From contig NZ_CP018082.1 of NCBI RefSeq assembly GCF_001886715.1, positions 62,001-126,000 of the forward strand: a DNA stretch of 64,000 bases, written 5' to 3'. Source of the DNA: Nocardia mangyaensis (GTDB lineage: Bacteria > Actinomycetota > Actinomycetes > Mycobacteriales > Mycobacteriaceae). The notes beneath the pieces were generated by a model that worked only from the letters and a program-made list of their open reading frames with translations, was not told the DNA's origin and did not search any database. Below, piece after piece: positions 1 through 64,000 of the stretch. A program made the translations under genes and the position numbers. The stretch's first letter is position 1. Each line of letters opens with the position of its first letter.

Positions 1-1
1 G

Positions 2-625
2 CGCGGAGATCGGGAATGGGGCCCATGGCCCGCCGATCTGGTCGCGGCCGTTCCCGTGGTCCCCGCGCGCCGAGTGCGCCGGAATCGGGTGGTGCTCACC
101 GGTAATCAGGCCGAGGTGCTCGCCGCCGCCGACACCCGTCGCAGTGTCGCCGAGATCGCCCGCGACCTCGGCCGCACCACCTACGGCTGCCTCGTCGCGG
201 TCCGCGACCTCACCGCCGCGGGTCTGATCGAGGCGCCGGAGCCGATCGAGACGGCGGTGGCGATCGAGGCGGTCGCCGCGACCGAGACGGTGGGAGCCAT
301 CGAGACGGTGCCCGTGCCGCGCACCGGCCGTCATCTCGCGCTCGCCCCGGAGCCTGTCGAAATGCCGGTACGACAACGGCATTCGGCGCCGGAATCGCCA
401 GCTGTTCCAGTGCTGCCGAAGCGGATTCCCGCCGGCGGCGCGGGAGTGATCTGTCCCCCGCGGGTCGGGGGATACGGTCGGCACGCGGTCGACGAGGAAG
501 CGACCGCGGCCGTCCGGTCATGCGGAAACCCCGCTGTCGCGACACCGTACGAACCGGAGCGCTGGCAGCAGGTCGACCGCGAAGTACTCATCCGGCTCAG
601 GGCGGCGTTGGAGGAGCTCGAGTGA
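2..625 (+). CDS. Winged-helix DUF742-like protein (5' end outside window)
   Basis: The frame is open from base 2, so the gene begins upstream of the window; the GTG at 56 is only the first start codon inside it. A stretch with VVLTGNQAEVL, SVAEIARDL and GLIEAPEP resembles the winged-helix fold of DUF742 proteins, which sit beside roadblock proteins and small GTPases in actinobacterial conservons. It is followed by a low-complexity stretch rich in IETV/AIEAV repeats and a Pro/Arg-rich C-terminus. It overlaps the next gene by GTGA (622-625), so the two are probably translationally coupled. The DUF742 assignment is by pattern and context; no GTPase or histidine kinase is visible here, although they could lie upstream. 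Confidence 0.6.
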   Translation, partial: RGDREWGPWPADLVAAVPVVPARRVRRNRVVLTGNQAEVLAAADTRRSVAEIARDLGRTTYGCLVAVRDLTAAGLIEAPEPIETAVAIEAVAATETVGAIETVPVPRTGRHLALAPEPVEMPVRQRHSAPESPAVPVLPKRIPAGGAGVICPPRVGGYGRHAVDEEATAAVRSCGNPAVATPYEPERWQQVDREVLIRLRAALEELE

Positions 626-1095
626 CCGTGCGCAAGAAGCTGCTCGGTGAATGGAGGGGAAGGTTGACCAAAGTGGCGATGACCGTGCCCGAACGGAACG
701 CGGCCGTGCTGGCCGAGCTGAAGTCGTTGCGCGAGCGCGTACCCCGGCTCACCGGGACCGTGGTCGCCTCGAGCGACGGACTGCTCATCGAACACGACCT
801 GCCGCCGCAGGTCGAACCGACGGGGATGGCGGCCTTGGCCGCGGCACAGCTGTCGCTGTCGTACCGGCTGGCCAGCACCGCGCACGGCGGCGGATTCAAC
901 GAGGTCGTCGTGCACGGCACCGAAGGGCAGGTGGTGATCTACGCCGCCGGCTACACCTCGCTGACCGTGCTCGCCGGACCCGAGGTGAATGTCGGCCGAC
1001 TCCACCTGGAGTCGCGCCCGGTAGCTCGCGCCATCGCCGAACACCTGGCGGCAGCGCACTCCTCTGGAAACGACCAGGGGAAGCACAACAAATGA
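622..1095 (+). CDS. Roadblock/LC7 domain protein
   Basis: A 157-residue protein. I chose GTG 622 because it overlaps the preceding stop as GTGA; an in-frame start also exists at 520 but lies inside the upstream gene. It has the roadblock/LC7 pattern: a long first helix (NAAVLAELKSL), then GTVVASSDGLLIEHDLP, ALAAAQLSLS, and a strand-rich half ending VNVGRLHLESRPVARAIAEHL. Roadblock proteins of the MglB type act as partners or GTPase-activating proteins for small Ras-like GTPases at the membrane. The adjacent winged-helix and second roadblock-like genes suggest one regulatory module. Confidence 0.75.
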   Translation: MTVRKKLLGEWRGRLTKVAMTVPERNAAVLAELKSLRERVPRLTGTVVASSDGLLIEHDLPPQVEPTGMAALAAAQLSLSYRLASTAHGGGFNEVVVHGTEGQVVIYAAGYTSLTVLAGPEVNVGRLHLESRPVARAIAEHLAAAHSSGNDQGKHNK

Positions 1096-1105
1096 AAGGC
1101 ACGAT

Positions 1106-1477
1106 ATGTCGAATATGGATCTGGCGCTCAAGGACATGATGGTGATCGACGGCGCGATCGGCGCCGCGGTCGTCGACTACAGCAGCGGGATGGCCCTTGG
1201 CATGCTCAGCAGCACCAAGGCCCTCGACCTGCAGGTCGCCGCGGCGGGCAACACCGAGGTGGTGCGCGCCAAGATGCGCACCATCGAACAGCTCGGCCTC
1301 AACGAGGACATCGAGGACATCCTCATCACCCTCGGCACCCAGTACCACGTCATCCGCCCGATGACCGGCCGCAAGTCCAAGGGCCTGTTCCTCTACCTCG
1401 CCCTCGACCGCAGCCGCTCCAACCTCGCGATGGCCCGCCACCGCCTCAAGGGCATCGAGGAGGACCTGGAGGTGTGA
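1106..1477 (+). CDS. Second roadblock-like small protein
   Basis: A 123-residue protein starting at ATG 1106, ten bases after the previous stop, so in the same operon. IGAAVVDYSSGMALG followed by a helix and a strand-helix C-terminus (HVIRPM, KGLFLYLALDR) matches the roadblock fold in outline, with less similarity to MglB than its neighbour. The sequence is compact, without signal peptide or membrane segment. It may form a heterodimer with the upstream roadblock protein. The specific function is unknown. Confidence 0.65.
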   Translation: MSNMDLALKDMMVIDGAIGAAVVDYSSGMALGMLSSTKALDLQVAAAGNTEVVRAKMRTIEQLGLNEDIEDILITLGTQYHVIRPMTGRKSKGLFLYLALDRSRSNLAMARHRLKGIEEDLEV

Positions 1478-1847
1478 GTTCCCCGCTGTGCCGGGCTCGT
1501 CGGTGACGACCGTGAACGGCGGGGCCTGAGGTGAGGAATCAGCAGTTCGCGGTCCGCGCGTACCCAGGCCCTCGGTGAGCGTTGGTAGCGCTCCCGGGGG
1601 CCGATCTATGTGCGCGAGGCTACACCCGAAATGAACTGGCCCGCAATGCTCTGATTCCGCACGTCGAATCCTCGGTGCGCTGGGCCCACGTCAGCGCCGA
1701 TTTCCGATCGAAGATCAGCCCTGATCGTCCGGACATGTGGCACCACGGCGCCGGTACGCCTATTGTGATTCGCGGCGAGGTCTGGGTAGCCACAAAGTCA
1801 TCGGGGTTTGCTCTGCATCGACGAGAGCAAGGTTGAACTGGAGCGGT
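1478..1847. other. Intergenic region upstream of the cutinase gene
   Basis: This 370-base stretch carries no convincing gene. A short frame at 1582-1836 has no family features and an irregular composition. A GGAG just before ATG 1848 is the likely ribosome binding site of the cutinase gene. I see no repeat or RNA gene. Confidence 0.5.
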
Positions 1848-2747
1848 ATGCAGTTGAAGAGAGTTGTCGCGGCTGTGGGAGCGTCCGCGGCGATGATGTC
1901 CGGCATCATGATCGGCAGCACGAGTGCCAACGCGGCGCCCGGCTGTCCAAGTCTCTACGTAGTGGCCATTCCCGGAACCTGGGAAACCGGTCATGACAAG
2001 CCCCCCGGCCCCGGCATGCTGTCCGGGGTCACCAGAGGGCTGCCTCGCAACACCCAGGTCGATTACGTCACCTATGCCGCGACCGCGTTCCCCTGGGAAG
2101 GCGATGTCTACGGCAGCTCCAAGAAGCAGGCCGTCAACGCGGCCCGCGGGCTGATCAGCGACAAGCTCGCCGCCTGCGCCAACACCAGGGCCGCGCTCGT
2201 CGGCTACAGCCAGGGCGCCGACGCGGCCGGTGATCTCGCGGCCGAGATCGGCACCGGGATCAGCAAGATTCCCGCCGATCGCATCGCGGCCGTCGGCCTG
2301 ATCTCCGATCCGCGGCGCTCGCCCACCGACGTGCAGGTGGGTCCGATCGCGCCGGGCGCGGGCGGCGGTGGCGCGCGGCCGGGCGGCTTCGGCTGGCTCA
2401 GCGATCGCACCCGCACGATCTGCGCGGTCGACGATCTCTACTGCGCCACGGCCACCGACGACTTCGTCACCCGCTTCGCCGGGTTCCTGGCCCAGAGTTC
2501 GGACGCGAACCCGGCCAACCTGTGGCGGTACCAGATCGAGGCGGGTCAGATCATGACCGATCTGATGGCGCACGGTGGGGTACCGACCTTGCAGGCGCAG
2601 CTGTCCGAGGCGGCCAATCAGCAGCGGGCCAAGGATCTGGAGCGGTTCTACCGGTCCCAGGCGCACACGCTGTACGGGAGTTACCAGGTGGGCGGTGGGA
2701 AGACCGCCATCACGTGGATGCGTGACTGGATCGCTTCGCACGCCTGA
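1848..2747 (+). CDS. Secreted cutinase-family serine esterase
   Basis: A 299-residue secreted hydrolase. ATG 1848 begins a typical Sec signal peptide (MQLKRVVAAVGASAA, hydrophobic core, cleavage near SANAAPG), so I prefer it to the longer in-frame start at 1737. The mature protein has the cutinase order: early Cys, LVGYSQGAD with the nucleophilic Ser in GYSQG, and CAVDDLYC, which carries the catalytic Asp between disulfide cysteines; a later His (QAHTLYG) is the candidate third residue. Family members cleave cutin, triacylglycerols or phospholipids outside the cell, and mycolate-producing bacteria carry several. It is monocistronic and ends at a strong bidirectional terminator. Confidence 0.88.
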   Translation: MQLKRVVAAVGASAAMMSGIMIGSTSANAAPGCPSLYVVAIPGTWETGHDKPPGPGMLSGVTRGLPRNTQVDYVTYAATAFPWEGDVYGSSKKQAVNAARGLISDKLAACANTRAALVGYSQGADAAGDLAAEIGTGISKIPADRIAAVGLISDPRRSPTDVQVGPIAPGAGGGGARPGGFGWLSDRTRTICAVDDLYCATATDDFVTRFAGFLAQSSDANPANLWRYQIEAGQIMTDLMAHGGVPTLQAQLSEAANQQRAKDLERFYRSQAHTLYGSYQVGGGKTAITWMRDWIASHA

Positions 2748-2757
2748 GTGCGTTCGT

Positions 2758-2792
2758 GGAAAGGCCCGGTGTCATCGGCACCGGGCCTTTCC
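2758..2792. terminator. Bidirectional terminator between cutinase and phosphatase genes
   Basis: A perfect 14-base-pair inverted repeat (GGAAAGGCCCGGTG with its complement) around a 7-base loop. It lies between two convergent genes and can serve both; the arms end in short A/T runs. Confidence 0.85.
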
Positions 2793-2796
2793 GCTG

Positions 2797-3417
2797 TCAC
2801 TGGGCGGTTCGGGACAGGTTGCGGGGGAGGAGGTTCCAGACGTGGCCGTTTTCGTTGATCGTCGCGGCCGTGCGGGTTCCTGTGCGGGAGTAGAGAATTC
2901 GGGTGATGGAGCAGTAGTCGATGGGGAAGGTCAGGGGGCGGGGCAGGGCCAGGACGTCGGCCAGGAGGACGTTGATGACGCCGCCGTGGGCGAAGGCTAC
3001 GACGGTGTCGGTGGGCGCGGTGTCGGCCACCAGGGCTTCTACCGAGGCAAGGACGCGGGCGGTGAAGGCGGGGCCGTCGATCTGTTCGGGGAGCAGGCCG
3101 GCCTTGATGCGGGCGTAGGCGTCGGCGAAGTCGGTCTTCGCGTCCTCGATCGGAATGTAGGCGGAAAGGTCGCGGTCGTATTCGGCGAGGTCGTCGATGA
3201 TGTCGACGGGGAGTGCGCGGGCGGTCGCGGTGGGCGTGGCGGTGTCGCGGGCACGGCGTTGCGGGCTGCTGACGATGCGCGCGATCTGGTGCGCTGCCAG
3301 CGCGTCGGGGACCCGCGCGGCCTGGCGTCGGCCGACCTCGGTCAGCCCGGGGTCGGCGGCGGCGGTGGTGCTCACGACGCGGTCGGGCTGGGCATGACGG
3401 ACGAGAATCAGCTGCAC
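2797..3417 (-). CDS. Histidine phosphatase (phosphoglycerate-mutase superfamily)
   Basis: A 206-residue member of the histidine phosphatase superfamily. The RHG-like motif is LVRHAQPDR, with the phospho-accepting His near the N-terminus; the second His is in VAFAHGGVI. GTG 3417 is preferred because the conserved strand VQLILVRH starts there; an in-frame ATG at 3486 would overlap the upstream gene. It starts 31 bases after the stop of the membrane-protein gene on the same strand, so they may be co-transcribed. The substrate cannot be read from sequence; these proteins are usually phosphatases of small molecules rather than glycolytic mutases. Confidence 0.8.
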   Translation of the reverse strand: MQLILVRHAQPDRVVSTTAAADPGLTEVGRRQAARVPDALAAHQIARIVSSPQRRARDTATPTATARALPVDIIDDLAEYDRDLSAYIPIEDAKTDFADAYARIKAGLLPEQIDGPAFTARVLASVEALVADTAPTDTVVAFAHGGVINVLLADVLALPRPLTFPIDYCSITRILYSRTGTRTAATINENGHVWNLLPRNLSRTAQ

Positions 3418-3448
3418 GACTCCACACTCTGCCGCATCAGGGTGAACC

Positions 3449-4135
3449 TCACGGCTCTGGCTCGATCTCCTGGCGGCCGGTGACATCGGCGGTGTCGATG
3501 ATGACGATCTCGCGACCCGCTTCGAGCAGCACCTTCAGATACCCGGGCGGATTCTCCAGCACATACCCCTCGACCATCCCGGCGGTGGTGTGGATGTGTT
3601 CGAGCGAGACCCACGGCACCTGCACGCTCGCGGCCAGGATCAGCGCGGCGACGGTGACGATCAGCGCGGAACTGGACATGAACCAGCGCGCGAACCGGGC
3701 ACCCTCGGGATCGCGTTTCCCGGTACGCGACAGCAGGTACAGCGCGAGCCCGACCGCGGCCGCGAGCCCGAGCACCCACCACATCCGAAATGTCCACAGC
3801 AGCGACGCGGTGAACAGGGCGACCACGATCAGCCAAGCCAGATTGCCGGCATTGGTCCAGCTCGGCCGACCCGCCCTGACTTGGCGGATCACCGCCACCG
3901 GCAACAGGATGCCGAGCGCGACGCCACCGAGCACCGGACTGGCCATCAGCGTGCCGAGCACCATGGCGGCCACATCGTCGATGCCGATCGTGCCCGCCAC
4001 CGAGAACGCGGCGTTCCAGTCGTAGTCGGTGATCGCGAACAGGCGAAGCAGCAGGAACAGCCCGGCCATCCCGGTCGCGGACAGTCCCTTGGCGACCAGG
4101 TGCCGATCGGCGGACTCCGCAGCATGACCTGCCAT
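3449..4135 (-). CDS. Multi-pass membrane protein of unknown function
   Basis: A 228-residue protein with about five hydrophobic segments (for example GLFLLLRLFAI, VLGGVALGILLPVAVI, LAWLIVVALFTASLL, VLGLAAAVGLALYLL and LIVTVAALILAASV) and an extended C-terminal segment ending EIVIIDTADVTG. I recognise no family. It lies between lysX and the histidine phosphatase on the same strand; a role in the envelope is possible but not shown. Confidence 0.65.
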   Translation of the reverse strand: MAGHAAESADRHLVAKGLSATGMAGLFLLLRLFAITDYDWNAAFSVAGTIGIDDVAAMVLGTLMASPVLGGVALGILLPVAVIRQVRAGRPSWTNAGNLAWLIVVALFTASLLWTFRMWWVLGLAAAVGLALYLLSRTGKRDPEGARFARWFMSSSALIVTVAALILAASVQVPWVSLEHIHTTAGMVEGYVLENPPGYLKVLLEAGREIVIIDTADVTGRQEIEPEP

Positions 4136-4221
4136 CGGGCGAGGGTAGCGCCGCGAGTCCGCGAATCAGGTCAGGACTTGCCGAGGGCCCGGACAGTGGC
4201 CGCGGACCGTGGCCGGACTCG

Positions 4222-7200
4222 TCAGCGGGGTTTCACCAGCGGGAACGGCAGGGTCTCGCGGATGCTGCGGCCGGTGATCAGCATGACCACGCGGTCGACG
4301 CCCATCCCGAGGCCGCCGGTGGGGGGCATGGCGTGTTCGAGCGCCTGGAGGAAGTCCTCGTCGAGTTCCATCGCCTCGGGGTCGCCGCCCGCGGCCAGCA
4401 TCGACTGTTCGGTGAGGCGGCGGCGCTGTTCCACCGGGTCGGTGAGTTCGCTGTAGGCGGTGCCCAGTTCGACGCCCCAGGCGACCAGGTCCCAGCGTTC
4501 GGTGACGCCGGGGATGCTGCGGTGCGAGCGGGTCAGGGGGGAGACCGAGGTGGGGAAGTCCAGGTAGAAGGTGGGTTCGGTGGTTTGGGATTCCACCAGG
4601 TGCTCGTACATCTCCAGCACCACCTGTCCGGCGTCCCAGCCGTGCTGATACGCCACCCCGGCGCCGTCGCACAGTTCGCGCAACCGGGTGAGGTCGGTGC
4701 GCGCGGTGATCTCGGTGCCGATGGCCTCCGAGACCGCGCCGTGCACCGTCTTGACCCGCCACTCACCGGAGATGTCGACGGTGTCGAATCCGCCGGAATC
4801 ATTGGGCCGCAGGGCCACTTCGGCACCGTTGGCCGCCATCGCCGCGTCCTGGATCAGCTGGCGGCACAGGTGCATCATCCGCAGGTAATCGCTGTGCGCC
4901 TCGTAGGCTTCCAGGATCGTGAACTCGGGATTGTGGCTGAAGTCCACGCCCTCGTTGCGGAAGGTCCGCCCGATCTCGAACACTCTCTCCATCCCGCCGA
5001 CGCACAGCCGCTTGAGATACAGTTCGGGCGCGATGCGCAGATACAGGTCCAGGTCGTAGGCGTTGATGTGGGTGCGGAAGGGGGTCGCGTTGGCGCCGCC
5101 GTGTACCTGCTGCAGGATCGGCGTCTCGACCTCGAGGAAGCCCCAGGTGAACAGTGAGTCGCGCAGCGAGTGCAGCACCGCGCTGCGCTTGGCCATCACC
5201 TCGCGGGTCTCGGGGTTGATCACCATGTCGACATAGCGCTGCCGCACCTTGGCCTCGGAATCGGCCAGCCCGCGCCACTTGTCGGGCAGCGGATGCAGGC
5301 ACTTGCCGTTCATCCGCCAGTCCTGCGCGAGCAGCGAGAGCTCCCCGCGCCTGCTGGTGCCGATCTGGCCGCTCACCTCGATCAGGTCACCCAGGTCGAA
5401 GAACTCGGTGAACTCCGCGCCGCGATCGGCGCCGACCCGCTCGCGGTCGATCACCAACTGGATCTCCTCGGTCCAGTCGCGCACCACCGCGAAGATCACT
5501 CCGCCGTGGTCACGGATGCGCAGCAGCCTGCCCGCCACCCGCACCGTGGTGCCCTTGGGCGCGCGCCGGGCCGCGGCGATGGTGTGCGTGGGCGGGTAGG
5601 AGATCGGGTAGGCGTCGACGCCGGCGGCGGTGAGCCGGTGCAGCTTGTCCATCCGCACCCGCACCTGCTCCGGTCTGCGCGGACCCTGCTCGGTGTCCGC
5701 GCCTTCGGGCGCGTCGGGCGGGCTGCCGTCGGCGTGCAGTCCGGTGATCGTCGCGGGGACAGCCGGATTCGTGCCGGTGTGCACCGCGGCGTCGGGCGCC
5801 CTGCCCAGCCGGGGCAGGAACCCCTCGGCCAGCCCGCTCGCCGTCGCCACCCGGGGCAGCTGCCTGCGCTCCTCATACAGAAAGAACCGCGGCACCCAGC
5901 GCGGGTGGTACTTCACATTGGACCGGTACAGCGCCTCGAGCTGCCACCAGCGCGAGAAGAACAGCAGCACCCCGCGCCAGGCCCGCAGCACCGGGCCCGC
6001 GCCGATCCGGCCACCTTCCTCGAACACCGAGCGGAACACCGCGAAGTTCAGCGAGACCTTGGTGACGCCGTACTGGTCGGAGTTCAGCGCGAGCTGCGAG
6101 ATCATCAGTTCCATCACGCCGTTGGGGCTGTTCGGGTCGCGGCGCATCAACTCCAGCGAGGCGCCGGTGCGGCCCCACGGGACCAGCGAGAGCATGGCGT
6201 GCACCCGGTCGTCGTGATCGACGGCCTCCACCAGCAGGCAGTCACCGTCGAGCGGATCGCCGAGGCGGCCCAGCGCCATCGAGAAGCCACGTTCGGTCTC
6301 GGTGTCGCGCCAGGCGTCGGCGCGGGCGATGATCTCGGCGACCTCCGGGGCCGGGATCTCACGATGCCTGCGCACCCGGACGCCGATGCCGTGCTTGCGC
6401 AGCCGGTTGGCGGCCTGGCGCACCTGCTTCATCTCCGGCCCGGCCAGCGAGAACGCGCGGGTGTCGAGGATCGCCTCGTCGCCCAGGCGCAGCGCCGTGA
6501 GTCCGGCCCGCCGGTAGGCGGTCGCGCCGATCTCGCTCGCGCCCATCACCGCGGGTGCCCAGCCGAACCGGTCCGCCAGCTCCAACCAGGCCGTGATGGC
6601 CTGCGGCCAGCTCTGTTTCGGCCCGATCGGATCGCCGCTGGCCAGGCAGACACCCAGCTCGACACGATAGGTGATCGCCGCTGTGCCATTCGGCGCGAAC
6701 ACCACCGCCTTGTCCCTGCGGGTCGCGAAGTAGCCGAGCGAATCCTCGACATCACTGCTCGCCAGCAGACTTCGGATCGCCGACTCGTCCAGCCCGGTCA
6801 TCGCGTTGTCGGCGCGCTGGGAGCGCAGCAGCACGATCACCGCCGCCAGCAGCGCGATCGCGCCGAACACGCCGAGCGCGAAGTTCACCCACGCGCGCGG
6901 ATGGCCGTCGAAGTGCTCGTTGTTCACCAGCACCGCCGCGGTGACCCGGTACACCGCCCACAGCGGTCGCTGCGCACCGGCGGGCAGCGAGCCGGGGAAC
7001 AGCTCGACCAGGCCCCAGCCGAGCAGACACCCCGCCGCCAACCCGGCGACCAGCACCCCGAGCGCCTTCCAGAGCGCACCGGGCCTGACCCGGGTGTAGA
7101 ACTCCTTGCGCGCCGCGAGCAGCACGCCGAGCACCACCAGGTGGACGAAGAAGGCCACCAGCGCGGCCCTGTCGTCGTCGGCGACGAAGGACACGATGTT

Positions 7201-7536
7201 GGACACCGTGTACAGCACCAGGTAGCCGAACAGCAGCCACCAGGCGACGCGTTTTCGGCTGGCGATCGCCCCGGCGAGCAACCCGACGACCAGCGCCCAC
7301 ACCAGACTGTCGGGGGCGTCGAAGTAGTAGATGTCCACGAAGTGGCGCGGCGTCTGCGTCAGATGCCGCAGGGTCGGCGAGAGGCTCCACAGCAGGCACA
7401 GCACCGCGAAGACGCCGAGGATCATCCCGGTGACGTGCGGTACCTCGGACAACCTGCCGTGCGCGCGATGCGGGACCGGCGATCTGTCCGGTGCTGCCTC
7501 GACGATGGGGTGCTGCTCGGCCTGCGTGGGGGTCAC
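4222..7536 (-). CDS. lysX: Bifunctional lysylphosphatidylglycerol synthetase / lysyl-tRNA synthetase LysX
   Basis: At 1104 residues it has the fused architecture of mycobacterial LysX. The N-terminal quarter has about six membrane helices. The middle is an MprF-type DUF2156 transferase domain, which moves lysine from Lys-tRNA to phosphatidylglycerol. The C-terminal half is a class II lysyl-tRNA synthetase with an OB-fold ([15 protein letters not shown]), motif 2 ([17 protein letters not shown]) and motif 3 ([13 protein letters not shown]). Lysinylated lipid lowers the negative surface charge and protects from cationic peptides. The start is GTG 7536. The gene is transcribed divergently from the S4-domain gene. 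The length matches the family and no key motif is missing. Confidence 0.95.
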
Positions 7537-7645
7537 TGATCCAGTGTGAGCGCTCGCGGGCCGGATGCGGGTCGCGGCTGGCGCGGCGTGTTCGTCACCA
7601 GGGCCGGTCGCAGAGCCTTTTTCGCGAAGGAGTAAGTATTAGCGC

Positions 7646-7867
7646 ATGTCGGAACCAGTCGATGTGCCCATCGATGACGATGTCATCAAGCTCGGGCAGT
7701 TCTTGAAACTGGCCAACCTGATCGATTCGGGCTCCGAGGCCAAGATGGTGATCGCCCAGGGCCTGGTCCGGGTCAACGACGAGGTGGAGTTGCGCCGCGG
7801 CAGGCAACTGCAGCTCGGCGACATCGTCGTCCTCGCCGGACACACAGTGCGAGTCTCCGGGAACTAG
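7646..7867 (+). CDS. Small S4-domain RNA-binding protein
   Basis: A 73-residue protein made almost entirely of one S4 domain: IKLGQFLKLANL, GSEAKMVIAQGLVRVNDEVELRRGRQL, GDIVVLAG. This matches the YbcJ/YaaA-like stand-alone S4 proteins, which bind structured RNA, often rRNA or tRNA. GAAGGAG stands upstream of ATG 7646 at a rather long spacing. It is divergent from lysX and followed by a large palindromic repeat. Confidence 0.85.
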   Translation: MSEPVDVPIDDDVIKLGQFLKLANLIDSGSEAKMVIAQGLVRVNDEVELRRGRQLQLGDIVVLAGHTVRVSGN

Positions 7868-7916
7868 CAACCCGCACGCCCCGACCTCGAGGAGGGGCAG
7901 GCCGACGCAGTCGGCC

Positions 7917-8007
7917 GTCGCGGCCGTCCCGCCGGTCAGGCGCCGTTGCGTAGGCGACGAAGGAGCAAGCAACGGTGACTGACCGGCGGGACCCCCGGGG
8001 CCGCGAC
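7917..8007. repeat. Large bulged palindrome between S4 and rraA genes
   Basis: A long imperfect hairpin. Outer arms GTCGCGGCC (7917-7925) and its complement (7999-8007) pair perfectly. Inner arms of 13 bases (7926-7938 with 7980-7992) pair perfectly. A further 7-base stem (7943-7949 with 7969-7975) lies around a 19-base loop. The only asymmetry in the outer part is a 6-base insert CCCCGG on the 3' side (7993-7998). It sits between convergent genes and may act as a bidirectional terminator. The design matches the palindrome at 36958-37050. Confidence 0.8.
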
Positions 8008-8026
8008 CTCGAGCGCGCCAGCGCTC
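8008..8026 (+). repeat. 19-base repeat, copy 1
   Basis: CTCGAGCGCGCCAGCGCTC directly follows the palindrome. The identical 19 bases occur as the reverse complement at 30700-30718, after the GDPD gene. Both copies sit at gene 3' ends, which suggests a dispersed intergenic repeat. Confidence 0.7.
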
Positions 8027-8029
8027 CAA

Positions 8030-8515
8030 TCACACAGCGCGGACCACCACGCCGTCCGGGTCGCTGTACAGCATCTCGCCCGGGACGAAGGTGATTCCGC
8101 CGAACTCCACCGGTACATCGCGCTCGCCGCTGCCGGTCTGGGTGCTCTTGCGCGGGTTGGTGCCCAGCGCCTTCACCCCGATGTCGAGGGTGCGCAGGAT
8201 CGCGGAGTCACGCACCGCGCCGTTGACGATCACCCCGGCCCAGCCGTTGTCCACGCCACGCCCGGCGATGATGTCGCCGACCAGCGCGGTGTGCACGCTC
8301 GCACCACCGTCGACGACGAGCACCTTGCCCTCGCCCGGCTCGCCGAGGGTCTGCTTGACCAGCAGATTGTCCTGGAAGCAGCGGATCGTGGTGATCCGTC
8401 CGGCGAACGCGGCCCGGCCACCGAACTGGATGAACTGGGTGTCGCAGCTGCGGATCTCGGGGCCGATCTCATCGGCCAGATCGGCGGTGGCCACAACATT
8501 CGCTGATTCGGTCAT
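8030..8515 (-). CDS. rraA: RraA-family protein (ribonuclease E activity regulator / HMG aldolase fold)
   Basis: A 161-residue protein of the usual length for RraA. Features are TADLADEIG near the N-terminus, the central [40 protein letters not shown] block, GVKALGTNP and a C-terminal [15 protein letters not shown]. RraA binds RNase E and dampens RNA decay in E. coli; many actinobacterial homologues were once called MenG and share the fold of 4-hydroxy-4-methyl-2-oxoglutarate aldolases. Which activity applies here cannot be told. In M. tuberculosis the orthologue is Rv3853. It lies just downstream of the SRPBCC gene on the same strand in transcription order. Confidence 0.9.
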
Positions 8516-8549
8516 GGGCTGATTGTGTCAGGTGGGCGAGTCGGTGTTG

Positions 8550-9005
8550 TCAGCTGTTCTCGCTGTGTGCCTTGGCGATCTCGCGGATCAGGCTGTCGGT
8601 GGTGTGCTTGACCGCGATCTTGACGAAGGGCTCGATGGTCTTGCCGAGCATCTTGCCCGCGATGCCGCCGGGGACCGAGTAGTCGATGGTCGCGTCGACC
8701 GTGGACAGGTCGGGGCTCTTGGGCAGGAACCGGAAGGTCGAGACGATCTCGAAGCCCTTGATCGACCTGGTGGCGATCAACCGGCCCGCTTCCCAGCCGA
8801 TCACCTCGATGCGGGAGGTCAGCGAGGCGGGGCCGAGCTTCATCTTCCCGTCGAACTTCGCGCCGACGCCGTCGGTCTGCTCGGTGACAGGGGTGAAGGA
8901 CTCGATGCCGTACCAGAATTTCGGCAGGTTGCGGTAGTCGTTGACGAAGGCGAACGCGGTTTCGGCCGACGCAGCGCAGTCTTCGACAATCCTCACTTCG
9001 GTCAT
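8550..9005 (-). CDS. SRPBCC-family (START-like) protein
   Basis: A 151-residue protein with the polyketide-cyclase/START-like pattern: VRIVEDCAASAETAFAFVNDYRNLPKFW at the N-terminus, a strand-rich centre and a long C-terminal helix (TIEPFVKIAVKHTTDSL). I use ATG 9005, which precedes the canonical first strand; a start at 9032 would add nine residues. The fold binds hydrophobic small molecules in a helix-grip cavity; the ligand is unknown. It precedes rraA by 34 bases and may share its transcript. Confidence 0.8.
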   Translation of the reverse strand: MTEVRIVEDCAASAETAFAFVNDYRNLPKFWYGIESFTPVTEQTDGVGAKFDGKMKLGPASLTSRIEVIGWEAGRLIATRSIKGFEIVSTFRFLPKSPDLSTVDATIDYSVPGGIAGKMLGKTIEPFVKIAVKHTTDSLIREIAKAHSENS

Positions 9006-9069
9006 GCCGGTCACTGTAATCGGTTCGTACATCGTCCAACGGCATCGGACGCGAACGTGACGGAGGTGA

Positions 9070-10014
9070 CTACGCGGTGACTGCCAAGACGGCGGCCAGC
9101 CCGAACGCCAACGCCATCACCACCACCTCCACGGCGGCATTGCGCAGCGAAACCTGCGCGGTGACCCGGTGATCGGCGGCCCGCGTCACCCAGGTGCGCC
9201 GCCACCACCAGCCAAGTCCCGCCAGCACGCACAGCAGCACGAACTTGGCCAGCAGGATCCGCCCGTACCCGCTCGACCACAGCGGCTCGATCCCGCCGAG
9301 CCGCACCAGCCCATCGATCAACCCGGTCGCGGCGACCGCGAGTACCAGCGGCGCGGCCAGCGCGGAGTAGCGGGGCAGCGTGGCCGCCCATTCGCCGCGG
9401 GTGCGCAGGACCAATGCCATCGCGAGCAGCAGCCCGAGCCAGCCCGCGGCGGCCAGCGCGTGCACCGCCGCCAGCACCGAGCCGAACATCTGCTGGGACA
9501 TGTGCCCGGTGATCGGGCGCAGCGCCAGCGCGACGGCGGCGAACACCAGCACCAGATCCGGCGATGCCGCGTCGGGTCGGCGGTAGGCCACCGCCGCGTA
9601 GCAGGCGATGGCGCCGGTGCAGAACAGGATCGCGATCCCGATCTGTCCGGCGCTGAGCCGACCGAGGAACGTACCGAAATCGCTCGCCCCGAGGGCACGC
9701 ACCGGCACGCCGACGATCTCGGCCGCCTCGCCGACCAGCACGGCGAACTCAGCGCTGAACCAGACACCGGCCAGCACCGCGACCGGTCGCCAGGTGACCC
9801 GCAGCCGGTCGTTGAGCCGGGGCAGCGCCGCCAGCCCGAGCACGGTCGCGCCCGCGCCGTCGGCGACGACGCGGGCACAGGCCACCACGGGAAAACCGTC
9901 GAAGCCGCGCAGCGCCCAGGCCAGCGCCACGCCGGCCATGGCCGCGGCGACGACCGGCCCCAGCAGCCGCCATGGCTGCCGCGTGGCGCCGGGTGCCCGG
10001 CGACCGGTCGTCAT
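9070..10014 (-). CDS. copD: CopD-family copper transport membrane protein
   Basis: A 314-residue protein with about eight hydrophobic segments and the CopD-like C-terminal region (SGYGRILLAKFVLLCVLAGLGWWWR), together with GHMSQQMFGSVLAAVHALAAAGWLG, a His/Met-containing helix pair. It starts six bases after the copC stop, forming an operon with membrane protein, ycnI and copC. CopD works with periplasmic CopC in copper import into the cytoplasm; in actinobacteria such clusters supply cuproenzymes. No copper-responsive regulator gene is visible nearby. Confidence 0.88.
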   Translation of the reverse strand: MTTGRRAPGATRQPWRLLGPVVAAAMAGVALAWALRGFDGFPVVACARVVADGAGATVLGLAALPRLNDRLRVTWRPVAVLAGVWFSAEFAVLVGEAAEIVGVPVRALGASDFGTFLGRLSAGQIGIAILFCTGAIACYAAVAYRRPDAASPDLVLVFAAVALALRPITGHMSQQMFGSVLAAVHALAAAGWLGLLLAMALVLRTRGEWAATLPRYSALAAPLVLAVAATGLIDGLVRLGGIEPLWSSGYGRILLAKFVLLCVLAGLGWWWRRTWVTRAADHRVTAQVSLRNAAVEVVVMALAFGLAAVLAVTA

Positions 10015-10020
10015 CGCCGG

Positions 10021-10608
10021 CTACTTCTTGCGACCGGACCGGCCACCGAGCAGCGCGACCGCCAGGCCCGCGCCGAACAGCACCACACCACCGGCGACGA
10101 ACACCCACACGGGCACCCCACCGGAATCGCCGTCGCCGTCGGCGCTGTCCGCACCCGGCTTGGCGCCCGCCGTACCGGTGCCCTCCTTGCTGAGGGTGAA
10201 GTGCCGGGTCCCGCTGACCGGATGGCCGTCGGCGGAGGTCACCCGGAACGCGAGCGTGTACTCACCGACCGGTCCCAGTTCGCCCACTTCCACACTCACC
10301 GTCGGCCCTTCGACGAGCACCTCGCCCTTCGACCACAGCCGCCCGTCCGGACCGACCACGGTCAGCGACGGAAAGGTCTTCTGCAGTTCCTCGTTGAAGG
10401 TGACGCTGGCCCGCGCGGGCCCGACCTCGACGGTCGAGCCGTCCTCGGGCACGCTGCTCACCGCGCCCGAATGCGCGCCCGCGGTGCCCGCCGCGAAGGC
10501 CGCGGCGAACAGCGCCGCCAGCAGCGTCACGAGGACCGCGAGCCCGGCGGGACGACGGGGTGCCGGGGCGTGCTTGCCGGGCCGCGACAGTGCGTCGGCG
10601 CGCATCAT
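10021..10608 (-). CDS. copC: CopC-domain periplasmic copper-binding protein
   Basis: A 195-residue protein with a signal peptide ending AGTAGAHSG, so that the mature protein starts at or next to His, the N-terminal copper ligand of CopC. The core has the CopC beta-sandwich pattern (VSSVPEDGSTVEVGP, VTFNEEL, DGHPVSGTRHFTL), where the second His region completes the site. A C-terminal membrane helix (VWVFVAGGVVLFGAGLAVALLGG) anchors it, which is usual in actinobacteria. Its ATG overlaps the ycnI stop as ATGA. Confidence 0.9.
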   Translation of the reverse strand: MMRADALSRPGKHAPAPRRPAGLAVLVTLLAALFAAAFAAGTAGAHSGAVSSVPEDGSTVEVGPARASVTFNEELQKTFPSLTVVGPDGRLWSKGEVLVEGPTVSVEVGELGPVGEYTLAFRVTSADGHPVSGTRHFTLSKEGTGTAGAKPGADSADGDGDSGGVPVWVFVAGGVVLFGAGLAVALLGGRSGRKK

Positions 10609-11258
10609 GACGCCTGCCGCGCGCGGAAGACCAGGCCGAGGCCGAGTGCGGCGCCGAACAGGCCGAGGGCCAGGCCGAGGCCGCCGAGCCAGCGGGCCAC
10701 GGTGTCGTGGCCGGATTCGCTGGTCTCAGAGGAGGCGACCTGGTGATCGCCGCCGTGCCCGCCGCTGTTCGCGGTCAGGGTGGCACTCGGCGCCGGGCGT
10801 TCGGGTTCGGCGCCGTCGGTGCTCGGCTGGTCCCAGGCGACGACCTTGCCGTCGCTGTAGGTCTGCTCGGTGGGGAAGATCACCGTGTCCTGGTCGGGCA
10901 GCGGACCGAGCGAGAGCACGAAGCGCTGGAACTGGCCGGGGCCGACGCCCGGGTTGCCCGGGTTGGCGGTCCAGGCGACGGCGACGGTCTCGCCCTTGTC
11001 GTTGCGCTCGACGGTCGAAGTCCAGCCCGGCAGCGGTTCGGTGCGCACGCTCTTCAGGTTCGGCACGGCGACGCGCAGCGCCGTGGTGGCCGCGGTGTCG
11101 GATTCGGTGGGCACCTTGAAGGTGGCGACGGTGTAACCGCCCTTGGCCGCGCCGGGGGCGTCGACGGTCACGTGCGCGGCCGCCGAACCACCGGCGACGA
11201 GCACCAGCCCCGCCGCGAGGGCGACGGTCCCGGTGCCACGGGTGATGAAGTTGTGCAT
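10605..11258 (-). CDS. YcnI-family (DUF1775) copper-associated lipid-exposed protein
   Basis: A 217-residue protein. ATG 11258 has an AAGG ribosome site and begins a signal peptide (GLVLVAGGSAAAHVTVDAP), so I reject the 331-residue version starting at 11600. The mature N-terminal His followed by VTVDAPGAAKGGY is the hallmark of YcnI/DUF1775, which binds Cu(II) through that His. PLPGWTSTV and a C-terminal membrane helix (ARWLGGLGLALGLFGAALGLGL) complete it. YcnI genes cluster with copC/copD, and this one is coupled to copC by ATGA. A metallochaperone role is known for the family and inferred here. Confidence 0.9.
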   Translation of the reverse strand: MHNFITRGTGTVALAAGLVLVAGGSAAAHVTVDAPGAAKGGYTVATFKVPTESDTAATTALRVAVPNLKSVRTEPLPGWTSTVERNDKGETVAVAWTANPGNPGVGPGQFQRFVLSLGPLPDQDTVIFPTEQTYSDGKVVAWDQPSTDGAEPERPAPSATLTANSGGHGGDHQVASSETSESGHDTVARWLGGLGLALGLFGAALGLGLVFRARQAS

Positions 11259-11299
11259 GGAATGCCTTCTGTCCGAAGAGAAATCTGGGGTCGTCTGGA

Positions 11300-11947
11300 T
11301 CAGGCGAACAGCGGCGGTGCGCGCGGACATCGCGCACCCTTCGGACGTGCGCCGTGCGCGGCGAGGGCGATCGACCAGCGGGCAGTCGGCCGGAAGAGGG
11401 TGGCGGAGGGCGCGCTGAGCGCCGCCCGAACCACGCTCGACGCCACGAGATACAGCCGCTCGGCAACGAGAATCAGTGCGGCACAGATGATTGCCGCGAG
11501 GACATGTGCCACCGCCATCGACGCGCTCGGCAGATGCAACACATCGACAACACCGCCGTGGTGCTCGAGCGTGCCGGTCAGGGCATGGTGCCCAGCCCAC
11601 TGACCGCCCAGCAGGGCTGTCGTGGTGCGCACCGCTGGGGCGGCAGCGCAGGCGCGGGCCGCCCGACCGGGCAGCTCGCGTGCCCTCTTCACCAGCGGGG
11701 CGGAACCGGATCGACGCTGTGCCGCAGCGTGTGCGGATGTGGTGAGCGTTCGCCCCAGGCCGGCGGCTCCAGCGTCGCCGCGCGTGGCGAGAATCCCCGC
11801 ACCCACCGAAACCAGCAGCAGCAGCGTGATTTCCGCCGACCGCGGCACCCCGCCGCCCGCGATTCCGTGCGCGGCGATCGCCAACCCGCCCACGAGTACG
11901 CCGCAGCCACCACCGCGCAGGCGGGAGGTGAGCTGCGGCATGGTCAC
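11300..11947 (-). CDS. His-containing membrane protein at the head of the copper operon
   Basis: A 215-residue protein with hydrophobic segments near residues 10-55 and in the second half (AHVLAAIICAALILVAERLYLVA). Histidines cluster before the second segment (GHHALTGTLEHHGGVVDVLHL), suggesting metal contact at the membrane face. It starts with GTG 11947, seven bases after the DUF6474 stop, and precedes ycnI by 41 bases. I know no named family; a copper-related role is inferred from the operon. Confidence 0.6.
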   Translation of the reverse strand: MTMPQLTSRLRGGGCGVLVGGLAIAAHGIAGGGVPRSAEITLLLLVSVGAGILATRGDAGAAGLGRTLTTSAHAAAQRRSGSAPLVKRARELPGRAARACAAAPAVRTTTALLGGQWAGHHALTGTLEHHGGVVDVLHLPSASMAVAHVLAAIICAALILVAERLYLVASSVVRAALSAPSATLFRPTARWSIALAAHGARPKGARCPRAPPLFA

Positions 11948-11954
11948 GACGGGA

Positions 11955-12629
11955 TCAGCGCACGCCCAGGCGGGCCAGTGCGTCGTTCTCCAGCACGGAC
12001 AGCTCGGCCGAGATGGAGGTGTGCACGGCCTTGCGGCGCGCGGCGGGCATCTGCTCCGCGGTATTCACCGCGACGGTGAGATCGGTCAGCCGCGAGCGGG
12101 CCGCGTCGACGTACTTCTTGGTGTCGGCGTCGCCGGGCGCGTCGGCGGTGATCTTGTCCAGCGCGGACTCGGCGTTGACGATGCGGGCCTGCAGCCGCGC
12201 GCCGTGGCCGCTGAACTCGCCGAGCTGGTCGAGCCCGATGCCGAGTTGCTGCGCCTTGCGCGCGTCGAGTTGGCCACGCACGAAGGTCGCGCCGCGGTAG
12301 GCCAGGGGAGCGAGGACCGGGATGAGTACCCTGGCCACGCCGATGTACTTGCGGATCTGGGCGGCGCTGAACAGTTCGCGGTCGGCCTTGGCCGCGAGCT
12401 TCTGGGCGGCCTTCTCCTCGGCCTGCAGTGTCGCGATCTGGGCCTTGGCCACCTTGGCCTCGGTGCGGGCCGCCGACTTCGCCGCGCGCCGGTTGGTGCG
12501 TTCGCCCGCCTTGGCGGCCTTGCGCTCGTTCTTCGCGCTCAGCTTCGCCTCGACGGCCGCCTTGTGCTTGAGTGCCTTCGCCTCAGCGCGTCGGCTCGGT
12601 CGCCGCTTGCGCTTGCTGAACAACCCCAT
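11955..12629 (-). CDS. DUF6474-like conserved protein with basic coiled N-terminus
   Basis: A 224-residue protein. Residues 1-75 are very rich in Lys, Arg and Ala (MGLFSKRKRRPSRRAEAKAL) and look like a charged helix or nucleic-acid-binding tail. A short hydrophobic patch (IGVARVLIPVLAPLAY) and a helical C-terminal half with QARIVNAESALDKI follow. This matches the conserved Mycobacteriales family I know as DUF6474; its function is unknown. It is the first gene of the minus-strand run leading into the copper operon and is divergent from the nuclease gene. Confidence 0.7.
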   Translation of the reverse strand: MGLFSKRKRRPSRRAEAKALKHKAAVEAKLSAKNERKAAKAGERTNRRAAKSAARTEAKVAKAQIATLQAEEKAAQKLAAKADRELFSAAQIRKYIGVARVLIPVLAPLAYRGATFVRGQLDARKAQQLGIGLDQLGEFSGHGARLQARIVNAESALDKITADAPGDADTKKYVDAARSRLTDLTVAVNTAEQMPAARRKAVHTSISAELSVLENDALARLGVR

Positions 12630-12711
12630 GAGATCAGGCCCTCCGTCATGCTCGCCAAGTCATGAGGCAGAGCCGGGGATAGCGGCCTGCCGTACTTCGT
12701 AGCGTAGTGGG

Positions 12712-14460
12712 ATGAGGGTAGCGATTGGGCATTGTGTCGGGGGGAAGGACCATACTGCTTGCGTGCACGCGGCCGAGGACGACTTCGACGGCGGGTCGGC
12801 GCATCGCCCGGCCCGCGTTTCCGCTGCCCTCGATCGAGGGGCCGAGATCGGGCTCAGCCCCCGTGCCGCCTATCTGGACGCGCGCTCGCTGATCGGTTGC
12901 CGCCATCGGCTGCGCCTGGACGCCACCTTCCCGGCCGTCCTCACCGAGGTCCGCGAGGACCCGGGTGTGCAGCAGCGGCGCGAGGCGGCGAGCGCGCACC
13001 GCACGAGAGTCCGCGACGAGCTGGTCGCGGCCGCCCCCGCCGACTGGGTGGTGATCGACCCGCGGCTGCGCGCCGGCGACAAGGCCGCCGCCACCATGGC
13101 CGCCATCGAGGCGCGCGCGCCCCGGATCTGGGGTGGGCTGCTGCCCCAGGAGGCCGATACCGGCCGTCGCGGCGGCGCCGAGTTCCTGCTGCGCGACGAC
13201 GACCGCGGCGGCTACATCCCGATCATCGTGGTCAACCACAAGGTCACCGACCCGCGCCGCCCCGATCCGGCCGATTTCCACCCGCTGACCTCTGATCTGT
13301 TCCGCTGGCAGCCCCGCCGCGACAAGCACGTGAAACTGCGCCCGCAACCGCGCGACCAGCAGCGCCTCGCGCACCTGTACCGGATGTTGCAGCGCCACGG
13401 CATGGCCAGCCCCGCCCTGGTCGGCGGCGCGATCGGCCTGGCCTTCGACCGCATCCTCGTCCACGACCTGACCGGCGTGCTGGCCGACTACGACCAGCGC
13501 TACGCCGACCGCATCGCGGTGGTGCGCGGCGAGCTGCCGACCCAGCCCTCGAAGGTGCCCGAGTGCAGGCAGTGCCCCTGGTGGGTGCGCGGTGCCGGTG
13601 ACGAACCCAGTTGTGAGGGGCAACTGGTGCGGATGCGTGATGTGAGCCTGGTCGCACCGGGTTCACGGGCCGACGTGCTGCGGGTGCACGGCGTGCAGAC
13701 CGTCGACGAGCTGGCCGCTTGGACGGGCGAGGCGCCCGAGGACTGGCAGCACGGCCCGTTCGACGAGACCGTGGTCACCGCACGCGCCTGGATCGCCGGA
13801 GCGCCGCTGGTACGTCGGTTCGACCAGGTCAGCGTGCGGCGCGCCGACGTGGAGGTCGACGTCGACCTGGAGAGCTACCAGGAGGACGGCGCCTACCTGT
13901 GGGGCACGCTGCTCGACGGCGTCTACCGCCCGTTCTTCACCTGGGTACCGCTGCCCACCGAGGACGAGGGCCGCTCGTTCGGCGAGTTCTGGACCTGGCT
14001 CATGCAGGTGCGCGCCTCGGCCCACGCGGCGGGCAAAACCTTTGCCGCCTACTGCTATTCGCGGACCGCTGAGGACAAATGGCTCTACGAGTCGGCCCAG
14101 CGGTTCGCCGGGATGCCCGGGGTGCCGACGCGCGAGCAGGTGCGCGCCTTCGTCGACTCCACCGAGTGGGTGGACATGTTCCAGGCGGTCACCGACCAGT
14201 TCATCTGCCCGAACGGCAAGGGTTTGAAGAAGATCGCCCCGGTCGCGGGCTTCAGCTGGCGCGATCCCGAGGCCAGCGGTGAGGCGTCGATGGGCTGGTA
14301 TCGCCGCGCGGTCGGCTACGACGCCGACAGCGACATGTCCCAGCGCACGCGCCTGCTCGAGTACAACGAAGACGATGTTCGGGCCACCCAGGTCCTGCGC
14401 GATTGGATGACGCTCGAGGCCGTGGCCGAGGTTCCCTCCATCGCCGATTTCGGTCGGTAA
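12712..14460 (+). CDS. TM0106-family RecB-like putative nuclease
   Basis: A 582-residue protein. The N-terminal half carries a RecB-like nuclease signature (YLDARSLIGCRHRLRLDATFP, WVVIDPRLRAGDK, IPIIVVNHKVTD) and a cysteine pair (ECRQCPWW) typical of a 4Fe-4S-type cluster, with a helix-hairpin-helix-like stretch (VLRVHGVQTVDELAAW). The C-terminal half resembles an RNase H-like domain (VDLESYQEDGAYLWG, EYNEDDVRATQVLRDWM). Such proteins are believed to act in DNA repair. GTGs after the ATG, such as one near 12762, are alternative starts. It ends about 60 bases before a TnpB transposon. Confidence 0.8.
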   Translation: MRVAIGHCVGGKDHTACVHAAEDDFDGGSAHRPARVSAALDRGAEIGLSPRAAYLDARSLIGCRHRLRLDATFPAVLTEVREDPGVQQRREAASAHRTRVRDELVAAAPADWVVIDPRLRAGDKAAATMAAIEARAPRIWGGLLPQEADTGRRGGAEFLLRDDDRGGYIPIIVVNHKVTDPRRPDPADFHPLTSDLFRWQPRRDKHVKLRPQPRDQQRLAHLYRMLQRHGMASPALVGGAIGLAFDRILVHDLTGVLADYDQRYADRIAVVRGELPTQPSKVPECRQCPWWVRGAGDEPSCEGQLVRMRDVSLVAPGSRADVLRVHGVQTVDELAAWTGEAPEDWQHGPFDETVVTARAWIAGAPLVRRFDQVSVRRADVEVDVDLESYQEDGAYLWGTLLDGVYRPFFTWVPLPTEDEGRSFGEFWTWLMQVRASAHAAGKTFAAYCYSRTAEDKWLYESAQRFAGMPGVPTREQVRAFVDSTEWVDMFQAVTDQFICPNGKGLKKIAPVAGFSWRDPEASGEASMGWYRRAVGYDADSDMSQRTRLLEYNEDDVRATQVLRDWMTLEAVAEVPSIADFGR

Positions 14461-14561
14461 TAAGATCGTCGTCGTGACCAGGGTGCGTAGCGCGAACGCC
14501 CGGTCCTGCAGGGCCCGGCTGATGGATCGACAGGTGTGTCGGTGGTCCGGGCTATCTTGCA

Positions 14562-15713
14562 ATGGTGCAGCTCCGGTACCAGTACCGTCTCTACCCGACA
14601 CCAAGCCAGCAACTCAGCCTGGCTCAGGCGTTCGGGTGTGCGCGGGTGGTGTTCAACGACTGTCTGCGCGTGCGGCAAACCACCTACGCTGCGGGAGAAC
14701 GTCTCTCCGATACCGAGATACAAAAGCGGGTTGTCACCGTCGCGAAAAGGACACCGGAGCGCGCTTGGCTAGCGGACGTGGCCTCGGTTGTCCTGGTTCA
14801 GGCATGTCAAGATGCGCGGCGCGCGTACCGCAACTGGTTCGACTCGATGTCGGGCAAACGCAGGGGCCCGAGGTCGGGAGCGCCACGGTTCCGGTCACGC
14901 AAAGACTCCAGGCAGTCGATACGGTTCACCCGCAACGGATTCCGCCTCCGCGCGAACCGGACCCTGGACGTCGCCAAGGTCGGGGAACTGGATGTCCGGT
15001 GGTCGCGGGAGCTGCCGACAGAGCCGACGTCGGTGACGATTATCAAAGATTCGGCGGGGCGGTACTTCGCGAGCTTCGTAGTCGAAGTGGACGCGACCTC
15101 ACTCCCCGAGGCCGACTCCGAGGTCGGTATCGACCTGGGCTTGACCACCTTCGCGGTGTTGTCGAACGGCAAAACCATCTCGTCCCCGAAATTTCTCCGC
15201 CGGGCCGAACACAGACTCCGCAAAGCGCAACAGTGTTTGTCGCGCAAGGAGGAAGGAAGCAGGAACCGGGCGAAGCAACGCGTGCGGGTCGCGCGGGCGC
15301 ACGCTTCGGTGGCCGATGCCCGGCGAGACTGGGCGCACAAGCAGTCGACGACGATCATCCGCGAGAATCAAGCGGTATTCGTCGAGGACTTGTGCGTTCG
15401 GGGTCTGGCGCGGACGCGGTTGGCGAAGTCGGTGCACGATGCGGGGTGGGGGAAGTTCATCCGCATGCTCGAGCAGAAGGCTGCGCGATACGGGCGCGTC
15501 TTCGGCAGAGTCGACCGGTTCCATCCCTCGAGCCAACTCTGCTCGAGCTGCGGAGTTCGCGACGGCCCGAAGCCACTCTCGATTCGGGAGTGGACATGCC
15601 AGGCGTGCGGCGCGGTCCACGACCGCGACCTGAACGCCGCTGTCAATATCCACGCCGCAGGCCGTGCGGAGTGGTTAAACGCCTGCGGAGGGGCTGTCAG
15701 TCTCTCCGCCTAG
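14562..15713 (+). CDS. tnpB: TnpB RNA-guided endonuclease
   Basis: A 383-residue protein of normal TnpB length. The N-terminal wedge region starts with YRLYPTPSQQ. The RuvC triad is intact: Asp191 in VGIDLGLT, Glu275 in VFVEDLCV and Asp356 in HDRDLNAAVNI, close to positions 191, 278 and 361 of ISDra2 TnpB. The zinc ribbon CSSCG...CQACG is present. TnpB cleaves DNA next to a transposon-specific motif, guided by an omega RNA made from the 3' end of its own gene and the element end. All visible catalytic features are kept, so it is probably active. The gene is complete and in the same direction as htpG. Confidence 0.92.
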   Translation: MVQLRYQYRLYPTPSQQLSLAQAFGCARVVFNDCLRVRQTTYAAGERLSDTEIQKRVVTVAKRTPERAWLADVASVVLVQACQDARRAYRNWFDSMSGKRRGPRSGAPRFRSRKDSRQSIRFTRNGFRLRANRTLDVAKVGELDVRWSRELPTEPTSVTIIKDSAGRYFASFVVEVDATSLPEADSEVGIDLGLTTFAVLSNGKTISSPKFLRRAEHRLRKAQQCLSRKEEGSRNRAKQRVRVARAHASVADARRDWAHKQSTTIIRENQAVFVEDLCVRGLARTRLAKSVHDAGWGKFIRMLEQKAARYGRVFGRVDRFHPSSQLCSSCGVRDGPKPLSIREWTCQACGAVHDRDLNAAVNIHAAGRAEWLNACGGAVSLSA

Positions 15714-15744
15714 CGGGAAGCGAGCCCCTGTGAAACAGGAATCA
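15600..15744 (+). ncRNA. Predicted omega RNA scaffold of TnpB
   Basis: In TnpB systems the guide RNA scaffold overlaps the 3' end of tnpB and runs to the right end of the element. Here the end has the stem AGGGGCT/AGCCCCT, an inner CCGC/GCGG hairpin and the final CCTGTGAAACAGG hairpin before AATC. The 5' boundary is a guess. The guide would be read from about 15745 onward, which is the first part of htpG. Prediction rests on structure and family knowledge only. Confidence 0.5.
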
Positions 15745-17706
15745 ACCGTCAATGAGCACGTCGAAACTCTCGAGTTCCAGGCCGAGACCCACCAGCTCCT
15801 CGAGCTGATGATCCACTCGGTCTACTCCAACAAAGACACGTTCCTGCGGGAGCTGATCTCGAACGCTTCCGACGCACTGGACAAGCTCAAGCTGGCCGCG
15901 TTCCAGGACAAGGATCTCGTCGCCGACACCGCCGACTTGCACATCGAGTTGGCTGTCGACAGCGACAAGCGCGTCCTGACCGTGCGCGACAACGGCATCG
16001 GCATGTCCCGCGCCGAGGTGATCGATCTGATCGGGACCCTCGCCAAGTCCGGCACCGCCGACCTGCGCCGCAAGCTCACCGAGGCCAAGTCCGATGCGGC
16101 GGCCGAGGAGCTGATCGGCCAGTTCGGCATCGGCTTCTACTCCACCTTCATGGTCGCCGACAAGGTCGTGCTGACCACCCGCAAGGCGGGCGAGGGTGAG
16201 GGCACCCGGTGGGAGGCCGCCGCGGGCAGCTCCACCTACTCCATCGACACCGTCGCCGACGCGCCGCAGGGCACCTCGGTGACGCTCGAGCTGAAGGCCC
16301 CCGACGAGGACGATCACCTCTTCGACTACACGCAGGAATGGAAGCTGCGCGAGATCGTCCGCAAGTACTCCGACTTCATCGCCTGGCCGATCCGCATGCA
16401 GGTCGAGCGCACGGTGACCGAGGGCGAGGGCGAGGAGAAGGTCGAGAAGACCATCGTCGAGGACCAGGTCCTCAACTCGCAGAAGGCCCTGTGGACCCGG
16501 CCGCGCGCGGAGGTGACCGACGAGGAGTACAAGGAGTTCTACCACCACGTCTCGCACGCCTGGGACTCCCCGCTCGAGATCATTCCGCTGAAGGCCGAGG
16601 GCACCTTCGAGTACCAGGCCCTGCTGTTCATCCCGTCCACCGCGCCGTTCGACCTGTTCACCCGTGAGCACAAGCGCGGTGTGCAGCTGTACGTGCGCCG
16701 GGTGTTCATCATGGACAACTGCGAAGAGCTGATGCCGGAGTACCTGCGCTTCGTCAAGGGTGTGGTCGACGCGCAGGACCTCTCGCTCAACGTCTCCCGC
16801 GAGATCCTGCAGCAGGACCGCCAGATCCAGATGATCCGCAAGCGCCTGGTGAAGAAGGTGCTGTCCACAGTCAAGGACCTGCAGGGCGCTGAGGATCAGA
16901 CCAAGTACCAGACGTTCTGGTCGCAGTTCGGTCGAGTCCTCAAGGAGGGCCTGCTCTCCGACACCGACAACCGCGAAACCCTGCTCACCGTCTCCTCGTT
17001 CGCCTCCACCGCCTCGGACTCCGAGCTCACCACGCTCGCGCAGTACGTCGACCGGATGAAGGACGGCCAGGACGCGATCTACTACATGACCGGCGAAAGC
17101 CGTGCGCAGGTGGAGAACTCGCCGCACCTGGAAGCCTTCAAGGCCAAGGGGCTCGAGGTACTCGTGCTGACCGATCCGGTCGACGAGATGTGGGTCGGTT
17201 CGGTGCCGGAGTTCGACGGCAAGAAGTTCCAGTCCATCGCCAAGGGCGAGGTCGACCTGGAGACCGAGGACGAGAAGAAGGAGACCGAGGCGCTGCGCGA
17301 GCAGCAGGACAAGGACTTCGCCGACCTGCTCACCTGGCTCGGCAAGACCCTCGACGAGGTCGCCAAGGAAGTGCGCCTCACCAACCGGCTCACCACCTCC
17401 CCGGCCTGCCTGGTCGGTGACGTCTACGACTTCACCCCCATGCTCGAGCGCATGTACCGCGCCTCGGGCCAGGCGCTGCCGGAGTCCAAGCGCATCCTCG
17501 AGCTCAACCCGACCCACCCGCTGGTCACCGGCCTGCGCGATGCCTACGACGCGCGCAAGTCCGATGCCGACGAGGGCAAGGTGCCCGAACTCGCCGAGAC
17601 CGCCGAATTGCTTTACGGCACCGCGGTTCTCGCCGAGGGCGGCGAGCTCAAGGACCCGGCGCACTTCGCCCAGCTGCTGACCGAGCGCCTGACCCGAACG
17701 GTCTGA
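15730..17706 (+). CDS. htpG: Molecular chaperone HtpG (Hsp90)
   Basis: A 658-residue Hsp90 homologue. The ATP-binding domain is intact: ELISNASDALDKL, the DNGIGM motif and GQFGIGFYSTFMVADK; the middle domain has NVSREILQQD, and the C-terminal dimerisation domain is complete. HtpG is an ATP-driven cytosolic chaperone. The only usable upstream start is GTG 15730, which lies inside the terminal hairpin of the TnpB element; the native start codon seems to have been displaced, because the conserved part begins NEHVETLEFQAETH at codon 8 with GTC before it. GGGAAG, nine bases upstream of the GTG, can serve as ribosome site and is also element-derived. Confidence 0.93.
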   Translation: MKQESTVNEHVETLEFQAETHQLLELMIHSVYSNKDTFLRELISNASDALDKLKLAAFQDKDLVADTADLHIELAVDSDKRVLTVRDNGIGMSRAEVIDLIGTLAKSGTADLRRKLTEAKSDAAAEELIGQFGIGFYSTFMVADKVVLTTRKAGEGEGTRWEAAAGSSTYSIDTVADAPQGTSVTLELKAPDEDDHLFDYTQEWKLREIVRKYSDFIAWPIRMQVERTVTEGEGEEKVEKTIVEDQVLNSQKALWTRPRAEVTDEEYKEFYHHVSHAWDSPLEIIPLKAEGTFEYQALLFIPSTAPFDLFTREHKRGVQLYVRRVFIMDNCEELMPEYLRFVKGVVDAQDLSLNVSREILQQDRQIQMIRKRLVKKVLSTVKDLQGAEDQTKYQTFWSQFGRVLKEGLLSDTDNRETLLTVSSFASTASDSELTTLAQYVDRMKDGQDAIYYMTGESRAQVENSPHLEAFKAKGLEVLVLTDPVDEMWVGSVPEFDGKKFQSIAKGEVDLETEDEKKETEALREQQDKDFADLLTWLGKTLDEVAKEVRLTNRLTTSPACLVGDVYDFTPMLERMYRASGQALPESKRILELNPTHPLVTGLRDAYDARKSDADEGKVPELAETAELLYGTAVLAEGGELKDPAHFAQLLTERLTRTV

Positions 17707-17716
17707 GTGTGCGACC

Positions 17717-17747
17717 GTCCGGCCGGCCTCGACGAGGCCGGCCGGAC
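17717..17747 (+). terminator. GC hairpin downstream of htpG
   Basis: A perfect 14-base-pair stem (GTCCGGCCGGCCTC and its complement) with a 3-base loop, ten bases after the htpG stop. It lacks a T-run, as is common in actinobacteria. Confidence 0.75.
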
Positions 17748-17813
17748 CGCGGAACTGGATTCACGATGCGGAATACCCGTGCTGACCGGGCGAACACGCG
17801 GCACCATGGAGTG

Positions 17814-18386
17814 ATGAGCGCGGGGTACGAGGTCCGTCGACCCGGGTCCGACGACGGTGATCTCCCGACCGGGCACGGGATCCGCCGTGCGCGCCCCGAC
17901 GACTACGACAGTCTGATCGCCGTGGTCGACAACTGGTGGGGCGCAACGGTGGTGCAGGATCTGCCGCGCATGTTCCTCGACCATTTCCACCGCACCAGCC
18001 TGATCGCCTGCGACGCGGACGGAATCTCGGGGTTCCTGGTGGGTTTCGGTTCCCCGTCCGACCCCGACACCGCCTACATTCACTTCGTCGCGGTACGTCC
18101 CGACGCCCGCAAGGTCGGGCTGGGCCGCACGCTCTACGATCGGTTCTTCGCCATCGCCCGCGCCGACGGCCGAAAAGTGGTCACCGCCATCACTTCTCCG
18201 GCCAACTTCACCTCGATCGATTTCCATCGCAGCCTCGGGTTCACCGTGACGGGTCCGGTCCTGGACTACAACGGACCCGGGCGGTCGCTGGTGACCTTCC
18301 GGCGAGAGCTGGGCCGTGCCGGCCTTTCTGCTGGGCGCCGAGTCGGGAACCGCTCGCCAGAGGTGGACTACGGGCAGGCCGGATAG
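17814..18386 (+). CDS. GNAT-family N-acetyltransferase
   Basis: A protein of about 190 residues with the GNAT fold: IRRARPDDYDSLIAVVD at the N-terminus, the acetyl-CoA-binding segment FVAVRPDARKVGLGRTLYDRFF (a variant of Q/RxxGxG/A) and the final FHRSLGFTVTG. Starts are possible at 17709, 17766 and 17814; I use ATG 17814, which has GGAG close by and lies nearest the domain. The substrate is unknown. It faces the iron ABC transporter genes tail to tail. Confidence 0.78.
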   Translation: MSAGYEVRRPGSDDGDLPTGHGIRRARPDDYDSLIAVVDNWWGATVVQDLPRMFLDHFHRTSLIACDADGISGFLVGFGSPSDPDTAYIHFVAVRPDARKVGLGRTLYDRFFAIARADGRKVVTAITSPANFTSIDFHRSLGFTVTGPVLDYNGPGRSLVTFRRELGRAGLSAGRRVGNRSPEVDYGQAG

Positions 18387-18408
18387 CGAATCCACCGGAG
18401 GCCCGAGG

Positions 18409-19452
18409 TCACTTCGCTGACGACTTCGCCGGGTAGAACACTCCCGCCCCGCGCACCGTTACCGCCACCGTGTCCCCGGCCCGAGCCTCGACGGGGGACA
18501 GCACCCGCGCGGAGAGCTCCACCTCACCGGCCCGGAGCGTGAGCACGGCATCGTGACCGTGAAAACTCGTCCGCGTCACCATGGCCGTGTCACCGCCCGG
18601 CGCGATGCTCAACTGCTCGGGACGCAGCAGTATCACGCCGGTACCGCGCGCGGACTCGGTCAGTGCCACCGGGCCGAGCACGGTCCCGGCGGTCGAACCG
18701 TCGGCTTCGGCGGGCAACAGCACCGCCTCGCCGAGGAACTGGGCGAGGGCCAGGTCGACCGGCGCGCGATAGAGCTGTTCGGGTGTGCCGGCCTGGGCCA
18801 CCGTTCCCTCGCGCAGCACCGCCACCTGATCGGCCATCGACAGCGCCTCGTCCTGATCGTGGGTGACCAGGATGGTTGTGGTGCCGAGGCCGGTGAGGAT
18901 CTCGCGGACCTGGTCGCGCACCGAGGCACGCAGCCCGGCGTCGAGCGCGGAGAACGGTTCGTCGAGCAGGACGGCCGCCGGGGCGGGCGCGAGCGCCCTG
19001 GCCAGCGCCACCCGCTGCTGCTGCCCACCGGAAAGCTGCTGTGGCCGGTGCCGGTCGTACCCCTCGAGCCCGACCACCTCGAGCAGTTCGGCCACCCGCG
19101 CGCGGCGCGCCCGCCGAGTCTTCGCCCGCCAGCCCGGCAGCCCGTACCCGATGTTCGCGGCCACCGTCAGGTGCGGGAACAGCGCCGCCTCCTGCGGCAC
19201 GATCGTCACCCGCCTGCGCTCGGGCGCCACGCTCTGCTGCGCGCTGGCGACGACCTCGGACCCGACCCGGATCTCCCCGGCCGTCGGCTGCAAGAACCCC
19301 GCGACGGCCCGCAACAGCGTCGTCTTCCCGCCGCCGGACGCCCCGAGCACCGCGGTCAGACTTCCCGCCGGAACCCGAAGATTCACCCCGCGCAACACCT
19401 CTCGCCCCGGATAGCCCGCTCCGAGCCCCGAGATCGCCAGTTCACTCACCAC
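18409..19452 (-). CDS. Iron(III)-type ABC transporter ATP-binding protein (FbpC-like)
   Basis: A 347-residue ATPase with Walker A GASGGGKTT, Q-loop VPQEAAL, signature LSGGQQQRVALARAL, Walker B AAVLLDEPFSALD and switch His in LVTHDQDEAL. The last third is a TOBE-like regulatory domain, as in FbpC-type ferric importers. It starts with GTG 19452, about 220 bases after the permease stop, on the same strand as permease and binding protein. With those it powers import of ferric iron. Confidence 0.9.
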   Translation of the reverse strand: MVSELAISGLGAGYPGREVLRGVNLRVPAGSLTAVLGASGGGKTTLLRAVAGFLQPTAGEIRVGSEVVASAQQSVAPERRRVTIVPQEAALFPHLTVAANIGYGLPGWRAKTRRARRARVAELLEVVGLEGYDRHRPQQLSGGQQQRVALARALAPAPAAVLLDEPFSALDAGLRASVRDQVREILTGLGTTTILVTHDQDEALSMADQVAVLREGTVAQAGTPEQLYRAPVDLALAQFLGEAVLLPAEADGSTAGTVLGPVALTESARGTGVILLRPEQLSIAPGGDTAMVTRTSFHGHDAVLTLRAGEVELSARVLSPVEARAGDTVAVTVRGAGVFYPAKSSAK

Positions 19453-19672
19453 GCCACCCTTCTCCGCTGCGCACCACTCGGGTCATCGACATCCGCACAC
19501 CGCACCCACCGCAGCAGCGGCGCGCACACCGCGACCGTCGGCGGCGCGGCGATCACCGGCACCAGGGCTGCGGTCGCTCTCGGCTCGGTCGCGCGCCCGT
19601 GCCTCGCGGTGTCGATCACGAGTTCAGCCGGGATCGCAGGTTGGCCCGCACGCGCCGCGCGAGGCATCGTGT

Positions 19673-21235
19673 TCACCGCGACGCCTCGCTGTCGACGCGC
19701 ACCGCCGCGACCGGAGTCCCGCCCACGATGCGCTGCAACGCGATGGTCGGCAGCACCGCGACGACGACCAGGATCAAGCCGTACCAGGCCGCCTGGGTGT
19801 ACTGCACGACCTCGGTGTGTTTCCACAGCTCCAGTGCGAGGGTGTTCTGTCCGGCGGGTTGCAGGAGGAGCGTGGCCGGGAGTTCCTTGGCGCAGCTCAC
19901 GAAAACCAGTGCGGCGCCGGCCAGAATGCCCGGCGCGGCCAGCGGCACGGTCACCCTGGCCGTCGTGCTGAGACCGTTGCTGCCCAGTGATCGGGCGACC
20001 TGCTCGAACTGCGGTCCCGACGCGGCGATCGCGGCCCGGGTCGCGCCGATCGAGATCGGCAGGAACAGTGCGATATAGGCCAGCACCACCAGCTGCCCGT
20101 GTCCGTACCAAGCGGGCATGGTGTTGATGCCGAAGTACACCAGCGCCAGGCCCACTGAGATGCCAGGCAGCGCGTACCCGGCGTAGGCGGCCAGTTCGAT
20201 CGATCGCGCGAACGGGCCGCGGGAGCGGGCGGCCATGATCCCGACCGGGAGGGCGATGAGTACCGTCAGCAGCGCGGCCGCGCCGGCGAAGGTGACGGTA
20301 TTGCCAAGGGCGGACAGTATTTCGGGGATGTCGAGCGCCCCGGTGGTGTGTCCGAACAGCCAGGGCAGCAGTCCGCCCAGCGGCATCAGCACCGACACCG
20401 CGACCAGCGCCGACAGTGCCAGCAGCGCGGGCACCCGAGCGGTGCCGAGCCGCAGAACGCTCGCGGTCCGGGCGCTGCCGGAGCCGACCCTGTTCGCGGT
20501 CTTTCCGCGCGCCAGCGATTCCCCGGCGGCGAAGACCAGCGCGACCGCGACGAGCACGAGGCTGATCACATTGGCCGCAGTGCGGTCGAAACTGGCGTTG
20601 TAGGCGTAATCGATGCCCTTGGTGAAGGTTTCGTAGCGCATCATGGCGACCGCGCCGTAGTCGTTGAGCACGTAGAGCGCGCCGAGTAGCGCGCCGGCCA
20701 GCAGCGGAAGCCGGATCTGCGCAACGGTCACCGTGGCGAAGGCGCGCAGCGGTCCGGCGCCGAGCGAGCGGGCCACCTCCTCCGGCGCGTGATCCGCGGC
20801 GCGCAGGGCGGCGTACACCGGCAGCAACACCAGCGGCGTGTTGCTCGCGGTCAACACCAGCCAGGACCCGGCGAACCCGGCCAGTCCAGGGACATGGGTG
20901 AGCCAGGAGAACGCGGCCACATAGGACGGGATCGCCAGCGGCATCGCGAGCAGCGGCAGGAACACCCGCGGCAGCGCAATATCGGTGCGCGCCAGTAGGA
21001 ATGCCGCGCCGGTGCCGAGCACGACCGAGGCCGCCGTCACCGCGGCGAGCAGGGTGAACGTGTTGCCCGCGAGTTCGGCGGTACGCGCCGAACCGACATA
21101 GCGCCACAACGACTCCCACCCCCGGTCGGTGCCGCGCAGCACTGTGTACACCAGGGGGAGCGCGGCGATCACCACCGCGGGCAGCGCGACGAGCGGCAGT
21201 ACCGCTCGTCGCACTGGCGGAAAGGCCTGGATCAT
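19673..21235 (-). CDS. Ferric iron ABC transporter permease (FbpB-like, double length)
   Basis: A 520-residue permease with about twelve membrane helices and two copies of the binding-protein-dependent transport fold, which is the fused arrangement of FbpB/SfuB-type iron permeases. EAA-type loops are visible around EEVARSLGAGPLRAFATV and EQVARSLGSNGLSTTARVTVPL. It starts five bases before the end of the binding-protein intergenic space, so the two are tightly linked. The predicted role is passage of ferric iron through the inner membrane. Confidence 0.9.
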   Translation of the reverse strand: MIQAFPPVRRAVLPLVALPAVVIAALPLVYTVLRGTDRGWESLWRYVGSARTAELAGNTFTLLAAVTAASVVLGTGAAFLLARTDIALPRVFLPLLAMPLAIPSYVAAFSWLTHVPGLAGFAGSWLVLTASNTPLVLLPVYAALRAADHAPEEVARSLGAGPLRAFATVTVAQIRLPLLAGALLGALYVLNDYGAVAMMRYETFTKGIDYAYNASFDRTAANVISLVLVAVALVFAAGESLARGKTANRVGSGSARTASVLRLGTARVPALLALSALVAVSVLMPLGGLLPWLFGHTTGALDIPEILSALGNTVTFAGAAALLTVLIALPVGIMAARSRGPFARSIELAAYAGYALPGISVGLALVYFGINTMPAWYGHGQLVVLAYIALFLPISIGATRAAIAASGPQFEQVARSLGSNGLSTTARVTVPLAAPGILAGAALVFVSCAKELPATLLLQPAGQNTLALELWKHTEVVQYTQAAWYGLILVVVAVLPTIALQRIVGGTPVAAVRVDSEASR

Positions 21236-21239
21236 CGGG

Positions 21240-22319
21240 TCACTTGAGCAGTCCGACCTCGCGCAGCAACGCCTCGGTGGCTTCCACGGATTCGAGCTGG
21301 TTCAGGTCGATGGTCGGCGGGTCGAGGTCGGTCAGCGCGGGCAGCGCGTGCTTGGACTGCACGCCCTCGAGCACCGGGTACTCGCCGGTCTCATCGGCGA
21401 AGTACTGCTGGGACTGCTCCGAGAGCAGGAACTGCACCAGCTTGCCCGCGGCCTCGGTGCTGTTGGAGCAGGTCAGGATTCCGGCGGCGGCGATGTTCAC
21501 CAGCGCGCCAGGCTCGGTGTCACCCTTGAAGTAATGGATCTTCGCGTTGACATTGTCCGCGCCCATCGAGTCGGTCTGCATGAACCAGTAGTAGTGGTTG
21601 ATCAGGCCGAACTTCACCTCGCCCTGGTTGACGGCGTCGAGCACCGCGCCGTTCTTGGCGAACTCCACCGGCTGCGCGTCCTTGAACTTGGTCAGCCATT
21701 CGCGGGCGCCGTCCTCGCCGCGCAGGACACGCAGGGCGGTGACGAAGCTCTTCCAGGAGGCGTTCGTCGGGGCATAGCCGATCGTGCCGGGCTCGGCGTC
21801 CTCGACGAGCGCGTCGATGCCCGACGGCAGGTCGGCCTCGGAAACCTGCTTCGGGTCATAGGCGAGCACGCGCGAACGCAGCGTGGTCGCGGTCCAGCGC
21901 CTGTCGGAGTCGACGTAGGCGGCCGGGACGAGGCTGGTCACGCTGTCGGGCAGGGTACCGAGGTAGCCGTGCTCGGCCAGGGCGCCCAGTTCACCCGCGT
22001 CCTGCCCGAACCAGACATCGGCGGGGCTACGCGTGCCCTCCTCGAGGATCTTCACCGGCTTCTGGTCGTAGAAGGCCTCGATCGTGACACCGGGGCCGAG
22101 GATGCTCTCGTCGACCTGGTCCAGCAGCGGCTTCACCAGCTTCTCGGCGCGGCCGGAGTACACGGTGACGACGTTCGGATCACCGATGTTGTCGCAGTCG
22201 GCGGCGACGGTCGCCGAGGGATCGCCGGTGGCGGTGTCGTCGGAATCGCTGGAGCAGGCGGCGCCACCGAGGGCGACCACCGCGCCGAGGGCGGCGAGAC
22301 GGATCAGTACACGATTCAT
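21240..22319 (-). CDS. Iron ABC transporter substrate-binding lipoprotein (FbpA-like)
   Basis: A 359-residue lipoprotein: lipobox LGGAAC puts the acylated Cys near residue 22. The mature part has the FbpA-like pattern VVTVYSGRAEKLVKPLLDQ, TPADVWFGQDAGELG-type central region, and an iron-site-like YY pair (INHYYWF). It captures ferric iron outside the membrane and delivers it to the permease encoded next. A degenerate iron-box-like sequence lies upstream. Confidence 0.9.
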   Translation of the reverse strand: MNRVLIRLAALGAVVALGGAACSSDSDDTATGDPSATVAADCDNIGDPNVVTVYSGRAEKLVKPLLDQVDESILGPGVTIEAFYDQKPVKILEEGTRSPADVWFGQDAGELGALAEHGYLGTLPDSVTSLVPAAYVDSDRRWTATTLRSRVLAYDPKQVSEADLPSGIDALVEDAEPGTIGYAPTNASWKSFVTALRVLRGEDGAREWLTKFKDAQPVEFAKNGAVLDAVNQGEVKFGLINHYYWFMQTDSMGADNVNAKIHYFKGDTEPGALVNIAAAGILTCSNSTEAAGKLVQFLLSEQSQQYFADETGEYPVLEGVQSKHALPALTDLDPPTIDLNQLESVEATEALLREVGLLK

Positions 22320-22343
22320 TAGGACAACCTCGGCTCAGTAAGG

Positions 22344-22362
22344 ACAGGCGACGCTAACCTAG
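22344..22362 (-). promoter_or_regulatory. Degenerate iron-box-like site upstream of the iron-binding lipoprotein gene
   Basis: The right half GCTAACCTAG matches the IdeR/DtxR consensus TTAGGTTAGGCTAACCTAA at nine of ten positions; the whole 19 bases match at 13. It lies 25-43 bases upstream of the start codon, the expected place for an iron-dependent repressor. The left half is poor, so binding is uncertain. Confidence 0.4.
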
Positions 22363-22413
22363 CACCCTTTTTGTCCGTATCGTTCAGTAGTGCTCGAGAA
22401 GAGGCACGACGAA

Positions 22414-22447
22414 GGCCACCACGCGAAGTCGATATCGCGCGGTGGCC
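22414..22447 (-). terminator. Hairpin downstream of the SDR gene
   Basis: A 13-position stem with one mismatch (GGCCACCACGCGA at 22414-22426 against 22435-22447) and an 8-base loop. It follows the minus-strand SDR gene and precedes the iron transporter promoter. Confidence 0.7.
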
Positions 22448-22472
22448 CTCGAAAGGCGTTGTGGCCCAGCGG

Positions 22473-23240
22473 CTACCGCGGCGCCATCCGCAGCGCGCCA
22501 TCCATCCGGATGGTCTCGCCGTTGAGGTAGTCGTGCGCCGCGATGTACTCGACCAGCTGCGCGTACTCATCCGGACGACCCAGGCGCGACGGGAACGGGA
22601 CGCCCGCCTCTAGGCCCTTGCGGTACTCCTCGGTGACACCGGCCAGCATCGGGGTGTCGATGATGCCGGGGGCGATGGTGTTCACCCGGATGCCGAACTG
22701 CGCCAGGTCACGCGCGGCGGGCACGGTCATGCCGTGCACGCCACCCTTGGACGCCGAGTAGGCGATCTGGCCGACCTGACCCTCGAACGCCGCGACCGAG
22801 GCGGTGTTGACGACCACGCCGCGCTGACCGTACTCGTCGACCGGCTCGGTCTTGGCGATCGCGTCGGCGGCCAGGCGCATCACGTTGAAGGTGCCGAGCA
22901 GGTTCACGGTGATGACCGTGCGGAACAGCTCCAGATCGTGCGGGCCGTTCTTGGACAGGATGCGACCGGCCCAGCCGACACCGGCGCAGTTGACCACGAT
23001 GCGCAGCGGGGCGGGGCCACCGGTGATCGTGGCGATCGCGGCCGCGACCTCGTCGCCGCTGGTCACGTCGGCCGCGATCAGGGTGACGCCGGCGGGGACG
23101 CTGTCGCCCGCGCGCTCGATGGACTGGGGGACATCCAGACCGAAGACAGTGGCGCCCGCGTCGGCGAGACGCTTGGCGGTGGCGGCACCGAGGCCGGACG
23201 CGCCTCCGGTGACGATGGCAGCGGAACCTGAAATCTCCAC
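22473..23240 (-). CDS. Short-chain dehydrogenase (hydroxyacyl-CoA dehydrogenase type)
   Basis: A 255-residue SDR. GTG 23240 has AAGGAG five bases upstream, which decides against the longer start at 23324. It has the glycine motif GGASGLGAATA, the NAG-like NCAGVGWAG, catalytic Ser in NTASVAAFEGQ and YSASK. The order ELFRTVITVNLLGTFNVMRL and the closing NGETIRMDGALRM resemble 3-hydroxyacyl-CoA dehydrogenases of the HSD17B10 type, so a role in fatty or branched acyl-CoA oxidation is likely but not proven. It is divergent from the next SDR gene. Confidence 0.85.
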   Translation of the reverse strand: MEISGSAAIVTGGASGLGAATAKRLADAGATVFGLDVPQSIERAGDSVPAGVTLIAADVTSGDEVAAAIATITGGPAPLRIVVNCAGVGWAGRILSKNGPHDLELFRTVITVNLLGTFNVMRLAADAIAKTEPVDEYGQRGVVVNTASVAAFEGQVGQIAYSASKGGVHGMTVPAARDLAQFGIRVNTIAPGIIDTPMLAGVTEEYRKGLEAGVPFPSRLGRPDEYAQLVEYIAAHDYLNGETIRMDGALRMAPR

Positions 23241-23421
23241 GAGTACTCCTTGTCTTTGGCGGCTGGCGCCGCGGTTCTCGGCCCGCCGGGACTTCGTTGT
23301 CAGCAGCTGGCCCGCCGTCAACAACGCACACTAGCGCGTTTCGGTGTGGGCTGGAACACCCCTCCCGACCGGCGAGTAGAAGCCCGCGAACGGGACTGTT
23401 CGGCGGTGGTAGCGTGCCGTC

Positions 23422-24297
23422 ATGAGTTCGATCTCCGGTCCTTCGGTGGCCGGACGCAAGATCTTGATCACCGGGGCGGCACGCGGAATCGGGGCGGCGC
23501 TGGCGCGCCGATTGGCCGCGCACGGGGCCGAGGTCGCCCTGCTCGGGCTCGAACCGGAACTGATGGCCGAGGTGGCCGCCGAATGTGGCGACGCGCCATG
23601 GCGCTATTGCGATGTGGCCGATCGCGCCCAGGTCGAACGAGTGGTCGCGGCGCTGGTCGCCGAACTGGGCGGACTCGACGTGCTGGTGGCCAATGCGGGG
23701 ATCGCCAAGCAGATGGCGATGGTCGGCGGTGATCCGTCGGTGCTGGAGGAGACGCTCGCGGTCAATGTGCTCGGCGTCGCCTATGCCGTGCACGCGGCGG
23801 GCCCGCATGTAGCGCACGCGAAGGGGTACGTGCTCATGATGTCGTCGATCTCCACGGCCGTTCAACTGCCGCTCGCGGGCGCCTACAGCGCGTCGGCCGC
23901 GGCGGTGGAGGCGCTCGCCGGCACGCTGCGTTGCGAACTGCGCCACACCGGCGCCAGGGTGGGAGTCAGCTTCTTCGCCGAGATCGACACCGAGATGACC
24001 AGTCGTGGTTTCGGGACGGCCGCCGTGCGCAGCGGGCTCGACGGCACCAGCCTCACCGGTGTCTCACCGATCGGGCCCGCGGTCGCCGCGCTGCACCGCG
24101 CGATCGCGCGCCGCCGCAAGACGGTCGTCTCGCCCTGGTGGGTGGCGTTGGTCCTGCCCCTGCGCCCGCTGGCACAACTGCTGGTACAACGGTTGCTCGG
24201 GGCCAGGGTCGCCCGCGCGGTCGAGATCGCCCGCACCGAGGACGCACCATTCACCACCCCGCAGCCTGCCCGACCGCACAGAATGGAACGACGATGA
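23422..24297 (+). CDS. SDR-family protein with catalytic Lys replaced by Ala
   Basis: A 291-residue SDR-fold protein. The cofactor motif GAARGIGAALA and NAGIAK are intact, and SSIS plus Tyr155 are in place, but the YxxxK motif reads YSASA: residue 159 is Ala (codon gcc) instead of Lys. Loss of this Lys normally abolishes or strongly lowers dehydrogenase activity. A C-terminal hydrophobic, basic stretch (WWVALVLPLRPLAQLLVQRLLGA) suggests membrane association, as in related actinobacterial SDRs. The stop overlaps the TetR start as ATGA, so the two are coupled. Confidence 0.82.
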   Translation: MSSISGPSVAGRKILITGAARGIGAALARRLAAHGAEVALLGLEPELMAEVAAECGDAPWRYCDVADRAQVERVVAALVAELGGLDVLVANAGIAKQMAMVGGDPSVLEETLAVNVLGVAYAVHAAGPHVAHAKGYVLMMSSISTAVQLPLAGAYSASAAAVEALAGTLRCELRHTGARVGVSFFAEIDTEMTSRGFGTAAVRSGLDGTSLTGVSPIGPAVAALHRAIARRRKTVVSPWWVALVLPLRPLAQLLVQRLLGARVARAVEIARTEDAPFTTPQPARPHRMERR

Positions 24298-24932
24298 GTG
24301 ATTCGGCAGCCATCCGGCGTCAACTTCCGCGCGGACGTCACCATCTCACGCGCGAACAAGTCGTCGCCTCCCAGCGGGAGCGCATTCTGGTCGCGATGGG
24401 CGAGGCGATGACCGAGGGCGGCTATGTCAACACCCCGGTCGCATCTGTGCTCAAACGCGCCGGAGTCTCCCGCGAGACCTTCTACGAACTGTTCCGCTCC
24501 AAGGAGGACTGCTTCGCCGCCGCCTTCGACCGGGCCTCCCAGTTGCTGGCCGAGCGCCTGCAGGACTCGATCACCGACGACGTCGACGCGCTGACCAGGA
24601 TGGACAACATCCTCACCGCCTACTTCGGCCACATGATCGACGACCCCGCCTCGGCGCGGCTGTTCCTGGTGGAGGTCTACGCGGCCGGTCCCACGGCGAT
24701 CAAGGCGCGGATGGAACTGCAACACCGTTTCGTCGCCGTGGTCGCCACGATGCTCGGCGCCCAGACCCCCGAACAGCAATTCGCCTGCGCCACCCTGGCC
24801 GCCGCGATCGGCGCGATGGTCACCGGCAAGATCGCCGCCGACGACCTGGCCAGCCTCTGGGAACTCAAGGACCACCTGATCGCCCTGGCCCGGCGATCCG
24901 GCACGGTCTACGGCAACGCCTTCGCCGACTGA
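24294..24932 (+). CDS. TetR-family transcriptional regulator
   Basis: A 212-residue protein. ATG 24294 overlaps the SDR stop as ATGA. The N-terminal DNA-binding domain has the typical order REQVVASQRERILVAM, VASVLKRAGVSRETFYELFRSKEDCF. The C-terminal ligand domain is helical, with no recognisable specificity. It probably controls its own SDR operon and possibly the divergent SDR gene; no operator was identified with confidence. Its last 25 bases overlap the 3' end of the convergent exporter gene. Confidence 0.88.
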   Translation: MSDSAAIRRQLPRGRHHLTREQVVASQRERILVAMGEAMTEGGYVNTPVASVLKRAGVSRETFYELFRSKEDCFAAAFDRASQLLAERLQDSITDDVDALTRMDNILTAYFGHMIDDPASARLFLVEVYAAGPTAIKARMELQHRFVAVVATMLGAQTPEQQFACATLAAAIGAMVTGKIAADDLASLWELKDHLIALARRSGTVYGNAFAD

Positions 24933-25621
24933 TCGGCCTCGGTCATCTCGGCCCGAGGCCGAGGCGCGAGCTTCCACGCACCGATACCGGCGCCGACCAG
25001 TACGGGGACCACGAGCGCGAGACCGGCCGAGGTCCAGCCGTCGAGACCGGTGGCGAACGCATCGAGCAGAGTCTTGGTGGCGAAGAACAGGAACAGCAGG
25101 CCGGAGGCGATGGCGATGCCCCGTTCGGGCAGGTGCTTGCCCGCGAACTTGCCGACCGCGATGGCGAGGGCGCCCGCGGCCACCATGCCGGCCACCGCGC
25201 CGATCCAGACCGCGAGCCAGCTGTTGTCGACGGCGAGCGCGGCGGCGGCGAACATGGTGCGGTCGCCCAGTTCGGCGAGCATGAACGCGGAGATGACGAC
25301 GAGAAAGGCGTTGCGGGTGCTCGGCGGTGGGGTGTCGCCGGACTCGTCGGCGTTGCTCAGCGCGTCGCGCAGGGTCCACAGGCCGACGGTGAGCAGGGTG
25401 AGCGCGGTGACCACCGCGATGGCACTCGCCGGCAGCGCGGCGCCGAGGAAATGGCCCACCCCGGCGGCGATCAGATTCACCGCGACGCTGGCGACGCTGA
25501 TGCCGGCCAGTACCACCCACCAGCGATAACGCAGCGAGAAGGTCAGCGCCATCAGCTGCGATTTGTCACCGAGCTCGGCGAGGAAAAGCACACCGAAGCT
25601 CAGCAGGATCGTGGCGATCAT
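24908..25621 (-). CDS. GDT1/TMEM165 (UPF0016)-family manganese exporter
   Basis: A 237-residue membrane protein with six or seven helices arranged as two repeats, each carrying the family motif ExGD(K/R)(S/T): ELGDKSQLMAL near the start and ELGDRTMFAAA in the middle. The acidic residues bind Mn2+ or Ca2+ in cation exchange. Bacterial members such as MneA export manganese, and a manganese riboswitch is present upstream of this gene, which fixes the likely substrate. By position it corresponds to Rv3848 of M. tuberculosis. Confidence 0.9.
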   Translation of the reverse strand: MIATILLSFGVLFLAELGDKSQLMALTFSLRYRWWVVLAGISVASVAVNLIAAGVGHFLGAALPASAIAVVTALTLLTVGLWTLRDALSNADESGDTPPPSTRNAFLVVISAFMLAELGDRTMFAAAALAVDNSWLAVWIGAVAGMVAAGALAIAVGKFAGKHLPERGIAIASGLLFLFFATKTLLDAFATGLDGWTSAGLALVVPVLVGAGIGAWKLAPRPRAEMTEADQSAKALP

Positions 25622-25704
25622 GATTCAGCTCCCAGGAGACAACTCCGGCCTGTGGCTGACAGACGGGTGCGCCCTCAGCCACACCGGTCGACGGATCGGT
25701 TCGT

Positions 25705-25812
25705 GGCCGAAGGTCTCGCCCACCGGTGGTCTCCGGTTCGCGCAGCCGGACCGCGCCGAATCCGGCGGCGATCAGTATGTCGACTGCGCGATTGCGGGCT
25801 ACTCCCCTTCGC
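25705..25812 (-). promoter_or_regulatory. yybP-ykoY manganese riboswitch
   Basis: Read on the minus strand, the sequence has the conserved order of this class: P1 strand CGAAGG, then GGAGTA, then GCCC; GTCGACATAC in the second leg; then GGGC, GAGA and the closing P1 strand CCTTCG. GCCC/GGGC form P2. These blocks match the Mn2+-sensing aptamer. Between it and the ATG at 25621 lie a hairpin GTGGCTGA/TCAGCCAC (25652-25682 region) and a CTCC segment that could pair with the ribosome site GGGAG, giving an expression platform. It is expected to switch on the exporter gene at high Mn2+. Confidence 0.88.
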
Positions 25813-25978
25813 TGCTGTCCACCCTAGCCCGGTTGCTCTGGATATGCCAGTCCGTGGTTGTCGAAATAGCAATGGGCGCAATAAGTTTGGCTGAGCGGCG
25901 GGAATAGTTCGGGTTCCCGCATTCGGGCGGTCCGGCGTCCCGTTGCCGGGCGTTCGCCAACCCGCTCTCGGGAAAGCC

Positions 25979-26506
25979 TCAGGCCGCCAGCAACATCGCG
26001 AGCACCGCGGTGTCGGGATCGCTGATCAGATCCATCCCGACCCGGCTCACCAGCGAGGTGACCGTTCCGTCCAGCTCCGCCTCCGCCCACGCTGCCCGAT
26101 GCTCCAGCCCCAGATGCGGCACGCCGGGCAACAACACACACCCCGACGCCGCGCCCACGCACTCGGGCAACGACGGCCGCGTTTCCGAGGGCGGATGCAG
26201 CATCAGCAACGCGGGCGGCACATGCTCGGCGAAGCGACCCGGTTCGATCGCCTCCTCGCCCAGGATCGGCCCCTCGGCCAGCACCAGCCCCACCGTGCCC
26301 GGCTCGGGATCATCGGGCAGTTCCTCCCGCACCCCGAACACCGTCGAGGTCAGCAGCAGCCCCGGCATCGACGCCACCCGCACGGCGAGCACCAACACCT
26401 GCGCCCATTCTTTGGTGGTGTCGGGCCAGCGCCCCGACACCACGAACCCCCGCAATTGACCGCGCGCCTGAAATGGCGTGATCCCGATCGGACCCTGAGT
26501 CGTCAT
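25979..26506 (-). CDS. Conserved hypothetical protein
   Basis: A 175-residue soluble protein. ATG 26506 has a good ribosome site GGGAGG; a longer frame from 26587 lacks one. It starts MTTQGPIGITPFQARGQLRG and has no signal, membrane helix or known motif. It contains an Ala/Glu/Pro-rich centre and a short C-terminal helix (DTAVLAMLLAA). By order it corresponds to Rv3847, which lies between sodA and the GDT1 gene in M. tuberculosis; that equivalence is inferred. The function is unknown. Confidence 0.7.
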   Translation of the reverse strand: MTTQGPIGITPFQARGQLRGFVVSGRWPDTTKEWAQVLVLAVRVASMPGLLLTSTVFGVREELPDDPEPGTVGLVLAEGPILGEEAIEPGRFAEHVPPALLMLHPPSETRPSLPECVGAASGCVLLPGVPHLGLEHRAAWAEAELDGTVTSLVSRVGMDLISDPDTAVLAMLLAA

Positions 26507-26617
26507 GATGGCCTCCCGATGCCCGGGGGCGGCGCTGCCCGTGTAGATCAGGAATAACCCCAACCCCCCCTGGCACACAAGTACCACTGAGTGCTAGGAG
26601 AACGGAGATGGCATGCA

Positions 26618-26648
26618 AAAGACCCCCCTGCCGTAGCCGGGAGGTCTT
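26618..26648 (-). terminator. Rho-independent-type terminator of sodA
   Basis: On the minus strand AAAGACCTCCC pairs with GGGGGGTCTTT and a T-run (TCTTTTG) follows. It is the third of three consecutive hairpins after sodA. Confidence 0.75.
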
Positions 26649-26688
26649 TCGCGGGATGCCTGATTTCGTTCGAACATGGGTAACTCAC

Positions 26689-26718
26689 CGGGTACGCCCA
26701 GATCTCAGGGCGTACCCG
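26689..26718 (-). terminator. Second hairpin after sodA
   Basis: A perfect 11-base-pair inverted repeat CGGGTACGCCC / GGGCGTACCCG with an 8-base loop. It lies between two other stems downstream of sodA. Confidence 0.6.
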
Positions 26719-26724
26719 ACCGTC

Positions 26725-26748
26725 GGCCCGACAGCGCACCGTCGGGCC
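26725..26748 (-). terminator. First hairpin after sodA
   Basis: A perfect 8-base-pair inverted repeat GGCCCGAC / GTCGGGCC with an 8-base loop, about 33 bases after the sodA stop. It may protect the 3' end or begin termination. Confidence 0.55.
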
Positions 26749-26781
26749 ACCCACGACCGGCAGAAGTCGGGGGGAGGCGGA

Positions 26782-27402
26782 TCAGAAGATCAGGCCCTTG
26801 CCCTGCGAGACTGCGCGGGCGAAGCGGTCCTGCACGTCGGCCCAGTTGACGACGTTCCAGAACGCGGTCACGTAGTCGGCCTTGACGTTCTTGTACTGCA
26901 GGTAGAAGGCGTGCTCCCACATGTCGACCTGCAGCAGCGGGATGATGCCGATCGGCACGTTGGCCTGCTGGTCGTACAGCTGGAAGGTCAGCAGGTTCTG
27001 GCCCAGGGTGTCGTAACCCAGGACGGCCCAGCCGGAGCCCTGCAGGCCGTTGGCGGCCGCGGTGAACTGCGCGCGGAACTTGTCGAACGAACCGAACTGG
27101 TCGTCGATCGCGGCGGCGAGGTCGCCTTCGGGCTTGTCGCCACCGTTGGGGGAGAGGTTCTTCCACCAGATCGAGTGGTTGGTGTGGCCACCCAGGTGGA
27201 AGGCCAGGTTCTTCTCGTTGAGGAAGATGGCGGCATGGTCGCCGGTCTCACGGGCGGCTTCCAGCTTCTCCAGTGCGGCGTTGGCGCCCGCGACGTAGGC
27301 GGCGTGGTGCTTGGAGTGGTGGATCTCGTTGATCTGCCCCGAGATGTGGGGCTCCAATGCGCTGTAGTCGTAATCCAGATCCGGCAGCGTGTACTCGGCC
27401 AC
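26782..27402 (-). CDS. sodA: Manganese/iron superoxide dismutase
   Basis: A 206-residue SOD of standard length. Metal ligands are in the expected places: His in [13 protein letters not shown], His in HTNHSIWW, and Asp and His in [16 protein letters not shown] 27402 follows AAGGGA at a good spacing; the 364-residue frame from 27876 is an upstream extension without support. It has no signal peptide; mycobacterial SodA is exported without one. It converts superoxide to peroxide. Metal preference (Mn or Fe) cannot be decided from sequence, but the Mn exporter nearby fits manganese management. Confidence 0.95.
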
Positions 27403-27544
27403 GTTGTCCCTTTCCTGTGTCGGGCTGTGTGCGCCCATCCGATCGAGCACACCAACCATCATTCGTACACCCGCTTGCTGCAACTGACTACACGTGGCTC
27501 CGCATTCCCGGGACATGGGGGCTCGCGCCGCGGACGTGTGCGCG

Positions 27545-28156
27545 TTACAGCGGGGGCGCCACATCGGCTTTCGTCGCGCGGGCGTCACCGGAATCGTGAG
27601 CGGCCCACCAGCGCCGGCCACCCTCGATGAACTCGGCCATCGGGATCTCCTGCCCGGCCAGGTCGGTGACGGTGATCTTGTCGAACCACACGCGCACGTC
27701 GAGCTCGCGCGGGTCGATGCCCTCCTCCTGGGAGAACTCGATGACGTGGGCGGCGATGCGCTGGTCGAGCACCGTGTCGAAGCTGAGCAGCTCGCTCCAC
27801 AGGGTCCAGCCGCTGTCGTCGAGGTCGATGAACTCCCAGCCGTGCAGCCCGCCGCCGCCGAAGCTCTCGATGGCATCGTCGAGCTGGTCGAGGGTGAGGG
27901 GGAGTACGCGGGGGTCGATGTCGTCCCAGCGCTGGATGCGCAGGGACGCGGCGACCCGGGTGACTCCGGTGAAGGTGAGCAGGACTTTGGTGTCGGTGGG
28001 TGCGGGTCCGTCGGTGGGTAGCGTCAGCACCTCCAGCGCGAGTTGCAGCCGTCCGGCCGCAGTGTCCACTTCTACCCCGAGACAGGTGGATTCGGACAAA
28101 GCGGTGTTCAGGCCGTTGATGTCGAAACTGTCGAGTAGCCCCCTGCTCGTGTTCAT
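27545..28156 (-). CDS. Conserved hypothetical protein
   Basis: A 203-residue acidic soluble protein ([17 protein letters not shown]), with alternating strands ([34 protein letters not shown]) and a [14 protein letters not shown] core. Composition and codon use match its neighbours, so it is a real gene. I do not recognise a family. It lies upstream of sodA on the same strand with 142 bases between them, and its start is divergent from the rhodanese gene. Confidence 0.7.
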
Positions 28157-28524
28157 GCGCCCAGGCTACCGATCCGACCGCCCATATCCCAGGATTTAGG
28201 ATTTTCACTAGTGATCTCGTTTTTATGGAACCGAAACGGGCTGGCTCGCGTCCAAGTAGATGTCGGGACCGATGCAACCGCGGAATCCCGACGTCAGCGG
28301 CGAACGACCGCTCCGGGATGACATGGAGGGGAGTCCCGGATCGGTCGTTTCCCGGCTGGCTTTCCCGGTGCCACCTCCCGCGATAGCCCCTGCCTCACGA
28401 TTGTGTGCTGACTGATAGCTGAGACCTGTGGATCAAGTTGTGGATTCTGTGGATAACCGGGATCCGTCCGCCGACCTCGCCCAGCCCCGCCCCGCCTCGT
28501 GGGCACCCATGGCAGGATCGAGGC
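28157..28524. other. Divergent intergenic region with DnaA-box cluster
   Basis: A 368-base region between the hypothetical gene (minus) and the rhodanese gene (plus). The first 100 bases are notably AT-rich for this genome. I see no gene. Near the rhodanese end it carries three DnaA-box-like 9-mers, listed separately. Confidence 0.6.
28427..28456 (+). promoter_or_regulatory. Cluster of three DnaA-box-like 9-mers
   Basis: TGTGGATCA (28427-28435), TGTGGATTC (28439-28447) and TGTGGATAA (28448-28456). The third is the exact complement of the DnaA consensus TTATCCACA; the other two differ at two positions each. They lie in the same orientation, 70-100 bases before the rhodanese start. No dnaA, dnaN or origin genes are near, so a regulatory or titration role is more likely than an origin. 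Confidence 0.5.
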
Positions 28525-28884
28525 GTGACGAGCTCCGATGTCCCCACGGTGCCGGTGGGTGAGGTACCCGCCGCGTTCGACCACGCGGAACCGGCCCCCG
28601 GCGCCCAGCTGCTCGACGTGCGCGAACCCGACGAATGGGAGCTCGGGCACGCGCCCGGCGCGATCCACATCCCGATGGTCGACGTCCCCGCCCGCCTCGA
28701 CGAGATCGACATCGACGCCGAGCTCTACGTCATCTGCCGACAGGGCGGCCGCTCGATCGAGGTGGTCCGGTACCTGGCCCACATCGGGTACGAGACCGTG
28801 AACGTGGCCGGTGGCATGGTCGCCTGGCAGCAGACCGGTCGTCCCGTGGTCGCCGACGGCGAGCACGAAGCCAAGATCTACTAG
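28525..28884 (+). CDS. Single-domain rhodanese-like sulfurtransferase
   Basis: A 119-residue protein consisting of one rhodanese domain: QLLDVREPDEWELGHAPGAIHIPM, then the active loop YVICRQGGRS with the catalytic Cys, then NVAGGMVAWQ. GTG 28525 is the start that places the domain without a long unstructured tail. Such proteins carry sulfane sulfur for cysteine, thiosulfate or cofactor metabolism. It is followed after 18 bases by the DUF4328 gene. Confidence 0.88.
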   Translation: MTSSDVPTVPVGEVPAAFDHAEPAPGAQLLDVREPDEWELGHAPGAIHIPMVDVPARLDEIDIDAELYVICRQGGRSIEVVRYLAHIGYETVNVAGGMVAWQQTGRPVVADGEHEAKIY

Positions 28885-28902
28885 TCGGAACGGGGTGCGC
28901 GG

Positions 28903-29943
28903 GTGAGTTCGGTGGTGCAACCATGTGCACGCTGTGGCGCGCGGTGGGCCGTGCAGGGCGCGCCGATGCACTGGTGCCCGCGCTGCCGCGGCGTGCTGCT
29001 GTCGCCGGGCAAAGTCGACGCGCCCGCCGCCCAGCGCAACTACCGCTGGGTAGCCCGCAGGCCCGACCACCGCTCCCGCCGTGGCGAAACGACCACCACA
29101 CCGGCGCCGCTCGGCCCGACCCCGCGCTACACCCAGACCCCGCACTGGGGCCTGCTGGATCCGCCGCCCGCACCGGCCGAGACAACGCCACGTCCGTTGC
29201 GCGGCATCGCGGCCGCGCGCGACCTGTGGCTCGCCTCGACCGCGCTGGCCTTCGTGCTCGCCGGCATCGCCGAATACGGCCGATACCTGATCCTGTTGCA
29301 GAACCGCACCCGGCTCATCCCCGGCTGGCTGCTGTGGATCTCCGATGCCACGGTGCTCGTCTTCGGCATCCTCGCCCCGCTCCTCGCACTGGCCACGGCG
29401 CTGTCTCTGGTCGCCTGGCTGATCGAGGCGCGCACGAGCGCGTTCGCCGCGCGCGGCCGCCGCGACCCACGCCGACGCTGGAGCCTGATCCTGGGCTCTC
29501 TGGTGCCGGGGGTCAATCTGATCTGGCCCGGGGTGTTCCTCACCGAACTGCTCGGCCCCGACCCGGACCCGCGTGCCCTGCGCGCGGTGCGTCTCTGGTG
29601 GGCGGCCTGGGTATTCAGTGGAGTGCTGCTGGTCGCCGCGACCGTGTGGCGCGACGCGGGCACCCTGCAGGCCGAGGCCGACGGCGTCTCCTTCACCGCC
29701 TTCACCGACCTGTGCGCCGCGGCGTTCGCGGTGCTCACGCTGTGGACGGTCCGGCTGCTCGAAGGCCGTGATCTGCGGGGCGCGCCGCGGTCGGCACAGC
29801 GCTGGGTGATGGCCGCCGATCCCGCCGAGGTGGTGATCGCTCCGGTCGAGCCGGGAGCGTCGATAGCCGGGCAGGATGAGCCGGAACACGCGGATTCCGA
29901 TGCGTCGGACGAGAATACGCACCAGGAGGTTGTGGCCAAGTGA
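28903..29943 (+). CDS. DUF4328 membrane protein with N-terminal zinc ribbon
   Basis: A 346-residue protein. The first 35 residues hold two CxxC-type knuckles (CARCG, CPRCR), a zinc ribbon. A Pro/Thr-rich linker follows, then the DUF4328 domain with about six membrane helices (LWLASTALAFVLAGIAEY, LALATALSLVAWLIEART, LVPGVNLIWPGVF). An acidic tail ends it. The M. tuberculosis counterpart is Rv3843c. The stop overlaps the GDPD start as GTGA, so the proteins are coupled. The function is unknown. Confidence 0.82.
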   Translation: MSSVVQPCARCGARWAVQGAPMHWCPRCRGVLLSPGKVDAPAAQRNYRWVARRPDHRSRRGETTTTPAPLGPTPRYTQTPHWGLLDPPPAPAETTPRPLRGIAAARDLWLASTALAFVLAGIAEYGRYLILLQNRTRLIPGWLLWISDATVLVFGILAPLLALATALSLVAWLIEARTSAFAARGRRDPRRRWSLILGSLVPGVNLIWPGVFLTELLGPDPDPRALRAVRLWWAAWVFSGVLLVAATVWRDAGTLQAEADGVSFTAFTDLCAAAFAVLTLWTVRLLEGRDLRGAPRSAQRWVMAADPAEVVIAPVEPGASIAGQDEPEHADSDASDENTHQEVVAK

Positions 29944-30701
29944 CCCAGGGCAATCGCGCGCCGTTCGTGGTCGCGCACCGTGGCTCGTCGGCGGCGCGCC
30001 CCGAGCACACGCTCGCCGCCTACGAGCTGGCGCTCACCGAGGGTGCCGACGGGGTCGAATGCGATGTTCGGCTGACCCGCGACGGGCACCTGGTCTGCGT
30101 GCACGACCGCACCGTCGACCGCACCTCCGACGCCACCGGCCTGGTCAGCGAATTGACCCTCGACGAGTTGCGCGAGATGAACTTCGGCACCGCCGACGCA
30201 CCCTCCGGTGTCCTCGCCCTCAGCGACCTGATCGGCCTGGTCCTGGACTGGCGCAGCAGGCCGACGAAGCTGTTCATCGAGACCAAGCACCCGGTGCGCT
30301 ACGGCGCGCTGGTGGAGAACAAGGTGCTGGCCGAACTCCAGCGCTTCGGCATCGCCACCCCCGCCTCGGCCGACCACTCCCGCGCGGTGGTGATGTCGTT
30401 CGCGGCCACCGCGGTCTGGCGGATCCGCCGCGCCGCGCCGCTGCTGCCGACCGTGCTGCTCGGCGAGTCCTCCCGCTTCCTCGGCGGATCCGCCGCGACG
30501 ACGGTCGGCGCGACCGCGGTCGGCCCGTCGGTGAAAACGCTGCGCGAACATCCCGAACTCGTCGACAAGGCCGCCGCGGCGGGCCGGGCGACCTACTGCT
30601 GGACCGTCGACGATCCCGACGACGTGAAACTGTGTGCCGACCTCGGCGTCAGCTGGATCGCCACCAACCACCCGGCCCGCACGAAGGCTCTGTTGGCGTG
30701 A
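29940..30701 (+). CDS. glpQ1: Glycerophosphodiester phosphodiesterase
   Basis: A 253-residue cytosolic GDPD. Catalytic motifs are in order: VAHRGSSAARPEHTLAAY, GADGVECDVRLTRDGHLVCVHD (metal-binding E and D, second His) and LFIETKHP; the end WTVDDPDD and WIATNHPA is typical. It hydrolyses glycerophosphodiesters to glycerol-3-phosphate and an alcohol. GTG 29940 overlaps the upstream stop, and AGGAGG lies about 11 bases ahead. By position it corresponds to Rv3842c (glpQ1). Confidence 0.9.
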   Translation: MTQGNRAPFVVAHRGSSAARPEHTLAAYELALTEGADGVECDVRLTRDGHLVCVHDRTVDRTSDATGLVSELTLDELREMNFGTADAPSGVLALSDLIGLVLDWRSRPTKLFIETKHPVRYGALVENKVLAELQRFGIATPASADHSRAVVMSFAATAVWRIRRAAPLLPTVLLGESSRFLGGSAATTVGATAVGPSVKTLREHPELVDKAAAAGRATYCWTVDDPDDVKLCADLGVSWIATNHPARTKALLA

Positions 30702-30718
30702 GCGCTGGCGCGCTCGAG
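30700..30718 (-). repeat. 19-base repeat, copy 2
   Basis: GAGCGCTGGCGCGCTCGAG overlaps the GDPD stop codon and is the exact reverse complement of 8008-8026. Right after it GTTCGTGCCC pairs with GGGCGCGAAC (about 30717-30750), a possible terminator. Confidence 0.65.
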
Positions 30719-30978
30719 TTCGTGCCCCCGGCGGGACGGGCGCGAACCGCCGCTGCGCGGCGATCCCTCCTCGGGGTCGGGATGTGCGGGGTTGGGTTTG
30801 TTGGAGAGCCGGCGCGTTCGGGGTGCGCATCCTGGGCGGTCCTGCCGATCGGGCGGTCATGGTGGATTCGGGGTGTGTACCAGGAGTTCGGTCATGCCTG
30901 GCGGTGTGGTGATGGGGTGCGGGGGCGGTGGGTGGGGGAGTGGGCGGTGCTGTGGGGGGTCGCCCTAGACTCCGTGCC

Positions 30979-31899
30979 GTGGGTAAAAGCAAGCGGAACA
31001 GTCCGAAGCCCGACAGTAATCGGGCTCAGCGTCTCGCCGAGCGGCGTGCGGCGCAGGAGCAGGCATCTGCGGCCGTGACGCGGCCGTTCGAGGGGCTTGC
31101 TGCCGAATGTGATCTGGTGGCGCTGCGGGAGTTCGTGCCCTCGGCGACCGCGACCTTGAAGCTCGCGCCCGGTGTGGCCGCGCAGCGCGAGGTCACCCTG
31201 GCGACGGTGCTGCCCGGTGCGGTGGCCGCGCTGGTGCGCGCCGGGGACGAGCCGGTCGGTTTCGTCGGCACGCAGCTGCAGTTCCAGGGCACCGACGCCT
31301 CGGCCGATATCGCCGCGGCGATCCTGTGGACCCAGTCGGCCGAGCCGGGCGAGTCGCTGGAGTCCGCCGATTCCGCCGATGGCGGGCCGCGCCTGGCCGA
31401 TGTCATCGATCCCGGCGCCGACCTGGAACTGACCGTGCACCAGGACTTCGACTGGTGGGTGCCCGAGGGCGTCACTCCGGACGCGCAGGTAGCGGCCACG
31501 ATCGAGCAGGCCAAGCAAGCCATCATGCCCTCGGCGCGACTGGATCTGGGCGCGGACGCGGTCGGCGCGGCCTGGTGGGTCGACGCGGGCGAGAAGGCGC
31601 ATGTGCGCTGGGTGCGTCCCGAGGACGAGGACGCGTTGATGCTGGCGCTGGCTCGCCTGCACGCGGCCGGTGGCCTGCACATGGGCGAGGGTTCGCGCTT
31701 CGCCGGATCGTTCCGGACGCACGGACTGCTGGTGCCGGTGTTCGACCTCGATCCCGAACTGCACCCCACCGAATGGGAAACGCCCGCCCGTGAATTCGGC
31801 GCGCGCCTGGCCGAGGCGCTGGCCTCGGACGCCCCGATGACCAGCGGGGAACGCCGCTCGCGCGACGGTCTGCGCTCGCGTCAGGTCACCCTGCGCTGA
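30979..31899 (+). CDS. DUF5926-family protein
   Basis: A 306-residue protein. I start at GTG 30979 (VGKSKRNSPK), where the basic N-terminus of this family begins, rather than at 30928. The body has the conserved blocks FEGLAAECDLVALREFVPSA, HQDFDWWVP and GSFRTHGLLVPVFDL. It is soluble and restricted to actinobacteria as far as I know; the function is unknown. The 277 bases between it and the GDPD gene contain only the repeat and a hairpin. It faces the ferritin genes. Confidence 0.8.
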   Translation: MGKSKRNSPKPDSNRAQRLAERRAAQEQASAAVTRPFEGLAAECDLVALREFVPSATATLKLAPGVAAQREVTLATVLPGAVAALVRAGDEPVGFVGTQLQFQGTDASADIAAAILWTQSAEPGESLESADSADGGPRLADVIDPGADLELTVHQDFDWWVPEGVTPDAQVAATIEQAKQAIMPSARLDLGADAVGAAWWVDAGEKAHVRWVRPEDEDALMLALARLHAAGGLHMGEGSRFAGSFRTHGLLVPVFDLDPELHPTEWETPAREFGARLAEALASDAPMTSGERRSRDGLRSRQVTLR

Positions 31900-31907
31900 C
31901 ACACGCC

Positions 31908-31938
31908 GGATGCGGCTCGCTGCCCGCGAGCCGCATCC
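31908..31938. terminator. Bidirectional terminator between DUF5926 and ferritin genes
   Basis: A perfect 13-base-pair stem GGATGCGGCTCGC / GCGAGCCGCATCC with a 5-base loop, between convergent genes. Confidence 0.8.
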
Positions 31939-31954
31939 AGGTGCGGTGTGACAA

Positions 31955-32503
31955 TCAGACGCTGCCGCCGGCGACCGGCGGGGCGCCCGAGGTGTCCTTC
32001 GGGGTGCTCAGCTCGCGCCACATGAAGGCCTCGAGGTCGAACAGGTTCGACCCGGCCCGGTCGGCGATGTTGAGCAGCGTGGTCATGCTGGCGACTTCCT
32101 CGACCTGCTCCTTGAGGAACCACTGCATGAACTGCTCGCCGAGGTAGTCGCCTTCCTCGCGGGCGGTGCTGGCCAGCTGGATGATCTGGTCGGTGACCGT
32201 CTTCTCCTGGGCCAGGGCCAGCGCGATCGGCTCCCTGGCGTTCTCGAACTGCGATTTGGCCGCGTCGATGCCGGAGATGTCGACAGTGATATCGCGGTCG
32301 ACGAAGTATTGAACGATCATCATCGCGTGATTTCGCTCTTCCACCGACTGCGCGTAGAAGCGCTTGGCCAGCTGCGGCAGATCGGCGTTGTCGAACCACA
32401 CCGCAATGGCGATGTACTGATGCTCGGCATTGAACTCATGCCGGATCTGATCTTGGAGCAACGTGTGGAATTTGCTGCGCGGGGCTTCCGGATGAATCGA
32501 CAT
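31955..32503 (-). CDS. bfrB: Ferritin (BfrB-like) with intact ferroxidase site
   Basis: A 182-residue ferritin. ATG 32503 gives MSIHPEAPRSKFH, the usual N-terminus; 32527 is an alternative. The diiron ligands are present: Glu in NAEHQY, Glu and His in VEERNHAM, Glu in AQEK and the helix with EQVEEV. It oxidises Fe2+ and stores ferric mineral in a 24-subunit shell. The counterpart Rv3841 is activated by IdeR with iron; tandem TTAGG-type repeats lie upstream of this gene. It follows a second ferritin gene. Confidence 0.93.
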   Translation of the reverse strand: MSIHPEAPRSKFHTLLQDQIRHEFNAEHQYIAIAVWFDNADLPQLAKRFYAQSVEERNHAMMIVQYFVDRDITVDISGIDAAKSQFENAREPIALALAQEKTVTDQIIQLASTAREEGDYLGEQFMQWFLKEQVEEVASMTTLLNIADRAGSNLFDLEAFMWRELSTPKDTSGAPPVAGGSV

Positions 32504-32563
32504 GTTGGCAACATTAGCCCTGGTCACAAGGGGTTGTCATCCAAGTACAGCCTTATTGAGGAC

Positions 32564-32590
32564 AGTATTCCCTAACCAAGTATTTCCTAA
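32564..32590 (-). promoter_or_regulatory. Tandem TTAGG(A/G)AATACT repeats upstream of ferritin
   Basis: On the minus strand TTAGGAAATACT and TTAGGGAATACT stand 15 bases apart, the first overlapping the stop of the preceding ferritin gene. They share the TTAGG half of the IdeR box and are arranged in tandem as at mycobacterial bfrB, but the full 19-base matches are only about 10-12. They could be an iron-dependent activator site. Confidence 0.4.
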
Positions 32591-33117
32591 GTGGCACCGG
32601 CCATTCGGGGCGCGGAGCTGTCCGGTGCCACGGCGCTCGCCAGTTCCCGGCGAATGAATTCCTCGACATCGAACAGGTTCCCCTCCCGATCGAGCACGGC
32701 GAGCAGCGTGGTCATCTCGGCGACGTCGGTGACCTGCTCGCCCAGGAACCACTGCATGAATTGTTCTCCGAGGAAATCATTCGCGGTGCGCGCGGTCGCG
32801 GCCAGCGCGCTGATCCGCGCGGTGGTGGCCTGTTCGCGGTCGAGCAGAAAGGCGATCGCGGCACGCGGCGAATCGAATTCCGAGCGCACCTCGTCGAGGC
32901 CGCCGATGGCGACCGGCGCATCACGGTCGAGCAGATACTGCACCATCCGCATCGCGTGCCCGCGGTTCTGCGCCGAGCGGGCATAGGTCTGCGCGGCCAG
33001 CTCCGGTAGGCGTTTGCCGTCGAAATAGACGGCGGCCGACAGATATTGCTGCGCGGTGGTCAGTCCGTGCCGGATCTGGTCGCGCAGCAACGCGTTGAAC
33101 GAACGGTCCTCGGACAT
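32587..33117 (-). CDS. Ferritin-like paralogue lacking ferroxidase ligands
   Basis: A 176-residue protein clearly related to the next ferritin (shared blocks RDQIRH, LGEQFMQWFL and EEF/MRREL). The ferroxidase glutamates are gone: NAEHQY reads TTAQQY (Glu to Ala), and VEERNH reads AQNRGH (both Glu lost, His kept). The second-half glutamates persist. It probably co-assembles with the active ferritin or serves as a structural subunit, like the animal L chain, but this is inference. It starts ten bases after the LCP gene stop, in one operon. Confidence 0.85.
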   Translation of the reverse strand: MSEDRSFNALLRDQIRHGLTTAQQYLSAAVYFDGKRLPELAAQTYARSAQNRGHAMRMVQYLLDRDAPVAIGGLDEVRSEFDSPRAAIAFLLDREQATTARISALAATARTANDFLGEQFMQWFLGEQVTDVAEMTTLLAVLDREGNLFDVEEFIRRELASAVAPDSSAPRMAGAT

Positions 33118-33127
33118 GCCATCGACG

Positions 33128-34609
33128 TTACCGGGTCAGCAGATCCTCGGGGATGGGTTGATCCTTGGCGATCGCGTCGAAGAAGTCCGAGGCGCGCGCC
33201 TTGTCCCACAGCACCACATTGCCCACGTCGGTCTCGTCGAAACCGGCGATCGGCACCGTCGTGGTGACGGTCTCGGCGCGCATCGCCCAGCCGAGCGCGG
33301 CCAGGTTCCAGATGTGGTCGCCCTCGTCGACCTTCAGCGAACCCGCCACCCCGGTGGCCATCGGCCACAGCGCGAACGGATTGAGCAGAGTGCTCGTGCT
33401 CGTCGCCTTCTGCAGGAGCGCCGACATGAACATGCGCTGGTTGTTCATCCGGTCCACATCGGCGCGCGGCGTCGCACGGGTGCGCACGAAGCCGAGTGCC
33501 TGCGGGCCGGACAGCTCCTGGCAGCCGGCGGGCAGATCCAGCCCGGCCAGCGGGTCGACGATCGGCTCGTCGAGACACATCTCGATCCCGCCCAGCGCGT
33601 CGACGACACCGGAGAACCCGCCGAAACCGATCTGCGCGTAGTGGTCGATGCGCACACCGGTCGCCTGCTCGACCGTCTGGACCAGCAGCGGTGGCCCGCC
33701 GAAGGCGAAGGACGCGTTGAGCTTGTCCCTGCCGTAGCCGGGAATGCTCACATAGGAGTCGCGCGGCAGGCTCACCATCGTGGTCGGCCCGGACTTGGGG
33801 ATGTGCACCAGCATGATCGTGTCGGTGCGTTCGGGCCCGGTGTCACCACCGGTCGCCAGTTCCTGTTCCTGCTCCGAGGACAGATCACCGCGCCCATCGG
33901 AGCCGACGAGCAGCCAGTTGGTGCCCGGGGTGTTGCCGACCCGGTCGGAGTAGGAGGTGAGCGCGTCGATCCGGGTGAGCGCGTTGTCCAGGTGCACGAT
34001 CCCGGCCACCAAACCGACGATCACCAGCACCACGACCAGCATGAACCACCGGAACGGATGACGTCTGCGCCGTCGCCGCGGCATCGGCTGACGGCCGGCA
34101 TCGCCGGGTGGCGGGGTGCGCCGGGGCGGCAGGCTGTCGTGATGGGGGACCGGTCGCTGAGTCGGCGCGTGCCGGACCGGTTCGCGACGGGGCACCGGTC
34201 GTTGCGGCGGCGCGTGCGGCTGACGAGGTTTGACGTGTTCGCGCGGCATCTGCGAGTAGGCCAGCGGCTGATCGCCCGACCCGTCGCGGCGCAGGACCTG
34301 GGTGGGCTCGATGTGCGAGGCCGGACGCGCGGGCGGCTGACCGTGCCGCACGGTCGGGCCGTCCGGGGGCAAGGGGCGACGCGGCGGCGGATCCCCACGA
34401 CGGGGGAATGCGCCATCGGGCGGGGGTGGCCGACGCGGCGGGGGACTGCCGTGGCGGGCGGTCGGATCGTTGCCAGGTGGCAGCGGGCGACCAGGGCGAG
34501 GTGCGGTGGCACGACCCGGCGGCGGCAGGGGAAGGTCACCGGGGCGGCCCGAGGCCGGCGGCACCCGGCGTCTGGAAGCTCCCCCGCGGGGGTCGTCGCC
34601 GTTCATCAC
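33128..34609 (-). CDS. LytR-CpsA-Psr (LCP) family cell-wall ligase
   Basis: A 493-residue protein. About 180 N-terminal residues are Pro/Arg-rich and cytoplasmic, a single membrane helix follows (FRWFMLVVVLVIVGLVAGIVHL), and the rest is the extracytoplasmic LCP domain with GSDGRG, RTDTIMLVHIP, SLPRDSYVSIPGYG, DKLNASFAFGG, and the R-rich GFVRTRATPRADVDRMNNQ. LCP proteins join arabinogalactan or other polymers to peptidoglycan. The start is ATG 34609 or 34606. In M. tuberculosis Rv3840 holds this position. The operon continues into the ferritins. Confidence 0.9.
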   Translation of the reverse strand: MMNGDDPRGGASRRRVPPASGRPGDLPLPPPGRATAPRPGRPLPPGNDPTARHGSPPPRRPPPPDGAFPRRGDPPPRRPLPPDGPTVRHGQPPARPASHIEPTQVLRRDGSGDQPLAYSQMPREHVKPRQPHAPPQRPVPRREPVRHAPTQRPVPHHDSLPPRRTPPPGDAGRQPMPRRRRRRHPFRWFMLVVVLVIVGLVAGIVHLDNALTRIDALTSYSDRVGNTPGTNWLLVGSDGRGDLSSEQEQELATGGDTGPERTDTIMLVHIPKSGPTTMVSLPRDSYVSIPGYGRDKLNASFAFGGPPLLVQTVEQATGVRIDHYAQIGFGGFSGVVDALGGIEMCLDEPIVDPLAGLDLPAGCQELSGPQALGFVRTRATPRADVDRMNNQRMFMSALLQKATSTSTLLNPFALWPMATGVAGSLKVDEGDHIWNLAALGWAMRAETVTTTVPIAGFDETDVGNVVLWDKARASDFFDAIAKDQPIPEDLLTR

Positions 34610-34740
34610 CAGAAGACTCTACTGATCGTGGGGTGCGCGGTCCGTGGATGCGCGCTGGGTCACTACTGGATACCCCGAGCGGGCACTCGCGTTAGCGTGA
34701 AACGCGGTGGTGTGGCGAAACTCGCCGCGACACGCCGTGT

Positions 34741-35517
34741 CTATGGCAGCCAGCCGACCCGTCCGCGCAGCACGTTGTAGCCGAGGTAGGCGACCGCGTC
34801 GATGAGCGCGTGCGCGAGGATCAGCGGCCACAGGCGGTTGGTGCGCTGCCAGTACCGGCCGAAGATCAGCCCCATCACGATGTTGCCGAGTCCACCGCCG
34901 AGCCCCTGATAGAGGTGGTAGCTGCCGCGCAGCAGGGCCGAGGCGAGCAGCGAACGGTTCTCCGACCAACCGAGTTGGCGCAATCGGGTGATCAGATAGG
35001 CGACCACCACCACTTCCTCGGCCACCGAGTTGGCGCACGCCGACAGGATCAGCACCGGCAACCGCCACCAGTGCTCCGACAGCGAACTGGGCACGATGGT
35101 GACGCTCACCCCCATCGCGTGCGCGATCAGATACAGCGCGAGCCCCGGCAGTCCGATCACCGCGGCCAAGACGAGTCCGGGCACGATATCCGGGCGCCTG
35201 ATCCGCGCCAGCCCGATCAGCCGCGGCCCGATCCCGCTGCGCCACAGCAGATACAACCCCAGTGCCGCCCAGGCCAGCAGGCGGGTGATCCCGACGAGCT
35301 GGAACAGCAGATCGATGAACGAATTGTTCGAGCGCGAGGCGTTCAGCGCCACCGTCCGCCCGCCGAGCCCACCCGGCGAGACCGCCGAATCCAGCAGGGA
35401 CAGACCAGCACTGATCCCGCTCAACCCGAAGGTCACGAACAGCACAACCGCGATCTCGACTCGAAGGCCGAACCTGTCCCGCTCGCTCAACTGGGTGTCC
35501 GGAGGATCGACGCGCAT
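34741..35517 (-). CDS. CPBP-family intramembrane protease
   Basis: A 258-residue protein with about seven membrane helices. The CPBP motifs are recognisable: EE in NSVAEEVVVVAYLITRL, a His in SYHLYQG and a final His in LAHALIDAVAYLG. The usual FR of EExxFR is not seen, so the catalytic set is a variant. Family members (Rce1-like) cleave prenylated peptides or handle bacteriocin-like peptides. It is transcribed on the same strand as the LCP gene, 131 bases ahead of it. Confidence 0.82.
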   Translation of the reverse strand: MRVDPPDTQLSERDRFGLRVEIAVVLFVTFGLSGISAGLSLLDSAVSPGGLGGRTVALNASRSNNSFIDLLFQLVGITRLLAWAALGLYLLWRSGIGPRLIGLARIRRPDIVPGLVLAAVIGLPGLALYLIAHAMGVSVTIVPSSLSEHWWRLPVLILSACANSVAEEVVVVAYLITRLRQLGWSENRSLLASALLRGSYHLYQGLGGGLGNIVMGLIFGRYWQRTNRLWPLILAHALIDAVAYLGYNVLRGRVGWLP

Positions 35518-35578
35518 GCCGCGCAGTGTAGGCAGCGATCTCGACGAGGACAGGTTCGTGGGCCTGGGTGGCCGAAGA

Positions 35579-36340
35579 TCAGATGCGGCGCAGGCCGTTC
35601 AGGAAGGGGCAGCCCGCCAGGATGCGCACGGCCTTGCTCAGCGATTCGATGTCGTCGGCGGGCGTGGCGAAGGGCAGCCGCACATCGTGGTCGCCCTCGG
35701 GGCTCTCGACTCGCAGCGTGAGGCCGTAGCGGTCGATGGCCAGCGGATGCACCATCCCGCCGCGCAGGCGGGTCGGCAGATGACGCGACAGCTGCGCCAC
35801 CACATCGGCGTGGTCCTCGGCCATGTGCTGCAACCAGGCGCCCTCCATCTCGCAGAAGGGGTCGGCGCTGGCCGCGCGCAGGTCGGCGTGGTCGACCGAT
35901 TCGGCGCCGGAGGTGTCGGCCAGCACCGCCGAGTTCACCACCACCCGCAGCAGCGTGACCCCGTGCCCCACGTCGAGCAGGCCCGGATGGGGAAACTCCT
36001 TGGCGATCTCGATCGCGAGCGCGCGCTGGGCCTGCATCGGCACCTGCCGCACCCAGCCGCGCAGCCACACCAGCGCCCGGACCGGCTCGCGCAGCGGTAG
36101 CGGCGCGTGATCGGTCAGTTCGAGCACCGCCGAGGTCTCGTTCGCCGTGGCCGCCAGCGCCGCCGCGATCGAGGTGGCCGGGACCGCGACGACCGCGTCA
36201 CCGCACCGGCGCAGGTGGTGCAGCGTGGTCGGCACCGGGTCGATGCCGGGGAGCGCGAGCACCGCCGTTTCCGCGTGCGAACACGCACTGCGAACACGCT
36301 CGGCGGTGGTCGGCGCGAGAATCGTGGTGGGGCTCGACAT
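35579..36340 (-). CDS. DUF2470 (HugZ-like) protein under iron-box control
   Basis: A 253-residue protein. The C-terminal part is the DUF2470 domain (HMAEDHADVVAQLSRHLP, HPLAIDRYGLTLRVE), related to the C-terminal domain of HugZ-type heme oxygenases; the N-terminal part is a split-barrel-like fold (TTLHHLRRCGDAVVAVP). By context and regulation it matches Rv3839, reported as IdeR-regulated. An iron box lies 22 bases from the ATG. A heme or iron utilisation role is plausible. A heme ligand was not identified. Confidence 0.85.
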   Translation of the reverse strand: MSSPTTILAPTTAERVRSACSHAETAVLALPGIDPVPTTLHHLRRCGDAVVAVPATSIAAALAATANETSAVLELTDHAPLPLREPVRALVWLRGWVRQVPMQAQRALAIEIAKEFPHPGLLDVGHGVTLLRVVVNSAVLADTSGAESVDHADLRAASADPFCEMEGAWLQHMAEDHADVVAQLSRHLPTRLRGGMVHPLAIDRYGLTLRVESPEGDHDVRLPFATPADDIESLSKAVRILAGCPFLNGLRRI

Positions 36341-36362
36341 GGCAACCTCCGCGAACTGTCGA

Positions 36363-36381
36363 TTAGGTAAACCTAAGCTAA
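36363..36381 (-). promoter_or_regulatory. IdeR/DtxR iron box upstream of the DUF2470 gene
   Basis: TTAGGTAAACCTAAGCTAA matches the IdeR consensus TTAGGTTAGGCTAACCTAA at 15 of 19 positions. It ends 22 bases upstream of the ATG at 36340 and would overlap the core promoter, so iron-loaded IdeR should repress. The opposite strand reaches the start of the next gene at 36452. Confidence 0.75.
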
Positions 36382-36451
36382 GTTACAAATCCGTTCGGCG
36401 CAAGAGGGCACCGCGGCGAATCACGCGACGATGTGGATCTACGGTGGTCCG

Positions 36452-36886
36452 ATGACGCACGACGACCACGGCGACCCCCACCAGACCCCCACCGCCGAAC
36501 CGGTCCTGGTCAGCCTGTCGGCCCCCGCCCGCCGCAGCCTGGTGGCCGGACTTGTCCGCCCCCCGGGGGGCACGCCCGACCCGGTCGAGCGCGTCGACGT
36601 CGACATCCCCGACCCCGCCCTCGCCGCCTACCTCGCCACAATCGCCCACGCCGACCACGGCTTCGTCGCCGTCACCACCAACGGTCCCCGCGGCCTCGCC
36701 GTCCTCGCCGCCACCGTCGCCGCCCTCTGCGGAGACGACATCCCGACCGCTCTCACCGCCCCAGACCTCACCTTCTTGAGATCCCTCAAACCAGCCGCCA
36801 TCGAAGCCACCCGCACCGTCCTGCTCGCCATCGAATCGCCGGCAGCGCATGAGGTGGTCGATGCCTTGCGGGTCGTCGACGCCTGA
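36452..36886 (+). CDS. Small conserved hypothetical protein
   Basis: A 144-residue protein; ATG 36452 is chosen over 36431. Third codon positions are strongly GC in this frame, which supports it against antisense frames. It starts MTHDDHGDPHQTPT, then VLVSLSAPARRSLVAGL and a helical C-terminal half (KPAAIEATRTVLLAIES). No signal or known motif. It may share regulation with the divergent iron-box gene. Confidence 0.6.
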   Translation: MTHDDHGDPHQTPTAEPVLVSLSAPARRSLVAGLVRPPGGTPDPVERVDVDIPDPALAAYLATIAHADHGFVAVTTNGPRGLAVLAATVAALCGDDIPTALTAPDLTFLRSLKPAAIEATRTVLLAIESPAAHEVVDALRVVDA

Positions 36887-36957
36887 CTCCCGAGTCCCCG
36901 GAAACCAGCAGCGAGCCTCCACCTCCCCAACTCGTCGCTACCCCACGCGCCCACAAC

Positions 36958-37050
36958 GGGTTTTCGGCCGCCTCGCACCCGAAGGGCGAGACGTAACGCC
37001 GAAGGCGCAGTATCGCCCTTCGGGTGCGAGGCCCCCAGGGCCGAAAACCC
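36958..37050. repeat. 32-base-pair bulged palindrome upstream of pheA
   Basis: GGGTTTTCGGCC (36958-36969) pairs perfectly with 37039-37050, and the next 20 bases (36970-36989) pair perfectly with 37013-37032; the only break is a 6-base insert CCCCAG on the 3' side. The 23-base loop holds a small CGCC GAA GGCG hairpin. It follows a plus-strand gene and stands before the pheA promoter, so it is a candidate terminator or dispersed palindromic repeat. The design matches 7917-8007. Confidence 0.88.
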
Positions 37051-37079
37051 AGCGGCGCCAGCCGCCAAACAAACACAGC

Positions 37080-37085
37080 TAAAAT
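37080..37085 (+). promoter_or_regulatory. -10 element of a leaderless pheA promoter
   Basis: TAAAAT ends six bases before the GTG at 37092. With this spacing the transcript should start at or next to the start codon, and no ribosome site is visible. Confidence 0.55.
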
Positions 37086-37091
37086 CACACA

Positions 37092-38006
37092 GTGCCGTCT
37101 ATTGCTTATTTCGGGCCGTCCGGAACGTTCACGGAGATGGCTCTGGCGAAGTTCGAGAACTCGGGGGCCTTCCACGGCCCGGTCGAGCGCGTCGCCGCGC
37201 CCAGTCAGGGGGCGGCACTGGATCTGATCCGCGCCGGCACGGTCGACGGCGCCGTGGTGCCGATCGAGAGTTCGGTGGAGGGTTCGATTCCGGCGACGCT
37301 GGATTCGCTGGCTGTCGGGCCGCGCTTGCAGATCGTCGCCGAGACCGAGCTCGAGGTGAGTTTCACGATCCTGGCGCGCTCCGGCACGACCTTGGCCGAG
37401 GTGCGCTCGCTGGCGGCCTATCCGGTGGCGGCGGCGCAGGTCAGGGAGTGGGTCGCGCGGCACCTTCCCGAGGCGCACCCGTTCGTCTCGGCGTCGAACG
37501 CGGCCGCCGCCGAGGACGTGGCCGCCGGGACCGCGGACGCCGCGGTGTCGACGGCGCTGGCGGGTGAGCGCCTTGGCCTGACAGTGCTCGCCGACAAGGT
37601 GGCCGATCACGAGCAGGCGATCACCCGGTTCGTCCTGGTGACCCGTCCCGGGGTCGCCCCGCAGGCCACCGGCGCCGATCGCACCTCGATCGTGCTGGAA
37701 CTGCCGAACGAGCCCGGCTCGCTGATGCGTGCCTTCGCCGAATTCGCCACCCGCGGTGTCGATCTCACGCGCATTGAGTCGCGGCCGACCCGGACGGGCA
37801 TGGGCACCTACCGGTTCTATCTCGACTGTGTCGGCCACATCGACGACCCGGCGGTGGCCGAGACGCTGAAGGCGTTGCATCGCACGGCGCGCATCCGGTA
37901 CCTCGGCTCGTGGCCCGCCTCGGCGGCGGTCGGCACCCCACCGCCCTCCGACGAGCCGGCGGCAGAATGGTTGACGCAATTGCGAAAGGGGGTCGCGGAC
38001 CTATGA
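37092..38006 (+). CDS. pheA: Prephenate dehydratase
   Basis: A 304-residue enzyme converting prephenate to phenylpyruvate in phenylalanine synthesis. The catalytic domain has YFGPSGTFTE, VVPIESSVEGSIPATLDSL and DHEQAITRFVLV (TRF motif with catalytic Thr). A C-terminal ACT domain (ELPNEPGSLMRAFAEFATRGVDLTRIESRP) binds Phe for feedback control. GTG 37092 appears leaderless. The stop overlaps the next start as ATGA. Orthologue of Rv3838c. Confidence 0.95.
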   Translation: MPSIAYFGPSGTFTEMALAKFENSGAFHGPVERVAAPSQGAALDLIRAGTVDGAVVPIESSVEGSIPATLDSLAVGPRLQIVAETELEVSFTILARSGTTLAEVRSLAAYPVAAAQVREWVARHLPEAHPFVSASNAAAAEDVAAGTADAAVSTALAGERLGLTVLADKVADHEQAITRFVLVTRPGVAPQATGADRTSIVLELPNEPGSLMRAFAEFATRGVDLTRIESRPTRTGMGTYRFYLDCVGHIDDPAVAETLKALHRTARIRYLGSWPASAAVGTPPPSDEPAAEWLTQLRKGVADL

Positions 38007-38671
38007 TCACCCGTCCGAAGCTGGTGCTGGTTCGCCATGGCGAGACCGAGGGCAACGTCGCGCGCATCCTCGACACGCGGGTGCCCGGCCTGCCGCTGAC
38101 CGAACGCGGTGTGGCACAGGCGAAGGCGTTCGGCGCCAGCTTGATCCGCCCGCCCCAGGTGCTGGTCACCTCGGAGGCGCTGCGGGCACGCCAGACCGCC
38201 GGTCATATCGAGGAGGCGACGGGGATCGGCGCGCAGGTGCTCGACGGCCTGTTCGAAGTGCAGGTCGGTCAGCTGCACGGCCGGTCCGACCGCGCCGCGC
38301 ACGAACTGTTCCAGCAGGTGTATCGCGGCTGGCACCTCGGCGAGCTCGATATCAGGACACCCGGCGGTGAGTCCGGCCACGACGTGCTCGACCGGATCCT
38401 GCCGGTGCTGGCCGGGCTGCGCGAGGAGTTCCTGACCGGCGAGGCCGACGGTGATGTGCTGGTCGTGAACCATGGCGCCGCCATGCGTTTGGTCGGCAAA
38501 GCGCTCTCGGGCGTCGCGCCGCCGTTCACGACGAACAATCACCTCGACAACACCGAGACGATCGAGCTGCTCCCCACCGAGGACGGCGGCTGGGAGTGCG
38601 TTCGGTGGGGTCGGTTCACCCCACCGTTCACGGTCAAGGCCGAGCCGTCCGCCGACGACCCGATGGGGTGA
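38003..38671 (+). CDS. Histidine phosphatase coupled to pheA
   Basis: A 222-residue histidine phosphatase. ATG 38003 overlaps the pheA stop (ATGA). RHGETEGNVARILDT holds the phospho-His; LTSEALRARQTA and VNHGAAMRLVG complete the site. It matches Rv3837c, the usual partner of pheA in mycobacteria. The substrate is unknown; the constant pairing with pheA hints at phenylalanine or shikimate-linked metabolites. Confidence 0.88.
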   Translation: MITRPKLVLVRHGETEGNVARILDTRVPGLPLTERGVAQAKAFGASLIRPPQVLVTSEALRARQTAGHIEEATGIGAQVLDGLFEVQVGQLHGRSDRAAHELFQQVYRGWHLGELDIRTPGGESGHDVLDRILPVLAGLREEFLTGEADGDVLVVNHGAAMRLVGKALSGVAPPFTTNNHLDNTETIELLPTEDGGWECVRWGRFTPPFTVKAEPSADDPMG

Positions 38672-38691
38672 GGCGGCGGCTCGCCGTCAGC

Positions 38692-39522
38692 TCAATTGTC
38701 GGCGGGCACGATGGGGAAGTCCGCGCGCACCGGCAGCGACTCGATGAGATCCGCCACCGCGGTGCGCAGGCGCGCGGGGCTGCCGGTGGCCATCGACGAC
38801 CACTTGACGCCGTCGTCGGCGACGCTGGCCGTGATGATGAATCTGCCACCACGCGTGTTGAACACGGCGATGTGGTTGTCCTGGATCTCGCGGGTGCCGT
38901 CACCGTAGGCGATGCCGACGATCTCGGCGTAGGAGTGGATCTCCACCAGCGCCGAGGCGAGCACCTGGGCATCGGTCGCCGGATTGCCGACCTTGCTCAG
39001 GCGCTGCGCGGTGGCGGCCGCGTCACCGGTGTCGTTGAACAGCGGCGCGAGATCGTCGGTCGGCGCGTTCATTCCGTACAGCTCGAGGGCCTCGCTGGGC
39101 CCGAGCGCCTGCAGCACCGCGCCGGGCAGATCCAGCCCGGCATCGTCGATGACGTAGGACGTCGGCCCGCGCAGGGCGACGACCGCACGGTCCTCGCCCT
39201 GCGCCAGACAGAATCGGTTGACCTGGCCCGCGACCACCCACCGCATCTCGATGACCCACTGCGGTCGGTAGAGCACCCGAAGGCGCTCGGCGAGCTCGGG
39301 CGCCACCGCGTCGCGCGAGAGCAGTTCGCGTTCGACGAGCGCGGCCTCGGCGACCTTCATCGCGGCGTCGTGCTCGGTGACGTTGTCGTACCGGCCGATG
39401 GCGTCGAGCACCACGGGCATCTCGTCGAACTGCAGGTGTTCCAGGAGGAACTGCATGTCGTCGAGCGAGAGCACCACGGCCTCGAGCAGCGAACCTCCGC
39501 TGCCCGCGCCCAGAACCGTCAC
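38692..39522 (-). CDS. EspG-family ESX secretion chaperone
   Basis: A 276-residue protein with the EspG pattern: SLDDMQFLLEHLQFDEMPVVL at the N-terminus and VSNTRGGRFIIT-like strands later. EspG proteins bind the PPE partner of a PE/PPE pair in the cytosol and deliver it to a type VII secretion system. The GTG start overlaps the PPE stop (GTGA). No ESX membrane genes are in the window. Confidence in family is good because all three partner genes lie side by side. Confidence 0.85.
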   Translation of the reverse strand: MTVLGAGSGGSLLEAVVLSLDDMQFLLEHLQFDEMPVVLDAIGRYDNVTEHDAAMKVAEAALVERELLSRDAVAPELAERLRVLYRPQWVIEMRWVVAGQVNRFCLAQGEDRAVVALRGPTSYVIDDAGLDLPGAVLQALGPSEALELYGMNAPTDDLAPLFNDTGDAAATAQRLSKVGNPATDAQVLASALVEIHSYAEIVGIAYGDGTREIQDNHIAVFNTRGGRFIITASVADDGVKWSSMATGSPARLRTAVADLIESLPVRADFPIVPADN

Positions 39523-40640
39523 TTGGCCGTTCCGGCGAGATCGGCGCCGATCACGCCCTCGGCGGCGTAGCGGCCATCGGTGAAGGCTTCGTTCGAGCTG
39601 CCGTAGTCGACGGCGTCGTGCTCGTCGTCGTCCTCGCCCTTGGTCGCGGCGCGGTTACCGAGCAGCGGGTTGGCGCCCTGAGCGGCCGGACGTGCGGCGC
39701 TGTCCACGCGGGCGGCCGACGAATCGGCGACCGGCGCGGCCGCGGGTGCGCTGGACGCCGGGGCGCCCCACCCGTCGGGCAGCTTGAGTCCGCCACCGGC
39801 GAGCGACGCGCCCGCGGAGGTGGTCGCCAGACCACCGGCGGCGGCACCGACCGCGCCGACACCCATCGCGGCCGGAGCCGCCGCGGCGGCGGGCATGGTG
39901 GCCCCGCTGGTAGCGGCCGTCAGCGCGGTGGCGCCGATGTTGCCGACCGTGCCGACACCACTGGAGACCACACCGCCCGCGACATTCGCGGCCTGGGTGG
40001 CCGCGCTGACGACGCCGGGGTTGGTGACGAAGGCCTGGGCCGCCGCGACCGCGGTCTGGATCGGGTCGCCACCGAAATCGCCCTGGGCGGTACCGGCGCC
40101 GTGCGCGATGGCAGGCGGCTGCTGGAACTCGCCCGGCGTGGTCACGGTGGCGGTGGTGGCGGCCTCGTAGGTCTCCATCACCAGCGCGGCGCGAATGTCC
40201 ATGGCGGTCTTGGCGACCTCGGCGGCGGCGAACGCGCCGGAGGCGGCACCGGCCGGGTTGGCCGAGGCGACGACCGCGCCGTTGGTCGCGATGATCTCGG
40301 GCAGGCTCGGCATCGCGATCGAGGCGACGGTGTAGGCGGTCGCGTTGGCCGTGCACTTGGCGCCCATGGCCGCGGCCAGCACGCCCTGCTGACTCGTCCA
40401 GCCGAGGAACGGCGCGAGCTTGGCGAGCACGGCGACGCCGTTGACGCCCTGCAGGCCGACGCCGACCTCGGCGATGACGCGCGTGATGGTGAAGGTGGCG
40501 TCACCCCAGGCCGCGGCCAGCGTGCCCCACGAGGTGGCGGCGGCCGAGATCGGAATCGCGTGAGCGCCCGCGTTGAGGGTGGTGGAGTTGACTTCTGCCA
40601 TGCGAGGCAGCCAGAACACCCCGGTGATCCCTGCGGTCAT
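39519..40640 (-). CDS. PPE-domain protein
   Basis: A 373-residue protein. The N-terminal 170 residues are a helical PPE-like domain (FWLPRMAEVNSTTLNAGAHAI, SWGTLAAAW with the WxG-type turn), followed by an Ala/Gly/Pro/Val-rich low-complexity C-terminus and an acidic, Asp/Glu-rich end (KGEDDDEHDAVDYG). It should pair with the PE protein encoded upstream and be secreted by an ESX system with the EspG chaperone. Confidence 0.85.
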   Translation of the reverse strand: MTAGITGVFWLPRMAEVNSTTLNAGAHAIPISAAATSWGTLAAAWGDATFTITRVIAEVGVGLQGVNGVAVLAKLAPFLGWTSQQGVLAAAMGAKCTANATAYTVASIAMPSLPEIIATNGAVVASANPAGAASGAFAAAEVAKTAMDIRAALVMETYEAATTATVTTPGEFQQPPAIAHGAGTAQGDFGGDPIQTAVAAAQAFVTNPGVVSAATQAANVAGGVVSSGVGTVGNIGATALTAATSGATMPAAAAAPAAMGVGAVGAAAGGLATTSAGASLAGGGLKLPDGWGAPASSAPAAAPVADSSAARVDSAARPAAQGANPLLGNRAATKGEDDDEHDAVDYGSSNEAFTDGRYAAEGVIGADLAGTAK

Positions 40641-40686
40641 GCTTGTTTCTCCCCTGAATGGATTCTCGTCGACGGATCGGGTGCGC

Positions 40687-40998
40687 TTACACCTGGATGG
40701 CGTTGATCGTCGCCCCGCGGACCACGTCCTGCCCGATGTGGGTGCTCAGCTGCGAGCGCAGCGTGGCCGCCGCGTGATGCAGTTCGAGGATGCCCTGCGC
40801 GATCGCCGCGTCGTGCGTGCCCGCCGCCTTGTTGAAGTGCGAGGCCGCCAGCAGCGACACCTCTTCGGCGCCCGAGGGCAGCACGTGAGTGGTCGGCCCG
40901 GCGAGGGCGGCGACGGCGGCGAGGCGGTCGGCGAGCAGATCCAGCTCGGCGGCTGCGGCGAGGACGATTTCAGGCGTGACGGAAATGTGTCCAACCAT
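40687..40998 (-). CDS. PE-domain protein
   Basis: A 103-residue helical hairpin protein (ISVTPEIVLAAAAELDLLADRL, EEVSLLAASHFNKAAG) of PE type, 46 bases before the PPE gene. The secretion signal YxxxD/E at the end of the PE domain reads HIGQD, with His in the place of Tyr. The short C-terminus after it suggests a pure PE domain without extra module. Confidence 0.8.
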   Translation of the reverse strand: MVGHISVTPEIVLAAAAELDLLADRLAAVAALAGPTTHVLPSGAEEVSLLAASHFNKAAGTHDAAIAQGILELHHAAATLRSQLSTHIGQDVVRGATINAIQV

Positions 40999-41107
40999 GA
41001 CCCGACTCCTTCTGGTGGCGACTATCGGGAACCACGAGAATTCCCCCTACGAGTGATAGGACGCGAGAGCGGGTCGTTCGGTTCCATCGATCCCCCACCC
41101 AATCTCG

Positions 41108-41464
41108 CTAGCCCCATCCCAGCTCATGCAACCGGTCGTCGTCAATCCCGAAATAGTGTGCTATTTCGTGGATCACGGTGATCGCGACCTCTTCGACCAC
41201 GTCGTCGTCGGTGTTGCAGATATCGAGAATAGCCTCTCGATACACGGTGATGGTATCCGGCAGCGAGCCCGCGTAGTAGCTGTCTCGCTCGGTGAGCGCG
41301 ATTCCGTGGTAGAGACCGAGTAGCGAGGGTTCCTCGTCGTTGCGCGCCTCGACCAGCACGACGACATTGTCGATGGCCCCGGCGAGCTCGGGCGGGATCA
41401 GGTCGAGCGCGTCACCGACCAGCTCTTCGAACCGCTCGGCCGACATCCGCTCCGGCGCGCTCAC
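41108..41464 (-). CDS. Small zincin-type metallopeptidase family protein
   Basis: A 118-residue protein with the zinc motif [19 protein letters not shown] near its C-terminus (HExxH plus downstream D/H/E), as in the Rv3836-like metallopeptidase family. Its GTG start overlaps the stop of the septum-formation gene (41461-41464). The peptide substrate is unknown. Confidence 0.88.
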
Positions 41465-42549
41465 CTGGGCTGGGGCTGCGGCGGCAGCGGGGCTGCGCCC
41501 GGCAGCGGGGCCGGGGTGGAACGACCGGTGTTCGGCGGTGGCACGGGCGCCTGGCCGTCGATCAGGATCTCCCCTCGAGCCGAACCGACGATCGGCGCGA
41601 AACCCTCACGGTCGGCGCCCTTTCCGAGCCAGCAGTCCAGTCGCTGGCTGCCCGCGAGCCAACTGGCCGGTTCCAGGTAGTCGAAGAACAGGGTCAGCGT
41701 CTTGTTGCGGATGGCCTCCGGACTGCCGAGGTATTCGGTGGACAGCCGGTTGCACTCGGACTCGACGTACTTGTCCTGATCGGCCTCCGAGGGCGGTCCG
41801 CCGGTGAAATTGGCCGACAGGTCGACCGTGCCGACGATCTCCACCGCGTGCGGCTGGGCGCAGTCCACCGGGTCGGTCGGCAGGTTCTGGTTGATGCCGA
41901 GGCAGGTTCCGCTGGCGTGCACCTTGGACTGGTCCTGCTCGAGGATGCTGCCCGTCGAGGCCGGGCTGGACGTGGTGGCCGCGATCTGCACGCCGCAGCG
42001 CAGGGTCCGGTCACCGTGCCGCCAGCCCGCCGGGCTCGGCGACATCACATTCACCAGGTACCGGCCGCGCGGGTCGAAGCGCCCGCCCACGTACTTCTGC
42101 ACGGCCGACACACAGTGCTCGTCCCTGAGCTCGGTCATCCGCAGCGAATCGGGGTGGCGGGTGCCCTCGCCGAACTCGCGGCCGGGGTAGGCGCTGAGGT
42201 CGATCACCCCGGTCACCTCGAACAGGTGCTTGTCCGCGCAGTTCACCTTCACCAGGTCGCTGCGGTCGGGTTTGGTCCAGCTCAGGCAGTCGCCGGTGTT
42301 GGCGCTGCTGAACTCCTTGTCCCTGATCACGGGCTCGGCGCCGGGGGAGTGCGCCTCGACCTTGTCGGTGTCGAACCCGCTGACCGTCATGGTGACCATC
42401 GCGGCGATCACCGCGCCGAGGGCGCCGATCAGCAGCCCCCACCGCAACTTCGTCGCCGACAGGTGCAGCGAACTGGCGACGCGGCCACGCGACGCGGTCT
42501 CGGATCCCTGCTCTTGGTCACTCTGCTCTTCGGACATCGCGTCCATCAT
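41461..42549 (-). CDS. Septum-formation family membrane protein
   Basis: A protein of about 362 residues. A Ser/Glu-rich cytoplasmic tail precedes one membrane helix ([23 protein letters not shown]); the extracytoplasmic part carries repeated [16 protein letters not shown] and [18 protein letters not shown] blocks with paired cysteines, the signature of the septum-formation (Rv3835-like) family. It ends in a Pro-rich tail. ATG 42549 or 42537 are likely starts. It is coupled to the metallopeptidase gene. Confidence 0.82.
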
Positions 42550-42591
42550 GGCAGCGTGGTCGCGGCTGTGCCACGACCACGCCACACTTGC

Positions 42592-44289
42592 TCAGCCGCG
42601 CAGGGCGGAGGCGAAGATGCCGGGGAGGCGTCGGATTTTGCCGTCACCGTAGAAATCGGTCAGCTTGCGGCCGGTCGAGGTGCCGGTCTTGTTGGAGACG
42701 AACCACGGCGGCTTCGGGCTCAGGGTGAACTCGCCGGCGAGGATCGCGCGTGGGGCGGGCCGGAACGGGCCGCGGACCACGGTGCGTTCGACGTCGTCGA
42801 GCAGGAAGGCGTTGTGGACGACGCCGACGCCGCTCTGGATGTCGTCGAGGGTGTGGCCGGGGAAGGCGCCCCAGCTCGCGCGCGGGGTGAGGAAGGCCAA
42901 GCCGGTCCAGGCGTTGAGCGCGACGGTGCCGTAGCGCAGCTTCTCGATGGCGGTGTCGAGCGCGCCGCCGAGCGCCTTGATGGTGCCGGGGTGGGCGATG
43001 ATGTTGGCGCCCAGGGTGCCCATCAGTTCGTCGTTGGCGAAATCGACCGCGTTGCCGAGGAACTCGGCGCCCGAGCCGGGCAGTTCGACCACGCCGAGTA
43101 CCGGCGAGAAGTACTCGGTCCGCAGCAGCGGGGTGTCGCTGGTCGGCAGGTTCTCCACCAGCACGCGGCCGTTCACGCGACCGGCGTCGGGGTAGGTCTC
43201 CAGCGCGCCGGCGACCCGGTCGGCGCTGCCGGGGTAGTAGGCGGTCCGCGCCGGCGCCTGATCGATCGCCGCGCGCAGCTCGGTCAGGAACTGGTCCTTG
43301 AGCGGCCAGTCGGCGCTGAGCACCACGGTCTGCGCGGCGACACAGTTGTAGCCGCCGTTGTGCAGGCGCTGGGTGGCCACGTGCTCGGCCTGGAACTTCA
43401 GGTCGGCCGGGCTCCACTCGCCGGGCACGACGATGACCGGCGCGACCCCGCCCAGCTCGGAGGTGATCGGCTTGTCCAGCGCGGGCGTGCCCTCGGCGCG
43501 GCGCCGCGCGCCTTCCTCGCCCCTGCCCCAGACGATCGCGTCGTGAGTGGGCGCGCCGCCGGTCATGTGCACGTGCGCGACCAGGGAATGGTTCACCAGA
43601 TAGCCGCCCTCGGGCGCGCCACCGGTGAGGATGCGCACCACACCGAGCTCGATGTACGGCGCGAAGATCGCCCGGAACACCGGCAGCAGTGGATCGGTGA
43701 TCGGGTTGAGCTTGAGCGCGACCACCCGGTTGTTGGCGTAGAGCTCGTAGAGGGTGTCCAGCGGCGCGATCGACATGATGTTGCCCGCGCCGAGCACCGC
43801 GCCGACGCCCTTGGTCGCGGCGGGGTCGAGCTGGGCGAGCCCGGCTTTGCGCCGCGCGGTGGCGCCGTCGACACCGGGACGCAGCCACACATCCGCGCTG
43901 AATCCGCTCAGCAGCAGCTTGTCGTAGATGCCGTGCGGCAGTGCCGGTACCGTGACCCGGCCACCGGGCGCGGTACCGAGCTCGACACCGTCAAGCGGGC
44001 TTGCGCCCTGCTCCAGCGCCGCGAGCGACTCGCTGAGCGCCTTCGCGCCGGCGAGCATCGTCATCGGGCCCGACATCCACTCCTCGCCCACCAGCGGGCT
44101 GTCGGGATCGAGCTGCTTGATGGTGCGGGCGGCGGCGACCCAGGCCTCGGCGTCGCGGGCGGTCAGCGCGTGGAGTTCGTCGAGCAGTTCGCGGCGGCGA
44201 CGCAGGTCGGTCGCCGCCCAGGTCTTCTCTCCCTGTGTGAGGTCGGCGAGCGCGTTGTCGATGACGGCAGTGTCGAAAGGAGTACTCAC
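42592..44289 (-). CDS. Aldehyde dehydrogenase-family protein
   Basis: A 565-residue ALDH-superfamily enzyme. The catalytic Cys is in [12 protein letters not shown] and the cofactor glutamate region in [13 protein letters not shown]. It is longer than standard ALDHs by about 60 residues, with a helical N-terminal part. GTG 44289 is the start. It is divergent from serS, with about 80 bases between them. The substrate is unknown. Confidence 0.85.
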
Positions 44290-44356
44290 ACCGCAACTAT
44301 GCTCCAGTCCGCCCTGCCTGGCATAGGGGCGAAAGATTATCCGTTGCGCAAACTAC

Positions 44357-44362
44357 TAGGCT
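44357..44362 (+). promoter_or_regulatory. -10 element of a leaderless serS promoter
   Basis: TAGGCT lies eight bases before ATG 44371 and no ribosome site is visible, so the transcript likely starts at the start codon. The same hexamer stands before the GGDEF/EAL gene. Confidence 0.55.
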
Positions 44363-44370
44363 GTTTGTTC

Positions 44371-45627
44371 ATGATCGACCTCCGATTCCTGCGCGAGAAC
44401 CCGGAAAGCGTCCGAGCCTCGCAGCGGGCCCGCGGTGAGGACCCCGCGCTCGTCGACGCTCTGCTCGAAGCCGATGCCGCTCGTCGCGCCGCCGTCGCCA
44501 CCGCCGACTCCCTGCGCGCCGAGCACAAGGCGATGGGCAAGGTGATCGGGAAGGCGAGCAAGGAGGAGCGCCCCGCGCTGCTGGCCGCGGCCACGGACAT
44601 GTCGGCCAAGGTCAAGGAGGCCGAGGTCGCCCAGAACGCGGCCGACGCCGATCTCGACGCCGCGCACCGTGCGCTCTCCAATGTCGTGCAGGACGGCGCC
44701 CCCGCGGGCGGCGAGGACGATTACATCGTGCTCGAAACGGTCGGCACCCCACCGGAATTCGACTTCGAGCCCAAGGACCACCTGGAACTCGGTGAGTCGC
44801 TGGGCCTGATCGACATGGAGCGCGGCGCCAAGGTGTCGGGCTCGCGGTTCTACTTCCTCACCGGCCACGGCGCGCTGTTGCAGCTGGGTCTGTTGCAGCT
44901 GGCCGCGCAGAAGGCGGTGGCCAACGGCTTCACCATGATGATCCCGCCGGTGCTGGTGCGCCCGGAGATCATGGCCGGTACCGGCTTCCTCGGTCAGCAC
45001 TCGGCCGAGGTCTACCACTTGGCCGACGACGACCTCTACCTCGTCGGCACCTCGGAGGTGCCGCTGGCCGGCTACCACGCCGAGGAGATCCTCGACCTGA
45101 GCGCGGGCGCCAAGCGCTACGCGGGCTGGTCGTCGTGCTTCCGCCGCGAGGCCGGGAGCTACGGCAAGGACACCCGCGGCATCATCCGCGTGCACCAGTT
45201 CGACAAGGTGGAGATGTTCGTCTACACCACCCCCGACCAGGCCGATGCCGAGCATCAGCGGTTGCTGGCCTGGGAGCGCGAGATGCTGGCCGCCATCGAC
45301 GTGCCCTACCGGGTGATCGATGTGGCGGCGGGCGATCTGGGCAGCTCGGCGGCCCGCAAGTTCGACTGCGAGGCCTGGGTGCCCACCCAGCGGACCTACC
45401 GCGAGCTCACCTCCACCTCGAACTGCACCACCTTCCAGGCGCGCAGGCTGGCGGTCCGCTACCGGGACGAGAACGGAAAGGCGCAGATCGCGGCCACACT
45501 GAACGGCACGCTGGCGACCACGCGCTGGATCGTGGCGATCCTCGAGAACCACCAGCAGGCCGACGGTTCGGTGCGCGTGCCCGCGGCGTTGGTGCCCTTC
45601 GTCGGCACCGAGGTATTGAAACCGTAG
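44371..45627 (+). CDS. serS: Seryl-tRNA synthetase
   Basis: A 418-residue class II synthetase. The N-terminal coiled-coil arm (residues 1-110) binds the long variable arm of tRNA-Ser. Motif 2 is [32 protein letters not shown] and motif 3 [18 protein letters not shown] much longer frame from 41848 is only an open upstream frame; ATG 44371 gives the true N-terminus [12 protein letters not shown]. Orthologue of Rv3834c. Confidence 0.95.
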
Positions 45628-45638
45628 ACCTCTCCACT

Positions 45639-45673
45639 GTTTGCCGGGCGGGCATTTGTAGCATGTGGCAAAC
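45639..45673. other. Inverted repeat between serS and the GGDEF/EAL gene
   Basis: GTTTGCC and GGCAAAC are 21 bases apart. It could be a weak serS terminator or an operator for the next promoter; the short arms leave this open. Confidence 0.35.
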
Positions 45674-45705
45674 GACCTGACCCGACAACATCTAGGCTGG
45701 TGCTC

Positions 45706-47541
45706 GTGCGAGGAATCGGGGCGCGCGGCGATACCCGAACCCGGGTGCGGGCGGCATCGGCGTTGGCGACGGCAAAAGTCATGGCCAGGACAACGGGGGC
45801 GTTCTACGTCCTCGGAGGTGTCCTCGGCCTGACGATCACTGCCGTGGCGCCGGGCGACGACGGCAACCGGTTGCTGGTCGGGACCGCGGCCGCGGTCGCG
45901 CTGTTCCTCGGGCTGACCCTGCTGGCCTGGGGTCCGCGGATGCCGCACTCCCTGCATCACCTCTACCTCGCCACCGCGACCGTGCTGGTGACGATCGCGG
46001 TGCACTCCTTCCCGAACCTGGTCGGCGGTATCACGCTGGCTTCGTTCTATGTCTTCATCGCCTGTGACGCCGCGCTGTTCTTCGCCTGGTCGCAGGCGGC
46101 CGCGCACATCGGCTTCGCGATGGCGCTGTGCCTGTGGGTGCTGCCCGATCGCGGGCTGCCGTGGTGGTCCGGGCTCATTCCCGCCGGTGTCACCTTCGGC
46201 GCCGGGGTGGTCGTCGGCATCCTGACCAGAATGGCCTCCGACGCCGATATCGACGTGCTCACCGGCCTGCTGAACCGGCGTGGTTTCGAGAAGCAGCTCA
46301 ATCCGGCGATCGACGCCGCCGGTCGCGGCGGTCAGGGGCTGTCGCTGGTCCTGGTCGACCTCGACCGCTTCCAGAAGATCAACGACCACCTCGGCCACCG
46401 CGCCGGTGACGCGGTCCTGCAGCGTGTCGCCGACACCTGGCTCGACCTGCTCGCCCCCGATCAGGTGCTGGCCCGTTTCGGCGGCGACGTCTTCGCCCTG
46501 CTGCTGCCCGGCACCACCGAGCAGGCCGCGATCCTGCTCACCGAGCAGCTGCGCGCCGCGGTGACCATGGGCTGTTCGGCCGGTGTCACCTCCTGGCAGC
46601 CGGGTGAATCGGGATCGCTGCTGATCAGCCGCGCCGACGTGGGCCTGTACCGGGCCAAGCAGGCAGGCCGCAATCGCACGGTGCTCGAATCCTCGCGGCA
46701 GCTACCGCTGGCGGTGGAGCTGCGCGAGGCGATCGACCGCGGCGCGCTCGACGTGCACTACCAGCCGATCGTCAGCCTGACCGAGGACGGCGGCCGCGCG
46801 GTCGGTGTCGAGGCGCTGCTGCGCTGGTCGTCCAATGCCCAGCCCGAGGTCTCCACCGAGGGACTGATCCGGGTCGCCGAGGAATACGACCTCATCTCCG
46901 ACCTGGACGAACTGGTGTTGCGCCGCGCCTGCGCCGATGCCGCCCGCCTGCAGGAGAGCTTCGCCTCGCTGGACCTGACCCTCAATGTCAACGTCTCGGG
47001 CCTGGAACTGGCCGAGACCGACTACGCCGAGCGGGTCGCGACCATCCTGTCCGAGACCGGCTGGCCCGCCGACCAGCTCGTCCTCGAGGTCACCGAGAGC
47101 GAGCTGGCCGCCGAATCCCAGACCGCGATCGCCAACCTGCACACCCTGCGCGACCGTGGTGTGCGCATCGCCATCGACGACTTCGGCACCGGTTACTCCT
47201 CACTCAGCCGCTTGGCCACCATTCCCAGCGACATCCTCAAGGTCGACCAGTCCTTCGTCGCCGCGATCCGCTCCGATTCCCCGGCCCCGCCGTTGCTCGG
47301 CGTGATCGCCGCGCTCAGCAAGTCGCTGGATCTGCAGGTCATCGCCGAGGGTGTGGAGACCGAGTACCAGGCGGCCGTGCTCACCGAACTCGGCTTCGCG
47401 CTGGCCCAGGGCTACCACTACAGCGACTCGCATCCGGTCTCGGAACTGATCAACGATCTCAACGAAGGTGGCGCTCGGGCGCTTGCGGACACCACGGAGG
47501 ACGCCTCGCTTGCCGCCAAGGGGTGGATCCCCTATCCCTGA
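45706..47541 (+). CDS. Membrane GGDEF/EAL protein with degenerate GGDEF
   Basis: A protein of about 611 residues. GTG 45706 lies at the expected start point of a TAGGCT (-10) promoter; GTG 45700 is the alternative. About five or six membrane helices (residues 25-175) are followed by a GGDEF domain, whose signature reads GGDVF (Gly259-Phe263), and a complete EAL domain (GVEALLRW, ESELAAES, DDFGTGYSSL, VIAEGVE). The GGDEF half is probably inactive as a cyclase or serves to bind GTP; the EAL half should hydrolyse cyclic di-GMP. The signal sensed by the membrane part is unknown. Confidence 0.9.
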   Translation: MRGIGARGDTRTRVRAASALATAKVMARTTGAFYVLGGVLGLTITAVAPGDDGNRLLVGTAAAVALFLGLTLLAWGPRMPHSLHHLYLATATVLVTIAVHSFPNLVGGITLASFYVFIACDAALFFAWSQAAAHIGFAMALCLWVLPDRGLPWWSGLIPAGVTFGAGVVVGILTRMASDADIDVLTGLLNRRGFEKQLNPAIDAAGRGGQGLSLVLVDLDRFQKINDHLGHRAGDAVLQRVADTWLDLLAPDQVLARFGGDVFALLLPGTTEQAAILLTEQLRAAVTMGCSAGVTSWQPGESGSLLISRADVGLYRAKQAGRNRTVLESSRQLPLAVELREAIDRGALDVHYQPIVSLTEDGGRAVGVEALLRWSSNAQPEVSTEGLIRVAEEYDLISDLDELVLRRACADAARLQESFASLDLTLNVNVSGLELAETDYAERVATILSETGWPADQLVLEVTESELAAESQTAIANLHTLRDRGVRIAIDDFGTGYSSLSRLATIPSDILKVDQSFVAAIRSDSPAPPLLGVIAALSKSLDLQVIAEGVETEYQAAVLTELGFALAQGYHYSDSHPVSELINDLNEGGARALADTTEDASLAAKGWIPYP

Positions 47542-47593
47542 CCGGCGCGATATTCGCTTGACGGTGGTCGGCGTGCGGCGAAATACTGATCCC

Positions 47594-47620
47594 ATGCGGA
47601 TGCTCTTCTACGGCTGTTGA
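47594..47620 (+). CDS. Candidate leaderless leader peptide (8 codons)
   Basis: ATG CGG ATG CTC TTC TAC GGC TGT TGA encodes MRMLFYGC. A promoter-like TTGACG and AATACT pair (47582-47587 for the -10) would start the transcript at this ATG. It ends 33 bases before the MFS gene start. The terminal Cys codon before the stop recalls cysteine attenuators, but the peptide is too short to be sure. Confidence 0.3.
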   Translation: MRMLFYGC

Positions 47621-47653
47621 CCTTCCTCGCTCCGGGGGCGCTGCGCGGCCGCG

Positions 47654-49147
47654 GTGGCACGGGTGACCCGTGAGCCGGTGGGTGTGCGTGGTGTCGCGGT
47701 GCGTGCGGTGCTGTTCAGGGGCACCGGGGATCTGCTCCCGATCTACGCGCTGTACGGCGTGCTGTTCGCCGATCATGGGCTGAACACCGCGCAGATCTCG
47801 CTGCTGCTCGCCATCTGGTCGGTGACCTCGTTCGTGCTCGAGGTGCCCTCGGGTGCCTGGGCCGACACCGTCTCCCGGCGCGGCCTGCTCATCCTGTGCT
47901 GCGTGTTGCAGGCTGCCTGCTTCGCGTCCTGGATGGTGGCGCCGACCTTCGCCGGGTTCGCCCTCGGTTTCCTGCTGTGGGGAATGGCCAGTGCGCTGGA
48001 ATCGGGCACCTTCGAGGCGCTGATCTACGACGACCTGGTCGCGCGCGGTGAACCGTCGGCCTATGCCTCGATCATGGGTTGGGCGCGTGGTGCGCAGGAG
48101 GGCACGGTCCTCGTCGCGATCCTCGCCGCCGCACCCTTGTTCGTATGGGGCGGATATCCGCTGGTCGGGTGGGTCAGTGTCGGTATCGGCGTCCTGCACA
48201 CCCTCACCGCCTTCGCGCTCCCCACCGCGCCGAAATCCATCTCCGCCACCGCGGTCGACGATCTCGACGATGAGCCGAACCTCGGCACGTTGGGCCCCCA
48301 CATCGTTCCCGGCCCACCGGCCGGCTCGACAGACCCGCACGGTTCGACCGGCATCGAGCAGCGGTCCGCGCGCTCGGCCGACGAACAGCCGCGCCCGGAC
48401 GAATCGGCTTCGGCCGGTGCCACATCCGGGCCGGTCGACCGGGGCACGAGTGGCGACCCACGCCGGTCCGGTGGCGCATCGGAGGTTCATGAATCCGGCG
48501 CGGCCGAGCCGGCGAGTGCCGCGCCGTCGTCGCGGTATCTGACCATGCTGCGGACCGGGCTCGGCGAGGCATTGCGGGTGCGCCGCGTCCGGCGCGGTGT
48601 GCTGCTGGGCGCGCTGCTGTACGGCATCACCGCGTTCGACGAGTACTTCGGTCTGCTCGCCGTTTCCGGAGGCGCGTCGACGAGCACCTCGGCCCTGCTG
48701 GTCGGGGTGACGGTGGTCGGCTCGCTGGTCGGTTCGCTGCTGGCCGGTCGCGCTGAAGCCCTCTCCGCGCGCACGCTGTCGATCGCGCTGTTCGTGGCCG
48801 GAATCCTGTTCATCGCGGGCGCGTTGGCAGTTGGTGTGGGCGCGGGTCCCGCGCTGCTGTGGATCGGGTTCCTGGGGATCGGCATCGCCTACGGCATCGA
48901 CTTCACTGTCGAGGTGGTCGCGGGCGCCCGCCTGCAGGACGCGATCGAGGGTCCGGCCCGTGCGACGGTCACCTCGGTCTCGGGCCTGCTGTCGGAGGTC
49001 GTCGCCCTCGCGGTCTTCGGCTTCGTCGCGGCCGCCACCGTCTGGCTGTCGATGTCGGTCACCATCGCCGCTCTCGGCCTCGTCCTGCTCGCCACCGCCG
49101 CTGTGATTCCCACCTGGCTTCCACCACGCCGCGACGAAGCGGCCTGA
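47654..49147 (+). CDS. MFS transporter with long central loop
   Basis: A 497-residue major-facilitator protein with about twelve helices. Loop 2-3 has GAWADTVSRRG, the usual motif A region. Between the two six-helix halves lies a low-complexity loop of about 110 residues rich in Pro, Ser, Gly and Asp. GTG 47654 or 47663 are possible starts. The substrate is unknown. It follows the candidate leader peptide. Confidence 0.82.
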   Translation: MARVTREPVGVRGVAVRAVLFRGTGDLLPIYALYGVLFADHGLNTAQISLLLAIWSVTSFVLEVPSGAWADTVSRRGLLILCCVLQAACFASWMVAPTFAGFALGFLLWGMASALESGTFEALIYDDLVARGEPSAYASIMGWARGAQEGTVLVAILAAAPLFVWGGYPLVGWVSVGIGVLHTLTAFALPTAPKSISATAVDDLDDEPNLGTLGPHIVPGPPAGSTDPHGSTGIEQRSARSADEQPRPDESASAGATSGPVDRGTSGDPRRSGGASEVHESGAAEPASAAPSSRYLTMLRTGLGEALRVRRVRRGVLLGALLYGITAFDEYFGLLAVSGGASTSTSALLVGVTVVGSLVGSLLAGRAEALSARTLSIALFVAGILFIAGALAVGVGAGPALLWIGFLGIGIAYGIDFTVEVVAGARLQDAIEGPARATVTSVSGLLSEVVALAVFGFVAAATVWLSMSVTIAALGLVLLATAAVIPTWLPPRRDEAA

Positions 49148-49390
49148 TTCGCGGTCCCCGGGTCGGGTGACGAAGCTGCTCGACCTGCGGTTTTGCCGTT
49201 TCATGGTCGGTCTGGCCGCTCCGATCGCTGTCGGGCCGCCGACGTGCGGCGTCGTCGGCGTCGGTGCTCCGGTCCGCCGCGGCGCAGTCGGTAGGCACGC
49301 GCGACGATCAGTTGTGGTCGGGCGGAGCGGCGGGCGATGGCTGGCATGCTCGTGTCGAACGACAGGGTGATGAGCGAGAGAGGAGTGGGG

Positions 49391-50329
49391 GTGAGCGGGC
49401 GCAGCGGGATCGGGCTGGTGTTCGGTTTCTGTATCGGGGCCGGGGTGGCGGTGCAGGGGCGGGTCAACGGTGCGCTCGGGGCGGAACTGGGTGACGGGGT
49501 CGCCGCGGCGACGATCAGCTTCGGCACCGGGCTGATGGTCCTGCTGATCGCGTTCGCGTGCAGCCCCACCTTGCGGACCGGGTTCGGCACGGTGCGAAAC
49601 GCAGTGTCACAGGGCAGTTTGCGACCATGGCACCTGCTCGGTGGGCTGTGTGGTGCCTTCTTCGTGGCGAGTCAAGGGCTCACGATCGCCGCCATCGGGG
49701 TCACCGCGTTCACCGTTGCCGTGGTCGCGGGTCAGCTGCTCAGCAGCCTGGTGGTCGACCGGCTCGGCCTCGCCCCGAACGGCCGGACCGCGATCACCCC
49801 GCTGCGCGTGGCCGCCGCGGTCCTCGGCATCGGCGGCGTCGTCCTCTCGGCCAGCGGCCGATCCGTCCCGGTCACCGTGGTCACCGGCGTCCCCGACATC
49901 CCCCTTCTGCTCATCGTCCTGCCCGCCCTCGCAGGCGTCGGCCTGGCCTGGCAGCAGGCGGTGAACGGCCGGGTCGGCGCGGTCGGCGGCCCCTTCACCG
50001 CCACCCTGGTCAACTTCGTCGTCGGCCTGATCGCCCTGTTCCTGTTCGACCTCCATACCCTGACCACCACCGGGCTACCGGCCCAATTCCCCACCGAACC
50101 ATGGCTTTACGTCGGCGGTGTCATCGGCGTCGGCTTCATCGCCCTGGCCGCGGTCACCGTCGGCATGATCGGTGTCCTCCTGCTCGGCCTCACCTCGGTC
50201 GCGGGCCAACTCGTCGCGGCGGTCCTGCTCGACGCCGCCGCGGGCACACTCTCCCGCACCGCTGTTCTCAGCTGCGCGATCGTGCTGTGCGCGGTGGTCG
50301 TCGCCAGCCGGGCCACCGCATCCGCCTGA
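49391..50329 (+). CDS. DMT-superfamily (DUF606/EamA-like) transporter
   Basis: A 312-residue protein with ten hydrophobic segments in two repeats (GAGVAVQGRVNGALG and GVGLAWQQAVNGRVG head the halves). This is the DUF606/YdcZ type of drug/metabolite transporter, here as a fused double. GTG 49391 has GAGGAG five bases upstream; 49337 and 49370 are alternatives. The 243 bases before it hold no gene. The substrate is unknown. Confidence 0.82.
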   Translation: MSGRSGIGLVFGFCIGAGVAVQGRVNGALGAELGDGVAAATISFGTGLMVLLIAFACSPTLRTGFGTVRNAVSQGSLRPWHLLGGLCGAFFVASQGLTIAAIGVTAFTVAVVAGQLLSSLVVDRLGLAPNGRTAITPLRVAAAVLGIGGVVLSASGRSVPVTVVTGVPDIPLLLIVLPALAGVGLAWQQAVNGRVGAVGGPFTATLVNFVVGLIALFLFDLHTLTTTGLPAQFPTEPWLYVGGVIGVGFIALAAVTVGMIGVLLLGLTSVAGQLVAAVLLDAAAGTLSRTAVLSCAIVLCAVVVASRATASA

Positions 50330-50530
50330 GCACCACCCGCCCGCCAACCAGGGTCACGCTGCGCGTGAGGTAGTGGGCGACGCTGCCCCGGCACCGAACC
50401 GCCAGCCCGGGGCCGGCGCGATCCGTCGACGGCGCGCAACAGCGCCCGAATGCTAGGTTGCTGGCGAGAATACGGCCGAGTAGTCGGTCGGCCCGTGCGG
50501 AGCGCGGGCACGAAGTGGGGGTGTCACACA

Positions 50531-52402
50531 GTGCTCGAGCAGCTATCGCCGGGCGAGTCGACGATGATCGGTCGCTATCGGATTCGCGGTGTACTCGGTG
50601 CGGGTGGAATGGGGCGAGTGCTGCTGGCCACCGGTCCCGACGGCAGGTACGTCGCGGTCAAGCAGATTCATCCACACCTGCTCGACGACAGCGATTTCCG
50701 GGCTCGCTTCGCGCGTGAGGTCAGTATCTCCACCCGGGTTTCCGGCGCGTTCACCGCCGCCGTGGTCGACTTCGACACCGGTGCGAACCCCTGGCTGGCT
50801 TCGGTGTTCATCGCAGGTGTCCCGTTGGACCGGGCTGTGCGCGAATACGGGCCACTGCCGGTCCCCGCCTTGCGCACCTTGGCCTCCGGTCTCGCCTCGG
50901 CATTGCACGCCATCCACGGCGCCGGACTCGTGCATCGAGATCTCAAGCCCGCCAATGTGATCCTGGCCGCGGATGGACCGCGGGTGATCGACTTCGGCAT
51001 CGCGCAGGCCACCGAGGGCGGTACGCCGCTCACCGAGACCGGTGCGGTGGTGGGCTCGCCCGCCTACATGTCGCCGGAGCAGGCGATGAGCGAACCGGTG
51101 ACAGCGGCCGCGGACATCTTCTCGCTCGGTTCGCTGCTGGTCATGGCGGCCACCGGACAGAGTCCGTTCGCCGCTTCCTCAGCGCCCTATGCCCTGTTCA
51201 ATATCGTGCACAGCGAACCACAGCTCGACGCGGTGCCGCTGGAGCTGCGCGAACTGATCGGCGCGTGCCTGCGCAAAGACCCTGCCGCGCGGCCGACCGC
51301 GGTACAGATCCTCGACTACCTCGGCGTACTGCCGGTCCAGGCGTTGCCGTGGTCGGCACCGATCCACGCCGAGATCGCCCAGCAGTCGCGATATCTGGTC
51401 TCGCTGACAGCGGATCCAGAAGCGACACAGGTTCTTTCGTCGAGCTCGGTCGTCCCGATCGCACCGTCCCCCGCTCCCGCCCCGAAGCGTCGTCGACGCG
51501 CGCTCGCGCTCGTGGCGGTGACGGCGGTGGTGATCGTGGGGACGGTCGGCGCCATCCTCGTGCGCGGTGAGAAACCCACGGTGCGGGCGAGCCCCGCGGC
51601 GGCCCTGCCGAGCCTGGCGCAACTGCGCGCGATCGATGCCTGCGCCTGGCTGCCCGCCGCACTCGGTGACACCCTGCCCGCGGCCCTCGCCGCCACCGGC
51701 CAGACCAGGGTCGAGCAGTGGCGCTGGCAGCAGACCTCGGGCTGGGGCTGTGAGGGCACCTCGGGCGCGGCCCGAGTCACCATCGAAATCGGCACCGCCA
51801 TCGATGGATTCACCCCGACGGGCACCACCCGTCACGGCTTCGCCGAGCTGCGCCGCGGCACCGAATGCCTGCTCGGCATCGACAACGGCGCAGGCGATCG
51901 ACGCTGGGGCATCTCGGTCAGCACGGCCGAACGCACCACGTGCGCACTGGCCGAGTACGCCCTCGACCGGCTCACCGCCACCATCGCCGACGCACCCAGC
52001 CTGCCCGGGACGCCATCGACGCTGGCGACCCTGGACCCGTGCGGATTGGCATCGGAGTCCGAGCTCACCGCCGTAGGCGCGGCGGGCCCCGGCAGCGGCT
52101 TCGCACACACCTGCGAGTGGCACGGTGACTCCACGGTGCGGCTCACCCTGGGGGTTCCCCGGCGCGAGGACCTCCCGACGTTCCTGCGCAAGACCATCGA
52201 CGTCGGTGACGGCGTGCTGCTCGAAGAACCGACCGGCATGTTGGTCGATTGCCCCCGCTTCTACCGATTCCGCGAGGTCGGCGAGACTTCCGTGGAGGCT
52301 GTGACGGTTCAGGTCACCCGCTCGACCGGACAGCCGGACGCGACGTTGTGCACTGATACCGAAGCGATTCTGAAGGCGATTGTCGGCCGGCTACCGCAGT
52401 AG
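50531..52402 (+). CDS. Receptor-type Ser/Thr protein kinase, first of the operon
   Basis: A 623-residue kinase from GTG 50531. The kinase domain (about 10-275) is complete: GAGGMGRV, Lys44 in VAVKQIHP, Glu63, HRDLKPANV with Asp137, Asp154 of DFG, and SPEQA. A Thr-rich activation loop (TPLTETGAVVG) is available for autophosphorylation. One membrane helix (about 325-344) leads to two extracytoplasmic repeats, each starting (I/L)D(A/P)C and holding a second Cys (IDACAWL/WGCEG, LDPCGL/TCEWHG), resembling DUF3558-type domains. It opens the kinase-lipoprotein-kinase-pseudokinase operon. Confidence 0.9.
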   Translation: MLEQLSPGESTMIGRYRIRGVLGAGGMGRVLLATGPDGRYVAVKQIHPHLLDDSDFRARFAREVSISTRVSGAFTAAVVDFDTGANPWLASVFIAGVPLDRAVREYGPLPVPALRTLASGLASALHAIHGAGLVHRDLKPANVILAADGPRVIDFGIAQATEGGTPLTETGAVVGSPAYMSPEQAMSEPVTAAADIFSLGSLLVMAATGQSPFAASSAPYALFNIVHSEPQLDAVPLELRELIGACLRKDPAARPTAVQILDYLGVLPVQALPWSAPIHAEIAQQSRYLVSLTADPEATQVLSSSSVVPIAPSPAPAPKRRRRALALVAVTAVVIVGTVGAILVRGEKPTVRASPAAALPSLAQLRAIDACAWLPAALGDTLPAALAATGQTRVEQWRWQQTSGWGCEGTSGAARVTIEIGTAIDGFTPTGTTRHGFAELRRGTECLLGIDNGAGDRRWGISVSTAERTTCALAEYALDRLTATIADAPSLPGTPSTLATLDPCGLASESELTAVGAAGPGSGFAHTCEWHGDSTVRLTLGVPRREDLPTFLRKTIDVGDGVLLEEPTGMLVDCPRFYRFREVGETSVEAVTVQVTRSTGQPDATLCTDTEAILKAIVGRLPQ

Positions 52403-52486
52403 CGGCCATGGATCGCCAGATGATAGTTTCACCGCAGATAGGGAGGACCCGGCCGCCCGTGGCGCCCTGGTCGGAGGGGAATCTTC

Positions 52487-53653
52487 GTGCGGCACAGGTC
52501 GCGTCGGCTCGCGACGCTCACGGTTCTGGTCCTCGGTGTAGTCACCGCGTGTGCAGATCAACCCGGTCTCGATTACGGCGGCTACTCCGCCCAGCCGATC
52601 GCCGCCGACTACGACATCGAGCCCAGCTACCACCGCGGTGTCCTGACCGAGTCGCTGCGGATCGGTGAGCGGTTGGCGATCGCCGAGCAGATCGACCCCG
52701 ACCTGTCGCGTACTCGTGGTGGCGGGGTGATCGTCGACCACCGCGGCGTCGACGACATGCTGTCGAGCTCGCAGCGCGAGGCGCTGGCACCCTTCGACGT
52801 GCTGGCGGGCTTCGGCGCGATCGCGGGCAACGACCAGGTGCACGACGAGGCCAGGCTCAAATTCCTGTCGATCGCGATCCTGGCCCTGCCCAGCGAGGAG
52901 ATCGCCGGTCAGGCGGCGGCCGCCATGGCGAGAGCCGATTTCGAGGCCAATATCGACAACGCGCCGCTACCGGTGCCGGAATTCCCTGCGGCTCTGAACC
53001 ATTGGCGGCCCGGTGTCCCGACCGTGGGTAGTTGGCTGGTGTGGCAGAACATGGTGATCCGGGTGTACGCCAAGGTGATCGAGCCGAGTCCCGAGGTGCT
53101 GAGCGACCTGCTGACCCGGACTTATCGCGCGCAACTCGCCGAACTGGCGGGTTTCACGCCGATGCCGCCCGAACAGTTCACCACGGTCAGGATGGACCCC
53201 GACGGCCTGCTCACCCGGGTGGTCTCGACCGGTGAAACCACACCGCAGCACGAGGAATTCGCGGTGTATGGTCCGCGTGCGTTCGCCCTGTTGGTGGACC
53301 GGCCGTCGGTGCGGTTGGACCTGTTGGAGCGCCATCGAATCTCGGCGGTCGCGGTGTCGCACAACAAGTTTCTGTATCGCGCGGGTTCGCCGGACGCGGC
53401 CCGCGCCTATGCCGACGAGCTCGTGGCCGTCCGTGACGCGGACTACACCGCGATGCCAGGGGTGCCCGGGCTGCCCGCGGTGCGGTGCCAGCGAGCGCTG
53501 CGGCCCAACCCGTCCGAGTTCGAGGCCGTCCGGTTCTCCTGCGTGGTGACCCACGGCGAGTTCGTGGTTCGCCTGCTGAGCAATCAGGACACCGATGTCC
53601 GGCAGCTGGCGGCGGCGCAATACGCGTTGCTGGCCGACGGTGCGGGGGCGTAG
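52487..53653 (+). CDS. DUF7373-like lipoprotein between the kinases
   Basis: A 388-residue lipoprotein: signal with LGVVTAC lipobox, Cys about residue 22. The body (RGGGVIVDHRGVDDMLSS, NHWRPGVPTVGSWLVWQNMVIRVYAKV, FAVYGPRAFALLVDRPSVRLDLLERH) matches large Nocardia lipoprotein families known as DUF7373. GTG 52487. It lies outside the membrane, 84 bases after kinase 1 and 3 bases before kinase 2, so it is a candidate ligand or co-receptor. No enzymatic motif was seen. Confidence 0.78.
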   Translation: MRHRSRRLATLTVLVLGVVTACADQPGLDYGGYSAQPIAADYDIEPSYHRGVLTESLRIGERLAIAEQIDPDLSRTRGGGVIVDHRGVDDMLSSSQREALAPFDVLAGFGAIAGNDQVHDEARLKFLSIAILALPSEEIAGQAAAAMARADFEANIDNAPLPVPEFPAALNHWRPGVPTVGSWLVWQNMVIRVYAKVIEPSPEVLSDLLTRTYRAQLAELAGFTPMPPEQFTTVRMDPDGLLTRVVSTGETTPQHEEFAVYGPRAFALLVDRPSVRLDLLERHRISAVAVSHNKFLYRAGSPDAARAYADELVAVRDADYTAMPGVPGLPAVRCQRALRPNPSEFEAVRFSCVVTHGEFVVRLLSNQDTDVRQLAAAQYALLADGAGA

Positions 53654-53656
53654 TCG

Positions 53657-55528
53657 ATGAAACCTCGTGGACCGCACGATCCCGAAACCCTGGGCCGCTA
53701 CCGCATACTGGCCGCGATCGGCCAGGGCGGGATGGGCCAGGTGCTGCTCGGCCAGGGCCACGACGGTCGGCTGGTCGCGGTGAAGCAGATTCATCCTCAG
53801 TTCACCGGCAGTCCCGAGTTCCGTGCTCGTTTCCGCCGGGAGGTGCTGGCCTCACAGCAGGTCACCGGGGCCTACACGGCGGGGGTAGTCGATCACGACG
53901 CTGATGCCGAGAGCCCGTGGCTGGCCTCGGAATACATCGCCGGACCGTCGCTACAGGAGGCGGTTGGCGAGTTCGGCAAGCTGAACGCGAGCGGGCTCAG
54001 GCTGCTCGCCGCCGGTCTGGCGATGGCGCTGCTCGAAATCCACCGCACCGGACTGATCCATCGCGATCTCAAGCCGAGCAATGTGCTGCTCACCAACGAA
54101 GGCCCGCGGGTGATCGATTTCGGTATCGCCAGGGCGCTCGAGGACGATGTCACCCTCACCGCGACCGGTGCGATTCTCGGTTCACCGGCGTACATGTCAC
54201 CGGAGCAGGCCGAATGCCGCCCGCTCACCACGGCGTCCGATGTGTTCGCGGTGGGTGCGATCCTGGCGATGGCGGCAACCGGCGCCAGCCCGTTCGCGGC
54301 GGCGTCGACCCCGCAGGTGCTCTACAACGTGCTCTACACCACCCCCGATACCAGTGCGGTGCCCGAGGATCTGCGTGCCCTGGTCGACGCGTGCCTGGTC
54401 AAGGACCCAGCACAACGTCCGACCCCGGAGCAACTGCTCGACGCGGCGCGGGACCTGCGCGCCGAGCCGGTCTGGCCGGTCCGTATTCGCCGGCGCATCG
54501 CCGATCACCAGGCCGAGGCGAGCCGGTGGGCGGCGGGCATCGGTGCGGTGGCCGAGCCGCCACCGAGTCGGCGCGCGTTTCACCGCGCCCCACGGCGCAC
54601 CAGCGTGGTCTTCGTCGCCGCGGCGGTCTCGGCGCTCGTGCTGGCCGCCATCGCTTTCACGGGGATCGGGCGTGACGGGCACGCGCAGGCGATGGCGGAT
54701 CCGCCGCTGGCACTGACCGTCGCCGAGGCTCGCCGTCTCGACGTCTGCGAGCTGTTGAAGCCCGATGTCCTGCGCGATTTCGGCAAGCACACTGCCGAAC
54801 TCACCCGCGTCGGTGTCGACGGGTGCAGCACGATCTACGGCTGGGACGAGGACAAGACGTACTTCTCCTTCAATGTCGCCGTCCCGCAGGCCGAGGTCAT
54901 CGGCGGAAAGACGAAGTTCGGCAGCACGATCGGCTGGATGCCGGTGGTAGGGCAGCACAAGGAGGCGGCCGCCTGCGACCGCACGGTCCTGACCCAGAGT
55001 GGTCTGCCCCTGGCCATCACGATGCAGGCCCAGGTGGAGCCGTCGAAGCGCGATGGGTGCCCGGCCGCTGAGCGCGCGCTCGGCGCGGTGGTGCATCGGC
55101 TGTCGGTGAATCCGCCGCTGATCGACTACGAACCCGACTCGGTCCTGCTGCTCGATCCTTGCGCCCTGCTCGACCGCGCGGCGACCATGCCCGTTGTCGG
55201 TGACCCCGCGCTGCGACGGGTACAGGGCCCGCACGGCTGCATGATTGTGGGCAGCGACGGGTTGGTCATCCTCGATTTCGACGACCGGCTGCGCCCCGAT
55301 GTCGGCAGTCGCACCAGGGACGAGACGATGACCGTCGCGGACCGGACCATCCACATCGATCTGCAGTCGCCGCGGCACTGCGTGCTCATCGCCATGCAGC
55401 GGCCGAGCCGCGACGACCAGGCCGAAATCGTCAAACTGGGCTACTACCCGGATGATCCGTCGCCGGACGCCTGCGCCACGGCCGCCGCGCTGTTCGCCCC
55501 CATCCTCGCGGAGTTGCCCACCTCATGA
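53657..55528 (+). CDS. Receptor-type Ser/Thr protein kinase, second of the operon
   Basis: A 623-residue kinase starting three bases after the lipoprotein stop. The domain is complete: GQGGMGQV, Lys43, Glu62, HRDLKPSNV with Asp137, DFG at 154-156, SPEQA. One membrane helix (about 317-336) precedes two extracytoplasmic repeats (LDVCELL...GCSTIYG and LDPCALL...HGCMIVG). Close paralogue of kinase 1 in plan. Its stop overlaps the pseudokinase start as ATGA. Confidence 0.9.
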   Translation: MKPRGPHDPETLGRYRILAAIGQGGMGQVLLGQGHDGRLVAVKQIHPQFTGSPEFRARFRREVLASQQVTGAYTAGVVDHDADAESPWLASEYIAGPSLQEAVGEFGKLNASGLRLLAAGLAMALLEIHRTGLIHRDLKPSNVLLTNEGPRVIDFGIARALEDDVTLTATGAILGSPAYMSPEQAECRPLTTASDVFAVGAILAMAATGASPFAAASTPQVLYNVLYTTPDTSAVPEDLRALVDACLVKDPAQRPTPEQLLDAARDLRAEPVWPVRIRRRIADHQAEASRWAAGIGAVAEPPPSRRAFHRAPRRTSVVFVAAAVSALVLAAIAFTGIGRDGHAQAMADPPLALTVAEARRLDVCELLKPDVLRDFGKHTAELTRVGVDGCSTIYGWDEDKTYFSFNVAVPQAEVIGGKTKFGSTIGWMPVVGQHKEAAACDRTVLTQSGLPLAITMQAQVEPSKRDGCPAAERALGAVVHRLSVNPPLIDYEPDSVLLLDPCALLDRAATMPVVGDPALRRVQGPHGCMIVGSDGLVILDFDDRLRPDVGSRTRDETMTVADRTIHIDLQSPRHCVLIAMQRPSRDDQAEIVKLGYYPDDPSPDACATAAALFAPILAELPTS

Positions 55529-57432
55529 CGATCCAACCGCTGGGCCCCGGTGATCCCGAACGTATCGGCCGCTATCGGCTGCTCGGTGCGCTGGAGCCGA
55601 CCGTGGGATTCCGGCCGATCCTCGCCGCCGCCCCGGACGATTCCCTGGTGGTCGTACATCAGGCTCAGCCGGAGATGCTCGATGAACCGGACTTTCGAAT
55701 CCGGCTGCGGCACAGTGCTATCGCTGGCATGCGGGTATCGGGCGCGTCGAACACCACCGTGCTCGATGTCGATGCCGACGAGGAAAGGCCCTGGCTGGCA
55801 TCGGCGTTCGTGCCCGGCATCCGACTCGATCGAGCGATCCAGACCTGCGGACCACTGCCCGTGCCCGCTGTCCGGGCGCTCGCCGCCGCCCTGGCGACGG
55901 CCCTGCGAGCGGTGCACGCCGCGGGTCTGGTGCACCAGCGAGTGCGCGCCGATTCCGTCCTGTTGACAAGGGACAGTGGATGTCTCGGTGAGATCGGCAT
56001 CACCCCGGCGGCCGGCCCCGCGCCGACCGGAACCGCGACAGTTCTCGGCACCCCGGAGTTCCTTTCGCCGGAACAGGCACTCGGCCTGCAACTCACCCCG
56101 GCGGCCGACGTGTTCGCCCTCGGCTCGGTACTGGCCTTCGCCGCGGGCGGCTTCGCCCCGTTCACCGCCCCGTCGGTGCCCTACATCCTGTTCAACATCG
56201 CCCAGCGCGATCCCGACCTGAGCCGCGTGCCAGAGCCGCTGCGCGAGTTGATCGCCGCATGCCTGCGCAAGGAGCCGGGCGCGCGCCCGACCCCGGCACA
56301 GATCTTGGACTACCTCGGCGGCCCGCCGAGCGGCCCGGCGCCCTGGCCCGCCGACCTCGTCGCCGACATCGACAGCCGCCGACAGCACGTGTCAGCACTG
56401 CTGGCCGCACTGCCACCGGTGGTCGCAGCGGACCCGGTGCCCGCGCGCCCACTTCCCGAAGTTGCCGCCGCGGCGATGGCGAGAGTTCGCGCGTGGACGA
56501 TGGACCACTGGCAGCGAAGCGGCCCGCGGGCCCGGCGCGGACTGGGCGCGGGTCTCGCCGCGCTGCTGCTGCTCGTCACCACGGGCGTCGTCCTGCTCGC
56601 CCGTGCCTCCGGCGAACCCACCCCCGTGACCGGTCTCGCCCTCGCCGAGCTGCGCCGCATCGACGCCTGTCCCTGGCTCGACACGGTCATGGGCGACACG
56701 GTCCCGGTCGTACCGACCCCATTGCCCAGGGACGCCTGGGAGCTGACGCCGACCCCCAGCTGGGGTTGCCGGGCCGTGGCGGGCAAGAACACCATCGAGC
56801 TGACACTCGGTAAGGAGATGGAGTACCTGACCGCACACCAGAGCATCGTCGACGACATCCCGATCATTCATGGCACTCCGCACGGCTGTGTCCGGGTGAT
56901 CGCGAGCCCGGGCGGGGAACACGAGGCCGGCCTGGTCCTCGACTACACCCAGTACGGCGACGAGACGAACTGCGGCACCGCCGATCACCTGATCGCCGAG
57001 TTCGCCCGAACGCTGACGAGCGCACCGCGCGCGGCCGACCGAGGCGACTCCTTGGCCGCCCTCGATCCCTGCGCACTTCTCGATCGCGACAATGTGGCGC
57101 AGCGAATCGGCGCCGTGCCGAAGGCACCGACCATCGCAGATGCTCACACCTGCGAGTGGACCGGCGAGGTGGATCTCACTCTCGATCTGCTCCGTACCAG
57201 CACGCTCACCAGCGGCGACGAAGTGATCACCACCACCGTTGACGGCTTCCGCGTCTTCCTCGACCAGGGCAGATCGAATGCCATCTGCACCAGAGCCGCC
57301 CTCGCACCTGGCTCCGACGAGGAGACGATCGAGATCCAGATATCGGGCATCCCCGATGACCGACGCGACGAGTACTGCGCCGTCGCGGTCGCGGTGCTGC
57401 GCGATGTGGTGACAAAGCTGCCCGCGAGCTGA
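55525..57432 (+). CDS. Membrane pseudokinase with extracytoplasmic Cys repeats
   Basis: A 635-residue protein with the same plan as its two neighbours but without catalytic residues. The Gly-rich loop reads ALEPTVGFRP, the VAVK Lys is His45, the alpha-C Glu is lost, HRDLKPxN reads HQRVRADS (catalytic Asp is Arg139), and DFG reads EIG (156-158). The C-lobe (LGTPEFLSPEQA, ADVFALGSVLAF) persists, so the fold should be kept. A helix at about 340-360 and two repeats (IDACPWL...WGCRA, LDPCALL...TCEWTG) complete it. A scaffold or allosteric partner for the active kinases is inferred. Confidence 0.9.
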   Translation: MTIQPLGPGDPERIGRYRLLGALEPTVGFRPILAAAPDDSLVVVHQAQPEMLDEPDFRIRLRHSAIAGMRVSGASNTTVLDVDADEERPWLASAFVPGIRLDRAIQTCGPLPVPAVRALAAALATALRAVHAAGLVHQRVRADSVLLTRDSGCLGEIGITPAAGPAPTGTATVLGTPEFLSPEQALGLQLTPAADVFALGSVLAFAAGGFAPFTAPSVPYILFNIAQRDPDLSRVPEPLRELIAACLRKEPGARPTPAQILDYLGGPPSGPAPWPADLVADIDSRRQHVSALLAALPPVVAADPVPARPLPEVAAAAMARVRAWTMDHWQRSGPRARRGLGAGLAALLLLVTTGVVLLARASGEPTPVTGLALAELRRIDACPWLDTVMGDTVPVVPTPLPRDAWELTPTPSWGCRAVAGKNTIELTLGKEMEYLTAHQSIVDDIPIIHGTPHGCVRVIASPGGEHEAGLVLDYTQYGDETNCGTADHLIAEFARTLTSAPRAADRGDSLAALDPCALLDRDNVAQRIGAVPKAPTIADAHTCEWTGEVDLTLDLLRTSTLTSGDEVITTTVDGFRVFLDQGRSNAICTRAALAPGSDEETIEIQISGIPDDRRDEYCAVAVAVLRDVVTKLPAS

Positions 57433-57534
57433 ACCCCTTGCGTTCCGCGTGTGATCCGCCGACGGGAGTCGGTAGCGGCCTGGCTCGCCGCGACTTTCCT
57501 GCGCCAGGCGATCGACAAGCTCCCCGACCGCTGA
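57433..57534 (+). pseudogene. Remnant of a kinase C-terminus
   Basis: In frame directly after the pseudokinase stop, 33 further codons end in LRQAIDKLPDR and a second stop. This resembles the shared last residues of the operon's kinases (VLRDVVTKLPAS of the pseudokinase). It looks like the end of a lost tandem copy. The match is short, so this is a suggestion. Confidence 0.4.
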
Positions 57535-57589
57535 CCTCCCCCGCCGCGGGGCATACTCGGACCCGGAGACCACCACGAAGGGGTGCGGG

Positions 57590-58633
57590 ATGGATGAGCT
57601 CGGGGTTGCGATCGTCGGGTACGGGCTGGCCGGGTCGGTGTTCCACGCGCCGTTGATCGCGGCGGATCCGCGGTTGCGGGTCGCGTCGGTGGTCACCTCG
57701 TCGCGGGAGCGGGCCTTGCAGGCGCAAGCCGAGCATCCCGGGGTACGGGTGTGGGCGACGGCCGAGGAGATGTTCGCCGAGGACGAGGATGTCGATCTCG
57801 CGGTGATCGCCGCGCCCAACCGCATGCACGCGGAGCTGGCCACGAAGGCGTTGGCGGCCGGGCTGCCGGTGGTCGTCGACAAGCCGTTCGCGGTGACGGC
57901 CGCCGAAGCCGAAGCGGTGGTCGAGGCCGCCGAGCGGGCGGATCTGCCGCTGAGCGTGTTCCAGAATCGCCGCTGGGACAACGATTTCCTGACCGTGCGT
58001 GGGCTGATGGACGCGGGTGAATTCGGTGAGGTCCGCAGGTTCGAGTCCCGGTTCGAGCGCTGGCGGCCGGTGTCCAAGGGCGGCTGGCGCGAGGTGGGCG
58101 CCGCCGCGGACGGGGCGGGGATTCTGTTCGACCTGGGCAGCCACCTGGTCGACCAGGCAGTGGCGCTGTTCGGTCCCGTCACCGAGGTCTACGCCGAGCT
58201 CGATCGCCGCCGCCCGGACGTCCAGGCCGACGACGACGCCTTCATCGCCCTCACCCACGCCTCCGGCACCCGGTCACAGCTGTGGATGAGTGCCGTTGCG
58301 CCACAACTGGGTCCGCGCCTGCGCGTGCTCGGCTCCGAGAACGGGTACTCCGTGTACGGCCTCGATCCCCAGGAAGCCGACCTGCGCGCGGGCCGCCGCC
58401 CCGACGACGGAAAGCCCTGGGGCACAGTCTCCGCCGACAGCTGGGGCACTTTCGGCGCGGGTGAGGACCTGCGCACCATTCCGACGGTCCCGGGCGACTA
58501 CCCGGCCTTCTACGCGGGCATGGCGGCCACTCTTCTCGACGGTGCCCCGGTCCCCGTGGACCCCCGTGACGCGGTGGAAACCCTGCGCATTCTCGAATAC
58601 GCGCGCCATGTCGCGGGTTCTGCCGAATCCTGA
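57590..58633 (+). CDS. Gfo/Idh/MocA-family oxidoreductase
   Basis: A 347-residue NAD(P)-dependent oxidoreductase. The Rossmann motif VGYGLAGSVFH and AAPNRMHAELATKALAAGLPVVVDKPFAV carry the EKP-like (here DKP) catalytic Lys; the C-terminal substrate domain follows with ILFDLGSHLVDQAVALFG. These enzymes oxidise sugars, inositols or related alcohols. ATG 57590. It ends at a strong terminator. Confidence 0.88.
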   Translation: MDELGVAIVGYGLAGSVFHAPLIAADPRLRVASVVTSSRERALQAQAEHPGVRVWATAEEMFAEDEDVDLAVIAAPNRMHAELATKALAAGLPVVVDKPFAVTAAEAEAVVEAAERADLPLSVFQNRRWDNDFLTVRGLMDAGEFGEVRRFESRFERWRPVSKGGWREVGAAADGAGILFDLGSHLVDQAVALFGPVTEVYAELDRRRPDVQADDDAFIALTHASGTRSQLWMSAVAPQLGPRLRVLGSENGYSVYGLDPQEADLRAGRRPDDGKPWGTVSADSWGTFGAGEDLRTIPTVPGDYPAFYAGMAATLLDGAPVPVDPRDAVETLRILEYARHVAGSAES

Positions 58634-58642
58634 GCACAAAAA

Positions 58643-58669
58643 GCGGGGCGATGCCGAACATCGCCCCGC
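58643..58669. terminator. Bidirectional terminator between oxidoreductase and Rieske genes
   Basis: A perfect 11-base-pair stem GCGGGGCGATG / CATCGCCCCGC with a 5-base loop. The minus strand has five T after it, so it is a textbook intrinsic terminator for the Rieske gene. Confidence 0.9.
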
Positions 58670-58680
58670 CCGTCCACATC

Positions 58681-60216
58681 TCAGAGCTTGCGGGCCCGCA
58701 GCTCGTGACCCTTCGACGTCTTGCAGCGACCCGATTCCAGATCCCACTGCCAGCCGTGCAGGTTGCAGGTGAGGTTGTTGCCTTCCACCACACCGAATTT
58801 CGACAGATCGGCCTTCAGGTGCGGACAGCGTCGCTGAACTTCCCAGCCGTCGAGGTCGATGACGGCGGAATCGTCGTGCGCCTCGGAGAACCAGCCGTCG
58901 GCGTAGGCGATGCGCTCGTCGGTGAGGCACTTGAAGAAGGTGTAGAGGAACTCGTTGTAGCCACCGATGCGCCACGCCTGGAAGCGGGTGGACAGGAAGA
59001 TGGTGTTCACCCAGTCCGGCTCGTTGTCGCGCAGTACGGTGCGCACCAGCTCGGGGGCGATCCGGAAGCCGTAGCGGTAGCGGCCCTCGCCTTCGATCGG
59101 CGCGCGCACGGTGCGGTGCGGGAAGTCCAGCACCACCGTCTCCTCGCCGATCACCAGGCCCACCGGGTAGCCGATGCCGTCGCTGATCAGCGCGCTCTGC
59201 TTCATGATCGGCTCGAACAGTTCCCGCAGCGGCTCGAGCAGTGAACCCTCGCCGGTCTCCCAGGTCGCCTTCTCGGCGGCCAGCACCGGCGCGAAACGCT
59301 CGGCCATCTCGGCGATGTAGGCGGCCTTGTCGCCGTAGATCCGGTCGGGATCGAAGGGGTGGGCCAGGTCGAGGTCCTTGCCGCGCACATCGGCGACCGA
59401 GCCGGGAATCATCAGGATGCCACCGGCGTTGCCGTGGATCTCCATCTGCTCGAGGAACACCATCTGGTCGGGGAAGATGTTGCCCTCGTCGCCGCGGTCG
59501 TCGTTGAGGTAGCGCAGCTCTTCGTCGAGGAACACCGGCGGACCGGCCGACGGGACGACCCAGGTGGCGCCGACCTGCTCGATGTAGGAGCGAGCGCGGT
59601 CCATGCCGCGCTGGCGCTTCTGCTTGCCGAAGTTGGCCTTGGTGCGGGCCGGGATGTCGTAGACGGCCGGATACCAGATGGCGCCCGAGTACTGCAGCAG
59701 GTGGATGTCGATGTCGCCGAACGCGTCGTGGATGACGTCCATGTCCACCGGTCGGGCATCGTTCATGTTGAAACAGGTGGTCTCGCCGTCGGAGACGAGG
59801 ATGCCCGAGTCGCCGATGGGCCCGTCGGCGGGCGCGCGCAGCGCCACGATCATGATGTCGAGCGAACCCTTGGGCCCGGTCACCGTGTGCTTGACCGAGT
59901 CCTGGGTCTCGAAGAACGTGGTGAAGCCCAGTGCCTCGAGCTCACGGCGCAGATCCGGCACCGGGTAGTCGGGCAGCAGGATGGTCGCGTCCTTGTTGAC
60001 GTACTTGCGCAGGTGCGCGGCGTCGAAGTGGTCGCGATGCAGATGGGAGACGTACAGGTAGTCGACATCGCCGAGCGACTCCCAGTCGAGCTGGGTGTTG
60101 TCCGGGAACGGGAACCACGAGGCGAAATAGGCGGGATTGACCCATGGGTCGCACAGGATCGTCCCGGCCGTGGTTCGGATGTGGAAGCCTGCGTGTCCGA
60201 CGCTGGTGATCTGCAC
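58681..60216 (-). CDS. Metallo-beta-lactamase-fold protein with C-terminal Rieske domain
   Basis: A 511-residue fusion. The N-terminal lactamase fold has HAGFHI and SHLHRDHFD (HxHxDH metal motif), like UlaG-type hydrolases. The end is a Rieske 2Fe-2S domain: CPHLKADLS and CNLHGWQWDLESG (CxH and CxxH). Rv3818 of M. tuberculosis is the same fusion. The link of a hydrolase with an electron-transfer centre suggests an oxygenase or redox-controlled hydrolase; the substrate is unknown. ATG 60216. Confidence 0.9.
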   Translation of the reverse strand: MQITSVGHAGFHIRTTAGTILCDPWVNPAYFASWFPFPDNTQLDWESLGDVDYLYVSHLHRDHFDAAHLRKYVNKDATILLPDYPVPDLRRELEALGFTTFFETQDSVKHTVTGPKGSLDIMIVALRAPADGPIGDSGILVSDGETTCFNMNDARPVDMDVIHDAFGDIDIHLLQYSGAIWYPAVYDIPARTKANFGKQKRQRGMDRARSYIEQVGATWVVPSAGPPVFLDEELRYLNDDRGDEGNIFPDQMVFLEQMEIHGNAGGILMIPGSVADVRGKDLDLAHPFDPDRIYGDKAAYIAEMAERFAPVLAAEKATWETGEGSLLEPLRELFEPIMKQSALISDGIGYPVGLVIGEETVVLDFPHRTVRAPIEGEGRYRYGFRIAPELVRTVLRDNEPDWVNTIFLSTRFQAWRIGGYNEFLYTFFKCLTDERIAYADGWFSEAHDDSAVIDLDGWEVQRRCPHLKADLSKFGVVEGNNLTCNLHGWQWDLESGRCKTSKGHELRARKL

Positions 60217-60417
60217 GAGCTGTTTCCTCCTACCAGTATCTGATTCGCCGGATCAGGGGCCCTACGTGGTTACGCAAGCTACCGTCTCCGGGCCCTGACT
60301 GCTCCGGCGGACCAGCCAACCAGGGTAGTGGCTAAATCGTTACGTCACCGATGCAAAAGCCCTCAGTCGTCGCAACGACGGTATTTGTCCGATTTACGGT
60401 GTCGCCCGGAGCAGTGG

Positions 60418-60705
60418 TCACCGCAGGTGAACTGCCAGGTAGTCGCCACGAATCTGGTCGAATCGTATCTCTTCGCCCACGTAGGAGGTGACATTGCCTA
60501 CTTTGCCCGAGTCGCCGGTCAAAGGGGGTGCTGAGAGGTTGCCGGTACTCCGGATATCCCAGGTTTCCGGGTTCACATCGCAGGTCAGGGCGATGGCATA
60601 CTCGGTCTCGTTTGAGTGAAGACGGTTGCTGATGGACTGTCCGAGGTAACGGAGCGCGGTGAGTCGGAGGGTGGCTTCGTCGTAACCGGGCTCGACATCG
60701 GTCCG
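60418..60705 (-). pseudogene. Possible 5'-truncated gene remnant
   Basis: On the minus strand a 95-codon stretch ends YVGEEIRFDQIRGDYLAVHLR and a stop; it includes RYLGQSISNRLHSNETEY and CDVNPETWDIRSTG. It reads like a natural protein, with more A/T in third positions than neighbours, but no good start codon precedes it; the open frame upstream is antisense to the acyltransferase gene. It is either a decayed acquired gene or an unusual small gene. No family was recognised. Confidence 0.35.
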
Positions 60706-60780
60706 CGTACCTCCGCCGGAACACGGCCGACAGCGCAGGAGCCGGCGGTGGCGCCCCTGCCGGACGCGACGATCTGCGAC

Positions 60781-60786
60781 TACGCT
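60781..60786 (+). promoter_or_regulatory. -10 element of a leaderless acyltransferase promoter
   Basis: TACGCT lies nine bases before GTG 60796 and there is no ribosome site, which fits a leaderless transcript. Confidence 0.5.
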
Positions 60787-60795
60787 TGCGAACTT

Positions 60796-61557
60796 GTGGA
60801 ACCCGTCTACCGGTCGATCATCGGCCTGGCCCGAACCGTCTTCTTCCTCGAAGGTCTGAAGTTCACCGTCAAGGGCGCGGAGAACATTCCCGCCTCCGGT
60901 GGTGCCGTGGTGGCGATCAACCACACCGGCTACATGGACTTCACCTACGCGGGACTGCCCGCGCGCACCCCTGGTCGCTACATCAGGTTCATGGCCAAAC
61001 AGGAGGTGTTCGACAACGCCATCTCCGGCCCGATCATGCGCACCCTCAAACACATTCCGGTCGACCGCACGGCGGGCGCCGACTCCTACAAATCAGCGGT
61101 GAAATACCTGCGCGACGGCGAGCTCGTCGGCGTCTACCCCGAGGCCACCATCAGCCGCAGCTTCGAGATCAAGGAATTCAAGTCGGGCGCGGCCCGGATG
61201 GCGCTGGAAGCCGAGGTCCCGATCATCCCGATCGTCATCTGGGGTGCCCAGCGGGTGTGGACCAAGGGTTTCCCCAAGCGCCTCGGCCGCACCAATACCC
61301 CCATCTCGATCGCCGTCGGCGCTCCCATCAAGCCCTACGAACCCGCCGCCGACCTCACCGCCGAGCTCCGCACCACCATGCAGCGATTACTCGCCGAACT
61401 GCAGGAAACCTACGACCACGAGCCCGGCGCCTACTGGGTCCCCAAGCGCCTCGGCGGCAGCGCGCCCTCCCTGGAGGAGGCCACCGCCCTCGACGACGCC
61501 GAAGCCGCCGAACGCCTCGCCCGCAAAACCGCGAAAAACGAGGAACCGGACGTCTGA
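60796..61557 (+). CDS. 1-acylglycerol-3-phosphate acyltransferase-like protein
   Basis: A 253-residue protein from GTG 60796; the frame from 60616 adds an unsupported N-terminus. The acyltransferase motifs are INHTGYMDF (NHxxxxD), then RFMAKQEVF, then VGVYPEATISRSFEIKEFKSGAARMA (EGTRS-like) and VPIIPIVIWG. Members of the Rv3814c-Rv3816c group acylate glycerophosphate lipids at the membrane. The C-terminal tail is charged. Confidence 0.9.
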   Translation: MEPVYRSIIGLARTVFFLEGLKFTVKGAENIPASGGAVVAINHTGYMDFTYAGLPARTPGRYIRFMAKQEVFDNAISGPIMRTLKHIPVDRTAGADSYKSAVKYLRDGELVGVYPEATISRSFEIKEFKSGAARMALEAEVPIIPIVIWGAQRVWTKGFPKRLGRTNTPISIAVGAPIKPYEPAADLTAELRTTMQRLLAELQETYDHEPGAYWVPKRLGGSAPSLEEATALDDAEAAERLARKTAKNEEPDV

Positions 61558-61590
61558 CCTCCGCGCCCGCGGCGGGCCTACGCTGAGGCA

Positions 61591-61905
61591 ATGACCACCA
61601 CGGCGGAGCTGAAAGCCCTGCAAGCGCCGGTGAAGCAGCGGTATCGGGACGACCCGGCCGCCGCCATCACCGCGCTGCGCGCCGACGGCTCCTTCGCCGA
61701 CCTCGGCATCACCTGCACGGTGCGCACTTTCGCCGGCCCCGTGCGGGCCGGGTTGCACCGCGCGACGGGCGGCGACGGCACCGACGCCTGCTCGGGCGAC
61801 ATGCTACTCGAGGCGATAGTGGCCTGCGCCGGGGTGACCTGCCGCAGCGTCGCCACCGCCCTCGGCCTGCCGATAACCGCCGCCACCCGCCCACGATCCG
61901 CGTGA
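61591..61905 (+). CDS. OsmC-family protein, C-terminally truncated
   Basis: A 104-residue protein matching the first 60 percent of OsmC-like proteins (about 170 residues): LKALQAPVKQRYRDDP, ACSGDMLLEAIVACAGVTCRSVATALGLPI, then a novel tail ATRPRSA and stop. The region with the second reactive Cys is missing, so peroxidase activity is unlikely. The tRNA-Gly gene starts 142 bases downstream, hinting at a deletion or insertion event. It may be a pseudogene. Confidence 0.75.
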   Translation: MTTTAELKALQAPVKQRYRDDPAAAITALRADGSFADLGITCTVRTFAGPVRAGLHRATGGDGTDACSGDMLLEAIVACAGVTCRSVATALGLPITAATRPRSA

Positions 61906-62047
61906 ACCGTGCGCTGGTGACCACCTGAGCGCGCGCACCGAGCGTGGCATGGGCCCGACCCGGATTTCGTCTTTCGGGGGGTCAGGCGCTAGAGTTTCTT
62001 CTCGCACGAGGAAGTCCCGGCGACCCCGGAACGGCCTCGATGTGCAC

Positions 62048-62119
62048 GCGGATGTAGCGCAGTGGTAGCGCATCACCTTGCCAAGGTGAGGGTCGCGAGT
62101 TCGAATCTCGTCATCCGCT
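62048..62119 (+). tRNA. tRNA-Gly (anticodon GCC)
   Basis: A full cloverleaf: acceptor GCGGATG/CATCCGC, D stem GCGC/GCGC with loop AGTGGTA, anticodon stem TCACC/GGTGA with loop TTGCCAA (anticodon GCC), T stem GCGAG/CTCGT with loop TTCGAAT. The encoded CCA follows at 62120-62122. Confidence 0.97.
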
Positions 62120-62127
62120 CCACGAAG

Positions 62128-62159
62128 GCCCGGTCGACACTCTGTCGCGCCGGGCTTTT
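62128..62159 (+). terminator. Terminator of the tRNA-Gly gene
   Basis: Stem GCCCGG (62128-62133) / CCGGGC (62150-62155) followed by TTTT. It lies just after the tRNA. Confidence 0.8.
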
Positions 62160-62160
62160 C

Positions 62161-62607
62161 TCATGGTGCGGCCAGCAGCGCCCGCAGGTCGGGCACGCGC
62201 CACCGGTCGACGATGCCAGGGCACCCGCGCAGATACTCGACGATGCGATCGGTGCCCCACCCGTGGGATTCGCGCAGCCCCGCGCCGACCATGGCGAGGT
62301 AGCGCGCCGAAGGTCGTTGCGGCGCCACCGTTTCCGGTAGCCACGGCGCGGTGAAGGTCAGGATGGGTACGCCGTCCTCGGTGCCCGCGTGCACCACGGT
62401 CTCGTAGCGGCCCGCACCGAGTTCCACCGTGCCGTCGGCGAGCACCCGCGTCGGATCGAAGTCGCCGCCAGGTTCGCGGTACATCTCCTGGGCCTGCAGA
62501 TCGGCGAACGGCATACCAGAGGTGCTGAACAGCGGGCACGGGCTCACCTCGCGAGGGTCGGTCGGACATGACCACACGCCGAAGCGCGGGCGGGGTGGGT
62601 TCACCAC
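62161..62607 (-). CDS. Hypothetical protein
   Basis: A 148-residue protein (MVNPPRPRFGVWSCPTDP), with GVPILTFTAPWLPETVAPQRP and a helical C-terminus ending VPDLRALLAAP. No known domain, signal or membrane helix. It lies between the tRNA and the copper ATPase gene, 20 bases after the latter on the same strand, so the two may be co-transcribed. Confidence 0.55.
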   Translation of the reverse strand: MVNPPRPRFGVWSCPTDPREVSPCPLFSTSGMPFADLQAQEMYREPGGDFDPTRVLADGTVELGAGRYETVVHAGTEDGVPILTFTAPWLPETVAPQRPSARYLAMVGAGLRESHGWGTDRIVEYLRGCPGIVDRWRVPDLRALLAAP

Positions 62608-62627
62608 CTCGCCCGCGCTCCGGGCGG

Positions 62628-64000
62628 CTACTGTGCCGTCGACTTGAACCGGCGCAGCCGCAGGCTGTTGCTCACGACGAACACCGAGCTGAACGCCATG
62701 GCGGCACCGGCCAGCATCGGGTTGAGCAGCCCCGCCATGGCCAGCGGGATGGCTGCCACGTTGTAGGCGAAGGCCCAGAACAGGTTGCCCTTGATCGTGG
62801 CCAGGGTGCGTCGGGACAGGCGGATCGCGTCGGCGGCGGCCCGTAGGTCGCCGCGGACCAGGGTGAGGTCGCTGGCCTCGATGGCGACATCGGTGCCGGT
62901 GCCCATGGACAGGCCGAGGTCGGCCTGGGCGAGGGCGGCCGCGTCGTTCACGCCGTCACCGACCATGGCGACGACCTTGCCCTCGGCCTGCAGCCGCTTG
63001 ACCGTGTCGACCTTGTCCTGCGGCAGCACCTCGGCGATCACCTCGGTGATGCCGACCTCGTCGCCGATGGCGCGGGCCGCGCGGGCATTGTCACCGGTGA
63101 GCAGGATCGGAGTGAGGCCGAGCTCGCGGAACTGCGAGATGGCCTGGGCCGAAGTCGGTTTCACCGCGTCGGCGACCACGAGCACGCCGCGTGCCTTGCC
63201 GTCCCAGCCCACGGCGACCGCGGTCTTTCCCGCCGACTCCGCTTCCGCCATGGCGGTTTCCAGGCTCTCGGGCAGCGGCTGCGACCAGTCGGCCAGCAGG
63301 CGCGCCCGGCCCACGATCACCGCGTGACCATCCACCACGCCCTGCACACCGAGACCCTCGAGATTGGCGAAGCCCTCCACCGGCAGCAGCGTTCCGTGCT
63401 CGTCCTGCGCGCCCTTGGCGATCGCCTGCGCGATCGGGTGCTCCGACGAATTCTCCAGTGCTGCGGCCAGTTCCAGTACCTGGCTGCGCAGCTCGCCCTC
63501 GGCGGGCAGTACGTCGAGCAGGGTCATCTTGCCGGTGGTGACGGTGCCGGTCTTGTCCAGCACGATGGTGTCGACCTCGCGGGTCGATTCCAGCACCTCG
63601 GGGCCCTTGATCAGGATGCCGAGCTGGGCGCCGCGACCGGTACCGACCATCAGCGCGGTCGGGGTGGCCAGGCCGAGGGCGCACGGGCAGGCGATGATCA
63701 GGACCGCGACGGCCGCGGTGAACGCCGCCGCGACCGCACCGCCGGTGCCGAGCCAGAAGCCGAGGGTGGCCACGGCCAGCGCGATCACGATCGGCACGAA
63801 GATGCCGGAGATCCGGTCGGCCAGCCGCTGGGCCTGCGCCTTGCCGGTCTGCGCGTCCTCGACCAGCCGTGCCATCTGGGCGAGCTGGGTGTCGGAACCG
63901 ATTCTGGTGGCGCGCACCAGGAGACGCCCGCCGACATTCACCGTCGCGCCGGTCACACTGTCGCCCGCGCCGACCTCGACCGGTACCGATTCACCGGTCA
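62628..64000 (-). CDS. Copper-type P1B ATPase (5' end outside window)
   Basis: The frame continues past base 64000; the GTG at 63956 is internal (TGESVPVE just before it is the A-domain motif). Present are CPC in the transport helix (IACPCALGLA), the phosphorylation site DKTGTVTTG, the SEHPIAQAI HP motif of the N-domain, TGDN and GDGVNDAAAL, and two final helices. CPC with HP marks the Cu+/Ag+ exporters (CopA-like). The metal-binding N-terminal domain is not in view. Confidence 0.92.
   Translation of the reverse strand, partial: TGESVPVEVGAGDSVTGATVNVGGRLLVRATRIGSDTQLAQMARLVEDAQTGKAQAQRLADRISGIFVPIVIALAVATLGFWLGTGGAVAAAFTAAVAVLIIACPCALGLATPTALMVGTGRGAQLGILIKGPEVLESTREVDTIVLDKTGTVTTGKMTLLDVLPAEGELRSQVLELAAALENSSEHPIAQAIAKGAQDEHGTLLPVEGFANLEGLGVQGVVDGHAVIVGRARLLADWSQPLPESLETAMAEAESAGKTAVAVGWDGKARGVLVVADAVKPTSAQAISQFRELGLTPILLTGDNARAARAIGDEVGITEVIAEVLPQDKVDTVKRLQAEGKVVAMVGDGVNDAAALAQADLGLSMGTGTDVAIEASDLTLVRGDLRAAADAIRLSRRTLATIKGNLFWAFAYNVAAIPLAMAGLLNPMLAGAAMAFSSVFVVSNSLRLRRFKSTAQ

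Follow-up and report, generated by a model that had tools for sequence, protein, structure and literature searches.

A four-gene operon of Nocardia mangyaensis encodes two apparently active receptor Ser/Thr kinases (A and B), a lipoprotein (L), and a receptor pseudokinase (P). We read it, at a probability of roughly one in two, as one envelope-sensing receptor system with a non-catalytic member, whose output is most probably the type VII secretion system (T7SS) or the envelope state behind it. The gene order is conserved, catalysis has been lost from a kinase fold that stays constrained, the receptors share one ectodomain architecture, and related modules lie in the neighborhood of T7SS genes; from here we infer a physical complex, a direction of signaling, a ligand, and an output.

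Gene order and the three layouts of the module

The four genes follow one another in the window (the whole stretch of 64,000 nucleotides that was analyzed):

50531..52402, + strand: A, receptor Ser/Thr kinase with one membrane helix and an 8-Cys ectodomain of two modules (ORF, Pfam)
52487..53653, + strand: L, two-domain DUF7373 lipoprotein (ORF, Pfam)
53657..55528, + strand: B, receptor Ser/Thr kinase with the topology of A (ORF, Pfam)
55525..57432, + strand: P, receptor pseudokinase with the topology of A and B (ORF, Pfam)

The re-derived ORFs place all four where the sequence-only reading had put them, with gaps of 84, 3, and -4 bases between A and L, L and B, and B and P, respectively. The start codon of A is a GTG at 50531, and an in-frame ATG at 50450 is a possible alternative. 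A scan for promoters and terminators gave no signal exceeding that of shuffled sequences.

Searching 118 Nocardia genomes with L and treating matches of at least 234 bits as orthologues (the next match has 152 bits), we find 29 loci in 23 genomes, with two copies in six genomes. A 30th locus (L063) comes from a named-genome search of N. lijiangensis, in which three further loci, their contigs equal in length to others already counted, were taken as duplicates and left out of the 30. In a family-wide search of 301 genomes, matches of at least 266 bits occur in Nocardia only, the best match outside having 130 bits. We read all 30 loci, and B lies directly after L in every one. All four genes are present in 13, which excludes the possibility, raised in the sequence-only reading, that the orthologues occur singly and unclustered.

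The module takes three layouts. Thirteen loci are A-L-B-P, as in the window; 13 are L-B-A', with an active kinase (A') in the third slot; and four are L-B*, in which B has no catalytic Asp (one of these, L100, is a 4.7-kb contig). The four-gene set is thus one of three layouts around a constant core of lipoprotein and B, and since the same order recurs at other loci, the arrangement is not due to chance. The module is an accessory feature of Nocardia. Eight of the 13 A-L-B-P loci are in the neighborhood of serS, and a ninth is on a short contig that shows just the downstream oxidoreductase gene. In a relative whose neighboring GGDEF protein is 97% identical (G016), the operon is absent and the flanking transporter and oxidoreductase genes are 114 bases apart; this empty site marks the module as an accessory insertion.

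The receptors and the lipoprotein

All three receptors match the Pfam Pkinase family (E = 1.6e-36 for A, 2.6e-39 for B, and 7.1e-14 for P), and each has one strong hydrophobic segment. A and B retain the VAIK Lys, the alpha-C Glu, HRDLKPxN, and DFG, which together with the G-loop and the single helix make them Hanks-type receptor Ser/Thr kinases. P has the kinase fold, and a VIA-align comparison with the P model gives only kinases among the listed matches. In P, the VAIK Lys is replaced by His and the alpha-C Glu by Ser, the catalytic loop reads HQRVRADS, and the DFG site reads EIG; the following positions are counted from the translation:

55648..55662, + strand: VAIK site of P, VVVHQ, with Lys replaced by His
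55933..55956, + strand: catalytic loop of P, HQRVRADS, with Asp and Asn gone
55990..55998, + strand: DFG site of P, EIG

The VAIK Lys, alpha-C Glu, HRD Asp, and catalytic-loop Asn are missing from P in 13/13 A-L-B-P loci, and the DFG Asp in 12 of them (L063 retains DTG). Judged from these residues, P would not be an active Hanks-type kinase. The A-type kinases have every motif intact (26/26). The HRD Asp of B is present in 26 of 30 loci, the four L-B* loci reading HRN (three) or HRR (one); in the B proteins of L065 and L093 the HRDLK Lys is gone and the Asp is kept. When the set is widened to 53 homologues, the Lys and the HRD Asp are both absent from 36, the Lys alone is missing from two, and 15 have both. 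The equivalents of R10 and D76 of PknB, which we take to be the residues that serve its back-to-back dimer, are kept in 33/36 and 36/36 of these pseudokinases, respectively; structures of the PknB mutants D76A and L33D reportedly exist.

In a tree of 69 kinase domains built with no outgroup, A and P split from B with 100/100 support, and one clade each is formed by P and by B* (both 100/100). Catalysis was therefore lost at least twice, in P and in B*. Neither a pairing of P with A' (P = 0.39) nor one with the first-slot A kinases (P = 0.36) is rejected, and we dropped the view that P is firmly sister to the third-slot active kinases.

By pairwise comparison of nine A-L-B-P loci (36 pairs per protein), the median dN/dS of the kinase fold is 0.133 in A, 0.137 in B, and 0.170 in P. 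The corresponding ectodomain values are 0.41, 0.50, and 0.46, and L has 0.31. The difference between the kinase fold of P and its ectodomain indicates that the cytoplasmic fold itself has a role: a dead fold under constraint near that of its active paralogues argues for a non-catalytic cytoplasmic job. The third kinase-fold protein, earlier described as having no catalytic residues, is thus a conserved pseudokinase, with its losses common to all 13 loci and its fold constrained.

The ectodomains of the three receptors have a common plan:

51566..52399, + strand: ectodomain of A, two 4-Cys modules
54665..55525, + strand: ectodomain of B, two 4-Cys modules
56599..57429, + strand: ectodomain of P, two 4-Cys modules, the second close to DUF3558

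Eight Cys are found in all 69 receptor ectodomains from the 30 loci, including 13/13 for P. Profile comparison relates the two B modules to one another (95% probability) and links modules across proteins (A2-B1, 93%; B1-P2, 95%), while A1-A2 (0.3%) and P1-P2 (33%) fall short of significance. The two repeats that had been read from the window as (I/L)D(A/P)C are accordingly real, but the motif is not general: the first repeat of B is LDVC, and some relatives do not have the motif. The DUF3558 match of P (PF12079) scores 31.9 bits, under the cut-off of 34.1, and 35 bits, just over it, in a search of its own genome; such matches are found in nine of 14 ectodomains (E up to 0.1) and in 37 of 53 P/A homologues (E up to 0.01). 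In PDB sequence searches, the best match of the P ectodomain has E = 0.47, and a profile of 14 ectodomains gives a single match with E = 2.3.

L consists of the DUF7373 N domain (E = 1.8e-49) and C domain (E = 6e-44), and both PF24088 and PF24092 exceed the cut-off. Its hydrophobic signal is followed by a lipobox Cys (Cys22) that is invariant across 41 aligned sequences. Residues 55-223 have the fold of the PknH sensor domain (4esq), and a PDB sequence search with the L profile gives no match at E up to 1; DUF7373 thereby gains a fold and a genomic context. The nearest known systems on this side are PknH itself, the lipoproteins with a PknH sensor domain (LppH, LpqQ, LprH, and LpqA), and TiME (Rv3705c), all of M. 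tuberculosis. In contrast to PknH, the fold is here in a lipoprotein and not in the kinase, and the kinases carry tandem 8-Cys modules near DUF3558. No profile similarity is detectable between L and the ectodomains, so the contact that we propose between lipoprotein and receptors is drawn solely from gene order.

The type VII secretion neighborhood

A link to T7SS was not part of the sequence-only reading, whose four-gene set is now one layout of a module with related layouts near T7SS genes. Among the 17 L-B-A' and L-B* loci, 12 have an EccC, PE, PPE, or Esx-like gene within the stretch read (the weakest case, L096, has one Esx-like match of 45 bits). In two others (L068 and L069) eccC is 12 to 13 kb off, adjoining the stretch, which brings the total to 14 of 17. 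Of the remaining three, L094 has only a PE-family match at a distance of ∼10 kb, no match is seen at L065, and the contig of L100 is too short. The module recurs at two positions. One lies between the gene for a MinD-like ATPase, which neighbors rpoA, and a GntR gene, which neighbors eccC; the other is downstream of PE, PPE, and Esx genes. In the examples tested, family matches verify mycosin, EccC, PE, PPE, EspG, and WXG100.

At these 14 loci the module counts as encoded in a T7SS locus, and at the 13 A-L-B-P loci, that of the window among them, it does not: neither eccC nor Esx genes occur in the stretch read at any of the 13. The first recurrent position is empty in the window's own genome (L127). 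The window has a T7SS trio outside the operon, on the opposite strand and ∼9.5 kb upstream (38692..40998):

40687-40998, - strand: PE
39519-40640, - strand: PPE
38692-39522, - strand: EspG

This trio is present in 8/8 serS-type loci and also in 6/6 genomes that do not have the operon. It is therefore a core Nocardia feature that says little for a T7SS link, and we rejected the window's weak PE/PPE matches as operon-specific.

Paralogues of L have similar neighbors. At 22 paralogous DUF7373 loci in Nocardia (20 that were each the best match of a genome, and the own genome's two others, thus not a random sample), the stretch contains a kinase in 16 cases and a T7SS gene (EccC, Rv3446c family, or WXG100) in 14, the T7SS-bearing loci being mostly ESX-4-type, with FHA proteins. 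Outside Nocardia, a kinase is nearby in five of 12 DUF7373 loci and T7SS genes in one of 12. In the window's own genome a kinase adjoins all three DUF7373 loci. There, by post hoc P-values that assume uniform placement, kinase loci as a group are only mildly near T7SS genes (4/21, P = 0.03), and an EspG gene lies within 5 kb of 3/9 DUF3558 loci, a closeness that is gone at 2 kb (1/9, P = 0.05). That related blocks often lie beside secretion genes suggests a cell-surface sensor tied to secretion.

A receptor complex, its alternatives, and known systems

In the reading that we favor, the DUF7373 lipoprotein would be anchored on the outside of the cytoplasmic membrane, bind an envelope ligand or partner, and pass its bound state to the 8-Cys ectodomains of A, B, and P. 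Association of the ectodomains would bring the cytoplasmic domains together, and A and B would phosphorylate in trans. P, being non-catalytic, would serve as one half of a kinase-fold dimer, in an allosteric or scaffolding role, tuning A and B or docking a target. The output would most probably be on the type VII secretion apparatus or on an envelope state that the apparatus needs.

The operon works like parts of several known systems, and as a whole belongs to none of them. MviN (ActPs3) is described in the relevant part of PMC12599244 as an actinobacterial membrane pseudokinase that acts with active Ser/Thr kinases (STPKs) and forms a back-to-back dimer. It is a fusion with a lipid II flippase, whereas P crosses the membrane once, as a receptor, and has two active receptor paralogues encoded next to it. 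P may nevertheless be a phosphorylation-dependent dock of the same kind, whose cytoplasmic part A or B would phosphorylate and an FHA protein would bind, kinase activity not being tuned. We consider this unlikely, though worth serious attention. In the account of that source, MviN is phosphorylated by PknB and recruits FhaA (PMC12599244), and the ESX-4-type loci in which paralogous DUF7373 genes are paired with kinases also encode FHA proteins; however, the architecture of MviN differs from that of P, and we recognized no FHA gene among the listed neighbors of the window operon, part of which the domain search covered.

EssB/YukC, the transmembrane pseudokinase of T7SSb, is given as a non-catalytic scaffold in the same source's treatment of it (PMC12599244). 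It belongs to Bacillota, however, and the P-bearing loci lie outside T7SS loci; the Pfam matches of P at E up to 1 include no EssB/YukC family, and EssB is absent from the structural matches listed for the P model. In T7SSc, T7SSd, and T7SSe (TscD, TsdD, and TseD), the T7SS genes are accompanied by genes for membrane STPKs and for FHA proteins, but these variants belong to other phyla and have other components, and the passages on them in PMC11217815 do not describe a pairing of lipoprotein and pseudokinase. In Corynebacterium glutamicum, an evolved pseudokinase, ChrS, alters output as a heterodimer with its active paralogue HrrS, according to the passages concerned in PMC9491836; unlike P, these are histidine kinases, and the pseudokinase is laboratory-evolved.

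The genes might also be co-transcribed yet functionally independent, their proximity to T7SS genes reflecting common insertion hot spots. This is improbable in our judgment. The module is indeed accessory (23/118 genomes), occupies several sites, and has empty sites in relatives; but L and B are together at every location, T7SS genes recur at two different positions, and DUF7373 paralogues are paired with other kinases as well. We are more than doubtful that P and B* act as ligand sinks or as dominant-negative receptors that would damp the signal by competing for ligand or partner with A and B: the complete P ectodomain with its eight Cys (13/13) and an L-B* operon with, by its motifs, no active kinase would fit, but in P the constraint on the kinase fold (dN/dS 0.17) is far stronger than that on the ectodomain (0.46). 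That P is a decaying pseudogene, as its missing catalytic motifs might imply, is ruled out for practical purposes by the kinase-fold dN/dS of 0.17 and an ORF intact in 13/13 loci.

The statement that no described system with this exact set is known agrees with our searches of the literature. Among open-licence PMC papers, we found none describing the operon, DUF7373, or the T7SS link, and none relevant to DUF7373 or DUF3558. The pseudokinase by itself is already in print: Table 1 of a 2025 review (PMC12599244) has a Nocardia asteroides pseudokinase of family Act1, U5EIF8, with motifs VVVR/HQRLRADS/EIG. These motifs are identical in four P homologues, by which U5EIF8 is very probably a P orthologue; its entry in that review mentions neither operon, lipoprotein, nor T7SS.

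More generally, and tentatively, DUF7373 lipoproteins and 8-Cys receptor kinases and pseudokinases may assemble in the envelope into a complex that licenses ESX-type secretion or reports on it. Dead receptors would have evolved repeatedly as its structural members, in functional parallel to EssB in T7SSb and with a separate origin.

For most actinobacterial receptor STPKs, ligands and outputs are not known, and bacterial receptor pseudokinases are, to our knowledge, almost untested. Across species, one slot of this operon is filled by active or by dead receptors from a single lineage; catalysis was lost twice independently, the lipoprotein partner is constant, and T7SS genes recur in the neighborhood. 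Two questions thereby become testable: whether ESX-type secretion is under STPK control, and what role a receptor pseudokinase plays in bacteria.

T7SS genes near serS and elsewhere in the genome

Near serS lies a set of three type VII secretion genes, which is kept both in the eight of eight serS loci compared that carry the A-L-B-P operon and in all six of the genomes compared that lack it.

Window 38692-40998 (-): PE-PPE-EspG trio, near serS

In the N. mangyaensis genome itself, DUF3558 genes occur within 5 kb of EspG genes at three sites, two of which also have PPE genes nearby.

Own genome, 177-181 kb
Own genome, 552-557 kb
Own genome, 6921-6925 kb

Further kinase genes and a transposon-like ORF

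Three consecutive Ser/Thr kinase (STPK) genes are located ~14 kb from an EspG/PPE pair (locus L018, 5456-10216; own genome, 5553-5557 kb). Two other frames have kinase matches: the first is perhaps a remnant, and the second possibly encodes a tandem kinase/pseudokinase protein.

Locus L102, 5417-5788: short kinase-like ORF (123 aa, 40 bits), immediately past eccC
Own genome, 6255059-6256573 (-): single open frame (1385 aa), two weak kinase matches

Judged by eye, one ORF in the window looks like a transposon-associated protein.

Window 14562-15713: putative TnpB-type ORF

DUF7373 arrays in ESX-4-type loci

In ESX-4-type loci (L016, L082, and others), DUF7373 lipoproteins are arrayed, one to six per locus, and are accompanied by an STPK, by WXG100 genes and by an FHA-ABC transporter consisting of two FHA domains with ABC and ABC-2 parts.
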